From contig NZ_JACJRC010000031.1 of NCBI RefSeq assembly GCF_014697025.1, positions 1-60,408 on the forward strand: a DNA stretch of 60,408 bases, given 5' to 3'. The DNA comes from Alkalinema sp. FACHB-956 (GTDB lineage Bacteria > Cyanobacteriota > Cyanobacteriia > Leptolyngbyales > Leptolyngbyaceae). Made by a program: the position numbers and the translations under genes. The notes under the pieces were generated by a model that was not told the origin of the DNA, did not search any database, and saw only the letters and a list, made by a program, of their open reading frames with translations. Below are positions 1 to 60,408 of this stretch, piece after piece (the stretch's first letter is position 1; every line of letters begins with the position of its first letter).

Positions 1-61
1 CGTCCAATTCGATTGCTTCGATAACTCTGCGTCGAAAATCTTCACTGTAGGGGCGGGCCAT
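1..61 (-). CDS. IS630-family transposase, N-terminal fragment cut by window edge
   Basis: Reading the minus strand from an ATG at 61 gives MARPYSEDFRRRVIEAIELD, running off the window start. This is the typical opening of the helix-turn-helix DNA-binding domain of IS630-type (Tc1/mariner superfamily) transposases. Only 20 residues are visible, so whether the element is intact cannot be judged. No terminal inverted repeat or TA target duplication could be delimited on the visible side. Confidence 0.6.
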   Translation of the reverse strand, partial: MARPYSEDFRRRVIEAIELD

Positions 62-816
62 GGTCAGCAGGGGGAATTACTCACTTCCCTTCTAGTCTAC
101 GTCCTAAGGTCGCTGGCTTTAGCTATACATCGGTTTCTATGGTGTGGGCCGTTCGCCTAACTGGAGAAGAACTGGGCAAAAAACACAAATTTTCGCCAAA
201 AAGTGCACTTTATTGAAAATAAAATCCCTTTTGATGGAGATAATCCATGGGTGTAAAAGCCCCCTAAACTGTTGTGCTATCGAACGATCGTTGTAATTTA
301 GATCATCCGTATCTCACCCCTACCGAGTAGTTAACTAGTGGAGCCAAGAAAATAAATTGTGGAAAATCGGTTGCTATGGTTTACCCAATCCTGTGGAAAA
401 CTGGGGTAAAGCTGTGGAAAACTAGGATTAAACTAGGGCGGTGGCAATTGATTCGTGGCAATTGATTCGTGGAAATTGATTCGTGGAAATTGATTCGTGG
501 AAATTGATTCGTGGAAATGATTGAGTGGCAATGATTAGTAGCGGTTAGGCGACGCGATCGCCCGACTGAAAGCACCCTGATCGTCTCGATCGATTGCACG
601 ATCGAATCTTTGCACTGATCGATTTCAAAAGGCTGGACGATGCAGCAAATTAAAAGCGTTGAAGCAACTTAGCATAGCCGATTGCTCCAACGCATCTTCT
701 TCTCCATAGACCTCACCCAGGAGTGGGTCTATCGTAGGATGTCTATCGTGAGATAGCTTGGTCTGAGTCGTTTCAACTAGATCCCATCAACTAAACCCAT
801 CAACCAGACCCATCAG
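62..816. other. Gene-free stretch between transposase and glgP
   Basis: No convincing gene. The region holds the right flank of the IS630-type element, an AT-rich part with recurring TGTGGAAAA words (about 358-423), a 14-bp tandem repeat at 441-538 and a 13-bp repeat at 783-821 that reaches into the end of glgP. An open frame on the minus strand at 381-599 merely translates the tandem repeat and is not believed. Confidence 0.6.
441..538. repeat. Tandem repeat, 14 bp x 7
   Basis: Units of GTGGCAATTGATTC or GTGGAAATTGATTC follow each other without gaps from 441 to 510 (five near-identical copies), then two decayed copies to 538. The period of 14 is not a multiple of three and the stretch is intergenic. 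Confidence 0.95.
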
Positions 817-821
817 CTAGT
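783..821. repeat. Tandem repeat, 13 bp x 3, spanning glgP stop
   Basis: Units CCCATCAACTAAA, CCCATCAACCAGA and CCCATCAGCTAGT. The third unit contains the stop codon of glgP (complement of CTA at 817-819). Confidence 0.85.
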
Positions 822-3315
822 TATGCAATGCCAGGGGAACTGCCACTGGGTTGACTCGCCAGATTTCTTGGCAATACTCCCAGATCGATCGATCGCTGGA
901 GAACTTACCCATCCGCGCCGTATTCAAAATTGACATACGAGTCCAATGATCTGTATCCCGATAGGCTTGGCTGACTTGGTCTTGACAGTCAATGTAGGCT
1001 TGGTAATCGGCCAACAACAGGTAGGGATCGGCATAGAGCAAATTATCGACCAGGGGTTTAAAGAGTTGTGTATCGCCGTGGGAGAAAAAGCCAGAGGCAA
1101 TGCGATCGATCGCGAGTTTCAACTCTGAGTTGCTTTCGTAGTAGGCTCGGGGCTGGTATCCAGCGGCCTGGGTCGCGGCCACTTCCTCCGCTGTGAGGCC
1201 AAACAGGAAGAAATTCTCTGCGCCCACTTCATCGCGGATTTCAATATTAGCTCCATCCAAGGTGCCGATCGTCAGCGCGCCGTTCATGGCAAATTTCATA
1301 TTGCCCGTGCCAGAGGCTTCTTTCCCGGCGGTGGAAATTTGTTCCGAAAGATCGGCGGCGGGATAAACCCGTTGAGCAAATTTCACGCTGTAGTCTTTCA
1401 AGAACACAACCTTGAGGCGATCGTGGATGTCAGGATCGCGATTCACCACTTCTCCCACGGCATTGATTAACTTAATCATCAACTTCGCCATGAAATAGCC
1501 CGGTGCTGCCTTGCCCCCAAAAAGGAAGGTTCTCGGCACAATGTCTAGATCGGGATTAGCCTTCAGGCGGTTGTACAGCGTGATGATGTGTAGCACATTT
1601 AAGTGTTGCCGTTTGTATTCATGAATCCGTTTTGCTTGGATGTCAAAAATGGAATCGACATTGACTGAAATGCCCTGTTGTTTTTGGATATAGTCGGCCA
1701 GATCTTGTTTGATGGCTCGCTTGATCTGCCGCCATTCATGGCGGAATTCAGCAATATCCTCATAGGCTTCTAGCTGATTGAGTTTGCTTAAGTCCTTAAT
1801 CCAGCCGTCACCAATCTCGCGGGTGATCAAGTCCGCCAATCGGGGATTACTCAACACCAAAAACCGACGGGGGGTAATGCCATTGGTTTTGTTGCTGAAT
1901 TTTTCGGGATACATTTGGGCGAAATCCCGCAGTACATCCTGTTGCAACAACTCGGTGTGTAATTCTGCTACACCATTGATGGCATAGCTCCCCACCGATG
2001 CCAAATTCGCCATCCTGACATAGCGCGGCCCCGATTCGTCAATCAAGGACATCCGCTGAATACAGGCTTCATCATCAATAAATTTGAGCCGTACATCATC
2101 CAGGAAATGTTGATTAATTTCGTAAATGATTTCTAAATGGCGCGGTAACAGTCGCTCAAATAGATCAATCTCCCATTTTTCTAGGGCTTCGGGCAGTAGG
2201 GTGTGGTTGGTGTAGGCGAAAGTTTGGCGCGTAATGTTCCAGGCGGCATCCCAGGCAAAGTCGTGCTCATCAACCAACAGGCGCATCAATTCTGCAACGG
2301 CGATCGCGGGATGGGTGTCGTTCAATTGCAGGGTGAATTTTTCGTGCAGGGTGTCGATCGGTTCGCCCCGCAGTTGGCAGTGGGTACGAATGATGTCTTG
2401 CAGAGAACAGGCCACAAAGAAGTACTGTTGCTCTAGGCGCAGTTGCTTACCCTGCTCAAAGGCATCATTGGGGTAGAGGACTTTGGTTAGGTTTTCCGAG
2501 GAAACCTTGTCGCCCACCGCCCCGTAGTAGTTTCCGGAGTTAAAGGCGTTGAAATCGAAGGAATCCATGGCCTCCGCTGTCCAGAGCCGTAGGGTGTTGG
2601 CGGTGTGGGTGCGGTAGCCCAGAATGGGGGTGTCGTAGGGGACGCCTTTGATGACCCGATCGGGCACCCAGCGAACTCGATAGCGTCCGGTGTGATCGGG
2701 ATAGCCTTCCGTGTGACCGCCGAGTTTGACTTGGACAGCGAGTTCAGGATGGGCGATTTCCCAAGGATTGCCGAGGTGGAGCCATTTGTCTGTGAGTTCC
2801 ACTTGCCAGCCATCTTTGATGTCCTGCTCAAAAATGCCGAATTCGTAGCGAATGCCATAGCCGATCGCGGGAATTTCCAACGTGGCTAGGGAGTCGAGAT
2901 AACAAGCCGCTAATCGCCCCAAGCCACCGTTACCTAAGCCCGGTTCTTCCTCTTGATCCAGCATGTCTTCAAACCGGATCCCGAGGGCTTCGACGGCCTG
3001 CTTCATTTCGTCGTACATCCCTAGGTTGATCAGGTTATTGCCCAGATGCGGCCCTAGGAGAAATTCCGCCGAGAGGTAGCCAACTTGGCGCGGTGCGTTG
3101 CTGTAATAGGTATCTACCGTACAGAGCCAGTGCTGCACTAGGCGATCGCGCACTGTGTAGGCCACCGCCATGTAGTAATCATTCAGGGTCGCAATACGGG
3201 GAAATTTGCCTTGGCTGTAGGAGAGGTGATCGAGGATGGCTCGTTTGAGGGTTTCAACACTTCGCCCAGTACGATCGTCTTCAATCAAAATCGGGCATTC
3301 TTGGGATTCCATCAT
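817..3315 (-). CDS. glgP: Glycogen/alpha-glucan phosphorylase
   Basis: A full-length GT35 phosphorylase of 832 residues, the usual family length. It releases glucose-1-phosphate from the non-reducing ends of glycogen, the cytoplasmic carbon store used in the dark. Diagnostic features are the early block EEPGLGNGGLGRLAACYLDS, the block FGGKAAPGYFMAK and the PLP-lysine region EASGTGNMKFAMNGALTIGT followed by LDGANIEI near residue 690. Two consecutive ATG codons open the gene (3315 and 3312) and either could be used. It stands alone: the next gene on this strand ends 340 bases upstream. The stop codon lies in a 13-bp tandem repeat. Identification is secure; allosteric behaviour cannot be read from the sequence. 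Confidence 0.97.
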   Translation of the reverse strand: MMESQECPILIEDDRTGRSVETLKRAILDHLSYSQGKFPRIATLNDYYMAVAYTVRDRLVQHWLCTVDTYYSNAPRQVGYLSAEFLLGPHLGNNLINLGMYDEMKQAVEALGIRFEDMLDQEEEPGLGNGGLGRLAACYLDSLATLEIPAIGYGIRYEFGIFEQDIKDGWQVELTDKWLHLGNPWEIAHPELAVQVKLGGHTEGYPDHTGRYRVRWVPDRVIKGVPYDTPILGYRTHTANTLRLWTAEAMDSFDFNAFNSGNYYGAVGDKVSSENLTKVLYPNDAFEQGKQLRLEQQYFFVACSLQDIIRTHCQLRGEPIDTLHEKFTLQLNDTHPAIAVAELMRLLVDEHDFAWDAAWNITRQTFAYTNHTLLPEALEKWEIDLFERLLPRHLEIIYEINQHFLDDVRLKFIDDEACIQRMSLIDESGPRYVRMANLASVGSYAINGVAELHTELLQQDVLRDFAQMYPEKFSNKTNGITPRRFLVLSNPRLADLITREIGDGWIKDLSKLNQLEAYEDIAEFRHEWRQIKRAIKQDLADYIQKQQGISVNVDSIFDIQAKRIHEYKRQHLNVLHIITLYNRLKANPDLDIVPRTFLFGGKAAPGYFMAKLMIKLINAVGEVVNRDPDIHDRLKVVFLKDYSVKFAQRVYPAADLSEQISTAGKEASGTGNMKFAMNGALTIGTLDGANIEIRDEVGAENFFLFGLTAEEVAATQAAGYQPRAYYESNSELKLAIDRIASGFFSHGDTQLFKPLVDNLLYADPYLLLADYQAYIDCQDQVSQAYRDTDHWTRMSILNTARMGKFSSDRSIWEYCQEIWRVNPVAVPLALHN

Positions 3316-3654
3316 GGGCAGTCTACGGGGTAATCGGTCACTAGCAAATTGGTCTAGGGAGGTGAGCCTATCGATCGAGATAGTTTCTACTAATTAGAAT
3401 GCCCAAAATCTCGATCGAGATGGGCAATCAACAGAATCCACCGAAAAATCGGGATCGCCTTGTATACCCTAGGTTTTCAAGGAAATAGACCCATGACTGT
3501 TGCGAAAACTTTAGATTGTTTTAACAAATTCTCTAGAATTGGCAACAGCATCACATTCCGGTTGTTTTAACTGCAACCTTGCGACCACTTAATTACAACT
3601 GCTCCGGATTGCAATTGGCTAGAACAACCAACTTGTTTTAAGAACTAGATGGAT
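3316..3654. promoter_or_regulatory. glgP upstream region with repeated TTGTTTTAA motif
   Basis: No gene. The word TTGTTTTAA occurs at 3516-3524, 3562-3570 and 3633-3641, 200-325 bases before the glgP start. Two copies of the palindrome TCGATCGA lie closer to the gene (about 3370 and 3413), the second inside ATCTCGATCGAGAT. These could be regulator sites or chance AT-rich words. No clear -35/-10 pair was identified. Confidence 0.3.
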
Positions 3655-4860
3655 TTAGCAACAATTACCCGGTTCACAACAGTCTCCTGCACTGGGAAGG
3701 GTCGCGCGGTAATCGACTCCCTTCGTCTCGCGGGGATGGCGTAGGCTATCACGGCTGCAATTAAAGACAGGCGCGGAGTCTCGGGGCACTTCTGTCTGGG
3801 GCAAAACGGGGATGAAATCGTGGGCATAGGGGCCGTTGGGATCGGTATAGAGTTGAAAGGTTTTTTCACAAACCGCCATCCGCTCTCCCCGCAACAAGGT
3901 GTGGCCATCATCATCCTGTACCGCTTTCCAGGGGCCTTTGTAAATCACGGCTTGATTGCGATCGAGGCAAGGGCCTTCTTTGCCTTTGTAGGCTTGGACA
4001 GTGAGCGATCGAAATTCAATGCCATCGATGACCTGCCAGGGCTGTTCCTGCCGTGCCAAAATTTCCACGCCGTAGAATCCCGCTGCTTCAAACCGTTGCA
4101 AAAATTCCGATTCTAAAAACGCACCCGCAATACAGCCACTCCACAGGTCTGGATCATTGAGAATTACGTCCGTGGGTGGTTCATCACAGACAATATCAGA
4201 AATTACGGCTCGACCACCGCGTTTGAGAATACGATAAATTTCCTGGAACAATTGATTTTTATCCTGGGGCTTAACCAGATTGAGAACGCAGTTGGAAACA
4301 ACAACGTCAACGCTACTAGTTGCAATTAATGGCGCTTCCCGCCGGAGTCGATCGCCCTCTGTCTCCAGGGCGGCCAAATCTGCGATCGACTGGACCGGAT
4401 GCTGATTCAGCCAAGCTTGGAGCTGATCTAAATTCAGCGCCAGATCTTGAATTTTACCTTTGACAAAGTTCACATTGTGATAACCCAGCTGATCGCCGAT
4501 CGTTGCTTGATATTTGCGGGCAAGGGCCAACATTTCGTCGTTCATATCCACGCCAATGACGCGACCCTCGGCCCCCACTTTCTGCGCCATGATGTAGCAG
4601 TTTTTGCCCGCCCCCGATCCCAAATCGACCACCACTTCTCCTGCTTGAACATAGCGGGTTGGGTCGCCGCAGCCGTAGTCTTTGGTAATAATTTCCTCCG
4701 GCAGGATTTTCAGATAGCGTCCATCATAGCCATCCGTGGGGCAACAGAGGGCTGCTTGGGGGGCTTGGGCTCCGGCGCTGTAGCGATCGCGCACGGCCTG
4801 CTCAATGTCGTAATGGATTGCAGTCTCGGTCGTGATCGCCATTGGATTAGAAGATGTCAT
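3655..4860 (-). CDS. arsM: Arsenite S-adenosylmethionine methyltransferase-like protein (arsenosugar type)
   Basis: A 401-residue SAM-dependent methyltransferase counted from ATG 4860; an in-frame upstream ATG at 4917 would add 19 unlikely-looking residues. Motif I is VVDLGSGAGKNCYIMAQKVG, and the segment before it carries cysteines (LCCPTDGYDG, DYGCGDPTRY) of the kind that bind trivalent arsenic. The second half (from about residue 250) is an additional domain, ending in a cysteine-rich tail GDCCEPGNCC. Arsenite methylation to di- or trimethylated arsenic is the expected first stage of arsenosugar synthesis in cyanobacteria. It is last in an operon with the ArsS gene, whose stop lies 73 bases upstream. 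The arsenic role rests on family and context; a generic methyltransferase cannot be fully excluded. Confidence 0.8.
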   Translation of the reverse strand: MTSSNPMAITTETAIHYDIEQAVRDRYSAGAQAPQAALCCPTDGYDGRYLKILPEEIITKDYGCGDPTRYVQAGEVVVDLGSGAGKNCYIMAQKVGAEGRVIGVDMNDEMLALARKYQATIGDQLGYHNVNFVKGKIQDLALNLDQLQAWLNQHPVQSIADLAALETEGDRLRREAPLIATSSVDVVVSNCVLNLVKPQDKNQLFQEIYRILKRGGRAVISDIVCDEPPTDVILNDPDLWSGCIAGAFLESEFLQRFEAAGFYGVEILARQEQPWQVIDGIEFRSLTVQAYKGKEGPCLDRNQAVIYKGPWKAVQDDDGHTLLRGERMAVCEKTFQLYTDPNGPYAHDFIPVLPQTEVPRDSAPVFNCSRDSLRHPRETKGVDYRATLPSAGDCCEPGNCC

Positions 4861-4933
4861 GGTGAAATGAGGAGTGAATTGGGTAATCAGTGAGTAGGCA
4901 CAAAAAACAACATTCAAGTAGCATTATCGCAAA

Positions 4934-5986
4934 TCAATCTACGATCGCGCCGCCACAGGAACTTCCTGCCCCAGCCGTACAACCAAAGCAATGGCGTCCA
5001 GTCATAATCTGTCGCTGTGCCAAGGTCTGTAAATCAAAATCACGAATATGTAATTTTGGAGCCACCTTAAGCTCCAGCATTTGATTGAAATCGCAATCGT
5101 AAAGATAGCCATCCCAGGATACTGAAAGGGTATTGCGGCACATCAGTCCAGCAATCGTGGCAGGATTAAAGGAATTAACCAGTAACTCTTGGTATGTTTG
5201 TAAATTTCCTGATGCTTCCAACCATTCTAAGTAGCGAGAAATGGGCATGTTGTTGAGGGTGATGAGCCGATCGAAGGTAACGCCCTGGTGTTTCAGCAAT
5301 CCTGCCTTCCATTCCTGCTCTAGTCGCCCTTGACCACTGGCTAAAAAAGCGCCCACGGGATTACTGACTAACGTCAATTGTCGCTGGGGATCGCCCTGGC
5401 CATAGCCAACTTGATTTAAGCGTCGTAGGGCTTCGATCGACTTTTCAAAGGTGCCATCGCCCCGTTGGACATCGGTATTGCGCTGACGGTAATGGGGTAG
5501 AGAGCAGACAATTTCCACCCCGCGATCGGCAAACCATTGGGGGAGATCGGTTTTTCCTGGCAACAGGAGGACGGTCAAATTACAGCGATCGATCACCTTT
5601 TTCCCGCGTTGAATACATTCATCCACCAACGCGCGAAAATGGGGATTCAGTTCCGGTGCGCCCCCTGTGATATCTACGGTGTGGGCCTGGGTGTGATCCA
5701 ACGCTGCTAGGCATAGGTCGATCGTCTCACGGGACATCACCTCCTGGGTGCGATCGGGGCCTGCATCCACATGGCAATGTTTACAAGTCATATTGCACAA
5801 CTTGCCGAGATTGATCTGAAAGATGTCCAATTCCGCAGGCTGCAACACGGGCCAACCATGACGGTTTAATGTCGCCTCAAAATCGCCAGCTTCAGGCAGA
5901 TGGGCAAGGTTAACCTCCGCTAACACCGATCGCTGATACAGGGCTGAGGCCAAAGGATCCGCCCGTCTTGCTAAAGAAGTCGTCAT
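4934..5986 (-). CDS. arsS: Arsenosugar biosynthesis radical SAM protein ArsS
   Basis: A 350-residue radical-SAM enzyme. The iron-sulfur motif CNMTCKHCHVDAGP (CxxxCxxC) sits near residue 67, followed by the glycine-rich VDITGGAPELNPHF. The C-terminal block has several cysteines (LMCRNTLSVSWDGYLYDCDF and HCFGCTAGAGSSCGG), as in the ArsS family, some members of which are selenoproteins; this copy uses cysteine. ArsS acts after arsenic methylation, joining a SAM-derived 5'-deoxyadenosyl group to dimethylarsenic on the way to arsenosugars. Its neighbours are the ArsM-like methyltransferase downstream and the peroxidase-like gene upstream, the standard arrangement. Start ATG 5986 is the only good choice. 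Confidence 0.92.
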   Translation of the reverse strand: MTTSLARRADPLASALYQRSVLAEVNLAHLPEAGDFEATLNRHGWPVLQPAELDIFQINLGKLCNMTCKHCHVDAGPDRTQEVMSRETIDLCLAALDHTQAHTVDITGGAPELNPHFRALVDECIQRGKKVIDRCNLTVLLLPGKTDLPQWFADRGVEIVCSLPHYRQRNTDVQRGDGTFEKSIEALRRLNQVGYGQGDPQRQLTLVSNPVGAFLASGQGRLEQEWKAGLLKHQGVTFDRLITLNNMPISRYLEWLEASGNLQTYQELLVNSFNPATIAGLMCRNTLSVSWDGYLYDCDFNQMLELKVAPKLHIRDFDLQTLAQRQIMTGRHCFGCTAGAGSSCGGAIVD

Positions 5987-6082
5987 GTCAAATTAATCCA
6001 ACACAAATTATCAATCGAAAGCGCAGTCAGCACGGCGGCCACCCTCCCACCCTTCCCACCGCTCCAACGCCTGCTACTCCTG

Positions 6083-6415
6083 CTACATCGATAGCTGGTT
6101 TGACCGATCGAGCATCTGGAGTCCATGAATTAACGAAGCGCCCCCCCGAATTGCGGTTGCCACATGGATCGCCTCCGTCATCTGTTCAATATCTGACCCC
6201 TGTTGTAGGGAATCCTGGGTGTAGGCATCAATACAATAGGGGCACTGAACGGCATGGGCCACCGCCAGCGCAATCAGCGCCTTTTCGCGTTTGGATAATG
6301 CGCCCTCCGCAAAGACAGCGCCGTAATAGGCAAAAAACTTTTCAGCCAGTTCTGAGTTGCCTTCCCCAATTTTGCTGAAATTAGGTAAATGCTCTGGGTT
6401 GTAGTAGTGATCCAT
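6083..6415 (-). CDS. Arsenosugar biosynthesis-associated peroxidase-like protein (AhpD/CMD fold)
   Basis: A 110-residue protein from ATG 6415 (MDHYYNPEHLPNF), with an alternative start at 6448. It has the AhpD/carboxymuconolactone decarboxylase core: EKALIALAVAHAVQCPYC, with the CxxC pair, and IDAY in place of the usual terminal histidine. This variant is characteristic of the small peroxidase-like family that accompanies ArsS. The protein probably works on thiol or peroxide chemistry linked to arsenic, but no reaction is established. It is the first gene of the operon, 96 bases before arsS. Confidence 0.85.
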   Translation of the reverse strand: MDHYYNPEHLPNFSKIGEGNSELAEKFFAYYGAVFAEGALSKREKALIALAVAHAVQCPYCIDAYTQDSLQQGSDIEQMTEAIHVATAIRGGASLIHGLQMLDRSNQLSM

Positions 6416-7104
6416 GGTAGGCCGATCGCTCTCCGAAGGTGCAATCAATTCAGTTGTTATACGTGAATATACGTCTTCAATTCTGGATCGGATGATCTAA
6501 AAGTGCCTGCTCTGCTCAAATTTCTTCCGGTTTTATCCGGTCGATCGGGGTAACACCAGTATTTCTAAGTACTAGTTACGAGGTTTACTAAGGCGTGATA
6601 GGAGAACTCAATTAAGGGCTTTTGCGTAGGAGTAATTAATTAAGTTATCGTAGAAATACGTAATAGGTTGTGTGCGCCCCTCCAAGCTGGATCAGGTCAG
6701 TGCTTGACAAAGTCGGTGGTTGACAAAGTCGGTGGTTGATAAAGTCAGTGCTTGACAAAGTCAGTGCTTGACAAAGTCAGTTCCCAAAAGGTTGTGGGGT
6801 CACTAAGGGCCTTTTGTCGTTATTCTCCTCAGGTCAGGGTGCTTTCTACTCGCGTTGTTTACTACTTACATTGTTTTCTACTGGCACTGTCTAGGTTTCA
6901 AAGGTTACACAGCCAAGAAAGTATCTAATTTTATAAAGTCATTCAGGTGGTCGGTTCTTATCTCTCTCAGTCGCCCAGCCCACGGTTTGTCCGGTTGCGC
7001 GATCGTTTCAACCTAGGCTCAGCCGAATCTATTTAGGTGCAATCCCAATCTAGGCGCAAAGTTTTGTTGGCTTTCCTGTTCCTATCTACGAAGACTTGCG
7101 GATT
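6416..7104. other. Intergenic region between the arsenosugar operon and the DUF4347 gene
   Basis: No gene. The arsenosugar operon reads leftwards and the DUF4347 gene rightwards, so promoters for both must lie here. A short 16-bp tandem repeat occupies 6696-6780. An ArsR-type operator was looked for but no convincing inverted repeat was found close to the operon start. Confidence 0.5.
6696..6780. repeat. Tandem repeat, 16 bp x 5
   Basis: Five consecutive units GTCAGTGCTTGACAAA, or GTCGGTGGTTGACAAA/GTCGGTGGTTGATAAA, plus a five-base remnant. Each unit contains TTGACA or TTGATA, which resembles a sigma-70 -35 box, but no properly spaced -10 follows within the array. Confidence 0.93.
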
Positions 7105-8064
7105 ATGCTGGTTTCTGAACAATCGTTATCTCACTCAGCTGTAAAGACTGTGCTGCCGGATCCAGGACTCCTGCCGGGGCCACTTTCCCCAGTGCCGGTG
7201 CCCAATCCCGGTTTACCCAATGTGATTGCTTCGCGCCAAGAAGTCGCCTTCATTGATGGCCAAATCCAGGAGTATCAGAAGCTTTTGCCGGGAATTCGCC
7301 GAGGGGTGGAGGTCGTTATTCTAGATCCCCAAACCAATGGCCTGAACCAAATTACGGAAGTTCTGGCCCAAAAAACGGAATTATCTGCTATCCACATCAT
7401 TAGCTATGGCGATACTGGCAAGCTTTATTTAGGGAATAGTCAACTCTCTGTAGGCAACCTCGCCAAAAATGCAAATACCCTGGCAGCCTGGCAGCAATCC
7501 CTATTACCGGGAGCCGACGTGCTGTTGTATGGCTCTAATATCGCTGCGGGAGATGTCGGTAATCAGTTTATTCAGGATCTCAGCAAACAATTAGGGGCAG
7601 ATATTGCGGCTTCCGATGACGTAACGGGTAAAGCCTCTCTCCAGGGAGATTGGAGATTAGAGGTGCAGACGGCTCCCTTGGCCACTAGTCTGGCGGTGCG
7701 CAATTCCGTCCTCCAAGCCTATGACTATACGTTGAGCGCCCCGCCTGCCATGCAAGCCTGGAAAGACTGGGAACCCACTCCACCGATCGCCCCGCCACCC
7801 TCCCTATCAGAACCTTTAGATCCTTCCGCCGCACTGCCGGAGCTCGTTGCTGCGCCCCCCGCCTTGGAGGCTCCATCTCCGTTGCCTAATTCCCCCGCCA
7901 ATCCCTCGACAGATCCGCCTAACCTATCCAGTAACCTACCTGATCCCGTCTTGGCTCTCCCCAGTCCACCGCCCCAAGTAACCATCACGCAGGAGCCGAT
8001 TCCGGAAGTTCCTACCGGAGAATTACTACAAGTTCCTGGCGGAGATCTACTAACCACGGTGTAA
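7105..8064 (+). CDS. DUF4347 domain protein with proline-rich tail
   Basis: A 319-residue protein from ATG 7105; an in-frame TTG at 7096 is a weaker choice. Residues about 40-215 form a DUF4347 domain (EVAFIDGQIQEYQKLLPGIR, VVILDPQTNGLNQITEVL, IHIISYGDTGKLYLGN, LPGADVLLYGSNIA). The remaining 100 residues are proline, serine and leucine rich and look disordered. In most proteins this domain sits at the N-terminus of very large secreted adhesins; here nothing follows it. No signal peptide is seen, as is common for this domain. It may be a remnant or an independent short form. Confidence 0.82.
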   Translation: MLVSEQSLSHSAVKTVLPDPGLLPGPLSPVPVPNPGLPNVIASRQEVAFIDGQIQEYQKLLPGIRRGVEVVILDPQTNGLNQITEVLAQKTELSAIHIISYGDTGKLYLGNSQLSVGNLAKNANTLAAWQQSLLPGADVLLYGSNIAAGDVGNQFIQDLSKQLGADIAASDDVTGKASLQGDWRLEVQTAPLATSLAVRNSVLQAYDYTLSAPPAMQAWKDWEPTPPIAPPPSLSEPLDPSAALPELVAAPPALEAPSPLPNSPANPSTDPPNLSSNLPDPVLALPSPPPQVTITQEPIPEVPTGELLQVPGGDLLTTV

Positions 8065-8070
8065 TCAGAT

Positions 8071-8100
8071 AGCGGCACAATAGAAAGCGGCACAATAGAA
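8071..8100. repeat. Tandem repeat, 15 bp x 2
   Basis: Two exact copies of AGCGGCACAATAGAA starting six bases after the stop of the DUF4347 gene, followed by a degenerate ACACAATAAAA. Confidence 0.85.
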
Positions 8101-8138
8101 ACACAATAAAAAACAGTCTGCCGTCGCTAGGAAGGTTC

Positions 8139-8957
8139 ATGGTCTGGCAAGAAATTGCAGGAAATTGGGTGTTGTTGCCGCCGCGCCCGATCGCGATCGT
8201 TCATTTTTTGGGGGGAGCCTTTGTCGCTACTGCCCCCCAGTTAACCTATCGTCGTCTTTTAGAATGTTTGGCGCGATCGGGCTATGGGATTGTGGCGACC
8301 CCATTTATTAACACGTTTGATCACATTGGCATTGCTGAAAATGTCCTGTGGAGTTTCGATCGGGCCTTGCACCAATTGCAAAAAACTGGACAAGTGTCGG
8401 ATCAACTGCCGATCTATGGTTTAGGGCATAGCATGGGCTGCAAGTTACACCTCCTCATTGGCAGTGTGTTTGAAGTGCAGCGATCGGGCAATCTGTTGAT
8501 GGCCTTTAACAACTTTGCAGCCCGGGATTCGATTCCTTTGATGGATCAGTTCTCCCAAGTCGTGCAACAGTTTGCCCCCCCCTTGGCCCCGGCCACGATG
8601 GTTGACTTTACGCCCTCTCCGGACGCAACCAATCAACTCATTGCTCAGCAATACGCCGTTCCTCGGAATTTATTGATCAAGTTCAGTAACGACACCCTCG
8701 ATCAAACGCGATCGCTGGCCAATATCTTGCAAACCCGGTTCCCCGATCAACTCACCCTCTGTAAATTGAAAGGGAATCATCTAACCCCAGTTGCACAGGA
8801 TTTACAGTGGGAAACGGGCACCGTCTTTACCCCATTGGACGCGATCGGGCAGTGGGTGCGTCAGGAGGTCTTTCGAGAATTGCAACAATTAGAGCAGGCT
8901 CTCATAGACTGGCTGGAATTGGCCCTAGCCCTAGAAGGTAATTCGCCTCTGCGTTAA
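8139..8957 (+). CDS. DUF1350 family protein (alpha/beta-hydrolase-like)
   Basis: A 272-residue protein recognisable as the DUF1350 family of cyanobacteria and plastids. It opens with MVWQEIAGNWVLLPPRP and IVHFLGGAFVATAPQLTYR. A nucleophile-elbow-like GLGHSMGCKLH near residue 105 and a late LKGNHLTP histidine are consistent with an alpha/beta-hydrolase fold. The substrate is unknown. It starts 74 bases after the DUF4347 gene in the same direction, so the two may be cotranscribed. Confidence 0.88.
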   Translation: MVWQEIAGNWVLLPPRPIAIVHFLGGAFVATAPQLTYRRLLECLARSGYGIVATPFINTFDHIGIAENVLWSFDRALHQLQKTGQVSDQLPIYGLGHSMGCKLHLLIGSVFEVQRSGNLLMAFNNFAARDSIPLMDQFSQVVQQFAPPLAPATMVDFTPSPDATNQLIAQQYAVPRNLLIKFSNDTLDQTRSLANILQTRFPDQLTLCKLKGNHLTPVAQDLQWETGTVFTPLDAIGQWVRQEVFRELQQLEQALIDWLELALALEGNSPLR

Positions 8958-9057
8958 TCTGCGTCAATACGAGTCATGGCAAGAATTCAGGTGCATTGTG
9001 CGATCGGCTAGGACGAACTGTCTTACAATGCAAAGGTGAGTCTTGTCATGAGAATTG

Positions 9058-9453
9058 ATGCCGTTTGAGTCTATGTCGTCAGAGTTTTCTGCCCCCTTAC
9101 CCATGCCTCCATCGCCCGTTCCCCAGGCTGAGCTGATGGATATCGATGCTGTCCAGCAAGCCCTTGGACGATCGCGTGCCTCCGTTTATCGCTATACCAA
9201 TACGGATCCTGCCTTACTCAATCCCCCCTATGACGCCAAGCGACTGAATCCAGAACTGCGCTCCCACGCCAGCGAACCTTTGTTATTCCACCCGAATGAA
9301 GTGGCTCGCTTTGCCAAGGATATTCTTCGGGTCAAACAGGTGACGATCGAGGTGCAAAATCGGCCTCCCGACGCAACCCAGGAGCTCTTGCAAGCGATTT
9401 TGGCTGAATTGCAAGCGATCCACCATTGTTTAAAGCAATCAAGTTTAAAGTAG
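9058..9453 (+). CDS. Hypothetical protein with HTH-like segment; gene end inside a tandem repeat
   Basis: A 131-residue protein from ATG 9058 (ATG 9073 is also possible). The N-terminus is proline rich. Residues about 27-55 (DIDAVQQALGRSRASVYRYT) read like a MerR/excisionase-type helix-turn-helix, and LLFHPNEVARFAKDILRVKQ could follow as a second helix. A DNA-binding role is inferred only from this. The last eight codons fall in a 15-bp repeat: the first, decayed unit encodes LKQSS and the second supplies LK and the TAG stop. Confidence 0.7.
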   Translation: MPFESMSSEFSAPLPMPPSPVPQAELMDIDAVQQALGRSRASVYRYTNTDPALLNPPYDAKRLNPELRSHASEPLLFHPNEVARFAKDILRVKQVTIEVQNRPPDATQELLQAILAELQAIHHCLKQSSLK

Positions 9454-9534
9454 TCAAGCTTAAAGTAGTCAAGCTTAAAGTAGTCAAGCTTAAAGTAGTC
9501 AAGCTTAAAGTAGTCAAGCTTAAAGTAGTCAAGC
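9430..9534. repeat. Tandem repeat, 15 bp x 7, spanning a stop codon
   Basis: One diverged unit (TTAAAGCAATCAAGT) that is coding, then six perfect TTAAAGTAGTCAAGC units. Period 15 keeps the reading frame, so every perfect unit would read LK-stop. Perfect identity of six copies indicates very recent expansion. Confidence 0.97.
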
Positions 9535-9801
9535 TCCAAACAAAAGAAGGGATGTTGTGCGGTTGCAATCCTTAAGGCAGAGGCCAGAAGGCAGAATTGT
9601 CCTGCAAAAGTGCGGAATCCATAACATCGAATATCGTACTTATGCGATACCAAATTTTAGGTAGACCTCGTTAGAATGCTTTATGAAGCCTCGCAACTCC
9701 ATCGTATGTTCATCATGTTTTGGTCATGAAATGGGTTGCAGAGGGATTTGCCATTTCTGGAAAATTTCTTGGCTTCGTTGAGTTGGGATAGACCCTAAAA
9801 T
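9454..9801. other. Gene-free stretch after the HTH-like gene
   Basis: Apart from the tail of the 15-bp repeat to 9534, no gene, clear terminator or promoter was found. A minus-strand open frame here encodes only the repeat (KLDYF units). Confidence 0.5.
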
Positions 9802-10008
9802 ATGCAAGCAAGCAGTCAGTCAAATTATTCTTCTGAGCCTCCACGACGTCCACTGGTTAATCTTTGTGGAGGCGCGATCGCCCTCCTGACGCTCGTTTCA
9901 CCCCTATTAATCATTGCCGATAGCTCCTCTGTTCCGCCTAGAACTCCAGTCTCCGATCGGATCCCGTCCCACTCACCCACCAACCCCTTGATGACCCAGC
10001 AACGATAG
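9802..10008 (+). CDS. Small hypothetical protein with one membrane segment
   Basis: A possible 68-residue protein: a short polar N-terminus, a hydrophobic stretch at about residues 20-40 (LVNLCGGAIALLTLVSPLLI), then a proline/serine-rich tail. A GCGATCGC octamer is embedded in the frame, as in many genes here. No recognisable ribosome-binding site and no family assignment; it may be spurious. Confidence 0.4.
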   Translation: MQASSQSNYSSEPPRRPLVNLCGGAIALLTLVSPLLIIADSSSVPPRTPVSDRIPSHSPTNPLMTQQR

Positions 10009-10193
10009 GGAGCTTAAGCGCCTGTCATTCCAGCACTAGTTGCAGTTCAAGATTGCCCCAACAGCGGACAGTGAGCTAAAAAAGATGGTGAGAATTCACG
10101 CCCCTAGAGGGTCGGTATCCCTAACCATTCACCACTGTCCACCACACGCTATTATGGGAAAAAGTCTTGTAACGTCTTCCTGGAGTGGGTTCT

Positions 10194-10847
10194 ATGACAT
10201 CCTATGCTGCCTCGACTGCCCGAGCTGAGATGAGTGAACTCCGGCGTTTGAAGACCTTGCTGCCGCCGGAACTCCAAAGTTGGGTCACGATCGAGGTGGC
10301 AACGGCAGTCAATCCTCCCCTCATTACGTCTGAAGAAATCGGACGGGACGAAATTGAAATTCAGATCGATATGCCCAAGTGGGATCAGCTGGCGATCGAT
10401 CAACGGAATTTACTGTTCTGGCATGAAGTCGGTCGGGTGCAAGCAGACACCGTACCCCGTGACGGCTGGGAAATGGCAGCCCTGGCGATCGGCCTAGGGG
10501 GTGCAGTCGGTGAACTGTGGGTTCAAGATGGTCTCCTGCTGCTGTTGGCGATGGGGCTGTCTGGGTTTGCTGGTTGGCGGCTCTACAACAAAAACAACGG
10601 TGAAAAGGTGTTGAAAGAAGCGATCGAGGCTGATGAGCGGGCGATTGCCCTAGCAACTCGGTTTGGCTATACCCTGCCCAATGCCTACAAAAGTCTAGGG
10701 AGTGCGCTCAAAACCTTGATTGAACAGACTCCTAAGAAAAAACTTCGCCAGCGCTATGAAGGTCGCTTAGCGGCTTTGAAAAAGAGTGCGGCTAAAGCCA
10801 AAGAAAGAATGCAACAACGGAGTCCTGCTGCCGAATTTGATTATTAA
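10194..10847 (+). CDS. DUF3318 domain-containing protein
   Basis: A 217-residue protein from ATG 10194 (an in-frame GTG lies nine bases earlier). It matches the cyanobacterial DUF3318 family: RRLKTLLPPELQSWVTIEVA at the start, then LAIDQRNLLFWHEVGRVQ and a hydrophobic pair of segments at about 95-130 (WEMAALAIGLGGAVGELW, LLLLLAMGLSGFAGWRLY). The C-terminal third is strongly basic and probably helical. HEVGR resembles the HExxx part of a metalloprotease site, but no third ligand is evident. Function unknown; likely membrane-associated. Confidence 0.85.
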   Translation: MTSYAASTARAEMSELRRLKTLLPPELQSWVTIEVATAVNPPLITSEEIGRDEIEIQIDMPKWDQLAIDQRNLLFWHEVGRVQADTVPRDGWEMAALAIGLGGAVGELWVQDGLLLLLAMGLSGFAGWRLYNKNNGEKVLKEAIEADERAIALATRFGYTLPNAYKSLGSALKTLIEQTPKKKLRQRYEGRLAALKKSAAKAKERMQQRSPAAEFDY

Positions 10848-10973
10848 TCTGGGGACTTTACCTTGGCAATTTAGTGAATAAATCATGAACTGCCGAGTTG
10901 GATTTTGGATCCCAGGCAGTACTGTTTCAGAATGGAATGGTAGCTATTTCAAGATTGAAAGGCTATCTCAATT

Positions 10974-11011
10974 AGGACTGAGTCAGAAACTGCTCTCAGT
11001 CCTCTATTTTT
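10974..11011 (+). terminator. Rho-independent terminator after the DUF3318 gene
   Basis: A perfect 9-bp stem AGGACTGAG (10974-10982) with CTCAGTCCT (10995-11003), a 12-base loop, then CTATTTTTGTTT. It lies 127 bases after the stop codon. Confidence 0.75.
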
Positions 11012-11058
11012 GTTTGGGAATTGATGAAAGGTGATTCATTGGTTAGAGATTCCCACCA

Positions 11059-11155
11059 TTCTGTGACATTTCTATGATTGTGTGAGATTCCTATTATTCT
11101 GTGACATTTGTTCTGTGACATTTGTCCTGTAAGAGTCCCATGGTTCTGTGACATT
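11059..11155. repeat. Dispersed 12-bp repeat TTCTGTGACATT x 4
   Basis: Identical 12-mers at 11059-11070, 11097-11108, 11111-11122 and 11144-11155, with irregular spacing (38, 14 and 33 bases), 95-190 bases upstream of gshA. They could be binding sites or decayed tandem repeats. Confidence 0.8.
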
Positions 11156-11248
11156 CCCGTGATTTTCTTGTGTCTGCCCCGCGATCGCGATGCGCCAAGG
11201 GATGCGCCAAGGTTAAATCCAGGGATTGCAAATTAGGAGAAATCGGTC

Positions 11249-12397
11249 ATGTTGTCGAAAGGATTTGAAATTGAAGTCTATACAGGCCGTCCCAATGGGG
11301 AAGTGGTCGGGTTATCCGATAAAATCGTTGCCGATTTGGATGGTTTTGTGCGAGAGCCCGATAACCGCAACGTAGAGTACACGACTGCTCCTAGTTATCG
11401 GTATGAGCGATCGCTATGTGATTTGCTGCAACCCCGATCTCGTCTAAGGCAATATCTCACTACCCTGGGAGACTACACGCTGATTCCTGGGAGCACCTTA
11501 GCCCTGGGAGGCACGGAGGCATTTCATCGATCGGATCCTAATAACCCCTACCACACCTATATTGAGCAGACCTACGGAACCAAGGTGGTGACTGCAAGTG
11601 TCCACATTAATATTGGGATTGAAGATCCAGAAATGTTGATGCGGGCCTGTCGGTTGGTTCGCCTAGAAGCGCCGCTATATCTTGCTTTGAGTGCTGCATC
11701 CCCCTTCCTCAATGGGGAAGTGACAGGATTTCACTCAAGCCGCTGGGCAGTCTTTCCAAAAACGCCGACTCAGGTCCCCCTGTTTGAAAGCCATGGCCAC
11801 TTTATTCAATGGACTGAAGAGCAACTGCGTCTTGGCACCATGCAGAATGTCCGCCATCTCTGGTCATCGGTAAGGCCCAATGGCGATCGCCGTCCCTACA
11901 ATTTGAATCGCTTAGAACTGCGAATTTGTGATCTCGTCAGCGATCCGATCGCCCTATTAGCCATCACGGCCCTCCTAGAAGCGCGCTTACTACAGTTGAT
12001 GCATCATCCGGATTTAGATCCATTGCTGGCTAGTGATCTTCCCCTCGCTACGCGCGCTACAGAGTTAGTTGAAATGGCAGATGCCAACGAACAAGCGGCG
12101 GCTCAAGCCAGTTTGGACGCTCCACTACACCATTGGCAAGACGGTCGATCGATCCTGGCGAAGGACTGGATTGTGCAACTCTATGATGAAGTCTGGGATA
12201 CCGCAAAACATCATGGTTTTAGCTGTTTTCTGCTGCCCCTGAAACGAATTTTGCGCCAGGGCAACGAAGCCCAACAATGGCTCCGAGAGAAAGATCAGGG
12301 GAGGGACACTGCACAAATCGTGCAGAAAGCAATTCTGTCGATGCAAGCGCGCGAACTCGAACTGCAAAGCGAAATTTGCCAACCCTGTGTTGCATAG
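11249..12397 (+). CDS. gshA: Glutamate-cysteine ligase, cyanobacterial type
   Basis: A 382-residue protein of the cyanobacterial GshA family, which differs from the enterobacterial enzyme. It joins glutamate and cysteine with ATP, the first step of glutathione synthesis. Seen in the sequence: MLSKGFEIEVYTGRPNGEVV at the start, the acidic block VREPDNRNVEYTT, and the substrate-site-like block VVTASVHINIGIEDPEMLMR. A plausible ribosome-binding site TTAGGAGAAA lies upstream of ATG 11249. It is monocistronic as far as can be seen: trmL starts 254 bases later. Glutathione made here could support the thiol chemistry of the arsenic pathway nearby, but that is inference. Confidence 0.92.
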   Translation: MLSKGFEIEVYTGRPNGEVVGLSDKIVADLDGFVREPDNRNVEYTTAPSYRYERSLCDLLQPRSRLRQYLTTLGDYTLIPGSTLALGGTEAFHRSDPNNPYHTYIEQTYGTKVVTASVHINIGIEDPEMLMRACRLVRLEAPLYLALSAASPFLNGEVTGFHSSRWAVFPKTPTQVPLFESHGHFIQWTEEQLRLGTMQNVRHLWSSVRPNGDRRPYNLNRLELRICDLVSDPIALLAITALLEARLLQLMHHPDLDPLLASDLPLATRATELVEMADANEQAAAQASLDAPLHHWQDGRSILAKDWIVQLYDEVWDTAKHHGFSCFLLPLKRILRQGNEAQQWLREKDQGRDTAQIVQKAILSMQARELELQSEICQPCVA

Positions 12398-12651
12398 TCT
12401 CTAGATTGATCGAAGAAAAAAGATTGTGCTGAACAATTTGCCCTAAACTCAACACGGATTAGCAAACGTAAAATCCTGCATGTTCAGAGAGTGGTTCAAT
12501 TTCGATGGTGCTAAATGGCACTTATTGATTAATATATCTAATCATTGCCTCGCAGTTGACCACTCATTAATAAAATCTATTGTTCTTGCCCACAAATCAG
12601 CGGTTGTTGACTGTGGTTAGTTGGTCTGTTTGATTTACCCTAGAACTTTCT

Positions 12652-13116
12652 ATGCCTCGGATTGTCCTTGTTCATCCAGAAATTCCACCGAATACTGGCA
12701 ATATTGCTCGAACTTGTGCTGCTACTAAGACGGAGCTTCATCTAGTGGGGCCGCTTGGCTTTGAGCTGAGCGATCGCTACCTCAAACGGGCTGGATTGGA
12801 TTATTGGCCCTATGTCAACCTCCAGTATCACGACTCCCTGGCTGACTTTCAGACCTACCAGCAGAAATTAGGCGGTCGTCTTTTAGCCTTTAGTACCCAC
12901 GGAACAGTCAACTATGCGGACTACTGCTATCAGCCGGAAGATTGGTTGATGTTTGGTTGCGAAACCCAGGGATTGCCCAAGGAAGCCTTGGAACCCTGTG
13001 ATGATATCCTGCGAATTCCCATGGCGGAACCCCAAGTGCGGAGCCTCAATCTATCGGTCAGTGTCGCGATCGGCTTGTTTGAAGCACGGCGTCAGTTGGG
13101 GCAACTAGTTGGTTAA
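12652..13116 (+). CDS. trmL: tRNA (cytidine/uridine-34-2'-O)-methyltransferase
   Basis: A 154-residue SPOUT-class enzyme, the standard TrmL length. It methylates the ribose of the wobble base in certain leucine tRNAs. Visible family blocks are VHPEIPPNTGNIARTCAATK, LHLVGPLGFELSDRYLKRAG and the knot-forming C-terminal LMFGCETQGLP and IPMAEPQVRSLNLSVSVAIG. Start ATG 12652 is directly supported by the conserved MPRIVLVHPEIP. Confidence 0.95.
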   Translation: MPRIVLVHPEIPPNTGNIARTCAATKTELHLVGPLGFELSDRYLKRAGLDYWPYVNLQYHDSLADFQTYQQKLGGRLLAFSTHGTVNYADYCYQPEDWLMFGCETQGLPKEALEPCDDILRIPMAEPQVRSLNLSVSVAIGLFEARRQLGQLVG

Positions 13117-13130
13117 GCCACCGTCGGTGA

Positions 13131-13194
13131 GGCCAATCTCAATTAGGTCAATCTCAATCCTTGGGCCAACCTCAATTCTTGAGACAACCTCAAT
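13131..13194. repeat. Degenerate tandem repeat, 15-18 bp x 4, after trmL
   Basis: Units built on GGCCAATCTCAATTA, GGTCAATCTCAATCCTT, GGGCCAACCTCAATTCTT and GAGACAACCTCAATG, beginning about 15 bases after the trmL stop. Confidence 0.75.
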
Positions 13195-13890
13195 GTTGGT
13201 GTACAGATTGCCCCAACGAGCCTCCCTTGGGTTGAGAACCTTGCCTAACATTTCCCCAAAAATTAATGCTAATTGGTTAACAAATCATGATGCATAAGTC
13301 AGGGCTGTCCCACAGATAGGAAAGTCTAATCAGTGAGTTCTTTTTCAGGCATTTCAGAGTGCCAGGATGGGCTTCCACCAAGGGATATCAGTTATTTTGG
13401 ATGACCCGGACATGATTAGAAATTTGGTGACGACTCAGCCTCTGACTGTCAAACTGTTTGATTAAAAAAAACAATAGTAACTTCAGCGATCTCACTTAGT
13501 GATTTAGAAGCGAATTGTATCCAGTCTAGAAACTGAGGAAACTCTTCTTGTACGGTGTGAGGCTAAGTTCCGAAAAGCTGATGAATACTATCTTGCTGGT
13601 TTATCTCCTTGGCTGAGGTAATCACTGATTTATTCACAGCAAAAAGAAACTCTGTATACAGGCAAACAAAAGCTGTGTCGATCGAGTGGGCAGAAGTGTA
13701 ATGGCCGCTACTCCTCGATTTCTGCACAGTCTCTCTGGAAACTGGGTGCAGAACTTTCTCGGGACTTTAACTACAGGACGCCACGGTTTACGCTGTGTGC
13801 TCTGTTACTGCAGTAATCTGTCGTGTAGATTACACACTTAAGTAACTTTACTTTTAGGTAAAGATTTCGAGCTGTAAGTTTCATCCTTGG

Positions 13891-13920
13891 TTGACACCAC
13901 CTAAGAAAGTTTGCTATTTA
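13891..13920 (+). promoter_or_regulatory. Candidate sigma-70-type promoter for the LysM/M23 gene
   Basis: TTGACA at 13891-13896 and TATTTA at 13915-13920 with an 18-base spacer. Transcription from here would leave an untranslated leader of about 200 bases before the TTG start at 14126. Prediction by eye only. Confidence 0.35.
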
Positions 13921-14125
13921 ATCTGGGCAAGTTCACATTGCATCATGTTGAGTAATCTCAAATTTGTCTAAGTAGACAAGAGTGGTGTAATCTGTCTTGG
14001 ATGTTCTGTTCGCCTAGACTAAGAGGCTAGATGACAAATTCTTCATCTGGTCAGTGATGAGTCAAGGGCAGCAAGCTGAAATGGCTCGAGGACAGTTAAA
14101 CGCTGGACATTGAGGAGGTCGTTTT

Positions 14126-16135
14126 TTGAAACGTACAATTCCACAGAAGGTCAGGTCTGTTCCTGCCTGTGCCGATGATGGTTCCGCTGCCATAGTGGAG
14201 CAAGTGAAGGACTCGAATCAGGAAGGGAATCGTCTTACCTACGGTTCCGTTGCGATGTTGGGGGTTGCGTTATCAGTGGGGACTTGTGGCCTACTGGTAC
14301 CCCAGAAAGCTCACGCAGCAACCAGTCAAGACCCTGGTAAATCTGAGCCTGTCTCAACTGAGCCATCTGCTCAAACTGCGCCTGATCTCTCTCTGACTGC
14401 TGCTTTGCCAAAGTCAGCAGATATCACCAAAGTCACTCATACTGTGCAAGAGGGGCAAACCCTTTGGAAGATTGCTGCTCAGTATGGTGTGGATGTTAAA
14501 GCATTGGCCTCAGCCAATGGCCTAAGACCCTCATCTACGCTGTATGTTGGTCAAGTCTTGGAGGTGCCTGAGGTGACTCAGGCGGTTACGAAGACCCAAG
14601 AAGTATCCTCGCAGTCAGCAGATGTTGTTCTCCCGAATGTTGAAGAAACAGCTTCTAACAGGTTACTAGTGGCATCTGCCGCCACCGGTGCTGATGATGC
14701 TTCCCTGATGGCTGATAGTCCGGTGAAGCTCAAGCAAAGTGAAGCATTCTCAAAGCTTCAGCAGAAGCGGGATCGTCTTAAGTCAAGTTTGGCGGAGTTG
14801 AAGTCTGAGGAGTCTCTGAAAACGCTAGCTTCTAGTCGCTTGTCAGACCAGCAATCAGTGGTAGTGCCTTCAGAGCAGAACTTTACTAACTATCAAGTAA
14901 ATTCTGGGGAGACCCTTTCGACGATCGCGAAAACCCACGGGGTTTCCTCTCGGGAACTGGCTGCCCTGAATAATTTGGATAATCCAGATTTGCTCAAAGC
15001 CAACCAAGTCATTCGCATTCCTCAGGCAGCTACTGGGGAGCGGTTGGCGAATCTGTCAGAGGTGAAGAGCCTGCCAGAGGTCAAAGGTCTGTCGGCCAAC
15101 CAGTCAGTCGCTTCTACAAAATCAGTGGATTCTGTAAAAGTGGCTTCGAGCCAGATCCCCACGGTTAAGGCTGAAACATCAACGGCTGCCGTCCCGAAGG
15201 TTGTTTCTTCTGAGGCGATCGCGCTATCGACTCCTAACCTGAACACGTTACCGAATGCAAAGGTTCTTCAACCGCCCACGGTTGATTCCTTGGTGACCCC
15301 GGAGAAGCCCAAAGGTCGCTATGTGGAAAACCTAGTGGCTGAGGTTGCTAAACTGCGTCAGAAGTATCAGCAAGCCTCTACCTCTACCGTTACGGCACGC
15401 TCAGTGCAGTACAAGGAGCCTCAGCGTGCGTCTGCGCCCGTACCAACCTCCTTGGCACTCAATGCGCCTAAGCCAATGGCGGTGAATCCTGAGTTCAAGC
15501 CAGGCACCCGCTTAGATAGCCTTCTGTCCGAAGTGCGTTCCCTGGGTCAGCAACGGGTTCAGCAGATGCAGAAGGTGCAAACCCTGCCTGTGGCTGAACG
15601 GCCGAAACGTCAGGTGGTTGCTCGCGCTTCTGTGGGTTCTGAGTCCTATGCCCCTGTTGTGCAAGCTTCGGTGCGCAGAATGGTGTCTCCTGACCTACCC
15701 CCGATCGGGACTCCTGACAACTACTTGCCCGGTAAAGGCAGTGGTAAGATGACGGGCTACATCTGGCCTGCTAAGGGAGTCTTTACCTCTGGCTATGGCT
15801 GGAGATGGGGACGGATGCACAGAGGCATTGACGTCGCGGCTCCTGTGGGTACGCCAGTGGTTGCTTCTGCAAATGGGGTTGTTTCCTTCTCAGGGTGGAA
15901 TGACGGAGGCTATGGCTATTTGGTGGAAGTCACTCACCCCGATGGCAGCATGACCCGCTATGCCCACAACAATCGGAATTTAGTCCGAGTTGGCCAACAG
16001 GTTGCACAGGGTCAACAAATTGCTGAGATGGGTAGCACTGGGTTTAGTACTGGGCCACACACCCACTTTGAAATTCACCTTCCCAATGGGGGCACGGTAA
16101 ATCCGATCGCCTACATTGGTAATGCTTCTAGCTAG
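14126..16135 (+). CDS. LysM and M23 peptidase domain protein (cell-wall hydrolase, NlpD/EnvC-like)
   Basis: A 669-residue envelope protein. A hydrophobic stretch at about 40-58 precedes PQKAHA and acts as signal or anchor. LysM domains lie at about 104-148 (THTVQEGQTLWKIAAQYGVD) and 256-298 (NYQVNSGETLSTIAKTHGVS), binding peptidoglycan. A long serine/valine-rich linker follows, then an M23 (LytM) peptidase domain at about 560-662. Its zinc-site residues are intact: His565 and Asp569 in HRGID, and His645 and His647 in HTHFE, so it is probably an active endopeptidase rather than an amidase activator. The start is TTG at 14126, chosen because GAGGAGG lies seven bases upstream and no ATG fits. 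A long leader precedes it and a terminator follows at 16221. Confidence 0.93.
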   Translation: MKRTIPQKVRSVPACADDGSAAIVEQVKDSNQEGNRLTYGSVAMLGVALSVGTCGLLVPQKAHAATSQDPGKSEPVSTEPSAQTAPDLSLTAALPKSADITKVTHTVQEGQTLWKIAAQYGVDVKALASANGLRPSSTLYVGQVLEVPEVTQAVTKTQEVSSQSADVVLPNVEETASNRLLVASAATGADDASLMADSPVKLKQSEAFSKLQQKRDRLKSSLAELKSEESLKTLASSRLSDQQSVVVPSEQNFTNYQVNSGETLSTIAKTHGVSSRELAALNNLDNPDLLKANQVIRIPQAATGERLANLSEVKSLPEVKGLSANQSVASTKSVDSVKVASSQIPTVKAETSTAAVPKVVSSEAIALSTPNLNTLPNAKVLQPPTVDSLVTPEKPKGRYVENLVAEVAKLRQKYQQASTSTVTARSVQYKEPQRASAPVPTSLALNAPKPMAVNPEFKPGTRLDSLLSEVRSLGQQRVQQMQKVQTLPVAERPKRQVVARASVGSESYAPVVQASVRRMVSPDLPPIGTPDNYLPGKGSGKMTGYIWPAKGVFTSGYGWRWGRMHRGIDVAAPVGTPVVASANGVVSFSGWNDGGYGYLVEVTHPDGSMTRYAHNNRNLVRVGQQVAQGQQIAEMGSTGFSTGPHTHFEIHLPNGGTVNPIAYIGNASS

Positions 16136-16220
16136 TTTTTATCCCTACTAGCGATGAGCTAGCTAACGAACTAGCTACAGTCTGATTAATTTTCAAAGTA
16201 CAACTCAAAAAGTACAACTC

Positions 16221-16254
16221 AAGAGGGGAGCCTGATTAGGTTCCCCTCTTTTCC
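16221..16254 (+). terminator. Rho-independent terminator of the LysM/M23 gene
   Basis: A 9-bp stem AAGAGGGGA (16221-16229) with TCCCCTCTT (16242-16250), followed by TT and further pyrimidines, about 85 bases after the stop codon. Confidence 0.8.
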
Positions 16255-16505
16255 GCTTAGGTTCATTCGCTGAGGGGTAGGGAAGAGCATTCTGGGCCTA
16301 GGTGGCCTGTAACAGGTACAGACTGGAACCATCGCAAGACTGGAACTATCGCAATGTGAGGCTTGAACGTAAATTTTCCATGACTGGAGCCCACAGTCAG
16401 AAGATTCCGCAATCAGAAGATTCTGTAACCCCATCAGTAGAGAAATGTGTATTGCCCCTGATCTCCAAGCCTCTTCCTAATTGTTTCCATAAAAATTATT
16501 CCTGC

Positions 16506-16532
16506 AAAAAAAGACATGGCTTACACCATGTC
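16506..16532 (-). terminator. Rho-independent terminator of pgk
   Basis: On the minus strand GACATGG, a six-base loop and CCATGTC are followed by seven T residues (16506-16512), about 70 bases past the pgk stop. An outer CCTGC/GCAGG pairing extends the hairpin. Confidence 0.88.
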
Positions 16533-16598
16533 CGCAGGAACAAAAAATTAGTTAGGGGCGCTTGAACCCCTAGCAATTAAGTTTGCAATCTCTAGCAA

Positions 16599-17801
16599 TT
16601 AAGCTTCATCGAGAGCTGCAATACCAGGAAGCACCTTGCCTTCCAACAGTTCTAGGCTGGCACCACCACCCGTTGAGATGTGGCTCATTTGGCTAGCAAC
16701 CCCCACTTTTTCTACGGCTGCCACAGAGTCACCACCGCCGATGATGGTGGTGCAACCTTGGGGCGTTAATCCTGCTAGGGTGTTGGCGATCGCTTCAGTT
16801 CCCTTAGCGAACTTGTCAATTTCAAACACACCCATGGGGCCATTCCAGATGACGCTCTTACAGTCAGCCAGAGCGGCTTGGAAGGTTGCTACGGAGTCGG
16901 GGCCGATGTCCAGACCCATCCAGCCATCGGGAATTGCTTCAGCAGCCACGGTTTGAGTATTCGCTTCAGCAGAGAATTTATCAGCTACTACAACGTCGGT
17001 CGGTAACAGCAACTCAACGCCTTTTTCTCTGGCTTTAATTTCCAAGGACTTCGCGAGTTCTATCTTGTCATCTTCTACCAACGAGCTACCGACGGACAGA
17101 CCGCGGGCTTTGTAGAAGGTGAAGACCATGCCACCGCCGATGAACAGCTTGTCTACTTTTTCCAGCAGGGTTTCGATCACACCGATTTTGCTGGAGACTT
17201 TGGATCCGCCAACGATCGCCGCCAGAGGCTGTTGGGGATTTTCGATCGCTTCTTGCAGGAATTGCAGTTCTTTTTCTACCAGCAGACCAGCAACGGAGGG
17301 GCTGAGGTACTTGGTCACGCCCTCAGTGGATGCGTGGGCGCGGTGAGCGGTTCCGAAGGCATCGTTGACGTAGAGGTCAGCAACGGAAGCCAGTTTCTTA
17401 GCGAACTCGGGATCGTTCTTTTCTTCTTCGGGGTAGAACCGAACGTTTTCCAGCAACAACACGTCGCCATCGTTCAGGGCACCCACTTTTGCAGCCACAT
17501 CATCGCCGATGCAATCATCGGTTTTGACGACGGACTTGCCGAGGAGTTCGGACAACCGTTGTGCAACGGGATCTAAACGCAGTTTGTCATCCACGCCCTT
17601 GGGACGACCGAAGTGGCTAGCCAGGATTACCTTCGCGCCCTTGGAAGTGAGGTTTTGAATGGTGGGCAGAGCAGCCCGGATCCGAGTATCGTCGGTAATA
17701 TTGCGATTCTCATCTACAGGCACGTTAAAGTCTACACGGACAAATACGCGCTTGCCTTGTAAATCAGCGGCAGTCAAGTTTTCGATCGTCTTCTTAGGCA
17801 C
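16599..17801 (-). CDS. pgk: Phosphoglycerate kinase
   Basis: Counting from GTG 17801 gives 400 residues, the normal length of cyanobacterial Pgk. That start is preferred because GAGGGAGAG sits upstream and the family start [18 protein letters not shown] follows; an in-frame ATG at 17864 would add 21 atypical residues. The enzyme transfers phosphate between 1,3-bisphosphoglycerate and ADP in glycolysis, and in the reverse direction in the Calvin cycle. Visible motifs are [27 protein letters not shown] and the nucleotide site [14 protein letters not shown] clear terminator follows. Confidence 0.98.
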
Positions 17802-18132
17802 GGATCGACTCTCCCTCGATAGATTATTTGGATAAGTTTTTGTACCTAGTCCATATAGTCGCATTAATTCGTTACATACGATCCCCTATTTTTTAAGAAT
17901 TTGCAGACGAAAAAATGTTCATACACAAATTCCCTCCCAGGTCGCGTAGGACTGCGATCTCAGCGTTGAAATTGCGCAATCTAAACGGAAGCAACCTGGA
18001 GAGAACCTTGATTGAATGGACTCGATCCGCAGCAAAACAGACCCCATAGCAGGCAAAACAGACCCCATAGTAGATCGGTGCGCTAGTAGATCGGTGCGCT
18101 GCTGTGATCGAGTAGCTTAAGGGAATCAGGGC
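17802..18132. other. Intergenic region between alaS and pgk
   Basis: Must contain the pgk promoter and alaS 3' region. No clear promoter consensus. Tandem duplications occupy 18032-18099, near the alaS end. Confidence 0.5.
18032..18099. repeat. Two adjacent tandem duplications downstream of alaS
   Basis: GCAAAACAGACCCCATAG occurs at 18032-18049 and 18053-18070, and TAGATCGGTGCGC at 18071-18083 and 18087-18099. They start about 35 bases after the alaS stop. Confidence 0.88.
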
Positions 18133-20769
18133 CTAGCTAAGTCCTACCGTGAGTTGTTGTTTCGCCTCCTCCAGCGCCGCCTGGAGTTTGCTCGCATCTC
18201 GCCCTCCCGCCTGGGCAAAATTGGGACGACCACCGCCACCACCGCCACAGATTTTGGCGATCGCGCCCACAACTTTCCCCGCTTGCAGTCCTTTGTCGAC
18301 AACACCCTTGGCAAAGGTGGCAACAAAATTAACCTTCCCTTCTTCAGGACTGGATCCGAGAACGACAGCACCCTCGCCTAGCTTTTGTAACAGGGTTTCC
18401 GCTGCGCTCTTGAGCGAGTCGGCATCGGCTCCTGGTAATTCTGCCACGAGCACCTTGAAGGATCCGATCGCCTCTGCTTCTGCTAGCAGTTGATCGGATT
18501 TGGCCACGGCTAACTGAGCCTTGGTTGCGGCCAATTGTTTTTGGGTGTCCTTCAGTTCCGTTTGTAGGCTGGTGATGCGATCGCTGATTTCCTCCGGTTT
18601 GACCTTAAAGCGATCGCTGAGATCCTTCACCACCGCTTCCCGAACGTTGAGGTAATCCAACACCGCTGGCCCTGCCACTGCTTCAATCCGACGGATCCCC
18701 GCAGCGACCCCCGTTTCCGAAATAATTTTGAACACGCCAATTTCCGCCGTGTTGTTCACGTGGGTACCGCCGCACAGTTCCATGGAGACGCCAGGAAAAT
18801 CGATGACCCGCACCACATCGGCATATTTTTCGCCGAACATAGCAGTAGCCCCCTTAGCCTTAGCCTCGGTAAGGGACATTTCTGCAATTACGGATCCGTG
18901 GGCTTCGGCAATCCAGAGATTGACCTGTTCCTCTACTTGTTGCACCTGCTCTGGGGTAAGGGCTTTGGCATAGTTGAAGTCGAACCGCAGCCGATCGAAG
19001 GAGACTAAGGATCCGGCTTGACCGATATTTTCATCCACCAATTTTTTCAGGGCGGACTGCAAGAGGTGCGTGGCGGAGTGGTTGGCTTGGGCGCGGCGAC
19101 GGCAGGCCAGATCAATCTGCGCAGTGACCGTGGATCCGGTTTGAAGGCTGCCCCGTTCCACCTTGCCATAGTGGACAAAGAACCCGGATTCCTTCTGCAC
19201 ATCTTCGATCCGTACCAGGGTGTCTCCGGTAGAGAAGTAGCCCCGATCGCCGATTTGTCCCCCAGATTCTGCATAAAAGGGTGTTTTATCCACGATCACT
19301 TGGACTGCTGTTCCCGCGATCGCTGTCTCTACCGGTTCACCGTTAACTAGCAACAATTCGACCTTGGCGGCATGACTGGTTTGTTGATGGCCCAGAAAAT
19401 CCGTGGGATGAATTTGCTCTGCCAACGTGTCTAGGGAGCCTTGGACGGTGAGGTCGATCGACTTATGGGCAGCCTTAGCTCGTTCCCGCTGTTTTTCCAT
19501 TTCAGCATTGAAGCCCGCCATATCCACGGTCAAGCCCTTTTCTTCAGCGATCTCTTGGGTCAATTCCACCGGGAAGCCGTAGGTGTCATAGAGAACGAAG
19601 GCATCTGTGCCAGGAATGGTGTCCTTGACCCGATCGAGGATTTCCTCTAGTAACTTCTCACCGCGATCGAGGGTTTCCCGGAAGCGTTGTTCTTCCAGTT
19701 GCAAATTAGATTGAATAAATTCTTCCCGTTCCCGTACGTTAGGATATTGGACTTCCGATAGCTGAATGGCTGTTTCAGCGACCTTAATTGTGAAATTTTC
19801 CTGAATCCCCAGCAATCGTCCGTGGCGTACCACCCGACGGATCAACCGTCGCAAAATATAGCCTCGACCTTCGTTGGAGGCAGTGATTCCATCAGCAATC
19901 ATGTGTACCACTGCACGGACATGATCTCCAATGACCTTAAGGGAAACTTTAGTTTCTTCCGTTGCAGTGTGATAATCAATGCCAGCCAGGGCAGCGGCGG
20001 TTTCGATGATCGGGAAAATTAGGTCGGTTTCGTAGTTGTTGGGCTTTTTCTGGAGAATTTGAGCCATCCGCTCCAAGCCCATGCCGGTGTCAATATTCTG
20101 GTTTTGTAGGGGCGTTAGGGTACCTTCGGCATCCCGGTTGTACTGCATGAAGACCAGGTTGTAGAACTCGATAAACCGCGAGTCATCTTCCAGGTCAATG
20201 GCATCGTCGCCTAACTCCGGCTTGAAGTCGTAGTACAGTTCTGAACAGGGACCGCAGGGGCCAGTGGGGCCGGATACCCAAAAGTTGTCATCTGCGCCCA
20301 TACGCTGAATCCGGTGGGCGGGAATGCCAATGTCATCGCGCCAGAGGGCAAAGGCTTCGTCATCCTCTTCAAAGACGCTGACCACGACCCGATCGGGCGG
20401 AATTTGAAAGACTTGGGTGGTCAGTTCCCAAGCGTAGGCGATCGCTTGTTTTTTGAAGTAATCGCCAAAGCTGAAGTTGCCCAACATTTCAAAGAATGTA
20501 TGGTGGCGAGCCGTGCGACCCACATTCTCAATATCATTGGTGCGAATACATTTCTGGGAGGTGGTTGCCCGAGGAAACTCTGGCTGGCGCTGGCCTAGAA
20601 AAATGGGCTTAAACGGTAACATCCCCGCGATCGTCAGCAGTACGGTGGGATCTTCGGGTACGAGGGAGGCACTCGCCATGGGCTTATGTCCCTTGCTTTC
20701 AAAGAAGGCCAGAAACTGTTGACGAATTTGTGCGCCGCTCAAAGGAGTCGGGGTTTGCGGGGTTGCCAT
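18133..20769 (-). CDS. alaS: Alanyl-tRNA synthetase
   Basis: An 878-residue enzyme of normal length. The class II catalytic domain shows [20 protein letters not shown] and [12 protein letters not shown]. The editing domain has [14 protein letters not shown] (HxxxH) and [15 protein letters not shown] (cysteine and histidine), which remove serine or glycine mischarged on tRNA-Ala. The C-Ala domain near the end includes a glycine run and RPNFAQAGG. Start ATG 20769 ([20 protein letters not shown]) fits the family. Cytoplasmic housekeeping gene, probably its own transcription unit. Confidence 0.98.
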
Positions 20770-21071
20770 GGCAGGTTTATCGAGTTTGTCAAAATTCCAC
20801 AGAATACTATCTTAATTCTGCCGTGGAATTCTCACAAAGACAGGATTCTACATGGGGAAATCCGGCATGGTTGTCGATCGTACCTATCCCCTTGGGCTGA
20901 AGTTAATTAACTGGGGCTTAACTGGAGCCTGACTGGAGCCTGACTAGGGCAGGTCGATCGGGCTAGCGCTGGATCGTCAACCCTGCCTCCTCGCAAATCC
21001 CAGGGACAAACGAGGTTGACAAAATGGGCATGACAAAATGGGCATGACAAAACGAGGGAGACAGAACAGGG
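20770..21071. other. Intergenic region between kaiC and alaS
   Basis: No gene and no clear terminator for kaiC. Contains short duplications around 20930-20945 and 21003-21058. Confidence 0.5.
21003..21058. repeat. Tandem repeat, 14 bp, just downstream of kaiC
   Basis: TGACAAAATGGGCA at 21017-21030 and 21031-21044, followed by a diverged TGACAAAACGAGGG (21045-21058) and preceded by GGACAAACGAGGT. The array ends 13 bases from the kaiC stop. Confidence 0.85.
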
Positions 21072-22628
21072 TTACAAGCTGTCATCCAACTTTAAGCCCT
21101 TGGCAATTCGTCCCAGTTCTGCCTTTTCGTCGATCGCAATGCGGCTGGGGGAACCGCTGATAATACGCTCGAAATTGCGGAAGGAATCCTTGATTTCTGG
21201 CCCTTGGGCACTGATGGTGTACTCCCGGATGCCCTTGTCGTGCCAGGAGCCCCGCATCTTGAAGACGTTGAGCGCTCGCGACATCTCACCCCGAATTTCC
21301 ACATACTGCAACATGATGATCGTGTCGGTGATGGTGGAAATGTGGGAATCCGTAATCGAGTGGGAACCCATGAACTGGTCGGTGGTGTTGGTGAAGAAGC
21401 CGGTAATTTCTTCCTGCTTGGCAAAGCCTGTCACCCCAATCACAAACTGCCGGAAGGCATTATTGCTCACGCCCCGCGCCAAGGCGGAGAGGGAATCGAT
21501 CGCAATGCGAGTGGGCTTGAATTCCGCAATTTCCGACTTAATGATTTGCAGGTGGTCTTCTAAGCCTGCCGATTCTGGGTAGGCACAGATAATTTTGAGC
21601 AGCCCCTGTTGTTCCAGGTCTTCAAAGTCAATGCCCCAGGAATAGGCATTGCGGGACAGTTGGGCGCGGGATTCTTCGTAGGCAAATAAAATAGCCCGTT
21701 CCCCTTGCATACAGCCTTCCTGGAGGAACTTGCTGACCAAGAGGGTTTTTCCGGTACCTGTGGCCCCCGTTGCCAGGATGATCGAGTCCTTGAAAAAGCC
21801 CCCGCCGCACATTTCGTCCAAGGTTTTGACCCCGGAGGAGACGCGGGCATTGGACGATCGCTGGGTAAGCCGCATTGCGCCCAAGGGAAAGATGTTGATG
21901 CCCTGGTCGGTAATGGTGAAGGGGTACTCGCCCTTCATATGGGTGGTGCCGCGCAATTTGAGGATTTCCATGGTGCGCCGTCGGCGCTCACCCTCTAGGA
22001 CGTTGCGCACAATTACAACGTTGTCGGACACAAATTCCTCAACGCCAAACCGGGCCACGGGGCCGTACTCTTCGGTACGCTCGGTGGTAATCACGGTGGT
22101 TACCCCAATCTGCTTCAGCCGAGAGACAAGGCGCAGAATTTCGCGGCGTACCACGGAGGCGGAGTCGTACTGCTGGAACAGTGCCGTCACGGAATCGATC
22201 GACACCCGTTTGGCTTTGTACTTGCGAATGGCGTACTGAATTCGTTCAATCAAGGCGGAAAAATCGAAATTTCCCACCACTTCCTGCCCTTCAGGGTCGG
22301 GCGAGGCATCCAGAATGAACAATTTACCTTCATCAATCAGTCTTTGGAGATCCCATCCAAAGCTCACCGCGTTTTTGATGATGTCCGCTGTTGATTCTTC
22401 AAAGGTGACAAAAATGCCTGCTTCGTCGAATTGGGTGATGCCATTGTAAAGAAATTGAACGGCAAAAAGGGTTTTTCCGGTTCCTGACGTGCCGCTTACC
22501 AAGCTGGTGCGACCGACTGGAAACCCGCCATGACTAATATCATCGAAGCCCTCAATCATGGTGCGAATTTTTTGCACCCCGACTAGTTCCGAGCGACTCC
22601 GTAGTTCAGATTGCTTGTTGGCATCCAT
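21072..22628 (-). CDS. kaiC: Circadian clock protein KaiC
   Basis: A 518-residue, double-RecA-domain clock ATPase of standard length. The N-terminal CI domain has Walker A GTSGTGKT at 46-53 and the catalytic pair in VTFEES. The C-terminal CII domain has GATGTGKT near 288-295. The phosphorylation pair is intact in SITDSHISTITD: counting from the C-terminus places it at Ser431 and Thr432, the same numbers as in Synechococcus elongatus, so the phosphorylation cycle should work. The C-terminal tail that KaiA binds (after NFERIISGSP) is present. It follows kaiB by 115 bases in the same direction and is probably cotranscribed with it. Confidence 0.98.
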   Translation of the reverse strand: MDANKQSELRSRSELVGVQKIRTMIEGFDDISHGGFPVGRTSLVSGTSGTGKTLFAVQFLYNGITQFDEAGIFVTFEESTADIIKNAVSFGWDLQRLIDEGKLFILDASPDPEGQEVVGNFDFSALIERIQYAIRKYKAKRVSIDSVTALFQQYDSASVVRREILRLVSRLKQIGVTTVITTERTEEYGPVARFGVEEFVSDNVVIVRNVLEGERRRRTMEILKLRGTTHMKGEYPFTITDQGINIFPLGAMRLTQRSSNARVSSGVKTLDEMCGGGFFKDSIILATGATGTGKTLLVSKFLQEGCMQGERAILFAYEESRAQLSRNAYSWGIDFEDLEQQGLLKIICAYPESAGLEDHLQIIKSEIAEFKPTRIAIDSLSALARGVSNNAFRQFVIGVTGFAKQEEITGFFTNTTDQFMGSHSITDSHISTITDTIIMLQYVEIRGEMSRALNVFKMRGSWHDKGIREYTISAQGPEIKDSFRNFERIISGSPSRIAIDEKAELGRIAKGLKLDDSL

Positions 22629-22743
22629 AGAAATTTATCAAACGCCGGAGTAAACTCCCGCAAAGTCTTGATCAAAGGTTTGTAACACTTCTCATGTTTT
22701 TATCACAAAAAATGCAAACTCATGGACGATTCCCCGGTTTTCC

Positions 22744-23088
22744 CTAAGGTTCTGGGGTGGGAGGCTGATCCTGCCATGCGTCATTTTTTTCATCCTGGAG
22801 CTCACTGTACAGCAGGTCAAGGCCAATCAGAACGCGTTCCCGATCGGACAGGTCACCAATGATTTTTCGCACCGGAGGCGGCAATAATTTAGCCAGGGTG
22901 GGGGTGGCTAGAATTTTATCTTCTTCGGCCAATTGGGGGTTCTTGAGAACATCAATGACCTTAAGGGCGTAGACACCTTGAAATTCTTCTTCCAGGATGT
23001 TATTGAGCGTTTTGAGCGCCCGAATGGAGTTCGGTGTATTCCCAGCTACATAAAGCTTGAGAACGTAGGTTTTTCGAGTTGCTTGCAT
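22744..23088 (-). CDS. kaiB: Circadian clock protein KaiB
   Basis: A 114-residue protein from ATG 23088 ([20 protein letters not shown]), matching the family start; an in-frame ATG at 23115 is less likely. KaiB binds phosphorylated KaiC at dusk after switching to a thioredoxin-like fold and captures KaiA. Conserved blocks are [20 protein letters not shown] and [20 protein letters not shown]. The C-terminal tail is acidic and slightly longer than the S. elongatus protein. A 447-base gap to kaiA suggests that kaiBC has its own promoter, as in the model species. Confidence 0.97.
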
Positions 23089-23535
23089 AGGACTTACCAC
23101 TAGGACATACCACAATGGAGCACAGCATGGAGCACAGCGCAGACGTCGGTTGGAATGACTAGAAAAACGCTGCGGAGACTGTCAGTAACCGAGTTGATTA
23201 CCAAGGAGCTATCCCTTGCACGGTAGATCACTCGGGGGGATCACGGATAACAGCCGGTGCATGAAATAGAATGAGTGGTGGGTGACTGACTCCAAACAAA
23301 TGACTCAGAACAACCGTTATGCTATCGGCTGATTTACCAGATCGCGCTGATTCACAGATAATTTACAGAATCGATCGTAACGAATGAGGCCCTTGGGTGC
23401 AAAGGAATGGTTGCAAACCATCGTCTGACGGCAATCTCTGCACTGCAATAGGCACGAAAAATATGCACAGAGTTGCAACAAGAGCTTCCCCAGCCTCAGG
23501 TGCCAGATTCACAGGTGCCATTCTCAGACAAAATC
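23089..23535. promoter_or_regulatory. kaiA-kaiB intergenic region, expected kaiBC promoter
   Basis: A 447-base gap in a same-strand cluster. No canonical -35/-10 pair was found by eye. Small direct repeats occur near kaiB (GGAGCACAGC at about 23116 and 23128) and near kaiA (CAGGTGCCA, about 23495-23520). The promoter assignment is inferred from cluster organisation. Confidence 0.35.
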
Positions 23536-24468
23536 CTAGGAATCCGCTGATTCTCGCGGGATAGAACGACGGTACATTTCGCAGAGATGGGCCAGGGTAT
23601 CAATCAGCGTTAAGCGGTAGTCTAAAACGACGTCCTCATTTCTCCCTTCTAATTTTAACTGCTTCGCAAATTCGTCCATAATCTCCATATGGATTTCTAC
23701 CACCTTTGAGACTGGGATATCTGCGAGGAAGGCGATATCCACATAGGCATCAATCTTTTGATTGAGGGTTGCGCCATCTGCAAAGTAGCCCACGATGATC
23801 TCTCGATAACTTTTCTTCAACTCTTGTAAGAAGTCATGTTGTTCATTGGCGGGGAGATTGCGTAAGAAGTTGCGAGGACTCCGCTTGTAGTACACCCCCA
23901 AGTAGCCCAACCGTTCCTTGAGCTTGTCAGTCAGTCGCCGCTGTTGCAGCATTAAAAAGTTTTGAGTGGTGAGATCTGTGGTGAGGTCGAGATCGGCAGT
24001 GGGCGTTGTCGGCAAACGGCAGGAAGGAGAGAGGGTCAGGAATTCCGCGATCGCACGATTAATTTCATCGCTCAGATAGTCCAAATGGGTTTCCGAGAGA
24101 CGAATCTCAGCGGTGTGATAGAGAAACGTCAGATTTGCATCACTGGGATCGAGGGATTGTGCCTCTGGAATTGACTCGTCCGTATCACTGTGGGGTTCCA
24201 GGATCACAGTCGGTAGCAGCGTGCCATGGTCATGGAGCCAACTGATGAGATTGGCCAAGGAAGGGCCCGTGTGCAGCACTAAACAATCAATTTGTTGCCG
24301 ATCTGCTTCAATGGCATAGAAGAACTCGGACTGGGATTTGGGCGTTATTAAGATATATCGATCTGGATCCAGCAGTTTTTTAGCGGTAGCCAAAATCGCT
24401 GGAGATGCGCCAAAAATACAAATGAGTAAGGTTGGCGAACTGGAAGATGTAGAAGAAAAGGAAATCAC
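23536..24468 (-). CDS. kaiA: Circadian clock protein KaiA
   Basis: A 310-residue, full-length KaiA. The N-terminal part (about 1-145) is the pseudo-receiver domain; the C-terminal part (about 185-305) is the helical dimer domain that stimulates KaiC autophosphorylation. Characteristic C-terminal blocks are YFADGATLNQKIDAYVDIAF, EIHMEIMDEFAKQLKLEGRN and DYRLTLIDTLAHLCEMYRRS. The N-terminus is serine rich before LLICIFGASPAILATAKKLL. It is the first gene of the cluster and diverges from a hybrid histidine kinase across 685 bases. A 15-bp duplication lies just upstream of the start. Confidence 0.96.
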   Translation of the reverse strand: MISFSSTSSSSPTLLICIFGASPAILATAKKLLDPDRYILITPKSQSEFFYAIEADRQQIDCLVLHTGPSLANLISWLHDHGTLLPTVILEPHSDTDESIPEAQSLDPSDANLTFLYHTAEIRLSETHLDYLSDEINRAIAEFLTLSPSCRLPTTPTADLDLTTDLTTQNFLMLQQRRLTDKLKERLGYLGVYYKRSPRNFLRNLPANEQHDFLQELKKSYREIIVGYFADGATLNQKIDAYVDIAFLADIPVSKVVEIHMEIMDEFAKQLKLEGRNEDVVLDYRLTLIDTLAHLCEMYRRSIPRESADS

Positions 24469-24494
24469 AGTGGGAATTAAAAAAGATATTTAAA

Positions 24495-24524
24495 TTGGCG
24501 GAGTCAGTATTGGCGGAGTCAGCG
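24495..24524. repeat. Tandem repeat, 15 bp x 2, upstream of kaiA
   Basis: TTGGCGGAGTCAG at 24495-24507 and 24510-24522, period 15, about 27-55 bases before the kaiA start codon, inside the expected mRNA leader. Confidence 0.85.
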
Positions 24525-24683
24525 CGGCGGAATTCCCTGGAATCCCCACAGAACTTCACAACCTCTCTGATGGGGGCGGAGTTCTGGCCGCTGGGGGCAA
24601 GATCGAGGGAGAACGAAAAACTTGTAGGAATGAATGAAACTTTAATTGACTTAAGCTTTTCTTAAGATTGAAAGCGTGAATTC

Positions 24684-24712
24684 ATTATAACGGGACAACC
24701 CTTTTCGTTGAA
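24684..24712 (-). promoter_or_regulatory. Candidate kaiA promoter
   Basis: A consensus -10 TATAAT on the minus strand (24684-24689) with a weak -35 TTCAAC (24707-24712) and a 17-base spacer, 215 bases upstream of kaiA. The -35 match is poor, so this is tentative. Confidence 0.25.
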
Positions 24713-24937
24713 TCCAGAGTCATAATTGGGGCATGGCCTTGAATTGTATCGCAGGGCCGCAACGGTCGTGGGTCTCCTGGGATTCATTGCTTTCTAGCAT
24801 AAATAGAGTCAGTCGAGAGTGTCCTGGAATTCACCGTGTCTTCGATCGAGTTGAATTAAGTGAAATAAATAGTGATTTCTGAGATCGGTTGACTTATCTG
24901 AGTCTCTTTGACGAAGGGACTTCGCTTGTAGGCTAAT

Positions 24938-25081
24938 GTTGCATTTTGCACCCTTTGCATTTTGCACCCTTTGTATTCTGAACCTTTTGCATTCTGTACC
25001 CTTTGCATTCTGTACCCTTTGTATTCTGTACCCTTTGCATTCTGTACCCTTTGCATTCTGTACCCTTTGCATTTTGCCCCT
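24938..25081. repeat. Tandem repeat, 16 bp x 9
   Basis: Nine consecutive units of consensus TTTGCATTCTGTACCC with one to five differences in some copies. The array ends 72 bases before the start codon of the hybrid histidine kinase. It is not a CRISPR: there are no unique spacers. Confidence 0.97.
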
Positions 25082-25153
25082 CGGATCATCCTTAAATCTT
25101 CAATTGCTTGAACTTGCTCGAACTTGCCCGAATGACACCTGTGCTAGAGTTAT

Positions 25154-28075
25154 ATGCTCAACGAAGCGCCGCCGCCACAATTTGGGAGATCCCCTGCAAC
25201 GGGGATTTCCTGTTCCGCAACGCTATCCCTGAGGTCGGCGCTCCTGCAATGTCACCAACGGCGCAGCGATCAAATTGTAATTGTCGATGCCCAGTCTCAA
25301 GTGATTGGGACGCTGTTTCTCCATCAGTTATTGCCAAAGTTACTCGATCGTAGCCTTGAACTAGAGCAATCCTTGGAGGATGTGAAGTCCTTGTGGAGCC
25401 TAGCTGAAGCCCCGGTCACTCAACCCTTGGCGCTAGATCAGATGCCATTTCTCCTTGAGTTGCTGAATTACTTGCCCTTGCCAGTTCTTCTGTGTAGTCA
25501 ACATTCGAGCCAATGGCATTCTAATTTTCAATGGCGAAAATTAGTTGAAGATCTTGAAGAACCTATGGCGTTACTGCAGTGGGTAAGTCGTTTCTTGCAG
25601 GGGGAGAAGATGGTCTCCAGCCCGCCCCTCTTGGACGATCCCACCCTGGGAGGAGACACTTGGGATCACCGGGGATCAGTGCCGCCGGTTCCGCCGGGCG
25701 CGCAGACGGGGATGAGAGCCATACCGAGCGCACTCTACCGTTGTAGCTGCAAGACGGGGCAGGAGGTTGTCTTGCAATTTACCCCGGTTCCCTTGAGTAC
25801 AGCCCTGCTAGCGGTTACAGCCAATCCACGAGGAGCCACAGGTGTGTGGCGCGCCGATCGCCCCCCAGCAGAGGGAGATCGGCCCGTAGCGCCTGAAATA
25901 TTGCTGGATCCCACCTTGATGGCTTCCCAAATTGCGACCCTGGAACGCCAAACTGAAGGGCGGGGGACGGGATTGAGCGAAAGTTGGGACTTGATTTGGG
26001 TGCAAGATGTCACAGAACAACACCAACTGGCGCGGGAATTAGCAGCAAAAAATGCTGATTTAATCCAATTGAATCGACTGAAGGATGACTTTTTGGCCTG
26101 CATGAGCCATGAGTTACGCACACCCCTTACGGCGGTTTTAGGCCTATCCAGCCTGATGAAAGAGGAGTCAATCGGTGCGCTGAACGATCGGCAACGCCGT
26201 TACATTCAACTGATTCATCGCAGTGGTAAACACTTGATGCATCTGGTCAATGACATTCTCGATCTGACGCGCATGGAAGCGGGACAGGTGGAATTAACTT
26301 GTCAAACGATTCGGATCGCTGAGATTTGTCAAATTGCTTTTGACCAAGCACAACAGATGCGCTGGCCTCCAGTGGACGAATCGCCACCCCAGGGGAGTCA
26401 GGCCACTCCCATTCTCCTCGATCCTTCACAGGTTTCGGAACTCGCCCTGGAAGTGGAACCGGGTCTGGAAACGGTGGTCGCCGATCCCAATCGGCTGAAA
26501 CAGATGTTGGTGCACCTATTGTCCAATGCCCTCAAGTTCACAGAACCGGAGGGCAAGGTGGGGATTAAGGTGGCCAACTGGGAAGGCTGGATTGCCTTTA
26601 CCGTCTGGGATACCGGCATTGGGATTCCTGCCGACAAACAGCATTTGATCTTTCAGAAATTTCAACAGTTAGAAAGCCCCTTGACGCGGCAGTTTGAAGG
26701 AACGGGGTTGGGGCTGGTTCTGACCCAACGGCTCGCTCGGCTCCATGGGGGGGATGTCACGTTTATCTCTCGGGAAAATAAGGGCAGTCAGTTTACCCTG
26801 CTACTGCCACCCACTCCACCGGTATTTACGTCTGTGGTGGCGATCGACGATCCCCCCGATCGGGGCGTGCGTGCAAGCAATCGGCTCGTTCTGGTGGTGG
26901 AAGTCAGTTTGCGAAACCTGGAGGATGTCAGTGACCAATTGATGGCATTGGACTATCGCGTCATTGTGGCACGATCGGGCACCGAAGCCCTAGAAAAAGC
27001 GCGCCAGCTCCAACCCTACGCGATTTTGCTCAATCCTTTTTTGCCGATGCTATCGGGATGGGATGTGTTGACCCTGCTCAAATCCGATCCCAAAACCTGT
27101 CAAATCCCGGTGGTGGTTATGGCAACCCAAGCAGCACAGCACCAAGCTTACTGCAACCAAGCGGATGGTTTTTTAGGGATTCCCATTCGCCATCGCTTAC
27201 TGGCCCATACGTTAGAACAGTTAACGCAAACTCCCGTAGAGTTATCCACCCCAACCTCAAACGCATCTCCCTCAATCCTTTGCCTATCCCCGGAGGCCGA
27301 TGGGGCTGGGATCGAATGGAGTCATCTGCTTCACAGCCATAACTATCGGGTGATTGAAGCAACGGATTTAGAACAGGCAGAATTGCTGGCGCGGGTCTGG
27401 CAACCGAAGGGGGTGTTACTCAGTGGTGAGGTTTCGGATCCGCTTACCTATCTCAATCAACTGCGCTTGCAAACCTGCTTAGCTTCATTACCGATCGTGG
27501 TTTTGGATATGGCTGTTGCTCAGGCAGCCATTCAACTCAAAGAGCTGACCATCTTTCCTTGTTTAATGAACCAAACGCGGTTGCCCCTAACTCCTGAAGT
27601 GGCCCGATCTCTGTTACAAGTGATTGAAGTTGCGGTCAACTCTGGCACCAGACAACCCTTTTTATTGGCTGTAGATGGCGCGATTTTTAGCCATCGGGTG
27701 GGCCACGAGACCAAGTTACTGGCCCAGGGCTTGGATTGGCTGAATGCCTTAATGCAGTACATTCATACCGCAGGGCTGAGGGGGGCGATCGTCCCGGAGA
27801 GTTCAGTCTTGTTGCGCAAGCTGCAAACCCAAACCGTGAATCAGTTGCTGGTGTATTGGCACGAAGGCATTTCAGCGGAAACCATTAAGCTAGGCCTGCA
27901 ACAGGTCAATCAGATCAACCCCCATTTGCCCATTTTGCTGGTTGATTACCACACGAAATCTGGACGGCGACGGGGATCCTTTTCAGCAATGCCTAATGTA
28001 CAAGTAACCTCACCCAATTTACCGATGGAAAGCTTACTAGATCAGGTGCGGCAGCAATTGGGGTTGCCATCCTGA
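25154..28075 (+). CDS. Hybrid histidine kinase with degenerate receiver domains, divergent from kaiA
   Basis: A 973-residue cytoplasmic protein. Residues about 25-70 (QCHQRRSDQIVIVDAQSQVI, GTLFLHQLLPKLL) resemble half a CBS module. A PAS-like region follows (about 100-290). The HisKA domain has the H-box FLACMSHELRTPL with phosphoacceptor His319, and the ATPase domain shows LLSNALKFTEPEG, DTGIGIP and GTGLGL, so the kinase looks active. After it come receiver-like segments (about 576-690, 700-805 and 820-970). In the first the acidic pair is altered (LVVEVS), the phospho-aspartate is Asn627 (AILLNPFLPMLSG) and the usual KP lysine is replaced (GIPI). It is thus a pseudo-receiver, an architecture like CikA. 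Being next to kaiABC suggests, but does not prove, a clock input or output role. Confidence 0.88.
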   Translation: MLNEAPPPQFGRSPATGISCSATLSLRSALLQCHQRRSDQIVIVDAQSQVIGTLFLHQLLPKLLDRSLELEQSLEDVKSLWSLAEAPVTQPLALDQMPFLLELLNYLPLPVLLCSQHSSQWHSNFQWRKLVEDLEEPMALLQWVSRFLQGEKMVSSPPLLDDPTLGGDTWDHRGSVPPVPPGAQTGMRAIPSALYRCSCKTGQEVVLQFTPVPLSTALLAVTANPRGATGVWRADRPPAEGDRPVAPEILLDPTLMASQIATLERQTEGRGTGLSESWDLIWVQDVTEQHQLARELAAKNADLIQLNRLKDDFLACMSHELRTPLTAVLGLSSLMKEESIGALNDRQRRYIQLIHRSGKHLMHLVNDILDLTRMEAGQVELTCQTIRIAEICQIAFDQAQQMRWPPVDESPPQGSQATPILLDPSQVSELALEVEPGLETVVADPNRLKQMLVHLLSNALKFTEPEGKVGIKVANWEGWIAFTVWDTGIGIPADKQHLIFQKFQQLESPLTRQFEGTGLGLVLTQRLARLHGGDVTFISRENKGSQFTLLLPPTPPVFTSVVAIDDPPDRGVRASNRLVLVVEVSLRNLEDVSDQLMALDYRVIVARSGTEALEKARQLQPYAILLNPFLPMLSGWDVLTLLKSDPKTCQIPVVVMATQAAQHQAYCNQADGFLGIPIRHRLLAHTLEQLTQTPVELSTPTSNASPSILCLSPEADGAGIEWSHLLHSHNYRVIEATDLEQAELLARVWQPKGVLLSGEVSDPLTYLNQLRLQTCLASLPIVVLDMAVAQAAIQLKELTIFPCLMNQTRLPLTPEVARSLLQVIEVAVNSGTRQPFLLAVDGAIFSHRVGHETKLLAQGLDWLNALMQYIHTAGLRGAIVPESSVLLRKLQTQTVNQLLVYWHEGISAETIKLGLQQVNQINPHLPILLVDYHTKSGRRRGSFSAMPNVQVTSPNLPMESLLDQVRQQLGLPS

Positions 28076-28114
28076 CGGATGAGAGTTGAGGGATTGCGGC
28101 TAGACAAGACAAGG

Positions 28115-28150
28115 TTCGACAACCTGACCGAATTCGACAACCTGACCTAA
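28115..28150. repeat. Tandem repeat, 18 bp x 2
   Basis: TTCGACAACCTGACC at 28115-28129 and 28133-28147, in the convergent gap between the hybrid kinase and the beta-propeller gene. Confidence 0.85.
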
Positions 28151-28173
28151 GAGGATTTCTGAACGAAGATGGC

Positions 28174-29355
28174 TTAATTGGGCAATGCGCTTAGAGCCGT
28201 AACGGACTCAATCCAGTTGGCAACTAATAAGCGCGATCGCTGCCCCTGGGGATCAATCCTATAAATGGCGCTCCCGTTAGTAAATACGATCGTGCCATCC
28301 GGGGCTAGGTCAAAGGCCAAAACCCCTTCTGCAATGACTTCCGGATTGCCGACACCTTGCTGGGGTTGCCTTACCAGTTGCCAGGTTCGCGGCACCAACG
28401 AAGGGGCATCCGCATCCCCAAAGTTTTTATCCTTCAACTGTTCGGGCGTAATCCATTCCCCCCAAGCTTTGAGCATTTTGGGTTCCACTTTTTGATGGGT
28501 GCCCGCTCGCATCAGAGGCTTGCCCGTGTACATTTGCGTAAAAAAGTTCAGCCACTGAAAAATTGCGTACAGCAAGCGCACGGGGATCAAGAGAATTTCT
28601 TTGAGCACTTTGAGGGGATTGAAGCCACTATGGCGAGCTTTGTAGGGCCGACGGATGTAGTAGAGCAGGCCATCGACTCCGATCTGTGGGGACAGTAAAT
28701 CCGCCTTAGGATCCGCTGCTAGGGTCGTAATATCCCCTTGCTTAAAATCGAGCTTTTCGATCGTAAACGGGGCTCGATCGCCCACATAGCCATCTGCCGT
28801 TCGCCCTAAACCTGCGGACTGATAGACCAATGCTTTGCCTGCGCCCGGAATCCACCGAGGAGCCAAATCGAGGGAGTCGCCTTCAGTAATGTCGCGGGGG
28901 CGGTTGCCATCAATGGCCATGGTGGCGATGTTGGAAATGCCCGTTGCATAGGTCGTTGTGCAAGCAATCAGACCCAACTCCGGCTGATAATCCAAATGCC
29001 CCACCCGAAAATCTGCATTGTGAAACAGGCGCAATTCTCGATCGCAACTGGGATCGAAGCGGAAAATTCCCCCCACATCTCCCGCTTCCAGGGCATAGAG
29101 CAAGGTTTGATCCTGTCCCTGGCACAGACTGGTAATCGCGATCGGGATCGTGGCCTCCGGTTGATTTTTCATCTGAGTCACCGCCGCTGGAGGCATCATC
29201 ATTTCCATAATGCCGCGATTTTTCCAGGCTTTTTGGCGCTGTATTTGTAGGCTTCTGACCTGAACGGTTTGGCCAAATTCGCTTTCTATTTCCTTAGGCT
29301 GGGCATTGTGCGTGGTTAGAAAGAGTTTGCCTTGTGTCAGATAAGCAATCTGCAT
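28174..29355 (-). CDS. Hypothetical protein, probable beta-propeller (TolB/WD40-like)
   Basis: A 393-residue protein without a signal peptide, opening with MQIAYLTQGKLFLTTHNAQ. Repeated short strand patterns of the PD40/TolB kind are visible (LGLIACTTTYATGISNIATM, LAPRWIPGAGKALVYQSAG, LAFDLAPDGTIVFTNGSAIY), consistent with a propeller of several blades. A hydrophobic stretch around residues 250-270 (EILLIPVRLLYAIFQWLNFF) may touch the membrane. No enzymatic motif was recognised. It converges with the kinase gene (98 bases apart). Confidence 0.7.
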   Translation of the reverse strand: MQIAYLTQGKLFLTTHNAQPKEIESEFGQTVQVRSLQIQRQKAWKNRGIMEMMMPPAAVTQMKNQPEATIPIAITSLCQGQDQTLLYALEAGDVGGIFRFDPSCDRELRLFHNADFRVGHLDYQPELGLIACTTTYATGISNIATMAIDGNRPRDITEGDSLDLAPRWIPGAGKALVYQSAGLGRTADGYVGDRAPFTIEKLDFKQGDITTLAADPKADLLSPQIGVDGLLYYIRRPYKARHSGFNPLKVLKEILLIPVRLLYAIFQWLNFFTQMYTGKPLMRAGTHQKVEPKMLKAWGEWITPEQLKDKNFGDADAPSLVPRTWQLVRQPQQGVGNPEVIAEGVLAFDLAPDGTIVFTNGSAIYRIDPQGQRSRLLVANWIESVTALSALPN

Positions 29356-29647
29356 AAATATTAACCAGCGATAAATTGATCCGTAATAACCACTACAAGC
29401 GCGATCGCAGTTTCTTCAGGATTATGCCCACAAATTGAGAATTTGACAGCAGAAGGATGCAATCTCGTAATTCTACGGAATCGAAGAAGGTGCCTAGGTA
29501 GCAACAACCATGGGGTTCATCATCCCCCGATTGTCGGTGCACAACCCAGTAGATTCAAAACCGTGAGTGCATAAAATCAGTTCCGTGGATCTACTGATCA
29601 ATGAATGAATAACTTGTCTGTTGATGATTTAAGCCCCCATCAAAACT

Positions 29648-30196
29648 ATGAAATCAGGTGTATTACAAACATCAAGTCTTTTTCTGATGTCCGTCCTGGA
29701 AGGGTTGGTGGATGGAATTTTGATTGTGCAACCCCAAGGAGACTTAGTCTATGCGAATCTCCCAGCCCAGCGAATTTGCCAAGCCCTGACTAACCAAGTC
29801 GGTGCAATCCCCAAAGAAGTTCGATCGCTCTGTGATTCGTTGCAAGAAAGTCGTGACTGGTTTGGCAATCAACCGCTTGTACTGGAGTCCGAAATCATGA
29901 TTGCCAATCACGATCGCTATCGCCTGCGGGTGCAGTGGTTGCAATTGGATACGATCGCCGATCCCTGCTTCTTAGTCCGGTTAGAGGATCAGCAACAATC
30001 CTGGCAAAGCCTCGCATTCTCCGAGGCCCAACGCTATGGATTAACCCCTCGGGAAGCGGAAGTTTGGCAGCTCCGGCGGGCAAATCTTTCCCGCAAGGAA
30101 ATTGCTGAACGGCTGCACATCACGATCGACACCGTGAAAAAGCATCTCTGTAATATTCAGATGAAACGCCAAATGGAAGAGTTAGAAGCCTGCTAA
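29648..30196 (+). CDS. LuxR-type transcriptional regulator with PAS-like sensor
   Basis: A 182-residue protein from ATG 29648. Residues about 10-115 look like a PAS domain (LEGLVDGILIVQPQGDLVYA, NLPAQRICQAL). Residues about 128-175 form a LuxR/GerE helix-turn-helix: YGLTPREAEVWQLRR and RKEIAERLHITIDTVKKHL. There is no receiver domain, so it is not a classic response regulator; it probably senses a ligand or partner through the PAS part. It stands alone between two minus-strand genes, and its targets are unknown. Confidence 0.85.
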   Translation: MKSGVLQTSSLFLMSVLEGLVDGILIVQPQGDLVYANLPAQRICQALTNQVGAIPKEVRSLCDSLQESRDWFGNQPLVLESEIMIANHDRYRLRVQWLQLDTIADPCFLVRLEDQQQSWQSLAFSEAQRYGLTPREAEVWQLRRANLSRKEIAERLHITIDTVKKHLCNIQMKRQMEELEAC

Positions 30197-30252
30197 ATTC
30201 AAATCTTTGGGCAGGCCCACCCATCTACAGTCTGCCACCTCAGTAGACCGCG

Positions 30253-30300
30253 CAATAAAAAAGCCCTACTCACCCCAATCCAGCGGGGTTTGAGTAGAGC
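30253..30300 (-). terminator. Rho-independent terminator, probably of ftsH
   Basis: On the minus strand CTACTCA pairs with TGAGTAG, with an inner CCCC/GGGG pairing, followed by TTTTTTATTG. It lies about 165 bases past the ftsH stop and about 60 bases after the convergent LuxR-type gene, with no T run on the plus strand. Confidence 0.7.
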
Positions 30301-30394
30301 TTACTTCCAGTTAACGGTTTACGACTGGCTAACCTATGGGTGTCCAACTAACGGATGGGTGTCTACCGGGTGTTCCCATGTCAGCCTCGGTCAG

Positions 30395-30467
30395 CTAACT
30401 AGGCTAACCAATCAACTAGGCTAACCAATCAACTAGGTCAACTAACCAACTAGGTCAACTAACTAGG
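30395..30467. repeat. Tandem repeat, 17 bp x 3-4, reaching the ftsH stop
   Basis: Units CTAACCAATCAACTAGG (30404-30420, 30421-30437) and TCAACTAACCAACTAGG (30438-30454), then a 13-base partial unit TCAACTAACTAGG (30455-30467) that contains the ftsH stop (CTA at 30463-30465). Confidence 0.9.
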
Positions 30468-32304
30468 CAAAAGTTGCCATTTTCACGTCATTGGTTGCCA
30501 ACAGTTCTTGCAGTTCCTCCGCATCTACCGTTTCTTTCTCAATCAGCATTGCTGCCAACTTATCCAGAATGTGTCGGTTTTCCGTCAGAACTTGCTTACA
30601 GCGACGGTAGGCTTGATCAACCAAGTTCCGCACTTCGTCATCCACCGTTGCAGCGGTTTCTTCCGAAAAGTCCCGCTCAGACATGATGTCGCGACCGAGG
30701 AACATGCTGCCGGAGGAACGACCCAAGGCAACCGGCCCCAGCCGATCGCTCATCCCAAACCGCATCACCATCTGACGAGCGACCCGTGCCACCTGTTGCA
30801 GGTCATTGGATGCACCGGTGGTGACTTCTTCGTCTCCGAAGATAATTTCTTCAGCCACTCGGCCCCCTAGGGCAACGGCCATCTGGTTTTGCAGGTAGGA
30901 ACGGGAGTACAGACCCGAATCCATGCGCTCTTCGCTGGGGGTGAACCAGGTTAAGCCACCGGCCCGACCACGAGGAATGATGCTGATTTTTTGCACGGGA
31001 TCATAGTCCGGCATCAAAGCACCAACGATCGCGTGACCGGCTTCGTGGTAGGCCACCAATTCCTTGCGCTTCTCGCTCATGACCCGATCTTTCTTCTCGG
31101 GGCCAGCCAGGACGCGATCGATCGCATCGTTGACTTCATCCATGGAGATTTCCGTCAAGTTACGGCGAGCGGCCAAGATAGCTGCTTCGTTGAGCAGGTT
31201 AGACAGATCCGCACCTGTGAAACCCGGCGTCCGACGGGCAATTTTCTCCAGATCCACATCCTTACCGAGGGTTTTGCCACGGGCATGGACTTTTAGGACT
31301 TCAAAGCGACCGGCATAGTCGGGCCGATCGACAACCACTTGGCGATCAAAACGACCGGGGCGCAGCAGAGCCGCATCCAAGACATCAGGACGGTTGGTGG
31401 CCGCGATGATGATGATGCCCGTATTGCCTTCAAAGCCGTCCATTTCGGTCAGCAATTGGTTCAGGGTTTGTTCCCGCTCGTCGTTACCACCGCCGAGACC
31501 TGCACCCCGCTGACGACCCACCGCATCAATTTCATCGATAAAGACGATGCAAGGCGCGTTGGTTTTCGCCTGTTCGAACAAGTCGCGAACGCGGGATGCA
31601 CCTACCCCAACGAACATTTCCACAAATTCCGAACCGGAGATCGAGAAGAAGGGCACACCTGCTTCCCCGGCAACGGCTTTGGCCAGGAGGGTTTTCCCGG
31701 TTCCAGGGGGGCCTACCAGCAACACACCCTTAGGAATCTTTGCGCCCACTGCGGTAAAGCGATCGGCATTTTTCAAGAAATCCACCACTTCCGCCAGTTC
31801 CAGCTTGGCCTGGTCAATCCCAGCCACATCACCAAAGGTGACTTGGGTTTGGGGTTCCATTTGCACCCGAGCCTTGGACTTGCCAAAGTTCATGGCTTGG
31901 CTACCGGGGCCATTCTGGGCACGGCGCAACAGGAAAAATAGACCGACCAACAGCAGAATGGGGAAGAACAGGCTACTCAATGCCCGCAGCCAGAAGCCTT
32001 CATCCTGTTGAGGCAGGACAGAGATATCCACATCATTCTTGGTGAGGGTATCGATCAGCTTCGTGTCGCCTGGGAGGAGGTTAACGATGAATTTCTCCCC
32101 ATCTTTGCGTGTCACCACTGCACGGGTGCGATCGCCACTCAGGCTGGCTTTTTCAACCTGTTTCGCTTCAACTTGCTGAATAAACTCACTATATTTCCAG
32201 TTTTCCTTTGCAGGCGGCTGGCGATCAATAAACGCCGTCGCCAGTGCGATGACGACGATCGCCAAGAGCGCATAGAGTCCTGCATTTCTCCACCGTTTAT
32301 TCAC
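30463..32304 (-). CDS. ftsH: ATP-dependent zinc metalloprotease FtsH
   Basis: A 613-residue membrane-anchored AAA protease. Two membrane segments lie at about 8-25 and 107-126 with the soluble loop between them. The AAA domain has Walker A GPPGTGKT at 198-205 and Walker [12 protein letters not shown]. The zinc site HEAGH is near residue 420. FtsH complexes degrade damaged membrane proteins such as photosystem II D1. The N-terminus [16 protein letters not shown] resembles the cyanobacterial FtsH3 type (Synechocystis Slr1604), from memory and not confirmed. The stop codon lies inside a 17-bp tandem repeat, and a terminator follows at 30253-30300. Confidence 0.96.
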
Positions 32305-32544
32305 CGGGGTTATCCCTCCTAAAGGATGTGATGGGTCGATCCCTAGTTTGCTTCTTATTGTTAATTAATCTTAACGTATCCTCAGAAACTTGGGATCCCC
32401 TCTCAGAATGCGATCGGGTGTGGAATGCCGCACTGGAGATTCTTGCCCTAGCCTTTTATGCTTGACGAAGATTTCTCCAATGCCACTATTCCCTTAGTCC
32501 ATCATCTCCTTAAATAATCGGGATAGAGATTAAATTTCCAGAGA

Positions 32545-32754
32545 CTAAATTTCCTGGGTTGGGGCTGCTGTATTGGCAGTGGGTTGTAGGTGCTCAGTTT
32601 GTAAGCGTGGGGTCCCCTCGATCGGCGACATCCCCAGCATCCAAGCCCGGAGGAGTAGAAACGCAGCCATCAAACCAAACAATGCAATGACAAATTCTCC
32701 CTGCGACCGCCGTTGAAGGCGTTGCTGACGCAAGCTTCTGCGGATTGACTTCAT
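32545..32754 (-). CDS. Small single-span membrane protein coupled to the class IV aminotransferase gene
   Basis: A 69-residue protein with a strongly basic N-terminus (RRSLRQQRLQRRS), one membrane helix at about 20-41 (FVIALFGLMAAFLLLRAWML) and a polar tail. Its ATG lies three bases after the TAA of the upstream gene, a spacing typical of translational coupling, which is the main reason to believe it. Positive-inside topology predicts a cytoplasmic N-terminus. No family recognised. Confidence 0.6.
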   Translation of the reverse strand: MKSIRRSLRQQRLQRRSQGEFVIALFGLMAAFLLLRAWMLGMSPIEGTPRLQTEHLQPTANTAAPTQEI

Positions 32755-32757
32755 AGG

Positions 32758-33579
32758 TTATGGATTTGGGTAGATAAAATATCGGTGAAGTGCCTGTAAT
32801 GGTGAGCGATCTGGGGCAAAAGACAACCACCGTTCTCCCAGTAACACTCGGTTAATTGGCACAATTTCTACTACACAGTTGGAATAGGCCATTACGTGAA
32901 ACCGCTGAATCAAGTCAGTAGTCCACGGCACTTGAGCAGTGGGTAAGCCTTGGGACTGGCAAAATTGCAGGATAGCCCGTCGCTGGATACCCGCTAAGAG
33001 ACCGTTGTCGAGGGGTGGGGTGTACCAAGTCCCATCTGTGTAACCCCAGAGATTTCCTGTACTGGTTTCTAGCCAATGGCCTTGGGAGTTCGTCAAAATG
33101 GCTTCCTGGGCTTGGTGGGTCTGGGCGGTTTGTAGCGCAAGCCAGGGGGCGAGGTAATTTCCCGTTTTCTGTGCCGGGAGCGATCGCGCCCAATCCGGGT
33201 CGGCTACCCAGGCGGTAATTCCCTGTTGCTGTCGTTGGGTGAGGTCGGCAGGTAAGGGGCGTCCGGTAATCCACTCGCGGCCATCAGGAAACAGAGTAAT
33301 GCGCAGAATCGGATAATGCTGGCTCATCTGAACAGCTCCCTGGTGCACCCGCTGCCAATCCGGTGTCCGCCAACGGAAGGTTTGAAGATTGGCGCGCAGC
33401 CGATCGCAGTGGTCAGGCCAGTGGGTTAAGGGATGATCGAGGGATTGGTGATATACCCGCAGCGTGGTGAATACGGTGGCTCCGTAAAGCAATCCTGGAT
33501 CCGTAATTGGGAGCTCGATCGTAGCGCCCAATTGCATCGTGCCGTTGAACCAAAACCCTAAATTTTGTGGGGTAGTCAT
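32758..33579 (-). CDS. Class IV aminotransferase (aminodeoxychorismate lyase-like)
   Basis: A 273-residue PLP enzyme from ATG 33579 (MTTPQNLGFWFNGTM); an in-frame ATG at 33645 is a longer option. The fold-type IV pattern is visible: TDPGLLYGATVFTTLRVY near the start, a candidate PLP lysine in AQKTGNYLAPW, and the downstream ETSTGNLWGY and GLLAGIQRRAI. Aminodeoxychorismate lyase (PabC, p-aminobenzoate for folate) is the best guess; branched-chain or D-amino acid aminotransferases share the fold. A small membrane protein gene follows three bases after the stop. Confidence 0.78.
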   Translation of the reverse strand: MTTPQNLGFWFNGTMQLGATIELPITDPGLLYGATVFTTLRVYHQSLDHPLTHWPDHCDRLRANLQTFRWRTPDWQRVHQGAVQMSQHYPILRITLFPDGREWITGRPLPADLTQRQQQGITAWVADPDWARSLPAQKTGNYLAPWLALQTAQTHQAQEAILTNSQGHWLETSTGNLWGYTDGTWYTPPLDNGLLAGIQRRAILQFCQSQGLPTAQVPWTTDLIQRFHVMAYSNCVVEIVPINRVLLGERWLSFAPDRSPLQALHRYFIYPNP

Positions 33580-33657
33580 AGGAATCGGGAGGGAGACTGG
33601 ATAGACTAGAAAATCGCAAGATAAGACGTTGTCCAGAAACTTCATTCATTAAGCGCC

Positions 33658-34689
33658 ATGGCAAGCAAAGACCAGCATTTAGGGTGGCTGAAAAAAGGGG
33701 ATACTGCGCTGGAGTGGAAGCAGTATAAACAAGCGATCGCAGCCTACGAAAAAGCGACCAAAGCTAAGTCTAACTGTGTCGAGGCTTGGACTAAGTTGGG
33801 GCGTGCTTGCATGGATATAGAAGAGTTCGATCGGGCGATCGCGGCCTTTGACAAAGTCATTAAGCTTGAACCAGATAATTTTGACGGGTATTTCTATAAA
33901 GCGGCGGTGCAGGAAGAAGCTGGGCAAATCGATGCAGCCGAAGCCACCCATCGTCAAGTAGTCGAGATTTTGGATGATCATCCCGGCTGTTATTTTAGTT
34001 TGGGAACATTTCTGAATCGCCAAAAGCGCTATGAAGAAGCATTGGAATTTCTGACCCAGGCGGTGGAGATGGCTCCCAATCCCATGAATCTGACCGCCCG
34101 CAGTTTTTCCCTAGAGAGCCTAGAACGATACGAAGAGGCACTCTCAGATCTGAATCGGGTGGACAGCTATGGTGCGTTTTACATGGTTTACCACAGCCGA
34201 GGTCAGCTCTTAGAAAAACTAAAACGCTACGATGAAGCGCTAGAAGTCTACAAGGAAGGGATGGAGCAAGATCCAATCCCTCTCTTGTTGCTGGATCAGA
34301 CCTATCTGTTAGAAACGCTGGGGCGCACGGAAGAGGCAGAGGCGATCTACGCTGACGAGATGGAAAATTCGAAGGAGGGTGAATTCCCGGAGCTGGGGTA
34401 TAACATCAGAGCTCAAACTAAACAACGGCTAGAGCTCTATGATGAGGCGATCGCGATCTATGAAGAGGGTTTACAGGAATACCCTGACAATCCCGGCTTT
34501 CTCTATGACATAGCAATCTGTTACAGCCAAAAAGGAGATGCGGATCAAGCGCTGCAAACCCTGAAAAAAGCGATCGCGGGGAACGAAGACATGCGTGAGT
34601 GGGCCAAGGAGGAGCCACTGCTGTTAAAAGGATTAAAAGATAATGATGTCTTTGAACAGTTAGTTGGTTTAGATCGTGAGTCGGTTTAG
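33658..34689 (+). CDS. Tetratricopeptide repeat protein
   Basis: A 343-residue protein made of TPR units (for example ALEWKQYKQAIAAYEKATKA, FDRAIAAFDKVIKLEPDNF, YDEAIAIYEEGLQEYPDNP). No signal peptide or membrane segment, so it is probably a cytoplasmic scaffold. It diverges from the aminotransferase gene by only a few dozen bases, so the two promoters must overlap. The last codons and the TAG stop are duplicated in a 17-bp tandem repeat. Confidence 0.9.
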   Translation: MASKDQHLGWLKKGDTALEWKQYKQAIAAYEKATKAKSNCVEAWTKLGRACMDIEEFDRAIAAFDKVIKLEPDNFDGYFYKAAVQEEAGQIDAAEATHRQVVEILDDHPGCYFSLGTFLNRQKRYEEALEFLTQAVEMAPNPMNLTARSFSLESLERYEEALSDLNRVDSYGAFYMVYHSRGQLLEKLKRYDEALEVYKEGMEQDPIPLLLLDQTYLLETLGRTEEAEAIYADEMENSKEGEFPELGYNIRAQTKQRLELYDEAIAIYEEGLQEYPDNPGFLYDIAICYSQKGDADQALQTLKKAIAGNEDMREWAKEEPLLLKGLKDNDVFEQLVGLDRESV

Positions 34690-34699
34690 ATCGTGAGTT
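34666..34699. repeat. Tandem repeat, 17 bp x 2, spanning the TPR gene stop
   Basis: GGTTTAGATCGTGAGTC (34666-34682) is followed by GGTTTAGATCGTGAGTT (34683-34699). The first copy encodes GLDRE; in the second, shifted frame, TAG at 34687-34689 is the stop. Confidence 0.95.
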
Positions 34700-34731
34700 T
34701 AGTTTCAGCAATAGATGAGTTGAAACAATCA

Positions 34732-34765
34732 GCGCAACTGCTAGCTAGGCGCAACTGCTGGCTAG
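34732..34765. repeat. Tandem repeat, 17 bp x 2
   Basis: GCGCAACTGCTAGCTAG (34732-34748) and GCGCAACTGCTGGCTAG (34749-34765), one difference, between the TPR and methyltransferase genes. Confidence 0.93.
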
Positions 34766-34822
34766 TTTGTAGCTGGCTGGGGCAAAGCAGTTTGTTGGCA
34801 GGTTGCAAAGAGGCTGATTCAG

Positions 34823-35560
34823 ATGCCAAAACAGGGTGAAATTGATTATCTCAAAAACATTGGTGAAGCAGGAATTTACCATGCTTTGCATAAACCCTTT
34901 ACCGATGGAGCCTGTGGGCAATATTTAATGGAAATTGGGGCGGTAATGAATCTGCTGCCCGCGCCCCCGGCTCGGTTGCTCGATCTCGGCTGTGGGACGG
35001 GTTGGACAAGTTGCTTCTTTGCGAAACGGGGCTACACTGTCGTCGGCCAAGATATTGCACCCGATATGATTCAATACGCAGACATGAATCGCCAAAATAT
35101 CGGTTTAGATAACATTGCTTTTGTCACCTGTGACTATGAGTCGATGGCCTTTCGAGATGAATTTGATTGCGCAGTCTTTTTCGATGCTTTACACCATGCG
35201 ATCGATGAAGTAGAAGCCCTACGCAGCGTGTACCGGGCTCTCAAACCGGGGGGAATTTGTATTACGTCCGAACCAGGGGCAGGTCATTCCAAAAGTCCAG
35301 AATCTATCCAAGCCATGGCGCAATTTGGCGTGACTGAGCGCGACATGCCTCCTGGCACGATTATTCGGGCGGCCAAACAGGTGGGGTTTCGGGCCAGTCG
35401 AGTGTATCCCCATGCCAGCGACTTTGGACGGCTTTATGCACCCCCGAAACATGCTAGGTTACGTAAGCTGTGGCGTTGGCCGATCGTCGGGGGATTCGTC
35501 GCCTGGTATATCGCTGCAATTCGGAAGCGATCGACAGGAATTGTTGTTTTGATTAAGTAA
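34823..35560 (+). CDS. Class I SAM-dependent methyltransferase
   Basis: A 245-residue protein with motif I LLDLGCGTGWTSCFFAKRG near residue 52, acidic motif II in VVGQDIAPDMIQYA and post-motif FDCAVFFDALHHAIDEVEAL. The C-terminus (LWRWPIVGGFVAWYIAAIRK) is hydrophobic and may attach to the membrane. The substrate is unknown. It starts 133 bases after the TPR gene and 27 bases before menH in the same direction, so it may share a transcript with menH; a quinone-related substrate would be a guess only. Confidence 0.85.
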   Translation: MPKQGEIDYLKNIGEAGIYHALHKPFTDGACGQYLMEIGAVMNLLPAPPARLLDLGCGTGWTSCFFAKRGYTVVGQDIAPDMIQYADMNRQNIGLDNIAFVTCDYESMAFRDEFDCAVFFDALHHAIDEVEALRSVYRALKPGGICITSEPGAGHSKSPESIQAMAQFGVTERDMPPGTIIRAAKQVGFRASRVYPHASDFGRLYAPPKHARLRKLWRWPIVGGFVAWYIAAIRKRSTGIVVLIK

Positions 35561-35587
35561 GCTGATCCAGTGAGTTAATCCAGTAAC

Positions 35588-36385
35588 ATGCTGCATTATC
35601 AAACCGATGGATCTCCAGAGTTTCCAGCATTGTGTTTTCTCCATGGCTTTCTAGGTCGAGGAGATGATTTTTCTGAACTTGTTAACTATCTTTCGCAGCA
35701 ATTCTACTGTATTTGTATTGACTTACCGGGACATGGCTATAGCCTTGATTTGCCTAGTGATACTTACGCGATGGCGTATGCTGCTTTTCAAGTAGTTGCC
35801 GTTTTGAATGATTTAGCAATTTCCCAAGCGAGTCTCTATGGATATTCTATGGGTGGACGTTTGGCATTGTATTTAGCGCTGTATTATCCCGATCGATTCC
35901 CCCAAGTCTTTCTCGAATCGGCCTCTCCAGGACTGGCAAGCGAAGCAGAACGGAATGAACGATACGTTCGGGATATGGCTTTAGCGGCAGAATTGCAGCA
36001 AGATTTTCCTCGATTCCTCGATTGCTGGTATCAACAACCCTTATTCCAATCCCTCCGGCAGCATCCCAAATTTCCAGCGATTTACCAAAAACGCCAGCAG
36101 AATCATCCCCAGGACTTGACCCAATCTTTACGTGCCATGGGACTAGGTGTCCAACCTAATCTTTGGCCCCATTTGCCACACCTCACCCAGCCGATTCAGT
36201 TAATTGCCGGGGAATGGGATCGTAAATTTGTTGCCATTCAGCAAACTATGGCCCAGTCGTTGCCCAATGCAAAATGCACGATCGTGCCCCAGGCTGGTCA
36301 CAATGTCCACCTTGAACAACCCGCCGCAATTCAGGCAATCATTCACGCGGCCCTCGATCGGTCATCATCAATTTCCCAGGGCTGA
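35588..36385 (+). CDS. menH: 2-succinyl-6-hydroxy-2,4-cyclohexadiene-1-carboxylate synthase (MenH-type alpha/beta hydrolase)
   Basis: A 265-residue alpha/beta-hydrolase. Typical MenH features are CFLHGFLGRGDDFSELV near residue 17, DLPGHGYS, the nucleophile elbow LYGYSMGGRLALYLAL near residue 90 and the late histidine in QAGHNVHLEQP. MenH removes pyruvate in menaquinone/phylloquinone synthesis; phylloquinone is the photosystem I quinone in cyanobacteria. The 3' end overlaps the convergent Nudix gene by 18 bases. Confidence 0.85.
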   Translation: MLHYQTDGSPEFPALCFLHGFLGRGDDFSELVNYLSQQFYCICIDLPGHGYSLDLPSDTYAMAYAAFQVVAVLNDLAISQASLYGYSMGGRLALYLALYYPDRFPQVFLESASPGLASEAERNERYVRDMALAAELQQDFPRFLDCWYQQPLFQSLRQHPKFPAIYQKRQQNHPQDLTQSLRAMGLGVQPNLWPHLPHLTQPIQLIAGEWDRKFVAIQQTMAQSLPNAKCTIVPQAGHNVHLEQPAAIQAIIHAALDRSSSISQG

Positions 36386-36814
36386 AGTCTGCTGGGCGAT
36401 GAAGTCGAGTAGCGCTTTTTGGTGGGTTGGCCCGATCGGTCGGATTTGCTTCGCGATCGGCGAAAACTTTTCTCCTGATTGAATTTCCGTAACGGTGGCT
36501 AGCCCCATGTCCCAACCTTCATTGAGTTGCAACTGATCCAGCCCTACCGTGAGCGAGGCTTGGTAGACATGACGAATCACCTTGTCATCGGCGTAGCAAC
36601 CAAATTTTTGCAGGTCGATCGCGCGGTAGCCAATTTCCTCCAGCAATTCCCGACCCACGGCATCATCGGGATGTTCCCCCGGTTCCACATGGCCTCCAAA
36701 TAAGCCCCAATAGGCTGGATAGACAATTTCCGGCTTGTTATCGCGCAGTTGCAGTAAGTAACGATCGTCTTGGTGCAGAATCGCGATCGCAACTTGAATC
36801 CTGGAATCTTGCAT
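36368..36814 (-). CDS. Nudix hydrolase
   Basis: A 148-residue protein with a complete Nudix box: GHVEPGEHPDDAVGRELLEE followed by IG, near residue 41. It hydrolyses a nucleoside diphosphate linked to another group; the substrate is not evident. The gene start is preceded by a CCAAGATGCAAGATTCC stretch without a clear ribosome-binding site. Its end overlaps menH on the other strand by 18 bases. Confidence 0.9.
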   Translation of the reverse strand: MQDSRIQVAIAILHQDDRYLLQLRDNKPEIVYPAYWGLFGGHVEPGEHPDDAVGRELLEEIGYRAIDLQKFGCYADDKVIRHVYQASLTVGLDQLQLNEGWDMGLATVTEIQSGEKFSPIAKQIRPIGPTHQKALLDFIAQQTSALGN

Positions 36815-36871
36815 CTTGGTTGACCTAGTACCGTAGAGGATTGTAGACAGGGTGAGTAAGATCCTGGGAGA

Positions 36872-36943
36872 GTGCTTGTGGGCTGCCTAGTGCTTGTGGG
36901 CTGCCTAGTGCTTGTGGGCTGCCTAGTGCTTGTGGGCTGCCTA
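36872..36943. repeat. Tandem repeat, 18 bp x 4, spanning a stop codon
   Basis: Four identical copies of GTGCTTGTGGGCTGCCTA. The last three bases (CTA, 36941-36943) are the stop codon of the lipoprotein gene on the minus strand, so each unit ends with a TAG on that strand. Confidence 0.97.
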
Positions 36944-37297
36944 TTGTTGACCGACAGCTTCTAGATAAACTTCTCCGAGATCCTCCCCATTAATCACGAT
37001 CGAAGTCGCTTGAACGGTCCCCGTTACCGTCACCATTGAATTGGGTTGCGGCGGCGGGAGTTGCCGACTCAAGACCCAAATGCGACCGGTGGCATCCTGC
37101 ACTTCATAGGCCACCTGCCCCACCATAGGAGCGATCGAAATGACCTGCCCAGAAATCTTAACGGCACCCGAAGCAGGGGATTGGGACGTGCTACGGGCAT
37201 GGGAGATTTGGTTGATCGGCGTTGTGGGCAAGGACTGACAGCCCATCAGAATCATAGGTAGACTCCCCACCAGCCCCCAATGGAACGATCGCAGCAC
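36941..37297 (-). CDS. Putative lipoprotein with OB-fold-like domain
   Basis: A 118-residue protein from ATG 37297; an in-frame upstream ATG at 37327 is possible. The N-terminus MVLRSFHWGLVGSLPMILMG ends in a lipobox before Cys (LMGCQS), indicating lipid attachment. The rest reads as a small beta-rich OB-fold-like domain (VKISGQVISIAPMVGQVAYE, VTVTGTVQATSIVINGEDLG). Function unknown. The stop codon is the edge of an 18-bp tandem repeat. Confidence 0.72.
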   Translation of the reverse strand: MLRSFHWGLVGSLPMILMGCQSLPTTPINQISHARSTSQSPASGAVKISGQVISIAPMVGQVAYEVQDATGRIWVLSRQLPPPQPNSMVTVTGTVQATSIVINGEDLGEVYLEAVGQQ

Positions 37298-37496
37298 CAT
37301 AGAAATCACACAATATAAAGACCACAAGAATAGAGATCACAGGATATATAGAAAAGGTTGGCAAGAACCCTTTGCAACAAAAGACTAAATTTTCATGCAG
37401 ATGCAGCAAATCTAGGAGACTGAATCTGAGAAACTAGGAAAAGTCTATCTCATCCTTTCGTGGCTCTTGGCAGCCAGCACTACTTCATACATCTTC

Positions 37497-38372
37497 ATGA
37501 CAACTGGTCAACTACTCGATGGAAAAGCCCTCTCAGCCAAAATGTATGCTGAGATGACCGCCCAGGTTCAGGATTTGCAAGCCCAGTACGGACGCCCCCC
37601 CGGATTAGCCGTTCTGATGGTGGGAGACAATCCTGCCAGTGCCGCCTATGTCGGTAACAAAGAGAGAGCTTGTGCCCGAGTGGGAATTACTTCCTTTGGT
37701 CGCCATTTCCCCGCCGATACGACCCAAGCGGAACTGGAACAGGCCATCCGGGAGCTGAACCAAGACGATCGAGTCGATGGGATTTTGGTGCAGTTGCCTT
37801 TGCCGGGAGATCATTTAGATGATGTGCAGCTTCTGCTGACGATCGACCCCGATAAAGACGCCGATGGACTCCACCCCGATAACCTGGGGCGCTTGGTGCG
37901 GGGAGAGCCCGGATTGCGCAGTTGTACCCCGGCGGGTGTGATGGAGTTGCTGAAGGAATATAATATTCCTCTTAAAGGCAAAAAAGCGGTAGTCATTGGC
38001 CGCAGTATTCTAGTGGGGAAACCCCTAGCACTCATGCTGTTGGAAGCCGATGCAACCGTCACGATCGCCCATTCGCGCACCGATGACTTGGCGGCGGTGG
38101 CACGATCGGCGGATATTCTGGTGGCAGCGGTGGGGCGGCCCAATCTGGTGACCGCCGATATGGTGAAGCCAGGAGCAGTGGTAGTTGACGTGGGGATCAA
38201 TCGCATTGCGACCCCCGATGGCAAAGGTCGGTTGGTGGGCGATGTGGACTTTGAGTCCGTCAAAGAGGTGTCGAGCTACATTACCCCGGTTCCGGGGGGT
38301 GTGGGACAAATGACCGTGGCGATGCTGTTACACAATACAATTTTGAGTTACCGCAAAAAGTTTGAGGCCTGA
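37497..38372 (+). CDS. folD: Bifunctional methylenetetrahydrofolate dehydrogenase / methenyltetrahydrofolate cyclohydrolase
   Basis: A 291-residue FolD from ATG 37497 ([20 protein letters not shown]). It interconverts 5,10-methylene- and 10-formyl-tetrahydrofolate with NADP. Family residues are visible in the [14 protein letters not shown] motif with its catalytic lysine, [11 protein letters not shown], the [16 protein letters not shown] nucleotide-binding block and the C-terminal [18 protein letters not shown]. It is followed in the same direction by crtE (57 bases) and a PAP2-like gene, a plausible operon. Confidence 0.97.
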
Positions 38373-38429
38373 GGCCGCTAGACCTCGGTTCTCATCTTGC
38401 GTTTAGGAATGTTTCATGGAGGCTGTTCG

Positions 38430-39332
38430 ATGGTTGTTGCTGGTGAAAAGTCAAGTTTTAATCTCAAGACCTATCTCGCTGAGAAACAAGCGCTGGTAGA
38501 AGCTGCTCTCGACCAATCGATCGCCCTCGCCTACCCTGAAACGATCTATGAATCCATGCGCTACTCCCTGATGGCGGGGGGCAAGCGCCTGCGACCCATT
38601 CTCTGCCTTGCAACCTGTGAATTAATGGGCGGCAATACCGAAATGGCGATGGCCACGGCCTGTGCGTTGGAAATGGTGCATACCATGTCCCTGATCCATG
38701 ATGATTTGCCCTCCATGGATAACGATGACTTCCGCCGGGGCAAACCAACCAATCATAAGGTTTACGGTGAGGCGATCGCGATTTTGGCGGGGGATGCGCT
38801 GCTGTCCTATGCCTTTGAGTACGTGGCGAAGGAAACCCAAGGCGTCCCTGCCGATCGGATTTTGGATGTGGTGATGCTCCTGGGACGGGCCTTTGCCCGC
38901 TTAGTCGATGGCCAAGTGGTCGATCTGCAATCGGAGGGTAATGCAGCGATCGGTCTGGAAACTCTGACGTTTATCCACAACAACAAAACATCAGCGCTCT
39001 TGGAAGCCTCCGTCCTGAGTGGGGCCATCCTGGCGGGAGCCTCCGACGCGGATCAGGAAAAACTGTTGCGCTACGCTAAAAACATCGGTTTAGCCTTCCA
39101 AATTGTGGATGACATTCTCGACATTACTGCCACCACCGAAGAACTGGGTAAATCCGCCGGGAAAGATCTACAAGCGGACAAGACCACCTATCCCAAGCTG
39201 TGGGGTATCGAAGAATCGCGCCGCCAAGCGGAAGACCTCGTAGCGAAGGCCAAGGCAGAACTGAGCGGTTTTGGGTCAGCAGCAGACCCGCTGATTGCGA
39301 TCGCGGACTATATTACTGCGCGCAAAAATTAA
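38430..39332 (+). CDS. crtE: Geranylgeranyl diphosphate synthase
   Basis: A 300-residue polyprenyl synthase from ATG 38430, supported by GGAGG seven bases upstream. The two aspartate-rich motifs are [10 protein letters not shown] (first Asp at residue 91) and DDILD (near residue 227), with [19 protein letters not shown] before them. It builds the C20 precursor of carotenoids, the chlorophyll phytyl tail and quinones, in the cytoplasm. It lies between folD and the PAP2-like gene. Confidence 0.96.
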
Positions 39333-39451
39333 AATGACTGTCCCGAGAATTCAGGTGGATCTGATTTTCAGGGTGATAAAAATTGAGACTCTGCCGTAAT
39401 TGCGGTAAGGTGTTCTCAATTCTGTGATCCCGATTTCCCAACCCGATTTTT

Positions 39452-39949
39452 ATGCAGTCCCTGAGTGCTATCTTTGACAACCACGTTTTAGTTATTGCGA
39501 TCGCGTCTTGCTTGCTTGCTCAAGCAACCAAGTTGATCATCGAGTTTGCGATGCATGGCAAGTTGAATGTGCGTGTCTTGGTGGAAACGGGTGGTATGCC
39601 CAGTTCCCACTCTGCCCTAGTTACCTCCCTAGCAACGGGAATTGGTTTAACCCAGGGCTGGGACAGTGCAGAATTTGCGATCGCGACGGTATTTGCCTTT
39701 ATCGTCATGTACGATGCAGCAGGTGTCCGTCAAGCAGCAGGCAAGCAAGCGAAAATCCTCAACCAACTGATTGATGAGCTCTTTCAAGGTGACCACCAGT
39801 TAACCGAAACTCGCCTGAAAGAACTGTTAGGTCATACCCCGGTTCAGGTCATTGTTGGCTCGATCATGGGCATTGCCATTTCCTTCCTCTCGGAAATGGG
39901 CAGCACGGGGCAGTTGGCTTGGGTGCGTCAGATGTGGGTAGGGGGCTAA
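39452..39949 (+). CDS. Divergent PAP2-family membrane protein (DUF212)
   Basis: A 165-residue membrane protein of the divergent acid-phosphatase/PAP2 family. The key block is LVETGGMPSSHSALVTSLAT, with the SSHSA phosphatase-like signature, then YDAAGVRQAAGKQAKILNQL. Hydrophobic segments lie at about 10-30, 55-75 and 80-92, and near the C-terminus. It may dephosphorylate a prenyl or lipid phosphate, which would fit its place after crtE, but the reaction is unproven. Confidence 0.9.
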   Translation: MQSLSAIFDNHVLVIAIASCLLAQATKLIIEFAMHGKLNVRVLVETGGMPSSHSALVTSLATGIGLTQGWDSAEFAIATVFAFIVMYDAAGVRQAAGKQAKILNQLIDELFQGDHQLTETRLKELLGHTPVQVIVGSIMGIAISFLSEMGSTGQLAWVRQMWVGG

Positions 39950-40020
39950 GGATGTAGGTAGATAGCTAAGACGGAACGGATGTCAGCAGTGAATGCTAAC
40001 GGTTTCACTAGTCAGTCTTC

Positions 40021-40043
40021 TTAATGATCAGTTTAATGATCAG
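40021..40043. repeat. Tandem repeat, 12 bp x 2
   Basis: TTAATGATCAG at 40021-40031 and 40033-40043 in the convergent gap after the PAP2-like gene. Confidence 0.8.
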
Positions 40044-40103
40044 CCTTCTCCCCTGTGAGCCTACTCAAGCGCACTTCTCCCAGGGGTGTTCCCCAGGATG
40101 GCG

Positions 40104-40871
40104 CTAGAGTTGAACGGCAGACTTCAATAAAACCACTCGGCGGGCATCCACCACCATGGTTAAATAGCCCCGATCGCTGAGTAATTGCATGACTGAGTTT
40201 GCAGCTACAGCATCCGTCGTGTGGAGCGCGAGCAAATAAGGCTTTTGCCCATAGGCCACCAGACCAATATTTTTATTTAAGCCCTGGGAAAGCTGACTGG
40301 CCACCTCGGGCTGATTTTGATAGTTCACCAACACTGCATAACCACTCTCTAAAACCTGAGGATTATAGGCGATCGGGGTTTGCGGGTTAGGTGTCTGTGG
40401 GTTGGGGATTTGTGGGTTAGATATCGGTGGGCTAAGCGTCTGTGGGCTAGCCGGGGTCGCTTGTGGGACGGTTGGATTGGCTGCTGGAGCCGTCGTCGCG
40501 GGCGGAATGGTATTGGGCGGGGGCACGCGACTGGGTTTCACCACAACCGTCTGTAACCCGGTGCTTTGCCCTAGGTACTGAGCCCAGGCGTTGGCGGCGG
40601 TTTCGGTTTGGTACCCTCCCAAACGAGTCACTGGGGCCCCTTGGTAATTGCACAGGCTCACGGGAACATCCGTAGGTAATTTGCTGCGGACGGTGGCTTG
40701 ACTGTCTGGGGTTTGACTGAGCACAAACAGCAGATATTCCCCAGCATTGGGCGGGGCGCAGACAGGGATTTGGGTCTTGCCTGGGGGAACGATCGCTAAG
40801 GGCGCGATCGCGGTCACTATCGTCCAAAATCCGGTTTGCCAGCGCCACGCATTCATGCTGTTTTCATCCAA
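40104..40871 (-). CDS. Hypothetical exported protein with two SPOR-like halves and proline-rich linker
   Basis: A 255-residue protein (ATG 40871, or ATG 40856). A hydrophobic N-terminus (GFWTIVTAIAPLAIVPPGKT) suggests export. Two similar-looking segments, GEYLLFVLSQTPDSQATV to QTVVVKPS and ESGYAVLVNYQNQPEVASQL to the C-terminus, have the spacing of SPOR-like modules, which bind bare glycan strands at division sites; the match is by eye. Between them is a proline/threonine linker with five-residue repeats (NPQTP) produced by a 15-bp DNA repeat at 40381-40455. Confidence 0.6.
   Translation of the reverse strand: MDENSMNAWRWQTGFWTIVTAIAPLAIVPPGKTQIPVCAPPNAGEYLLFVLSQTPDSQATVRSKLPTDVPVSLCNYQGAPVTRLGGYQTETAANAWAQYLGQSTGLQTVVVKPSRVPPPNTIPPATTAPAANPTVPQATPASPQTLSPPISNPQIPNPQTPNPQTPIAYNPQVLESGYAVLVNYQNQPEVASQLSQGLNKNIGLVAYGQKPYLLALHTTDAVAANSVMQLLSDRGYLTMVVDARRVVLLKSAVQL
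40381..40455. repeat. Tandem repeat, 15 bp x 5, in coding sequence
   Basis: Units such as TGCGGGTTAGGTGTC, TGTGGGTTGGGGATT and TGTGGGTTAGATATC, diverging gradually. On the minus strand each unit is five codons, giving NPQTP, NPQIP and NPPIS-like repeats in the linker of the SPOR-like protein. Confidence 0.85.
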
Positions 40872-41007
40872 TGTTGCATTCAGAGCTTAGTTGCATTCAG
40901 ATCTGACGGCATCCAACGCTTCCCTTAGCCCTAGGCTAGCCACTCTAGGCCAGTCGCTCGGGGCCAATCGCTGGTTTGAACCAGTACCCGTCTCAACCGA
41001 TGCCAAT

Positions 41008-41331
41008 CTAGACCGATGCCAGGGAAGCGAGCGGATTGGGAATCGTCTCAGACTGCTGAAACTCGCCTGTGATGACATATTCTAAACGCAGCTTCAACCA
41101 AATGATGAACTGCTTGTTGGTAGACACGATCGCGGCGGCGGGCTTGGGCACCTGGGCATTAATGTCTGCAAATTCCGGCGCTTCTAAAAAAGCAGGCTGC
41201 TCAATCACCCAAAAGTCAATTTCCTTCTCGTTCTCTTGATAGTTGCGATGCCGCTCCCGAATGATTTCGTGGGTGGGCTCTTCTTCAAGCATGAATTTTT
41301 TGCTTGCTAAAACGTAGTAGTAGGTCGTCAT
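41008..41331 (-). CDS. ycf54: Ycf54 family protein, Mg-protoporphyrin IX monomethylester cyclase accessory factor
   Basis: A 107-residue protein matching Ycf54 over its whole length: MTTYYYVLASKKFMLEEEPT, EKEIDFWVIEQPAFLEAPEF and KPAAAIVSTNKQFIIWLKLR. Ycf54 is needed for assembly or stability of the cyclase that closes the fifth ring of chlorophyll. Its start lies five bases after the pdxJ stop, with AAGGAGACC overlapping the pdxJ end as ribosome-binding site, so the two genes are cotranscribed. Confidence 0.95.
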   Translation of the reverse strand: MTTYYYVLASKKFMLEEEPTHEIIRERHRNYQENEKEIDFWVIEQPAFLEAPEFADINAQVPKPAAAIVSTNKQFIIWLKLRLEYVITGEFQQSETIPNPLASLASV

Positions 41332-41336
41332 TGGTT

Positions 41337-42059
41337 TTATAGGTCTCCTTGAATCGCAAGTTTCATTTCTTTCACAGCCCGTTCCATCCCAACTAATGAT
41401 GCACGGCTAATGATGGTATGCCCAATGTTTAATTCTTCCATGCCTGGGAGACAAGCGACGGGATAAACATTCCAATAGGTCAGTCCGTGCCCTGCATTGA
41501 CCCGGAGTCCAGCGGCGATCGCCCACTCACACCCTTGAGAAAGCATTTGCAATTCCTGGTTGCGCTCTACTTCGGTTTTGGCTTCGGCATAGCGTCCGGT
41601 GTGAAGTTCGATAAACTTTGAGCCACTGGCGGCTGAGGCCGTGATTTGCTCATCATCAGCGTCAATAAACAGGCTGACTGGAATCCCGGCACCTTGAAGG
41701 GCTTGTACCACTTCTTTCATGCGAGGCAGCTGACCTGCCACATCGAGGCCCCCTTCCGTGGTGACTTCTTCGCGGCGTTCCGGCACCAAGGTGACGTAGT
41801 CCGGTTTGATGTCGAGGGCGATCGCCACCATTTCATCGGTTGCGGCCATTTCTAGATTCAAATGGGTCCGCACGGTTTGGCGCAGCAAGCGTACATCGCG
41901 ATCTTGGATATGCCGTCGATCTTCCCGCAAATGAACTGTAATCCCATCGGCCCCTGCTAATTCTGCGAGAACGGCAGCGGCTACAGGATCCGGCTCAACG
42001 GTACGGCGAGCTTGGCGCAAGGTGGCAATGTGATCAATGTTGACTCCAAGGGTAGGCAA
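41337..42059 (-). CDS. pdxJ: Pyridoxine 5'-phosphate synthase
   Basis: A 240-residue PdxJ of normal size. It condenses 1-deoxyxylulose 5-phosphate with 3-amino-2-oxopropyl phosphate to give pyridoxine phosphate (vitamin B6). Family blocks are [56 protein letters not shown] and [13 protein letters not shown]. It is the first gene of an operon with ycf54. B6-dependent enzymes in the window include glgP and the class IV aminotransferase. Confidence 0.97.
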
Positions 42060-42395
42060 GGCTAGGACTCTCCTGCAAATTAACAGGATCCAATTTTACC
42101 GGATGAATTGGTCGATCGGGTATAAAGCTAAATAATCATAAAACAATCCAGAGATGAAATAATCCTACTGACGATGAAGGCGCTGTAATGCCCTGTCATG
42201 CCCTGCCCTCAACGCTATGGCGTCTTTAAGCGTCTTTGAAGAAATAGCATGAGCAATGAGTTGTAGGGTATTCCACCGAATGCTGGAACCTGAAATCTGG
42301 GAAGAGTGGAAAACGCTGCTTTGTAAAGATAAGTATTTTTTGTAAAGTTAAGTAAACAATCTGATTTAGCAATTGAATGCATTGGGGGAACGAAA
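42060..42395. other. Divergent region between pdxJ and the peroxiredoxin gene
   Basis: No gene. Holds a direct repeat at 42320-42354 close to the peroxiredoxin start and an AT-rich pdxJ upstream part. Confidence 0.5.
42320..42354 (+). promoter_or_regulatory. Direct repeat upstream of the peroxiredoxin gene, possible operator
   Basis: TTTGTAAAGATAAGTA (42320-42335) and TTTGTAAAGTTAAGTA (42339-42354) differ at one base and are 19 bases apart, almost two helical turns, so a dimeric or tandem-binding regulator could contact one face. They end 41 bases before the start codon. The regulator is unknown. Confidence 0.4.
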
Positions 42396-42965
42396 ATGCT
42401 GCATCGATCGCGCTGGCGCGGGTGTTGGACGGTGATTGTGACGATCATACTGACGATCGGAGCCATGGGTTTATTGCCTCCAATGGCCCAAGCCATGGGT
42501 GGAAAGTTACCGCCCCTGGAGCAAGCGGCTCCAAATTTCACGTTGCCTGCAACGACGGGAGAAGGCGAAGTCAGCCTAGCGGATTATCGTGGGCAATGGG
42601 TCGTGGCCTATTTTTATCCCCAGGATTTCACGTCTGGTTGCACGATCGAAGCCCGCAAGTTCCAACAGGATCTCCCGGCCTACCGTCAGCGGCAGACACA
42701 AATTCTCGGCATCAGTGCGGACTCTGTTAACTCCCATGCCGAGTTCTGTGACTCCGAAGGACTCAAATTTCCCCTGTTGGCCGATGAAGGAGGTGCAGTT
42801 AGTAAAGCTTATGGATCCTGGCTGGGGATTCGGTCAGCCCGTCATACGTTCATCGTGGATCCGGAAGGAATTCTGCGATCGATCTTTCTAGGGGTCAACC
42901 CGATCGTCCACAGTCGTGAAGTCCTCGCCAAGCTGGATGAGTTACAAGCGACCAGCCCGCGTTAA
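42396..42965 (+). CDS. Exported peroxiredoxin, PrxQ/BCP type
   Basis: A 189-residue peroxiredoxin with an N-terminal hydrophobic signal or anchor (VIVTIILTIGAMGLLPPMAQ, about 13-32), so it acts in the thylakoid lumen or periplasm. The peroxidatic cysteine is Cys82 in YPQDFTSGCTIEA. The resolving cysteine five residues later, found in many PrxQ proteins, is absent; Cys118 (AEFCDSEG), 36 residues on, is the candidate and fits the alternative subclass. It reduces peroxides with electrons from thioredoxin-like partners. A direct repeat lies upstream. Confidence 0.92.
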   Translation: MLHRSRWRGCWTVIVTIILTIGAMGLLPPMAQAMGGKLPPLEQAAPNFTLPATTGEGEVSLADYRGQWVVAYFYPQDFTSGCTIEARKFQQDLPAYRQRQTQILGISADSVNSHAEFCDSEGLKFPLLADEGGAVSKAYGSWLGIRSARHTFIVDPEGILRSIFLGVNPIVHSREVLAKLDELQATSPR

Positions 42966-42983
42966 CTGGTGGCAGCATTGTCT

Positions 42984-43007
42984 TAAAAAATAAAGTCGGT
43001 GACTTTA
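42984..43007 (-). terminator. Weak terminator candidate for tyrA
   Basis: TAAAGTC-GGT-GACTTTA (42991-43007) is followed on the minus strand by ATTTTTT. The stem is only seven pairs and AT-rich, and it lies about 170 bases after the tyrA stop. Confidence 0.35.
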
Positions 43008-43179
43008 GCCCGTGTCTTCATAGAATTGCCTGGGATAACTGGGATGCTATTCCAGAACTCTATCTCTCCGTATACCCTCCGTATATCCAACGGGTTGCTA
43101 CGGCAATTTCTGCCCTAACTTCCTAGGGATTTCACCAAACCTTCTCAGTAAAATTGTGGAAAACGCGGGCTATTGCCAA

Positions 43180-44115
43180 TTAAGTGGCTTTACGTAGAAA
43201 TTTTGGCCTTTCTTCTTGGGTTTTCTGCAAGATTTCTCCTAGCGTTTCCCAATTTTCCTGTTGAATGTGCTGAATGACCTGATCTAACTGTTGACGATAG
43301 GCGTCTAGCGATCGCAAAACTTCCGATCGATTCAGTTGCGCCATCAGTAATCCCAATTCTGGGTTGCCCCCGCCGACTCGGCTAGTATCCCGAAACCCTG
43401 AACTGGCTAAGTTTTGCGCTAGTTGCAGCACCTCAGCATCAGCTTCCTTCAGACAAGCAGCAATGAGGCTGGCACTGATCATCACTGGACTATGGGAAAT
43501 CCATGCAACGGCACGATCGTGGGCTTCCGGCGTGGCGCTGTACAGAATAGCGCCCAGATCTTGCGCAATGGTACTGACCACAGCGATCGCACGATTCGGT
43601 GTTTTGACGGTCGGTGTCACTACGTAGGGATTACCCACAAATAAGTTGGGGATTGCAGCGTTAATTCCACTTTCCGCTGTACCCGCCATGGGGTGCCCAC
43701 CGACAAAGTTATTCCACAAACCTTGGATTGCCTCTACAATCGGAGTCTTAACGGACCCGACATCCGTCAAAATAGTTTCTGGATCGAGATACGGAATGAG
43801 GCGTTGTGCCATTGATTCTAGGTGAGAGAGTGGGGTGCATAGAAAGACAACTTCAGTGTCTGCAAGGATGGATAAATCAGGACTTGCGCGATCGACAACG
43901 CCTCGCAATTCTGCTGTTTCGCAGGTGCTAGCCCGTTGACTGACGCCAATGACCCGATAGCCCCGCGATCGTAAATCTAATCCTAACGATCCCCCGATAA
44001 GCCCCAAACCAACAATGCCAACCGTGCGAACCCTGTTCGCCTTGTCCACTGTGGTGATTAAATCCGTGCGATTGAAGTTGCGAATCGAATCCGTGCTCTT
44101 AGATAGTTCAGTCAT
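43180..44115 (-). CDS. tyrA: Prephenate/arogenate dehydrogenase
   Basis: A 311-residue TyrA. The NAD(P)-binding Rossmann motif VGIVGLGLIGGSLGLDLRSR lies near residue 33, followed by the substrate-site blocks LTDVGSVKTPIVEAIQ and FVGGHPMAGTAESGINAA, and SHSPVMISASLIAACL. It makes tyrosine; cyanobacterial members usually prefer arogenate with NADP, though that cannot be told here. About 30 residues precede the Rossmann domain, so a later start is conceivable but no better ATG was found. Confidence 0.94.
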   Translation of the reverse strand: MTELSKSTDSIRNFNRTDLITTVDKANRVRTVGIVGLGLIGGSLGLDLRSRGYRVIGVSQRASTCETAELRGVVDRASPDLSILADTEVVFLCTPLSHLESMAQRLIPYLDPETILTDVGSVKTPIVEAIQGLWNNFVGGHPMAGTAESGINAAIPNLFVGNPYVVTPTVKTPNRAIAVVSTIAQDLGAILYSATPEAHDRAVAWISHSPVMISASLIAACLKEADAEVLQLAQNLASSGFRDTSRVGGGNPELGLLMAQLNRSEVLRSLDAYRQQLDQVIQHIQQENWETLGEILQKTQEERPKFLRKAT

Positions 44116-44305
44116 AGCCCGTTGTTTGGGTGTTCAAAAGGGAACTGCTGGTGTTGTCCGTCCTTTCCTAGTGTCCCATGGGGGTAGGACTCCGTTCTAG
44201 GGTTTTCTTTGACTGCTCTTTATTTAGCGAGTTCAGTAATGGACTGGGGAACGCTAGCACTAATTAAGTCACACATAATGCGCCGTCTGGGTCAGGGTAT
44301 CGCTG

Positions 44306-45871
44306 ATGAGTCCTGAGGAATTGTTAGAGCAGTACGCGATCGGAAAACGAGATTTTGGTTCCATCCGTCTCAATGAAGCTAATCTAAGCAGTGCCAATTT
44401 AAGTGGGGCTGATCTCAGCGCTGCCAATTTGACGGTGGTGAACCTGACGAATGCGAACCTGAGTCAGACTAACCTGAGTGGAGCCAAGCTCAATGTCACC
44501 AAGCTCAATGGCGCAAATTTGCAACGAGCGAATCTGCAACAGGCTTGCTTGAACGTTGCGAATTTGTCCTTGGCGGATTTGAGCGAGACCAATTTAATCC
44601 AAGCCCACCTGATCAAAGCAGAATTGGAGCGGGCGGATCTGAGTCGGGCTCAGTTGCAACGGGCGAATCTGTCGGCGGCAGATTTGCGGGATGCCAAACT
44701 GCGCTGTACTAACCTCAGTCGAGCCAATCTGAGTCGGGCGGATGTGCGCCGTGCGGTATTGACGGCAGCCAATCTTGAACAGGCGATTTTGCATAGTTGT
44801 GACCTGAGTGGTGCAAATCTCAGTGGTGCAAATTTACGCCAAACAGAACTGCGGCAGGCCAATTTGAGTCGAGCCATTTTGCAAGGGGTGAACCTCAGTG
44901 GGGCGAATCTGCGCTGGGCCGATTTGAGTGGCGCGGATTTGCGCTGGGCTGATCTGAGTGGGGCAATTCTCAGTGGGGCCAACTTAACGGGGGCGGATTT
45001 AAGCCATGCCACGCTGTTGAATACGACGCTGGTGCATGTGGATTTGACCCGTGCCAACCTGTCGGGAGTGGATTGGGCGGGAGCGGATCTAACCGGAGCC
45101 CAGCTAACGGGGGCGAAGCTCTACAATACCTTTCCCTTTGGGCCTAAGGTTGACGATATTAATTGTCGTTGGGTTGATTTAAGTCAGAATGGCGATCGCA
45201 GTAAAACCTATCAGTTCAGCAGCAATGATGCCTATGAATTTTTCTATCGGGTGCCGCCGACGGTAGAGGTGACGATCGACGATCGGCTTGATCCGGAGTC
45301 CTACAGTGCGTTAATTGTGACGTACCAGCAATTGACCCGACAAACAAAATTAACCATGCAACCGCCCAACATTACGATCCATCGAGGTCGCACAATTTTG
45401 CGGTTTGAACTCATCCAGGATACGCAACTGTTTCTGATTGCCTATGCTGCCATCTTGCCCTTTGGGGATGCCCGATCGACGCACCAGAACTTGACGGCAT
45501 TGCTGAAGATGATTCCTAGTCGAGTCTTTCACCAAAGTAATGAGCAGTTGCAGCAGTACCACATGATGGTGAAATTACTCAGCCATAATACCCAGCAAGT
45601 TAACCGCGATCGCCTGCTACAAGCGATTCCTCTGGCAGCCCAGAAATTACCTTTTTTCCAAGCCCCAACGCAAACCACTCTGGTAAATGCCGATGGTCAA
45701 CGTTTGACGATCTACAGCAATCCTATGTTTGGGAAGCGATCGGTTCCCTTTTTCCGAGAAATGGATGAATTCCAAGCTAATGTACTGCCAGAATTTCAAT
45801 TAGCTGGGTTAGAGCAAGTGATTGAATTTATCAATGGATTTCGGGACTTACAGCGAGTGGCAATTGGGTGA
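44306..45871 (+). CDS. Pentapeptide-repeat protein with unassigned C-terminal domain
   Basis: A 521-residue protein. Residues about 20-275 are continuous pentapeptide repeats (A[DN]LSxA-type, such as NLSSANLSGADLSAANL), forming a right-handed four-sided beta-helix of about 50 repeats. Residues about 290-521 are a separate, non-repeating domain (VPPTVEVTIDDRLDPESYSA, LPFFQAPTQTTLVNADGQRL) for which no family was recognised. No signal peptide. The stop codon lies in an 11-bp duplication. Long antisense open frames over the repeat part are artefacts of the repeated sequence. Confidence 0.9.
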   Translation: MSPEELLEQYAIGKRDFGSIRLNEANLSSANLSGADLSAANLTVVNLTNANLSQTNLSGAKLNVTKLNGANLQRANLQQACLNVANLSLADLSETNLIQAHLIKAELERADLSRAQLQRANLSAADLRDAKLRCTNLSRANLSRADVRRAVLTAANLEQAILHSCDLSGANLSGANLRQTELRQANLSRAILQGVNLSGANLRWADLSGADLRWADLSGAILSGANLTGADLSHATLLNTTLVHVDLTRANLSGVDWAGADLTGAQLTGAKLYNTFPFGPKVDDINCRWVDLSQNGDRSKTYQFSSNDAYEFFYRVPPTVEVTIDDRLDPESYSALIVTYQQLTRQTKLTMQPPNITIHRGRTILRFELIQDTQLFLIAYAAILPFGDARSTHQNLTALLKMIPSRVFHQSNEQLQQYHMMVKLLSHNTQQVNRDRLLQAIPLAAQKLPFFQAPTQTTLVNADGQRLTIYSNPMFGKRSVPFFREMDEFQANVLPEFQLAGLEQVIEFINGFRDLQRVAIG

Positions 45872-45890
45872 AATCCCTCTGAAATCCCTC
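45869..45890. repeat. Tandem repeat, 11 bp x 2, spanning the pentapeptide gene stop
   Basis: TGAAATCCCTC twice in succession; the first TGA is the stop codon at 45869-45871. Confidence 0.9.
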
Positions 45891-46020
45891 AAGATGGCCT
45901 GAATAACTTGGCTACCATGAATCAAGAATTTGGCAGCAATGTTTGCTGCAATGCTTGGCTGTAGTACTGGATCGTAGTCCTGAGCCGTAATTCTGGTGGG
46001 TAATCCTGGACTGCAATACT

Positions 46021-46527
46021 TTAGTACAGATAAATAGCGCCGGTTTTGTCTAGGTTTAGGGTGCGATTGCCTTGGCCGATCGTGGGTTTAATGTCCACGG
46101 TTGCGGTGTTGGTCTTTTTGTCCACCGTGACGCTGTATTCAACATTGCCGCTGTCCCGGAGAGAATTAATGTTGATAAATACGGGAGGCTGAAAATCGCT
46201 GAGGGTAACGGTTTGGCCAGGGGCTAAACGTCGGAAATTGGTGTGGGTGGTGATGAGATATTCCAAGGTTTCCGGGGTTTTGTTGACCAGCTGAATTTTG
46301 GCAGGCTTCTGGATATCAACTCGGGCAGCAGGAACCCAAAATTCATCACTCTCTTTCTCAGATTCCTTGAGTTTTGTTATAGAGGTATCCTCGATCGGCT
46401 GAGAATTGGCCATGACCGGGGAGGACACCGCTGGTTGGAGCGTCATGGCTTCTAGGATCACGATCGTCAGCGTGGCGATCGTGAAAATTCCCCAGGAGGA
46501 CAACTTCTCTAAGGCTTTCTGACGCAT
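46021..46527 (-). CDS. Hypothetical exported protein
   Basis: A 168-residue protein from ATG 46527 (a GTG lies directly before). Residues about 12-40 form a signal peptide (WGIFTIATLTIVILEAMTLQ, then PAVSSPVMA). The mature part has a charged segment (KESEKESDE) and a beta-rich domain (KIQLVNKTPETLEYLITTHT, FRRLAPGQTVTLSDFQPPVF). No recognised family. It may be periplasmic. Confidence 0.7.
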   Translation of the reverse strand: MRQKALEKLSSWGIFTIATLTIVILEAMTLQPAVSSPVMANSQPIEDTSITKLKESEKESDEFWVPAARVDIQKPAKIQLVNKTPETLEYLITTHTNFRRLAPGQTVTLSDFQPPVFININSLRDSGNVEYSVTVDKKTNTATVDIKPTIGQGNRTLNLDKTGAIYLY

Positions 46528-46890
46528 CACAGAGTTCCTTTGAAAATTACAATAGTTTAGAGGATGTCTAAATTATGGCATGACGAATTTAGGCTTGGAG
46601 GTTAACAATTAAATCTCGTCTGACAAAAAAGAATCATTTGATATTGGATCATTAGGCTGACGACACTGCCATTTTGAATGATGGATCAGAATTAAGTCCC
46701 ATCTATGATGGTTATTTAGGAGAGGACTTTTTGAATGGGATTTCAATCATCAATATTCATGGGATCATCGATGATGATGAGCTTTGATAGGGATCGGTTA
46801 TCCGCCTGACAAGCCCTTTGCCTGACAAGCCCTGCCTGACAAGCCCTGCCTGATTAGCCCGCCTGATTAGCCCTTTGATAGATTTGATCC
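46528..46890. other. Divergent region before the cytosine deaminase-like gene
   Basis: No gene. Contains a 13-16 bp tandem repeat at 46804-46876, ending 14 bases before the start codon of the next gene. Confidence 0.6.
46804..46876. repeat. Tandem repeat, 13-16 bp x 5
   Basis: Units GCCTGACAAGCCCTTT, GCCTGACAAGCCCT (twice), GCCTGATTAGCCC and GCCTGATTAGCCCTTT. The array lies in the leader of the deaminase-like gene and leaves no room for a normal ribosome-binding site except TTTGATAGATTTG. Confidence 0.92.
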
Positions 46891-48198
46891 ATGTTGTTCG
46901 ACTCTAACCATTACTGGCTTCGGAATGCCCGTGTGCCTGCGTCATTACTCCTAGGGGGATCCAAGTGGACACCCCGCAAACCGCCGATCGATCATTTGCT
47001 GACGGTGGATATTGAAATTCAAGAGGGTGTCATTGGGACGATTACGGCGGCGGGTACGTTTAGCAGCTTTAGTGCACCATCGATCGACCTCCAAAATGGC
47101 ATGGTGTGGCCTTGTTTTGTGGATATGCACACCCATTTGGATAAGGGGCATATTTGGAATCGAGCACCCAATCCTAATGGCACCTTTGAAGGAGCCTTAA
47201 CAACAGTTCAAAAGGACTCTAAACAACGCTGGAATGAACAAGATGTTTATCGGCGTATGGAATTTGGACTGAAATGTAGCTATGCCCACGGAACCCAAGC
47301 TATTCGTACCCATCTTGATTCAGCAGATAAACAGGGGAAAATTAGTTTTGAAGTGTTTCGGCAATTGCAAGCAGAATGGCACGATCGCCTAATCCTACAA
47401 GCAGTTTCCCTGGTTTCATTGGATTATTACCTAACACCTAAGGGGGAAAAGCTGGCGGATTTAGTGGCAGAGATGGGTGGAATTTTAGGCGGTGTTGCTT
47501 ATACCAATCCCGATCTGGAACAGCAAATCGATCGCACCTTTCAACTGGCAAAACATCGGAAGCTTCTACTGGATTTTCATGTGGATGAAAATGGTGATCC
47601 GGAGTCTCGGTGTTTACATCTGATTGCAGAGGCGACCATTAAACACAAATACAAAGGGAAAGTGGTTTGTGGCCATTGCTGTAGCCTTGCAGTACAGCCG
47701 CCAGAACAGGCAGCAGCAACGATCGCCTTGGTGAAAAAAGCAGGCATTGGCATTGTCAGCTTGCCCATGTGTAACCTCTATTTGCAGGATCGGCAGGCGG
47801 CGCGAACGCCCTATTGGCGGGGGGTGACGCGCATTCATGAATTGAAAAAAGCCGGGGTTCCAGTGGCGATCGCGAGTGATAATTGCCGTGATCCGTTCTA
47901 TGGGTTTGGTGATCACGATGGACTGGAGGTGTTTAATCAAGCGGTGCGGATTGCCCATCTCGATCGGCCCTATGGCGACTGGCCCAATGTCGTGACGATG
48001 ACCCCGGCGGAGTTGATGGGGTTATCCCAGGTAGGCCGAATTGGGGGAGGCTTGTCGGCGGATTTAGTTCTTTTTAAAGCTCGTAGTTTTAGCGAATTGC
48101 TATCGCGCAGCCAGCACGATCGGATAGTTCTACGCAATGGCAAACAAATTGAAACGACCCTCCCCGATTATGCAGAATTAGATGATTTATTGTATTAA
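46891..48198 (+). CDS. codA: Cytosine deaminase-like metal-dependent hydrolase
   Basis: A 435-residue amidohydrolase-superfamily enzyme. Metal ligands are visible in VDMHTHLDKGHIW (HxH near residue 77), the histidine block FHVDENGDPESR, HCCSLAVQP and the aspartate in AIASDNCRDPF. The DNCRDPFYGFGDHDGLEVF block resembles bacterial cytosine deaminase (CodA), which turns cytosine to uracil in pyrimidine salvage; related enzymes act on other ring compounds. No transporter gene (CodB) is adjacent. A tandem repeat precedes and another follows the gene. Confidence 0.85.
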   Translation: MLFDSNHYWLRNARVPASLLLGGSKWTPRKPPIDHLLTVDIEIQEGVIGTITAAGTFSSFSAPSIDLQNGMVWPCFVDMHTHLDKGHIWNRAPNPNGTFEGALTTVQKDSKQRWNEQDVYRRMEFGLKCSYAHGTQAIRTHLDSADKQGKISFEVFRQLQAEWHDRLILQAVSLVSLDYYLTPKGEKLADLVAEMGGILGGVAYTNPDLEQQIDRTFQLAKHRKLLLDFHVDENGDPESRCLHLIAEATIKHKYKGKVVCGHCCSLAVQPPEQAAATIALVKKAGIGIVSLPMCNLYLQDRQAARTPYWRGVTRIHELKKAGVPVAIASDNCRDPFYGFGDHDGLEVFNQAVRIAHLDRPYGDWPNVVTMTPAELMGLSQVGRIGGGLSADLVLFKARSFSELLSRSQHDRIVLRNGKQIETTLPDYAELDDLLY

Positions 48199-48207
48199 CC
48201 AGAACAG

Positions 48208-48262
48208 CAATATCAATACAACAATATCAATACAACATATCAATCCAGCAATATCAGTATTG
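48208..48262. repeat. Tandem repeat, about 14 bp x 4
   Basis: CAATATCAATACAA at 48208-48221 and 48222-48235, then CATATCAATCCAG and CAATATCAGTATTG. It begins ten bases after the deaminase-like stop codon. Confidence 0.88.
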
Positions 48263-48370
48263 ATTCATTGATGCGACAGATTCGACCTCCTATCGCTCCT
48301 TTAACAAGATGGAAATTCAGCCAAATTCTTTTCAAATCACTCTTATTAAGGGGAATTCAAGGAGGTCGTT

Positions 48371-48403
48371 ATGGGTCTCAATTATCAATTGACTTGGGAT
48401 TAA
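48371..48403 (+). CDS. Possible decapeptide gene with strong ribosome-binding site
   Basis: ATG at 48371, preceded at five bases by AAGGAGGT, opens a ten-codon frame MGLNYQLTWD ending in TAA. The stop overlaps the stop of the convergent 90-residue gene inside the palindrome TTGGGATTAATCCCAA (48394-48409). It could be a tiny leader or antisense peptide, or the remnant of a longer gene. Support is only the ribosome-binding site. Confidence 0.2.
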   Translation: MGLNYQLTWD

Positions 48404-48672
48404 TCCCAAATTCGCTCACCGTTTTCGTCTACCCGAGCTTGTCGGATGATATCTGAGATGGCTTCAGCATCCTTAATATGATGTAGAGCTTTGGGCTCTT
48501 CGCCTTCTCTTTGAACGACAAAATAGGTGGGGACTTGCAAATGCTCTCCTGTAATATCAGCCGTGTCAACCGCTAATTGCTTTTTCTTTTCCTCTAAAGA
48601 TTTAGAAGGATCAATTCGATCGCCTTCGTTAAGGGTCCGACGGTAGTTGGGTTCTTGGGATGGGTTCTGCAT
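48400..48672 (-). CDS. Small hypothetical protein
   Basis: A 90-residue, highly charged protein (NEGDRIDPSKSLEEKKKQLA, then YFVVQREGEEPKALHHIKDA and EAISDIIRQARVDENGERIW). It looks well folded and coding, with normal codon use. No signal peptide or known motif; its family is not recognised. Alone on this strand. Confidence 0.7.
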   Translation of the reverse strand: MQNPSQEPNYRRTLNEGDRIDPSKSLEEKKKQLAVDTADITGEHLQVPTYFVVQREGEEPKALHHIKDAEAISDIIRQARVDENGERIWD

Positions 48673-49027
48673 CGCTTTTTCCTCAAGTTAATGATCTAAC
48701 TCTAAGTTCAGGCAAAGCTTCTTGAAACCGTCGATTTGAATACTTAACCTAGTGAGTCTTTATCGATTTAGGTGGATGTTTACATTGAAGTACGGGAAAA
48801 CTTTAGATCTACCCGGTTAATGATTATGTAATTAAAGTTGAGATTGGCTATCTGGGGCGATCGAAAGTCCAGGGGGCATTTCTAGGCTACGAGGGCTGTC
48901 GAGTAGATCACTCAAATCACTAAAGGTAATGCGGTAGTCCTATTTCTTAAAGGATGAAGAATAATCAGACTTCGCCGAAAGCCTTGTAGAAAAGACCTTT
49001 CAGCTTAAGGTTATTTTTCTCTATCCT
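48673..49027. other. Gene-free stretch with imperfect inverted repeat
   Basis: No gene. The left arm (48925-48966) of an imperfect inverted repeat lies here; the right arm (49011-49054) overlaps the end of the next small gene. Confidence 0.5.
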
Positions 49028-49054
49028 TTACGTCAGGGCACTACCGGTAATGCC
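48925..49054. repeat. Imperfect inverted repeat, about 42-bp arms
   Basis: GGTAATGC-GGTAGT-CC ... TAAAGGATGAAGAA on the left matches the reverse complement of the right arm, GGCATTACCGGTAGTGCC ... TAAAGGATAGAGAA, over about 42 bases with several mismatches. The arms are separated by about 44 bases. Could be a small mobile (MITE-like) element, a large hairpin or an inverted duplication of the end of the small gene at 49028. Confidence 0.5.
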
Positions 49055-49207
49055 TGCTGTATCACAGGCTTGCTGCAAAGCAGTTTGAAAGGCTTCGATG
49101 TTATCTCCATAGCCACATCGCAATGCAGCCACTTCAAGCCCAAATACTGCGTTGCTTCTAGCACAGTCAATGAGAGTAATCCCTGTTAGTGGTTGTGGTG
49201 TCATCAT
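49028..49207 (-). CDS. Small hypothetical protein, 59 residues
   Basis: Reading the minus strand from ATG 49207 (a second ATG follows directly) gives a 59-residue frame beginning MMTPQPLTGITLIDCARSNA and containing AALRCGYGDNIEAFQTALQQ. Composition is protein-like and the frame is the only one open here. No clear ribosome-binding site and no known family. Its last nine codons form part of an imperfect inverted repeat. Confidence 0.45.
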   Translation of the reverse strand: MMTPQPLTGITLIDCARSNAVFGLEVAALRCGYGDNIEAFQTALQQACDTAGITGSALT

Positions 49208-49655
49208 AGAATTTACCTACTGATTAAGTATGGGAATGAACCAGTCAATTCAAAAAACCTGGTTATATAGATGAACTGATTATGTGAAGATTCATGTAAA
49301 ACAACAAGCTATACAAATAAAAATACCCTCAATACAAGAAAACAAAAGTTCCGCAAGACTATATAGTCAAAAGAGACTAACAGTCAAGAGATAACAACAG
49401 TCAAGCAAGACTAACGACTAAATCCAGCTTGAGCAAGTTCAATTCGAATGAGTATAAAGATTAGATAGTAGCCCTAAATTTATTCCTACTTTACTGTGGA
49501 TTAACCGGCATAGGGGCATTGGTCTGTTGTTTCATACTTTGGAGAGACTGGACGAGATTGCTATCTATTTCAGATCTCAGTCATTTTGGATATTCAAGGT
49601 TAGCTTGACCACGGCTAGCCTAGAAGTGACTCTAAAGCAGTAGGAGAAATTGGCT
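49208..49655. other. AT-rich gene-free stretch before the DUF6335 gene
   Basis: Divergent region between the 59-residue gene and the DUF6335 gene. AT-rich, with repeated AGTCAAGA/AGACTA words around 49365-49415. No promoter consensus stands out. Confidence 0.5.
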
Positions 49656-49976
49656 ATGGCTTATGAATCCATGCCCCATAAATTGAGTACAGTGACTGGA
49701 GGCGACTTAGATGCCGATGCCGATCGAGCAGAGGTAAGCGGCGAAGAAGCAGTTGGAGGCAGTGCCGCTGTTCCCGGTCAAAACGACACAGAACCACTTG
49801 CAGAAGCCGTCGGCATTCAGCTTGCGGATCAAGCCCCACTACATCTAAAAGCCATAATGGAACAACGCGATCGTGATCGTTGGGAACTACAACCAGATTC
49901 TGCTGTGGCAGAGCAAGATGATGACTTCGAAAATGCAGGTGATACTCTGAAGGTAATTGACTTAGAATCTATTTAG
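49656..49976 (+). CDS. DUF6335 family protein
   Basis: A 106-residue acidic protein from ATG 49656, with GGAG about ten bases upstream. The pattern TGGDLDADADRAEVSGEEAV, GGSAAVPGQNDTEPLAEAVG and EQRDRDRWELQPDS fits the cyanobacterial DUF6335 family. Function unknown; no signal peptide. The stop codon is duplicated in a 15-bp tandem repeat. Confidence 0.8.
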   Translation: MAYESMPHKLSTVTGGDLDADADRAEVSGEEAVGGSAAVPGQNDTEPLAEAVGIQLADQAPLHLKAIMEQRDRDRWELQPDSAVAEQDDDFENAGDTLKVIDLESI

Positions 49977-49994
49977 CCAGAATTCATTTAGCCA
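49965..49994. repeat. Tandem repeat, 15 bp x 2, spanning the DUF6335 stop
   Basis: GAATCTATTTAGCCA (49965-49979) and GAATTCATTTAGCCA (49980-49994). The TAG in the first copy is the stop; the second copy repeats ES/EF-I-stop in the same frame. Confidence 0.93.
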
Positions 49995-49995
49995 G

Positions 49996-51102
49996 CTAGT
50001 TATTGCCTGCCGCAAAATTAGCGTAACTCAATTCATTAATCGCATTCCATTTTGCAATCTGTTCACGGAATTGTTTCCACTGAGTATAAATGCTTTTGAA
50101 GGTGGCATCTTTACCAGCATTTTCCTCGTACAGATTAAACGATGCGGCCTGTGCCGCTTTCATAATTTCTGCACTGTAGGGCACAAACTTAGTCCCATGG
50201 GCAATGAGCCGCGCCATAGCCTCCCGGTTGAGGGCGTCATACTGGGTCAGCATGTTTAAATTAGCCTCTTGGGTGGCCGTTTGAAATACTGCTTGGTATT
50301 CCTTGGACAGCTTGTTCCAGGCATTGCGATTCACCTGCACTTCCAAGGTTGGCCCCGGTTCCCACCAACCGGGATAGTAGTAAAACTGTGCGGCCTTGTG
50401 GAGTCCCAATTTTTCATCATCGTAGGGGCCGACCCACTCTGCGGCATCGATCGCCCCCCGATCGAGGGCTAGGTAAATCTCTCCACCGGGCAACACCTGC
50501 ACATTGACACCCAATTGAGCCATGACCTTGCCGCCGAGGCCGGGAATCCGCATCTTAAGCCCATTCAGGTCACGGACGGTTTTCACTTCCTTCTTGAACC
50601 AACCGCCCATTTGCACGCCCGTATTGCCCGCCGGGAAGTTAATGATGTTGAAATCAGCGTAGACCTTGCGTAGCGCCTCCAAGCCCCCTCCGTGGTAGAG
50701 CCATGCATTTTGCTGCTGGGCATTTAACCCAAAGGGCACGGCGGTGCCAAAGGCGAGGACGGGATTTTTTCCCGTGTAATAGTAGCTAGCGGTATGGCCA
50801 CATTCCACGGTTCCGGACTGCACAGCATCCATCACCTGTAAAGCGGGCACAATCTCCCCAGCGGCAAAGGGGGTAATGGTAAAGCGGCCATCGGTCATTT
50901 CCGCCACCCGCTGGCAAACAGTACTGGCTCCCCCAAAAATGGTTTCCAAGGATTTGGGCCAACTGGTCGCCATGCGCCACTTCACCGTCGGAAGGCTGCT
51001 GTTGCTGCTAGAAGAGGCTTTACGAACGCGAATGCAGCCGGAGAGACTGGTTGCCGTGGCAGTGGCGATCGCCGCTGTGGTGATTAAATTCCGACGCTTC
51101 AT
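49996..51102 (-). CDS. TRAP transporter solute-binding protein (DctP/TakP type), orphan
   Basis: A 368-residue exported protein from ATG 51102 ([20 protein letters not shown], then SGC), with a twin-arginine-like start and a lipobox cysteine. An in-frame upstream ATG at 51225 would bury the signal peptide, so it is rejected. DctP-family features include [40 protein letters not shown] and the carboxylate-site-like [20 protein letters not shown]. It probably captures a keto acid or similar carboxylate in the periplasm. No TRAP permease genes lie nearby. Confidence 0.9.
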
Positions 51103-51296
51103 GGGCTGGGGCCATCCTAACCGTGAGTAAGGCGATTGTATCAAAAGGCGTGTACGGGAATCGCGATCGGCGTCAGGTCTATGGGGGCGATCCCCCTTGG
51201 AGTTCCCTTTGCTAGACTGAAGCAAGTATCGCGGCTATCCCACACCCCGATCGGCTTGCGGTTAGAACGCGCGTCCTAGAAACTTTGAGGCTGTCC

Positions 51297-52769
51297 ATGC
51301 TAGCAACACCGTTACTGCTGACCAAAGAACTTCCGAATCTGAAGTATGCCAGTACGTCCCACCGCTTTGACGAAACCTGGGCAGCGCCCCTCTCGACCTT
51401 GTTGGGCTTGGGGCGAGCCGCTGGGGCCGATTTCATTGAGTTTTTTTTAGAGCGGGTGAATTACATTGGCTGTATGGCGGAAGAAGATGCCATCACCAGC
51501 ATTTCGCCTCGCCTGTCCACGGGGGCAGGGGTACGGGTCTTCCGGGGCAAGGCGGACTGCTATGTCTCCACTAATGATTTGACCTTTAATGGCCTGAAGA
51601 CAGCGTTAGAAAAGGCACTGGGCATTATGGGGCTGACGCTGCCGGGGCCTAACGCCTTTATCCCAGAAATTAACCTGGAGTTACTGCGGGATTACGCCAC
51701 GAAGCGCAATAAGGAGCAATGGCTGGGCGAAACCAGTTCCATGCGGGAAATGGGCGATGTGTTGCTGGCGGCGAATGGTAAGTTGGCGCAGAAGGCTAGC
51801 CATGTCCAGTCGCGGCGGGCGGTGTATTTCCGGGATTGGCAGGAAGTGATGGTGGCAGCCAGTGATGGCACCTTTGCACGGGATATTCGCCTGACCCAAT
51901 CCGTTGGTTACAGCCTACTCTGTGCCGATGGAGCCAACCGATCGAGCATTAACAAGCGGGTGGGCAATACCAGCGATCCGGGCTTTCTGCGCAACTGGAA
52001 CTATGAAGATAGCGCGGAAGAAGTGGCAGAGTCCGCAGGCAAAATGCTCTATGCCGATTACGTGGAGTCGGGCAGCTATCCGATCGTCATGGCCAATGAG
52101 TTTGGTGGAGTCATTTTCCACGAAGCCTGCGGTCACCTGTTGGAAACAACGCAGATCGAGCGGAAAACCACACCGTTTATCGAGAAGAAGGGTGAAAAAA
52201 TTGCCCACGAAAATCTCACGGCCTGGGATGAAGGGCTGACCCAGGATGCCTTTGGGACGATCGACATGGATGATGAGGGGATGCCAGCCCAACGGACGCT
52301 GTTGATTGAAAATGGCGTGTTGAAAAACTTCATTTCCGATCGGGCCGGATCCCTGCGGACGGGTCATCCTCGCACGGGAAGCGGTCGTCGCCAAAACTTC
52401 ACCTATGCAGCAGCGAGTCGGATGCGTAATACCTACATCGCGCCGGGGAATTATTCCATGGACGATCTGTTTAGCTCGATCGACAAGGGCATCTACTGCA
52501 AAAAGATGGGTGGTGGCAGCGTCGGTGCTACGGGTGAATTCAACTTTGCCGTGGATGAAGCGTACTTAATCGAAAATGGGCAACTCACCAAACCGCTGAA
52601 GGGTGCAACCTTGATCGGGGAAGCGGTGGATATCATGCAAAAGATTTCTATGTGCTCCCAGGATTTAGGCTTGGCCGCAGGGTTCTGTGGTTCCGTGAGT
52701 GGGAGTGTTTACTGCACCGTGGGTCAACCCCATCTCAAAGTCGATTCTATTACCGTTGGTGGACGCTAA
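51297..52769 (+). CDS. tldD: TldD/PmbA family metalloprotease, TldD-type subunit
   Basis: A 490-residue protein from ATG 51297 (an in-frame TTG at 51285 is possible). The zinc-binding helix [13 protein letters not shown] (HExxxH) marks the catalytic TldD subunit. Other family blocks are [37 protein letters not shown] and [17 protein letters not shown]. TldD works as a heterodimer with TldE/PmbA and degrades unfolded or modified peptides. The partner gene follows in the same direction after 190 bases. Confidence 0.95.
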
Positions 52770-52959
52770 CCGTAATGTTCGATCGAATGTTTGTACTCTC
52801 CTCGATTGGATGAATTAATTACATTCGATCGCAGCGTCTAATTGAGTACAGCTAATCAACTACAACACCTAGGGTTTAGTGCCTCTGCTCCTATTTCAGA
52901 GGCGTTAGCTGCTGGTGAAAAATTTCTCCCCATCTGTGAAGTAATCTAAGGGTCTAGGT

Positions 52960-54300
52960 ATGGCAAAGATTGAAGCGATCGCATCCGCAGCCAAGGACGT
53001 AGCTGCAAAGTTAGGAATTCAAAAGTTTGATATTTACGGTTCCGCCGTCGAGGAAACCAGCGTACAGGTGGACAGTGGCGAACCCCAAGCGATGAAAGCC
53101 TCCCAACGATCGGGGGTGACGGTGCGGGTCTGGAGTGAGAAAGGTACCGTGGGCGTCACTTCCACCACCGATGTGGATGCGGCAGGGCTGGAAATTGCCT
53201 TGAAAACAGCGTCGGAAGCCAGCGAGTTTGGCGCGACGGAAAATGTACCCGACTTCAGCCCAGAGGCCACGGCTAGCATTGCGGCCCACGAATCTCCCCG
53301 CTGCACTCCGGCGGCGGTGGATACTCTGCTCAAAACGTTAGTCACGGCTGAAAAGGAATTGCTGGAAGCCCATCCGGCGATCGCAGGGGTACCCTACAAC
53401 GGTTTGGCGCAACGGGACATCGAACGGTTTTACATCAACAGTGCGGGAGCGGTGCGTCATGAAGCCGCCTCGATCGCATCCCTCTACCTCTACACTAAAA
53501 CGGAAGCAGAGGGCAAAAAGCCGCGCAGTGCCGGTGCTTTCCGGATTGCCCATGGGTTGGATAAGTTGGATGTGAATGGCTGCGTTAAGGAAGCGGCGGA
53601 CAAGACAATCAGTCATTTGAACTACGAGAAGGTGAAAACGGGGAAATACCGCGTGGTGTTTTCGCCGGAAGCCTTTCTCAGCCTATTCGGTGCGTTTTCC
53701 AATCTGTTTAATGCCCAAAGCATTTTGGATAAACAAAGTTTGTCTACGCCCGATTCCTTAAATCAAGCGATCGCGTCACCGTTGCTGTCAGTGTGTGATG
53801 ATGCATTGCACCCTGAAAATGTGGGAGCGGATACCTTTGATGGGGAAGGCACACCCACCCGCCGTGTCCCGTTGATTACCAATGGGGTGCTTACCAGTTT
53901 TCTGCATAGTGCGGGGACAGCCAAACGCATGGGTACCGAGCCGACGGGCAATGCCGATATGGGGGCCAAGGTGACGGTGAGCGCGAACTTTTTCCATGTC
54001 TTTGCGGGGGAACCGGCCCAGGAAACCTACCGTTTGGAGACGGCAGATAATGTGATTTTGATCGACGATTTGCAGGCGCTCCATGCAGGGGTACAAGCGT
54101 TGCAAGGGTCATTTTCGTTGCCGTTTGATGGTTGGTTGATCAAGGATGGCCAACGCATCAGCGTGGATTCAGCAACGGTGGCGGGGGATATCCGCGAGGT
54201 ACTGAACTCAATTATCTATGTCGAACCGGAAGGCCACTTTACGGGTGGTGGCGTCTGTCCTTACATCTGGGTCGATAGCCTGTCGGTGACGGGTGAGTAA
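52960..54300 (+). CDS. pmbA: TldE/PmbA family protein, partner of TldD
   Basis: A 446-residue member of the same family lacking the HExxxH motif, as expected for the non-catalytic TldE/PmbA subunit. Family blocks include TSVQVDSGEPQAMKASQRSG, GVTVRVWSEKGTVGVTSTTD and the C-terminal GDIREVLNSIIYVEPEGHFT, GGGVCPYIWVDSLSVTGE. It starts at ATG 52960 and ends at a hairpin terminator. Adjacent to tldD, so the two products probably assemble together in the cytoplasm. Confidence 0.95.
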   Translation: MAKIEAIASAAKDVAAKLGIQKFDIYGSAVEETSVQVDSGEPQAMKASQRSGVTVRVWSEKGTVGVTSTTDVDAAGLEIALKTASEASEFGATENVPDFSPEATASIAAHESPRCTPAAVDTLLKTLVTAEKELLEAHPAIAGVPYNGLAQRDIERFYINSAGAVRHEAASIASLYLYTKTEAEGKKPRSAGAFRIAHGLDKLDVNGCVKEAADKTISHLNYEKVKTGKYRVVFSPEAFLSLFGAFSNLFNAQSILDKQSLSTPDSLNQAIASPLLSVCDDALHPENVGADTFDGEGTPTRRVPLITNGVLTSFLHSAGTAKRMGTEPTGNADMGAKVTVSANFFHVFAGEPAQETYRLETADNVILIDDLQALHAGVQALQGSFSLPFDGWLIKDGQRISVDSATVAGDIREVLNSIIYVEPEGHFTGGGVCPYIWVDSLSVTGE

Positions 54301-54330
54301 CGCAGCGTGCAAATCACTGCAAATAATAAA

Positions 54331-54390
54331 GAAGCCTAACGGTCTGGGGCTGGGAGGTAATGTCCTCAGACCCAAGAGCCGTCAGGCTTC
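54331..54390. terminator. Bidirectional hairpin terminator between pmbA and the PEP-CTERM gene
   Basis: GAAGCCTAACGG (54331-54342) pairs with CCGTCAGGCTTC (54379-54390) with one mismatch. On the minus strand the stem is followed by TTTATTATTT, which fits termination of the PEP-CTERM gene; on the plus strand the T run is poor. Confidence 0.75.
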
Positions 54391-54419
54391 CTGCTAGATT
54401 GATCAGACCGAATCTGGTG

Positions 54420-55340
54420 CTACACAACTTTACGACGACGCTGGAGCACAGCCCAACCACTCAATCCAGCTAAGCTCAAAGCAAGGCCAGGTTCGGGAAC
54501 TTTGACGGGAGGAGGGCCATCGATCGAAATTTCGTAGTTACCGCTGTGGGAAATGCCATCACTTTTTTCCACTAGACCGGACTGGGTTGCGGTGAAGCTA
54601 AAACCGTAGTTGGTAACTCCGTTGTAGGTGTACTTAACGATTTCGCTAGCTTGAATAGGTTTGCTGCTATTGCTGAGTTGTGTTTTCAGATTCAACAATG
54701 CAAGTCTTTGGCTATTAGGGAGAGCTGGGGTTTTGGCCAGGTATTGATCGATCGATTGGGTAAACAAGGAACTTGCGTTGTAGTGACCTGCTAAACCAAC
54801 ACTAATCGTACCCGCTGCGTTTTGATTAACGTAGGAAATGTTGGGGTCGCTAAAGCGTTGGAAACCACCGTTGCCAGCGAAAATGTTGAAGAAATTATTC
54901 CCCATTTGGGTGTTAACTAAGCTGCCGAACCCGTTGCTGGTTAGGGCTTGGTTAAACCAGTAACGGCCAAAGGTGGTGCCTTGGTAAGCGGCTGTCCAGT
55001 CGCTCTGCGTGAGACTACTGATGGAGATGCTGCGGCCCCCGATCGTGCCGTTGAGGGTCGTAGATTTACTGAAATCAAATCCGGCTTTTTCGCTGCTGGC
55101 GGCCAGTTCGATATTGCCCGTGGGACTATTTTTGTTGCCACTGAGAATGCTGCTCAGGCTGGCATTGGGGTTGACGAACGTGTTGGTGCCGTTGGCGTCA
55201 TAGAGCAGATAATCAGTGGGGGCAGTGCCACCGATCGAGGTGTTTTGGATGCTGTTGGCGTGGGCTGGTGCAAGGCCGATCGTGCTACAGCCGATCGCCA
55301 GAACGCTAGTCAATGTGATTGTACGAAGGCGATTGTTCAT
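54420..55340 (-). CDS. PEP-CTERM sorting-domain exported protein
   Basis: A 306-residue protein from ATG 55340 (MNNRLRTITLTSVLAIGCST), with a cleavable signal ending near APAHA. An in-frame ATG at 55418 would extend it unhelpfully. The C-terminus has the sorting signal VPEPGLALSLAGLSGWAVLQ then RRRKVV: a PEP motif, a membrane helix and a basic tail, the substrate pattern of exosortase. The middle part (TDYLLYDANGTNTFVNPNAS, GFGSLVNTQMGNNFFNIFAG, FQRFSDPNISYVNQN) is like the cyanobacterial NF038130 group, from memory. Probably processed and exported to the cell surface. Confidence 0.88.
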   Translation of the reverse strand: MNNRLRTITLTSVLAIGCSTIGLAPAHANSIQNTSIGGTAPTDYLLYDANGTNTFVNPNASLSSILSGNKNSPTGNIELAASSEKAGFDFSKSTTLNGTIGGRSISISSLTQSDWTAAYQGTTFGRYWFNQALTSNGFGSLVNTQMGNNFFNIFAGNGGFQRFSDPNISYVNQNAAGTISVGLAGHYNASSLFTQSIDQYLAKTPALPNSQRLALLNLKTQLSNSSKPIQASEIVKYTYNGVTNYGFSFTATQSGLVEKSDGISHSGNYEISIDGPPPVKVPEPGLALSLAGLSGWAVLQRRRKVV

Positions 55341-55619
55341 CTGGAAGGGGATCCCATGCATTGGATCGGGTAGGTGTGATTTCTGGGGTTGGGTTGGCCT
55401 GAATTGAACCAGTTCCAACTATTTCCATGGTTCCTAATTTCTGTGGAAATGTCCCTGTGAAATCTACGGCAATGCTGATGAAGAATTGGTTAGGGGGTGG
55501 GTAGGTTTGTGAAGTTTTCTCAGGTGGTTGTCCTAGAGACTGGGTTGGTTGAGTGGAGCGATCGTTGCTGGAATCTCAATAATGGTTAATTTGTTCTAGC
55601 ATACGAAGGGAGTGCAACA

Positions 55620-55841
55620 TTAGTTTTGATACAGGATGTTGGGATTGAACTGTTCATCAATGCTCAAACGCGAGAGATTATAGGTGTCCGGGTGGATGAC
55701 CGGAGTGCAGTCTTGGCTCCAGCGTTGTGGAACTCGATGCCCTCTGTGTATCAGCAATGTGCTGTGATTGACACAGATAATTGGAGTACTTAATTTAGCG
55801 TTGTTCCGGGCTGCATTACAGTATAGTACGACGATCATCAA
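55620..55841 (-). CDS. Doubtful small hypothetical protein
   Basis: A 73-residue open frame (starting MMIVVLYCNAARNNAKLSTP) without a ribosome-binding site or known motif, lying after the ABC exporter on the same strand. It contains CVNHSTLLIHRGHRV and ends IDEQFNPNILYQN. Listed because the amino-acid composition is not absurd; it may well be noncoding. Confidence 0.22.
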   Translation of the reverse strand: MMIVVLYCNAARNNAKLSTPIICVNHSTLLIHRGHRVPQRWSQDCTPVIHPDTYNLSRLSIDEQFNPNILYQN

Positions 55842-55907
55842 TTCGATTTCCTATCGCACAAAATTGCAATACTCGTAGTATGCTGTTCGAAACAATCGAG
55901 ACAGAAC

Positions 55908-55956
55908 GCGCCAGAATTTTCTATGACAGCCAGTGTCACTTAGAAAATCCTGGCGC
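55908..55956. repeat. Long near-perfect hairpin
   Basis: GCGCCAG, ATTTTCTA and TGACA pair with TGTCA, TAGAAAAT and CTGGCGC, leaving a five-base GCCAG loop; only single mismatches or bulges interrupt 20 pairs. There is no T run on either side, so it is not a standard terminator. It may be a REP-like element or stabilise the 3' end of the ABC exporter mRNA. Confidence 0.8.
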
Positions 55957-56008
55957 AATTGATTTAGGAGCTAGTCCTATCAGCGTTGCCTAAACAATCA
56001 AGGAATGA

Positions 56009-57847
56009 TTAAGGAATTAATTCTCCAGTTTCTTGTAAGGCGTTTAATCTAGCGTAGATACCACCGTGATCGATGAGATCTTCGTGGCTACCGACTTCAA
56101 CGATTTCTCCTTGGTTTAACACCACGATTTTGTCGGCTTCGCGCACGGTGCTGAGACGGTGGGCGATGATGATCAGCGTACAGGTACCAAACAGCGATCG
56201 CATCGCGAGTTGGATGGCCCGTTCGGACTCGTAATCCAGGCTGGACGTGGCTTCGTCAAAGACCAGTACGTCCGGCTTCATCACCAAGGCGCGGGCAATC
56301 CCGAGACGTTGCCGTTGGCCTCCGGACAGGCGCACCCCACGCTCACCCACTACCGTGGCAAAGCCCTGGGGCAGGTTGCGAATGAAGTCTTCGGCTTGGG
56401 CGATGCGGCAGGCTTGATAGACTTCATCGGCGGTGGCGTTGGGATTGCCGTACATCAGGTTGTCCCAAATGGTGCCGTTGAAGACATCCACTTCTTGGTG
56501 GACGATCGCTAACCGTTTCCGGTAGCCGGTGACATCCAAACGGCGAATGTCCTGACCGTCGATGCGAATACAGCCTTGGCTCGGTTCAAAATAGCGGAAG
56601 AGTAACTTGACTAAGGTGGATTTACCCGATCCCGATCGACCCACGAGGGCGACGGTTTGGTAGGGTTCAATCAACAAGTTGATGTTTTGCAAGACCGGAC
56701 GATCGGCGTCGTAGCCAAAGTTGACGTGATCGAGTTCCACTTTGCCTGTGAATTGGTAGGCGGGAACGGCTTCGGGGTGTTGCAGGGTGGCGGCGTCGGT
56801 GCCAGTCGGCAGGCGCATAAATTCGTGGAAGCGAATCATGGAGGCATAGCGACGGGCAAAGACTTCTGCGAGGTTGCAGATCGGTTCAATTTCGGCGTAG
56901 GCCATGCTGGAGACGGTGAGGACGGTGATGAAGTGACCGAGGGAAATACGGCCTTCGATCGTAGCCCACAGCGTTAATGCCAACACCAAGAAGGTACAGG
57001 TTTGCACGATCGTGCGTTCGTACATGCCTAGGGTGACGTAGCCTTTGTGAATCCGATAGTCCAAGACAGTAAACTCTCGATCCATCCGAGTCAGTTGCCG
57101 TTTGAGTTCCGAAGCTTCCGTGGCGAAGGCTTTTACAGTCTTGATATTGGTAATGATTTCTGAGGTGCGGCTATCGGTATCTTCAACGTATTTATCTAAT
57201 TTGGCCTCACGGGTGGCTAATGCCTGAAGACCACTTAGACTATAGGCTAGGATACCGAAGAAAGATACGAGGAGCAATATTGCAACTCGCCAATCGATTA
57301 ACCAAATGACAATAAAAATACCAATGACTCGAAAGACTTTGGGAATAAAGCTGCCTGTGATTTCGGGATAGCTCCAGGTATGGTTGGAGAGTCCTTTGGC
57401 GACACGGGCGGCAATACGACCGGGATTGTTTTCGTCGTAGTATTCCAACGGAAGGGTGAGAATTTTTTCCAAGGCTTTTTGGGCATGGTCACGTCGGGCT
57501 CGAAAGGCGGTATCCCACTGGAACCAAGGGCCAATCCAGGGTTGGATAGGGGCGCGTCCGATCGACACGAGGGCGACGAGTCCGGCAATGATGCCCAGCG
57601 AGACGGTGGGAGTGACGGTAATGCCTGACAGGTTTGCGACGGCACTGATCAATTGTTGTAAGGGAACATCGATCGCTTGTCCGGATAAAAGGTTAAGAAT
57701 TTGACCGATGGCGTAGGGGACAAACAGATCGATGATTTCAAACAGGCCCATTCCGACGATGCTGAACAATGCGATGTTACGGTAGCGTCGGAAGTAGTAG
57801 ATGATGTCTAGGAATTTGGCTTGAGAACGTTGAGTTAGCTGTTTCAT
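56009..57847 (-). CDS. ABC exporter, fused permease and ATPase (MsbA-like)
   Basis: A 612-residue half-transporter from ATG 57847, fixed by GAGGAGG six bases upstream; the longer frame from 57928 is rejected. The permease half (about 1-330) has six hydrophobic segments. The ATPase half shows Walker A LVGRSGSGKSTLVKLL, signature RLSGGQRQRLGIARAL, Walker B DVLVFDEATSSLD and the H-loop IIAHRLSTVREADKI. It should work as a homodimer exporting a lipid, peptide or drug; the substrate is unknown. An inverted repeat (57872-57894) sits between the likely promoter and the start, suggesting repressor control. Confidence 0.94.
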   Translation of the reverse strand: MKQLTQRSQAKFLDIIYYFRRYRNIALFSIVGMGLFEIIDLFVPYAIGQILNLLSGQAIDVPLQQLISAVANLSGITVTPTVSLGIIAGLVALVSIGRAPIQPWIGPWFQWDTAFRARRDHAQKALEKILTLPLEYYDENNPGRIAARVAKGLSNHTWSYPEITGSFIPKVFRVIGIFIVIWLIDWRVAILLLVSFFGILAYSLSGLQALATREAKLDKYVEDTDSRTSEIITNIKTVKAFATEASELKRQLTRMDREFTVLDYRIHKGYVTLGMYERTIVQTCTFLVLALTLWATIEGRISLGHFITVLTVSSMAYAEIEPICNLAEVFARRYASMIRFHEFMRLPTGTDAATLQHPEAVPAYQFTGKVELDHVNFGYDADRPVLQNINLLIEPYQTVALVGRSGSGKSTLVKLLFRYFEPSQGCIRIDGQDIRRLDVTGYRKRLAIVHQEVDVFNGTIWDNLMYGNPNATADEVYQACRIAQAEDFIRNLPQGFATVVGERGVRLSGGQRQRLGIARALVMKPDVLVFDEATSSLDYESERAIQLAMRSLFGTCTLIIIAHRLSTVREADKIVVLNQGEIVEVGSHEDLIDHGGIYARLNALQETGELIP

Positions 57848-58219
57848 AACGCCTCCTCGGATTGAGGAAGGTGTGTAATACATAGAGTTACACATACTAC
57901 AGCATGAAGTCTGGGTTTGGCAAGTCAATTTGGCAACACTGGGGAAAACTGCTAGGGCTGGAGGGGAAGGTTGGGGCAGCAGGAAATTCCACTACCAGAG
58001 AAAGGTTAATATTTTTTGAGTTCTTGAGGGTTGACTGAATCTGGGTTTGTTCGTAGTCTTGTTTTTCATAGCGGTGCCATGGACATCCTTCTTTCACGAG
58101 ATGGTTTGGCATGAAGCATGGGGCCGCTGGGTTCCCGGAAATTTAGGGCACTACCCTTTGTTGCAGGCACAACTCAGGGTAGCTATTCCCCCGCGCTGGT
58201 GAAGCAGCAAGGAGGCTTG
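57848..58219. promoter_or_regulatory. Divergent promoter region of the ABC exporter gene
   Basis: No gene. Contains the inverted repeat at 57872-57894 and the 5' flank of the small gene at 58220. No consensus -35/-10 could be chosen with confidence. Confidence 0.4.
57872..57894. promoter_or_regulatory. Operator-like inverted repeat upstream of the ABC exporter
   Basis: TGTGTAA-N9-TTACACA, a perfect 7-bp inverted repeat 25-47 bases upstream of the start codon. The size and position resemble operators of TetR- or GntR-type repressors. No regulator gene is adjacent. Confidence 0.45.
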
Positions 58220-58600
58220 ATGAGGATTTTAGCATCTGACCGAGCCACTCTTGTTTGTGATGTCAAACGGGGTGGCTCTAAATTTTTGGGCTTTCTTCCG
58301 CTCTCATCCCTGGCCCTTCTCCTGCGGGAAAAGGGGATAGAGTCTATTCGGGATGAGATTCACTTCAACAAGGAGAAGCTCAATATGTGTTTTACAGGTT
58401 CTAGCGATCGCGGCGATCGCTCGATCGAACGTTTTCAGCCATACTATCGGTTACAACTTTTCGGCACGAAGGAAACGGTAGAGTCAATCATTAACCGATT
58501 GCATTCGATCGGCTTTGTGGATCGGGTGTATTGGGGGAAACCCATGCCTGTACCGGGTGTGGAAGGGGAATGGGTGAGCGTGTTGCAGCGGCGTTGGTAA
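58220..58600 (+). CDS. Hypothetical protein
   Basis: A 126-residue protein from ATG 58220, chosen because GGAGG lies four bases upstream; an in-frame start at 58118 would add a basic, unstructured leader. The sequence (MRILASDRATLVCDVKRGGS, then FKGTK-like QLFGTKETVESIINRLHSIG and EGEWVSVLQRRW) has alternating strands and helices but no recognised family or export signal. It diverges from the ABC exporter gene. Confidence 0.6.
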   Translation: MRILASDRATLVCDVKRGGSKFLGFLPLSSLALLLREKGIESIRDEIHFNKEKLNMCFTGSSDRGDRSIERFQPYYRLQLFGTKETVESIINRLHSIGFVDRVYWGKPMPVPGVEGEWVSVLQRRW

Positions 58601-59085
58601 AGGCTGAAGTGTAGGTGTCCCGCAGGTTTGCTTGTCTTGTAGTCTGTGGGCACCTTGACTAGGGCGATCGGGGTTTTAGTGAAAGCAGCGATCGGGGTAG
58701 TTGAGAGCGATCGTGTTATTTTCTCACTCATCTGTGTGATGCAAAGTTCGATCGGCTTTTCAGATTGTTTAGTGGGCAGTCATTTCGAGACAAAAATCTA
58801 GAAAGACTTTATCATTGGCCTAGTGTGACCGATCGTCGCACCTGACTGGCAATGCTAAACTGGTTTCAGCAAAGTCAACTCGTAGCAGGTGAACTTTGCG
58901 TTCTACAGATGTGGATCATCTGTTTGGAAGCCCATGACTAATTTATGCCGTAAGTTGTGAAGTTGAGTAATCTAGCTGTTTAATGACCGCCATCGGTCTT
59001 AATACTTCAATAATTGATGAAATTTTCCTTGCTGCATCCCTTCTGGATAAAGCCGCAACCAATCAACTGATCTTTAAAGGCGGAA
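58601..59085. other. Gene-free stretch before the HEAT-repeat gene
   Basis: No gene, tRNA or obvious terminator. Two copies of GCGATCGGGGT near 58664 and 58687 are the only repetition noticed. Confidence 0.5.
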
Positions 59086-60324
59086 ATGCAAATAAGTTAT
59101 CGATTGTTCCTTCCACTTACCTTGGGCACTCTGTTCCTAATCGCGCTACCTAATAGCATAAAAGCTCAATCGCAGCACCCTACTAGCACTAGCCCACAAG
59201 GTGGCAGGGTGCCACCTATGAATAAGCCAGACTCTTCACCACGTAACTCTTCACCTATATCAGACGATGAACGCATTCTAGGTTTGAGAATGCAGCTTAA
59301 AAGCCCAAAGCCTGATCTGCGTATTCAAGCCGTGGAACGTTTGGGTGAAATGGGAGAGACGGCTAAGGTAGCAGTACCAGATCTTTTACTATTGCTTCAG
59401 GATGTGAACTTAGATGTCCAGATTACTGCAATTAAAACCCTGAGTGAAATGAAATCTCAGGCTACTATTATCGAACCTCATCTAATAAGTCTCTTAAAGC
59501 ACACGCATCCAGATCTGCGTGGCTATGCAGCAAGAAGCCTGGGCGCATTAGCTGACTCTAGGAGAAACGATATTGCCAGGAAAAAAGATATCGTTTTCCA
59601 CTTGTCTAAGCTGTTAGACGATCGATATCTGTATGTGCGCGTAGAAGCATTAAGTGCACTGAGATCAATGGGAGATGATGCTCAAACTATCATCCCTCAA
59701 CTATTGCCACTATTCAAATCTCCAAGTACCAGTGTGCGCTTTGCTGCGATTGGAACCCTACGCGGTATTGGTCAGTCGGATCGGTTTCTGACTGTGGAGC
59801 TTTTGCCGCTACTTAAAGATGCCGATCCAATGGTTCGTTTAGCGACACTTGATACAATTGGAAGTACACCTAAATCAATACCTTATTTTTTGCCACACAT
59901 TACGCCCTTACTGAAAGACCCGGTGCCAGAAATACGTGCTGCGACAATAGAAGCACTAGTCGAGATGAGAAATCCAAATGCAATCTCAGTTCGCGATGTG
60001 TTGCCTCTTTTATTTGACTCAAATTCATCTGTTTCGGTTAGAGCAGGCAAAATGATAATGAGTCTTAAGTTAGAAGATTCGCCTGAATTTAGAACTGAAA
60101 TTCAGAAAGTTAATAGAGACTTAGAAGCTATTAGTAAGTTACCTGCTGAAAAAGCAATTGCTGAGATTAGATCACGGTTAAAAAATTCTGATTCACTCAT
60201 TCAAGCTAGTGCTCGCATTGCATTATTCAATCTTGGACGTACAGCTAAAGTTACTCCTTCCCAGATAAGCACACTATTAAATGCGGTGGACCCAAGTGTT
60301 TGGACAAGATCTAATGAAAGTTAA
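59086..60324 (+). CDS. Secreted HEAT-repeat protein
   Basis: A 412-residue protein with a signal peptide at about 1-28 (YRLFLPLTLGTLFLIALPNS, then IKAQS). After a proline/serine segment, residues about 60-340 are HEAT/PBS-type helical repeats (LRIQAVERLGEMGETAKVAV, LYVRVEALSALRSMGDDAQT, PEIRAATIEALVEMRNPNAI). Such proteins act as binding scaffolds, here outside the cytoplasm. The gene is clearly more AT-rich than most neighbours and contains no GCGATCGC octamer, which hints at a different origin. No partner gene is visible before the window ends. Confidence 0.88.
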   Translation: MQISYRLFLPLTLGTLFLIALPNSIKAQSQHPTSTSPQGGRVPPMNKPDSSPRNSSPISDDERILGLRMQLKSPKPDLRIQAVERLGEMGETAKVAVPDLLLLLQDVNLDVQITAIKTLSEMKSQATIIEPHLISLLKHTHPDLRGYAARSLGALADSRRNDIARKKDIVFHLSKLLDDRYLYVRVEALSALRSMGDDAQTIIPQLLPLFKSPSTSVRFAAIGTLRGIGQSDRFLTVELLPLLKDADPMVRLATLDTIGSTPKSIPYFLPHITPLLKDPVPEIRAATIEALVEMRNPNAISVRDVLPLLFDSNSSVSVRAGKMIMSLKLEDSPEFRTEIQKVNRDLEAISKLPAEKAIAEIRSRLKNSDSLIQASARIALFNLGRTAKVTPSQISTLLNAVDPSVWTRSNES

Positions 60325-60408
60325 GCTCTAAGTGTAACGTGAGCTCAGCTAGCTCATAGATCAAAAGAGATCGATCTAACCAATGCTTCAGTTAATCAAA
60401 CTCATTGT

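Follow-up and report, generated by a model that had tools for sequence, protein, structure and literature searches.

Most of what is known about the cyanobacterial clock comes from S. elongatus. Among the histidine kinases tied to the Kai clock, SasA carries a KaiB-like domain at its N-terminus and lacks a receiver, while CikA combines a GAF domain (E 8.5e-22) with a HisKA-HATPase core and one pseudo-receiver (pseudo-receivers PDB 2j48, 5jyu). A receiver-type domain without a phospho-acceptor is also found at the N-terminus of KaiA, which is itself encoded at the kai locus. According to PMC12632262, ShkA is a hybrid kinase gated by a pseudo-receiver. The Nostoc punctiforme protein Npun_R2903 is a 'CikA-like' sensor/receiver kinase with reported diel-cycling expression and is called GAF-containing in PMC12691664.

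The window, a stretch of 60,408 nucleotides from Alkalinema sp. FACHB-956, encodes another hybrid histidine kinase, transcribed divergently from kaiA. The features of the locus are as follows.

21072..22628, minus strand: kaiC (Pfam and NCBIfam)
22744..23115, minus strand: kaiB (Pfam and NCBIfam)
23536..24468, minus strand: kaiA, full length, with N-terminal pseudo-receiver domain (KaiA_N; Pfam)
24469..25153, no strand: divergent kaiA-kinase intergenic region, 685 bp (sequence)
24939..25073, no strand: 16-bp tandem repeat array, 8.4 copies, upstream of the kinase
25154..28075, plus strand: hybrid histidine kinase of the kaiA-adjacent family, 973 aa (ORF, domain search, tree)
25199..25357, plus strand: CBS1, aa 16-68 (E 6.6e-12)
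25448..26023, plus strand: PAS-like region, aa 99-290, weakly conserved in the window copy (PASa, aa 99-150, E 3e-5; PASb, E 0.006); also in relative L069
26066..26284, plus strand: HisKA/DHp, aa 305-377, phospho-acceptor H319 at 26108-26110
26471..26815, plus strand: HATPase_c, aa 440-554, with N458, D486, G488 and G490 intact
26885..27223, plus strand: predicted pseudo-receiver 1, aa 578-690, with E583, N627 (phospho-site) and I676 (place of the lysine)
27269..27637, plus strand: predicted pseudo-receiver 2, aa 706-828, with Q741, W749 and S757 and no acidic pair
27653..28063, plus strand: predicted pseudo-receiver 3, aa 834-970

An in-frame TAG at 25145 leaves a single possible ATG/GTG/TTG start for the kinase, at 25154. 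A sequence-only reading had treated 24469-28075 as one interval; only 25154-28075 is kinase gene, and the remainder is the gap that begins at the kaiA start codon.

Architecture and kinship of the kinase

The domains of the kinase follow the order CBS-PAS-HisKA-HATPase, and then three receiver folds. The core is probably active, as the sequence-only reading suggested, judging by H319 and the ATP-site motif (N458, D486-x-G488-x-G490). That reading was also right that in the first receiver an asparagine replaces the phospho-aspartate and that the lysine is gone. The loss of the acidic pair, which it also claimed, calls for a small correction: the pair is E583-V584, and one acidic residue is thus still present. 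Two further degenerate receiver-like modules had been proposed, and the absence of a receiver fold from a structure prediction had been set beforehand as refuting the idea. AlphaFold2 (60 sequences) predicts three alternating alpha/beta domains for aa 570-973 (mean pLDDT 88), and Foldseek matches this model to the receivers of PleD, DivK and FrzS; the fold is present in the prediction, and the two additional modules are real. No intact receiver was found in the window kinase, nor did a domain search detect a KaiB-like domain in it. As for the CBS-like N-terminus, one CBS domain is supported. Relatives have a tandem pair, but the window copy has CBS1 only, CBS2 having been lost. GAF is absent from the window kinase and from ten scanned relatives (eleven members), several of which have CBS instead.

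Phylogenetic analysis covered 18 strong and 14 weak members of the family and 30 CikA proteins with loci, out of 99 matches; nine further matches from a search of genome contigs, including the cyanobacterial L200 and L208, served as outgroups and fall outside the clade. The kaiA-adjacent kinases form one clade (support 0.997), apart from both CikA (support 1.0 in the same tree) and SasA. The window genome encodes all three as separate kinases (CikA, L320; SasA, L268), and CikA is found in 76 of the 100 genomes that have the kaiA-adjacent family. The two share a HisKA-HATPase core, with 39% identity over the kinase core and the start of the pseudo-receiver (201 bits), and both place a pseudo-receiver after the core. 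They differ in that GAF and a single pseudo-receiver in CikA contrast with a CBS pair, PAS and two or three pseudo-receivers in the kaiA-adjacent kinases, which also belong to another clade and adjoin kaiA. The earlier suggestion of a clock kinase whose domain type differs from that of CikA is therefore borne out as far as domain type goes.

Are the receivers at least related to those of known clock proteins? Receiver 1 matches a profile of 18 CikA pseudo-receivers (hhalign E 1e-16), but ordinary receivers match it as well (PleD, E 5e-17), so that the likeness to CikA is generic. The KaiA pseudo-receiver gave no significant hhalign match to receivers 1, 2 or 3, and receiver 1 was accordingly rejected as its relative. 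By analogy with ShkA, a pseudo-receiver could in principle gate the kinase whose chain it shares; unlike in ShkA, the receivers found here are all degenerate. The GAF domain ascribed to Npun_R2903 makes shared identity with the GAF-less kaiA-adjacent family doubtful, although its gene may conceivably adjoin kaiA. No description of the family was found in the open-access PMC literature, some queries perhaps having been too strict, and it is apparently undescribed.

Linkage to kaiA and conservation within the family

Is the arrangement peculiar to this strain? A genome-wide search of 386 genomes found 90 kinases of this type, of which 81 lie divergently beside kaiA (80 in the main count, plus G091, read separately). 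Ten weaker members were added from beside kaiA, giving 100. Including these ten, the pair is present in 91 of the 112 kaiA loci examined and in 21 of 26 families; the median gap is 505 bp, and one of the 91 pairs has an intervening ORF of at least 120 aa. The kaiA positions in the 386 genomes are those among the matches listed, G091, G326 and others lying outside them. The best 80 matches of the contig search were mostly generic kinases; kai genes were sought around the best 7 of the 80, and all seven show the same pair. Strain-specific adjacency is ruled out by this recurrence, and the sequence-only reading's call for a survey across genomes is answered in its favour. The adjacency of kaiA and the kinase is old and beyond chance.

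The linkage has exceptions on both sides. The pair is missing from the stretch read in nine of the 100 kinase-bearing genomes, one of them at a contig end. For seven of the 90 kinases found genome-wide, kaiA and the kinase are on different contigs, which in one case reflects a contig end; G255, one of the nine genomes lacking the pair, has no kaiA match. Overall, kaiA is present in 99 of the 100 kinase-bearing genomes, a figure in which phylogeny and the ten members found beside kaiA are confounding factors. Conversely, the kinase is missing beside kaiA at 21 of the loci examined, including that of the S. elongatus-like G036, in which no kinase was matched genome-wide at E<=1e-80. Thus, a Kai clock can do without the kinase. 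Linkage is not confined to kaiA: beyond the kinase, a PMT_2 glycosyltransferase gene stays near in 42 of the 91 loci, from 8 families, and neighbourhood conservation alone is therefore no proof. An identification of this gene as FtsH was rejected, FtsH being there in only 2 loci.

Conservation was read from a 97-member alignment, comprising the 100 kinase-bearing loci without L120, which meets a contig end, L151, whose frame is split, and L155, whose match contains stops. Alignment A1 (89 rows) leaves out the same three and eight weak members, and the folding and profile alignments are subsets (A2, 60 rows; A3, 62; A4, 60). CBS1 and CBS2 are each found in 95/97 members, and the fold of relative L069 supports the pair. 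CBS domains usually contact nucleotides through T-x-x-D, a motif not seen in the family consensus. H319, Q741 and W749 are kept in all 97 members and E735 in 96. The phospho-site of receiver 1 is Asn in 84 members and Asp in five; the position of S757, serine in the window copy, is Asp in 77. The region of pseudo-receiver 3 is at least 90 residues long in 68 members. The original stress on receiver 1 was right about its pseudo-receiver character, but the unchanging Q741 and W749 sit in receiver 2, and L166 and L173 have only a short receiver 1 or none.

ATP-site residues have been lost in eight of the 97 members, from five families, one of them of Thermosynechococcus type. The Glu after the histidine and the T/S/N four places on are kept in six of these pseudokinases, and the Glu is lost in two. 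By the sequence measure of dN/dS (0.16 for the Thermosynechococcus-type pairs L175/L176 and L175/L177), purifying selection is acting in one pseudokinase lineage. Loss of the ATP site with retention of the histidine and receiver 2 argues that docking and/or a DHp-based phosphatase or phosphotransfer function would be the indispensable part.

The family is also kept where other pseudo-receivers are missing. In 45 of the loci examined, KaiA has fewer than 250 aa, which leaves no room for its pseudo-receiver; 44 of these have the kinase beside kaiA: 42/42 in family f7, 2/2 in f3 and 0/1 in f17, whose single locus (L167, KaiA of 132 aa) has no kinase adjoining. In f7, the main short-KaiA family, CikA ends at most 13 residues past the kinase core in all 18 genomes read (of 30 f7 matches), and its pseudo-receiver is missing in each. 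At matched ATPase-domain distance, f7 receivers show lower distances (REC1, 0.26 vs 0.40; 25 vs 323 pairs); the pairs are not independent, and the stronger constraint that this may indicate is therefore suggestive only.

Possible mechanism and rival explanations

The reading that we favour, with a probability of about 0.5, is that the window kinase is a copy of an old kai-locus family that joins a sensor, a kinase core and pseudo-receivers and works like CikA, with CikA-like docking and gating as probably the best mechanism. The CBS pair, followed by PAS, would form a sensor coupled to the DHp/ATPase core and to two or three pseudo-receivers, and the CBS pair may read a metabolic ligand. The pseudo-receivers would take no phosphoryl group and would dock a partner, presumably a Kai protein (KaiB is the first candidate). 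Once docked, they may gate the DHp domain, which would act on a separate response regulator (RpaA is the first candidate) by phosphorylation or by dephosphorylation, the latter being the likelier core activity to be conserved. The specificity motif of kinases against RpaA is common to many hybrid kinases. A bolder and tentative proposal, which we think rather improbable, is that the Kai clock has in this family a third and ancestral kinase-scaffold, in which selection acts on a core made of the DHp histidine with pseudo-receiver 2, and not on kinase activity. Several lineages would have converted it, beside kaiA, into a pseudokinase. In lineages of the Nostoc type, whose KaiA and CikA both lack pseudo-receivers, it would have assumed the pseudo-receiver role in the clock, with Kai docking and input sensing.

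Could the position beside kaiA be without meaning for timing? An ordinary sensory hybrid kinase, held there by shared divergent promoter space or by slow rearrangement, might serve an unrelated pathway. With 120 HisKA matches in the window genome, kinases are common neighbours; the retained PMT_2 gene and the genomes in which the pair is missing or kaiA is on another contig fit the same picture. However, the PMT_2 linkage extends to 8 families and the kaiA pair to 21, the pair outlasts the loss of ATP-site residues or of receiver 1 (in members, however, that were detected by their place beside kaiA), and kaiA accompanies the kinase in nearly all genomes, subject to the confounding noted above. 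We regard this explanation as possible but doubtful. The divergent orientation and shared upstream region of the 91 loci would also suit an autoregulatory kinase, whose response regulator controls the kai promoters from the intergenic region in a transcriptional feedback loop without Kai docking. This is unlikely: an output that depends on kinase activity alone is hard to reconcile with the members that lack an ATP site. Among clusters beyond the kinase common to most families PMT_2 is the only one identified, so that a linked regulator may or may not be among them.

Descent from a described clock kinase is less probable still. The identity to CikA and the pseudo-receiver following the core might point to a CikA orthologue, or to a CikA moved beside kaiA, but this very improbable origin is refuted by the separate clades, by the co-presence of L320 and by the missing GAF. 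A SasA derivative that has shed its KaiB-like domain is the least credible of the explanations: both are clock-linked kinases, yet the window kinase scores only 84 bits against the genome's own SasA and lies far from it in the tree, and the tree and the missing KaiB domain refute the derivation.

A candidate part of the clock outside the model species

The kaiA-adjacent kinase is, on sequence grounds, a good candidate for a missing clock part. If it is a clock component, it is one kept beside kaiABC in 21 of the 26 families examined, including the Thermosynechococcus type, and it would have been missed because the model species lacks the gene, as does its relative G036. New in this analysis is the loss of ATP-site residues in some members alongside full retention of H319, Q741 and W749. 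This pseudokinase decay and the parallel lack of KaiA and CikA pseudo-receivers in Nostoc-type genomes raise the question of the route by which input may reach clocks without such domains.

The kinase gene and its product

The kaiA-linked hybrid histidine kinase lies among the following features of the window:

24939-25073: tandem repeat array (8.4 copies of a 16-bp unit) in the 685-bp gap to kaiA, just upstream of the kinase gene
25154-28075, plus strand: kinase gene, 973 aa
28174-29355: 393-aa protein with a weak TolB propeller match
29648-30196: PAS-LuxR-type regulator gene

Only one start is possible for the kinase, because an in-frame stop lies at 25145; the interval of the sequence-only reading also took in the gap, beyond which kaiA, then kaiB, then kaiC lie on the minus strand. 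Short tandem arrays occur across the window (32 rows in a repeat scan). The 393-aa protein is without a Pfam match, and the regulator had no match over 40 bits among 120 other regions.

In Pfam, the protein matches HisKA and HATPase_c, as well as a receiver slightly under the cut-off. The kinase core looks active, as had been proposed, with H319 and the ATP-site residues intact, and receiver 1 does carry N627 at its phospho-site, with I676 in the place of the lysine and E583-V584 at the acidic pair. The two further receiver-like modules are borne out by an AlphaFold2 model of aa 570-973 (60 sequences, mean pLDDT 88), which contains three receiver folds in all. PleD and DivK lead the Foldseek matches to this model (for DivK, the TM-score over a single domain reaches 0.89), and the FrzS receiver is also among them. 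In a relative (L069), the predicted N-terminus (mean pLDDT 74 for the model as a whole) has a CBS pair at aa 1-130 (block pLDDT 81-97), then a PAS-like domain. CBS2 is matched in 95 of 97 members of the family; the two others are L187 and the window copy, in which the suggested CBS-like N-terminus is retained only as CBS1.

Pairing with kaiA

Is the pairing with kaiA peculiar to this strain? In a survey of 386 genomes of the phylum, kaiA (PF07688) was found in 159 and the kinase (E<=1e-80) in 90. By position alone, 80 of these 90 kinases are divergent to kaiA, within 8 kb on the same contig; reading the locus of G091, whose kaiA is not among the matches listed, adds one pair (L138), so that the adjacency seen in this strain recurs in 81 of 90 genome-wide matches. 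Ten weaker divergent kinases (L161, L162, L166, L173-L177, L181, L187) came to light through inspection of kaiA loci lacking such a match, so their adjacency follows from the way they were found. Strong and weak together, the pair is present at 91 of 112 kaiA loci examined and in 21 of 26 families, with a gap of 97-3065 bp (median 505); in one case an ORF of at least 120 aa lies between the two genes. The 112 loci leave out 47 of the 159 kaiA genomes. Of these, 33 belong to family f19 and 2 to f25; the other 12 include seven with kinase and kaiA on separate contigs (one, G097, interrupted by a contig end) and G326, which has the kinase but no kaiA position among the matches listed. Together with G255 (kinase locus L109), which has no kaiA match at E<=1e-3, those seven and G326 make up the nine of 100 kinase-bearing genomes in which the pair is absent from the stretch examined. 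The named loci inspected for kai genes, the best seven of 80 rows, all carry it (Lyngbya, Anabaena catenula, Nodularia, Chlorogloeopsis fritschii, Nostoc, Chrysosporum bergii, and Okeania).

The most widespread further neighbour past the kinase, a PMT_2 glycosyltransferase, is found at 42 of the 91 loci. Gene order in this region therefore changes slowly, and being adjacent is no proof by itself. However, the pairing with kaiA extends much further than the PMT_2 linkage (21 versus 8 families).

A clade apart from CikA and SasA

The CikA of G036 was recognised from the pseudo-receiver it carries (PDB 2j48, E 1.5e-59), and CikA occurs at E<=1e-90 in 99 of the 386 genomes, the window's own included; the SasA of the latter is L268. 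This genome also encodes, besides KaiB and SasA, a further KaiB domain (L270, G000:C1:476632-476868) inside a longer open frame (306 aa). In a midpoint-rooted FastTree phylogeny of 111 kinase cores, the kaiA-linked kinases included (18 strong and 14 weak members) form one clade (0.997), the sole extra sequence being a second copy of that of the window. CikA forms a separate clade (1.0) and SasA is distant; the kinase is neither. Since CikA is present in 76 of 100 kinase-bearing genomes (E<=1e-90), the two are not alternatives.

Across 97 members, H319 is kept in 97, N458 in 91, and D486 in 90, while the N627 position holds Asn in 84, Asp in 5, Ser in 3, Arg in 3, Gln in 1, and one gap. L166 and L173 have a short receiver 1 or none, and L162 gave no profile match to this domain. 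Receiver 2 is without an acidic pair, and its acceptor position is occupied by Asp in 77 of 97 members (Ser in the window copy); E735 is kept in 96, and Q741 and W749 in all 97.

At least one of N458, D486, and G488 has been lost in eight members, which belong to five families (f4, f16, f18, f22, f23); all eight retain H319, Q741, and W749. Families f4 and f23 each contain one intact and one decayed copy; thus, assuming vertical descent, the ATP site has been lost more than once. The decayed copy of G089 evolves under purifying selection, with a dN/dS of 0.16 in comparison with either of its two close relatives. The KaiB of this genome is identical over 108 residues to PDB 2qke, a Thermosynechococcus structure. 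Relative to the ATPase domain, receiver 2 has diverged less in the decayed group (ratio 0.84) and more in the intact groups, where the ratio is 3.2 for f7, 2.2 among strong members outside f7, and 1.3 among six divergent members.

No description of the kinase was found in a full-text search of open-access PMC; the texts include excerpts of PMC11372060 and PMC12084410, and the term 'histidine kinase' is absent from those of PMC8113500, on kaiA evolution. According to excerpts, Anabaena 7120 kaiA is alr2884 (PMC8064755) and all2883 is tabulated among the genes predicted to be under CRP control (PMC2633013); the adjacent numbering suggests that all2883 is a homologue. Npun_R2903 might at a guess be another: an extract of PMC12691664 describes it as a CikA-like kinase whose expression shows diel cycling, although it is called GAF-containing there.

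Pseudo-receivers and a possible mechanism

By analogy, the kinase most likely works like CikA, whose pseudo-receiver, according to an extract of a review (PMC12632262), inhibits autophosphorylation and can bind quinones as well as KaiB, the latter via its alpha1-beta2-alpha2 surface; the same extract describes ShkA as gated by its own pseudo-receiver. Receiver 1 matches CikA pseudo-receivers in profile comparison (E 1e-16), yet ordinary receivers match too (PleD, E 5e-17); it has no profile match to the KaiA pseudo-receiver. E735, Q741, and W749 of receiver 2 sit in beta2-alpha2 as predicted by AlphaFold2, which would correspond to the KaiB-binding part of the CikA fold. The pseudo-receivers would dock a Kai partner and gate the DHp, which would act on a separate response regulator, and the CBS pair and PAS domain would sense an input. 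RpaA as the target, KaiB as the partner, and a CBS ligand are what we infer.

Which other clock proteins carry pseudo-receivers? In 44 of 91 pairs (42 in the Nostoc-type family f7, 2 in f3), KaiA is shorter than 250 aa and cannot accommodate its own; in the other 47 it is long. Among 45 short-KaiA loci examined, kinase-less ones included, only L167 (f17) is without an adjoining kinase. CikA stops at most 13 residues past the kinase core in all 18 f7 CikAs read (of 30 f7 matches) and in two f1 genomes, G185 and G289 (together L353-L372), and its pseudo-receiver is therefore missing there; the CikA frame of G062 (f15) likewise stops after the core. Thus, with a short KaiA and a CikA without pseudo-receiver, the kinase is, to our knowledge, the sole clock-locus protein with pseudo-receivers in f7 genomes.
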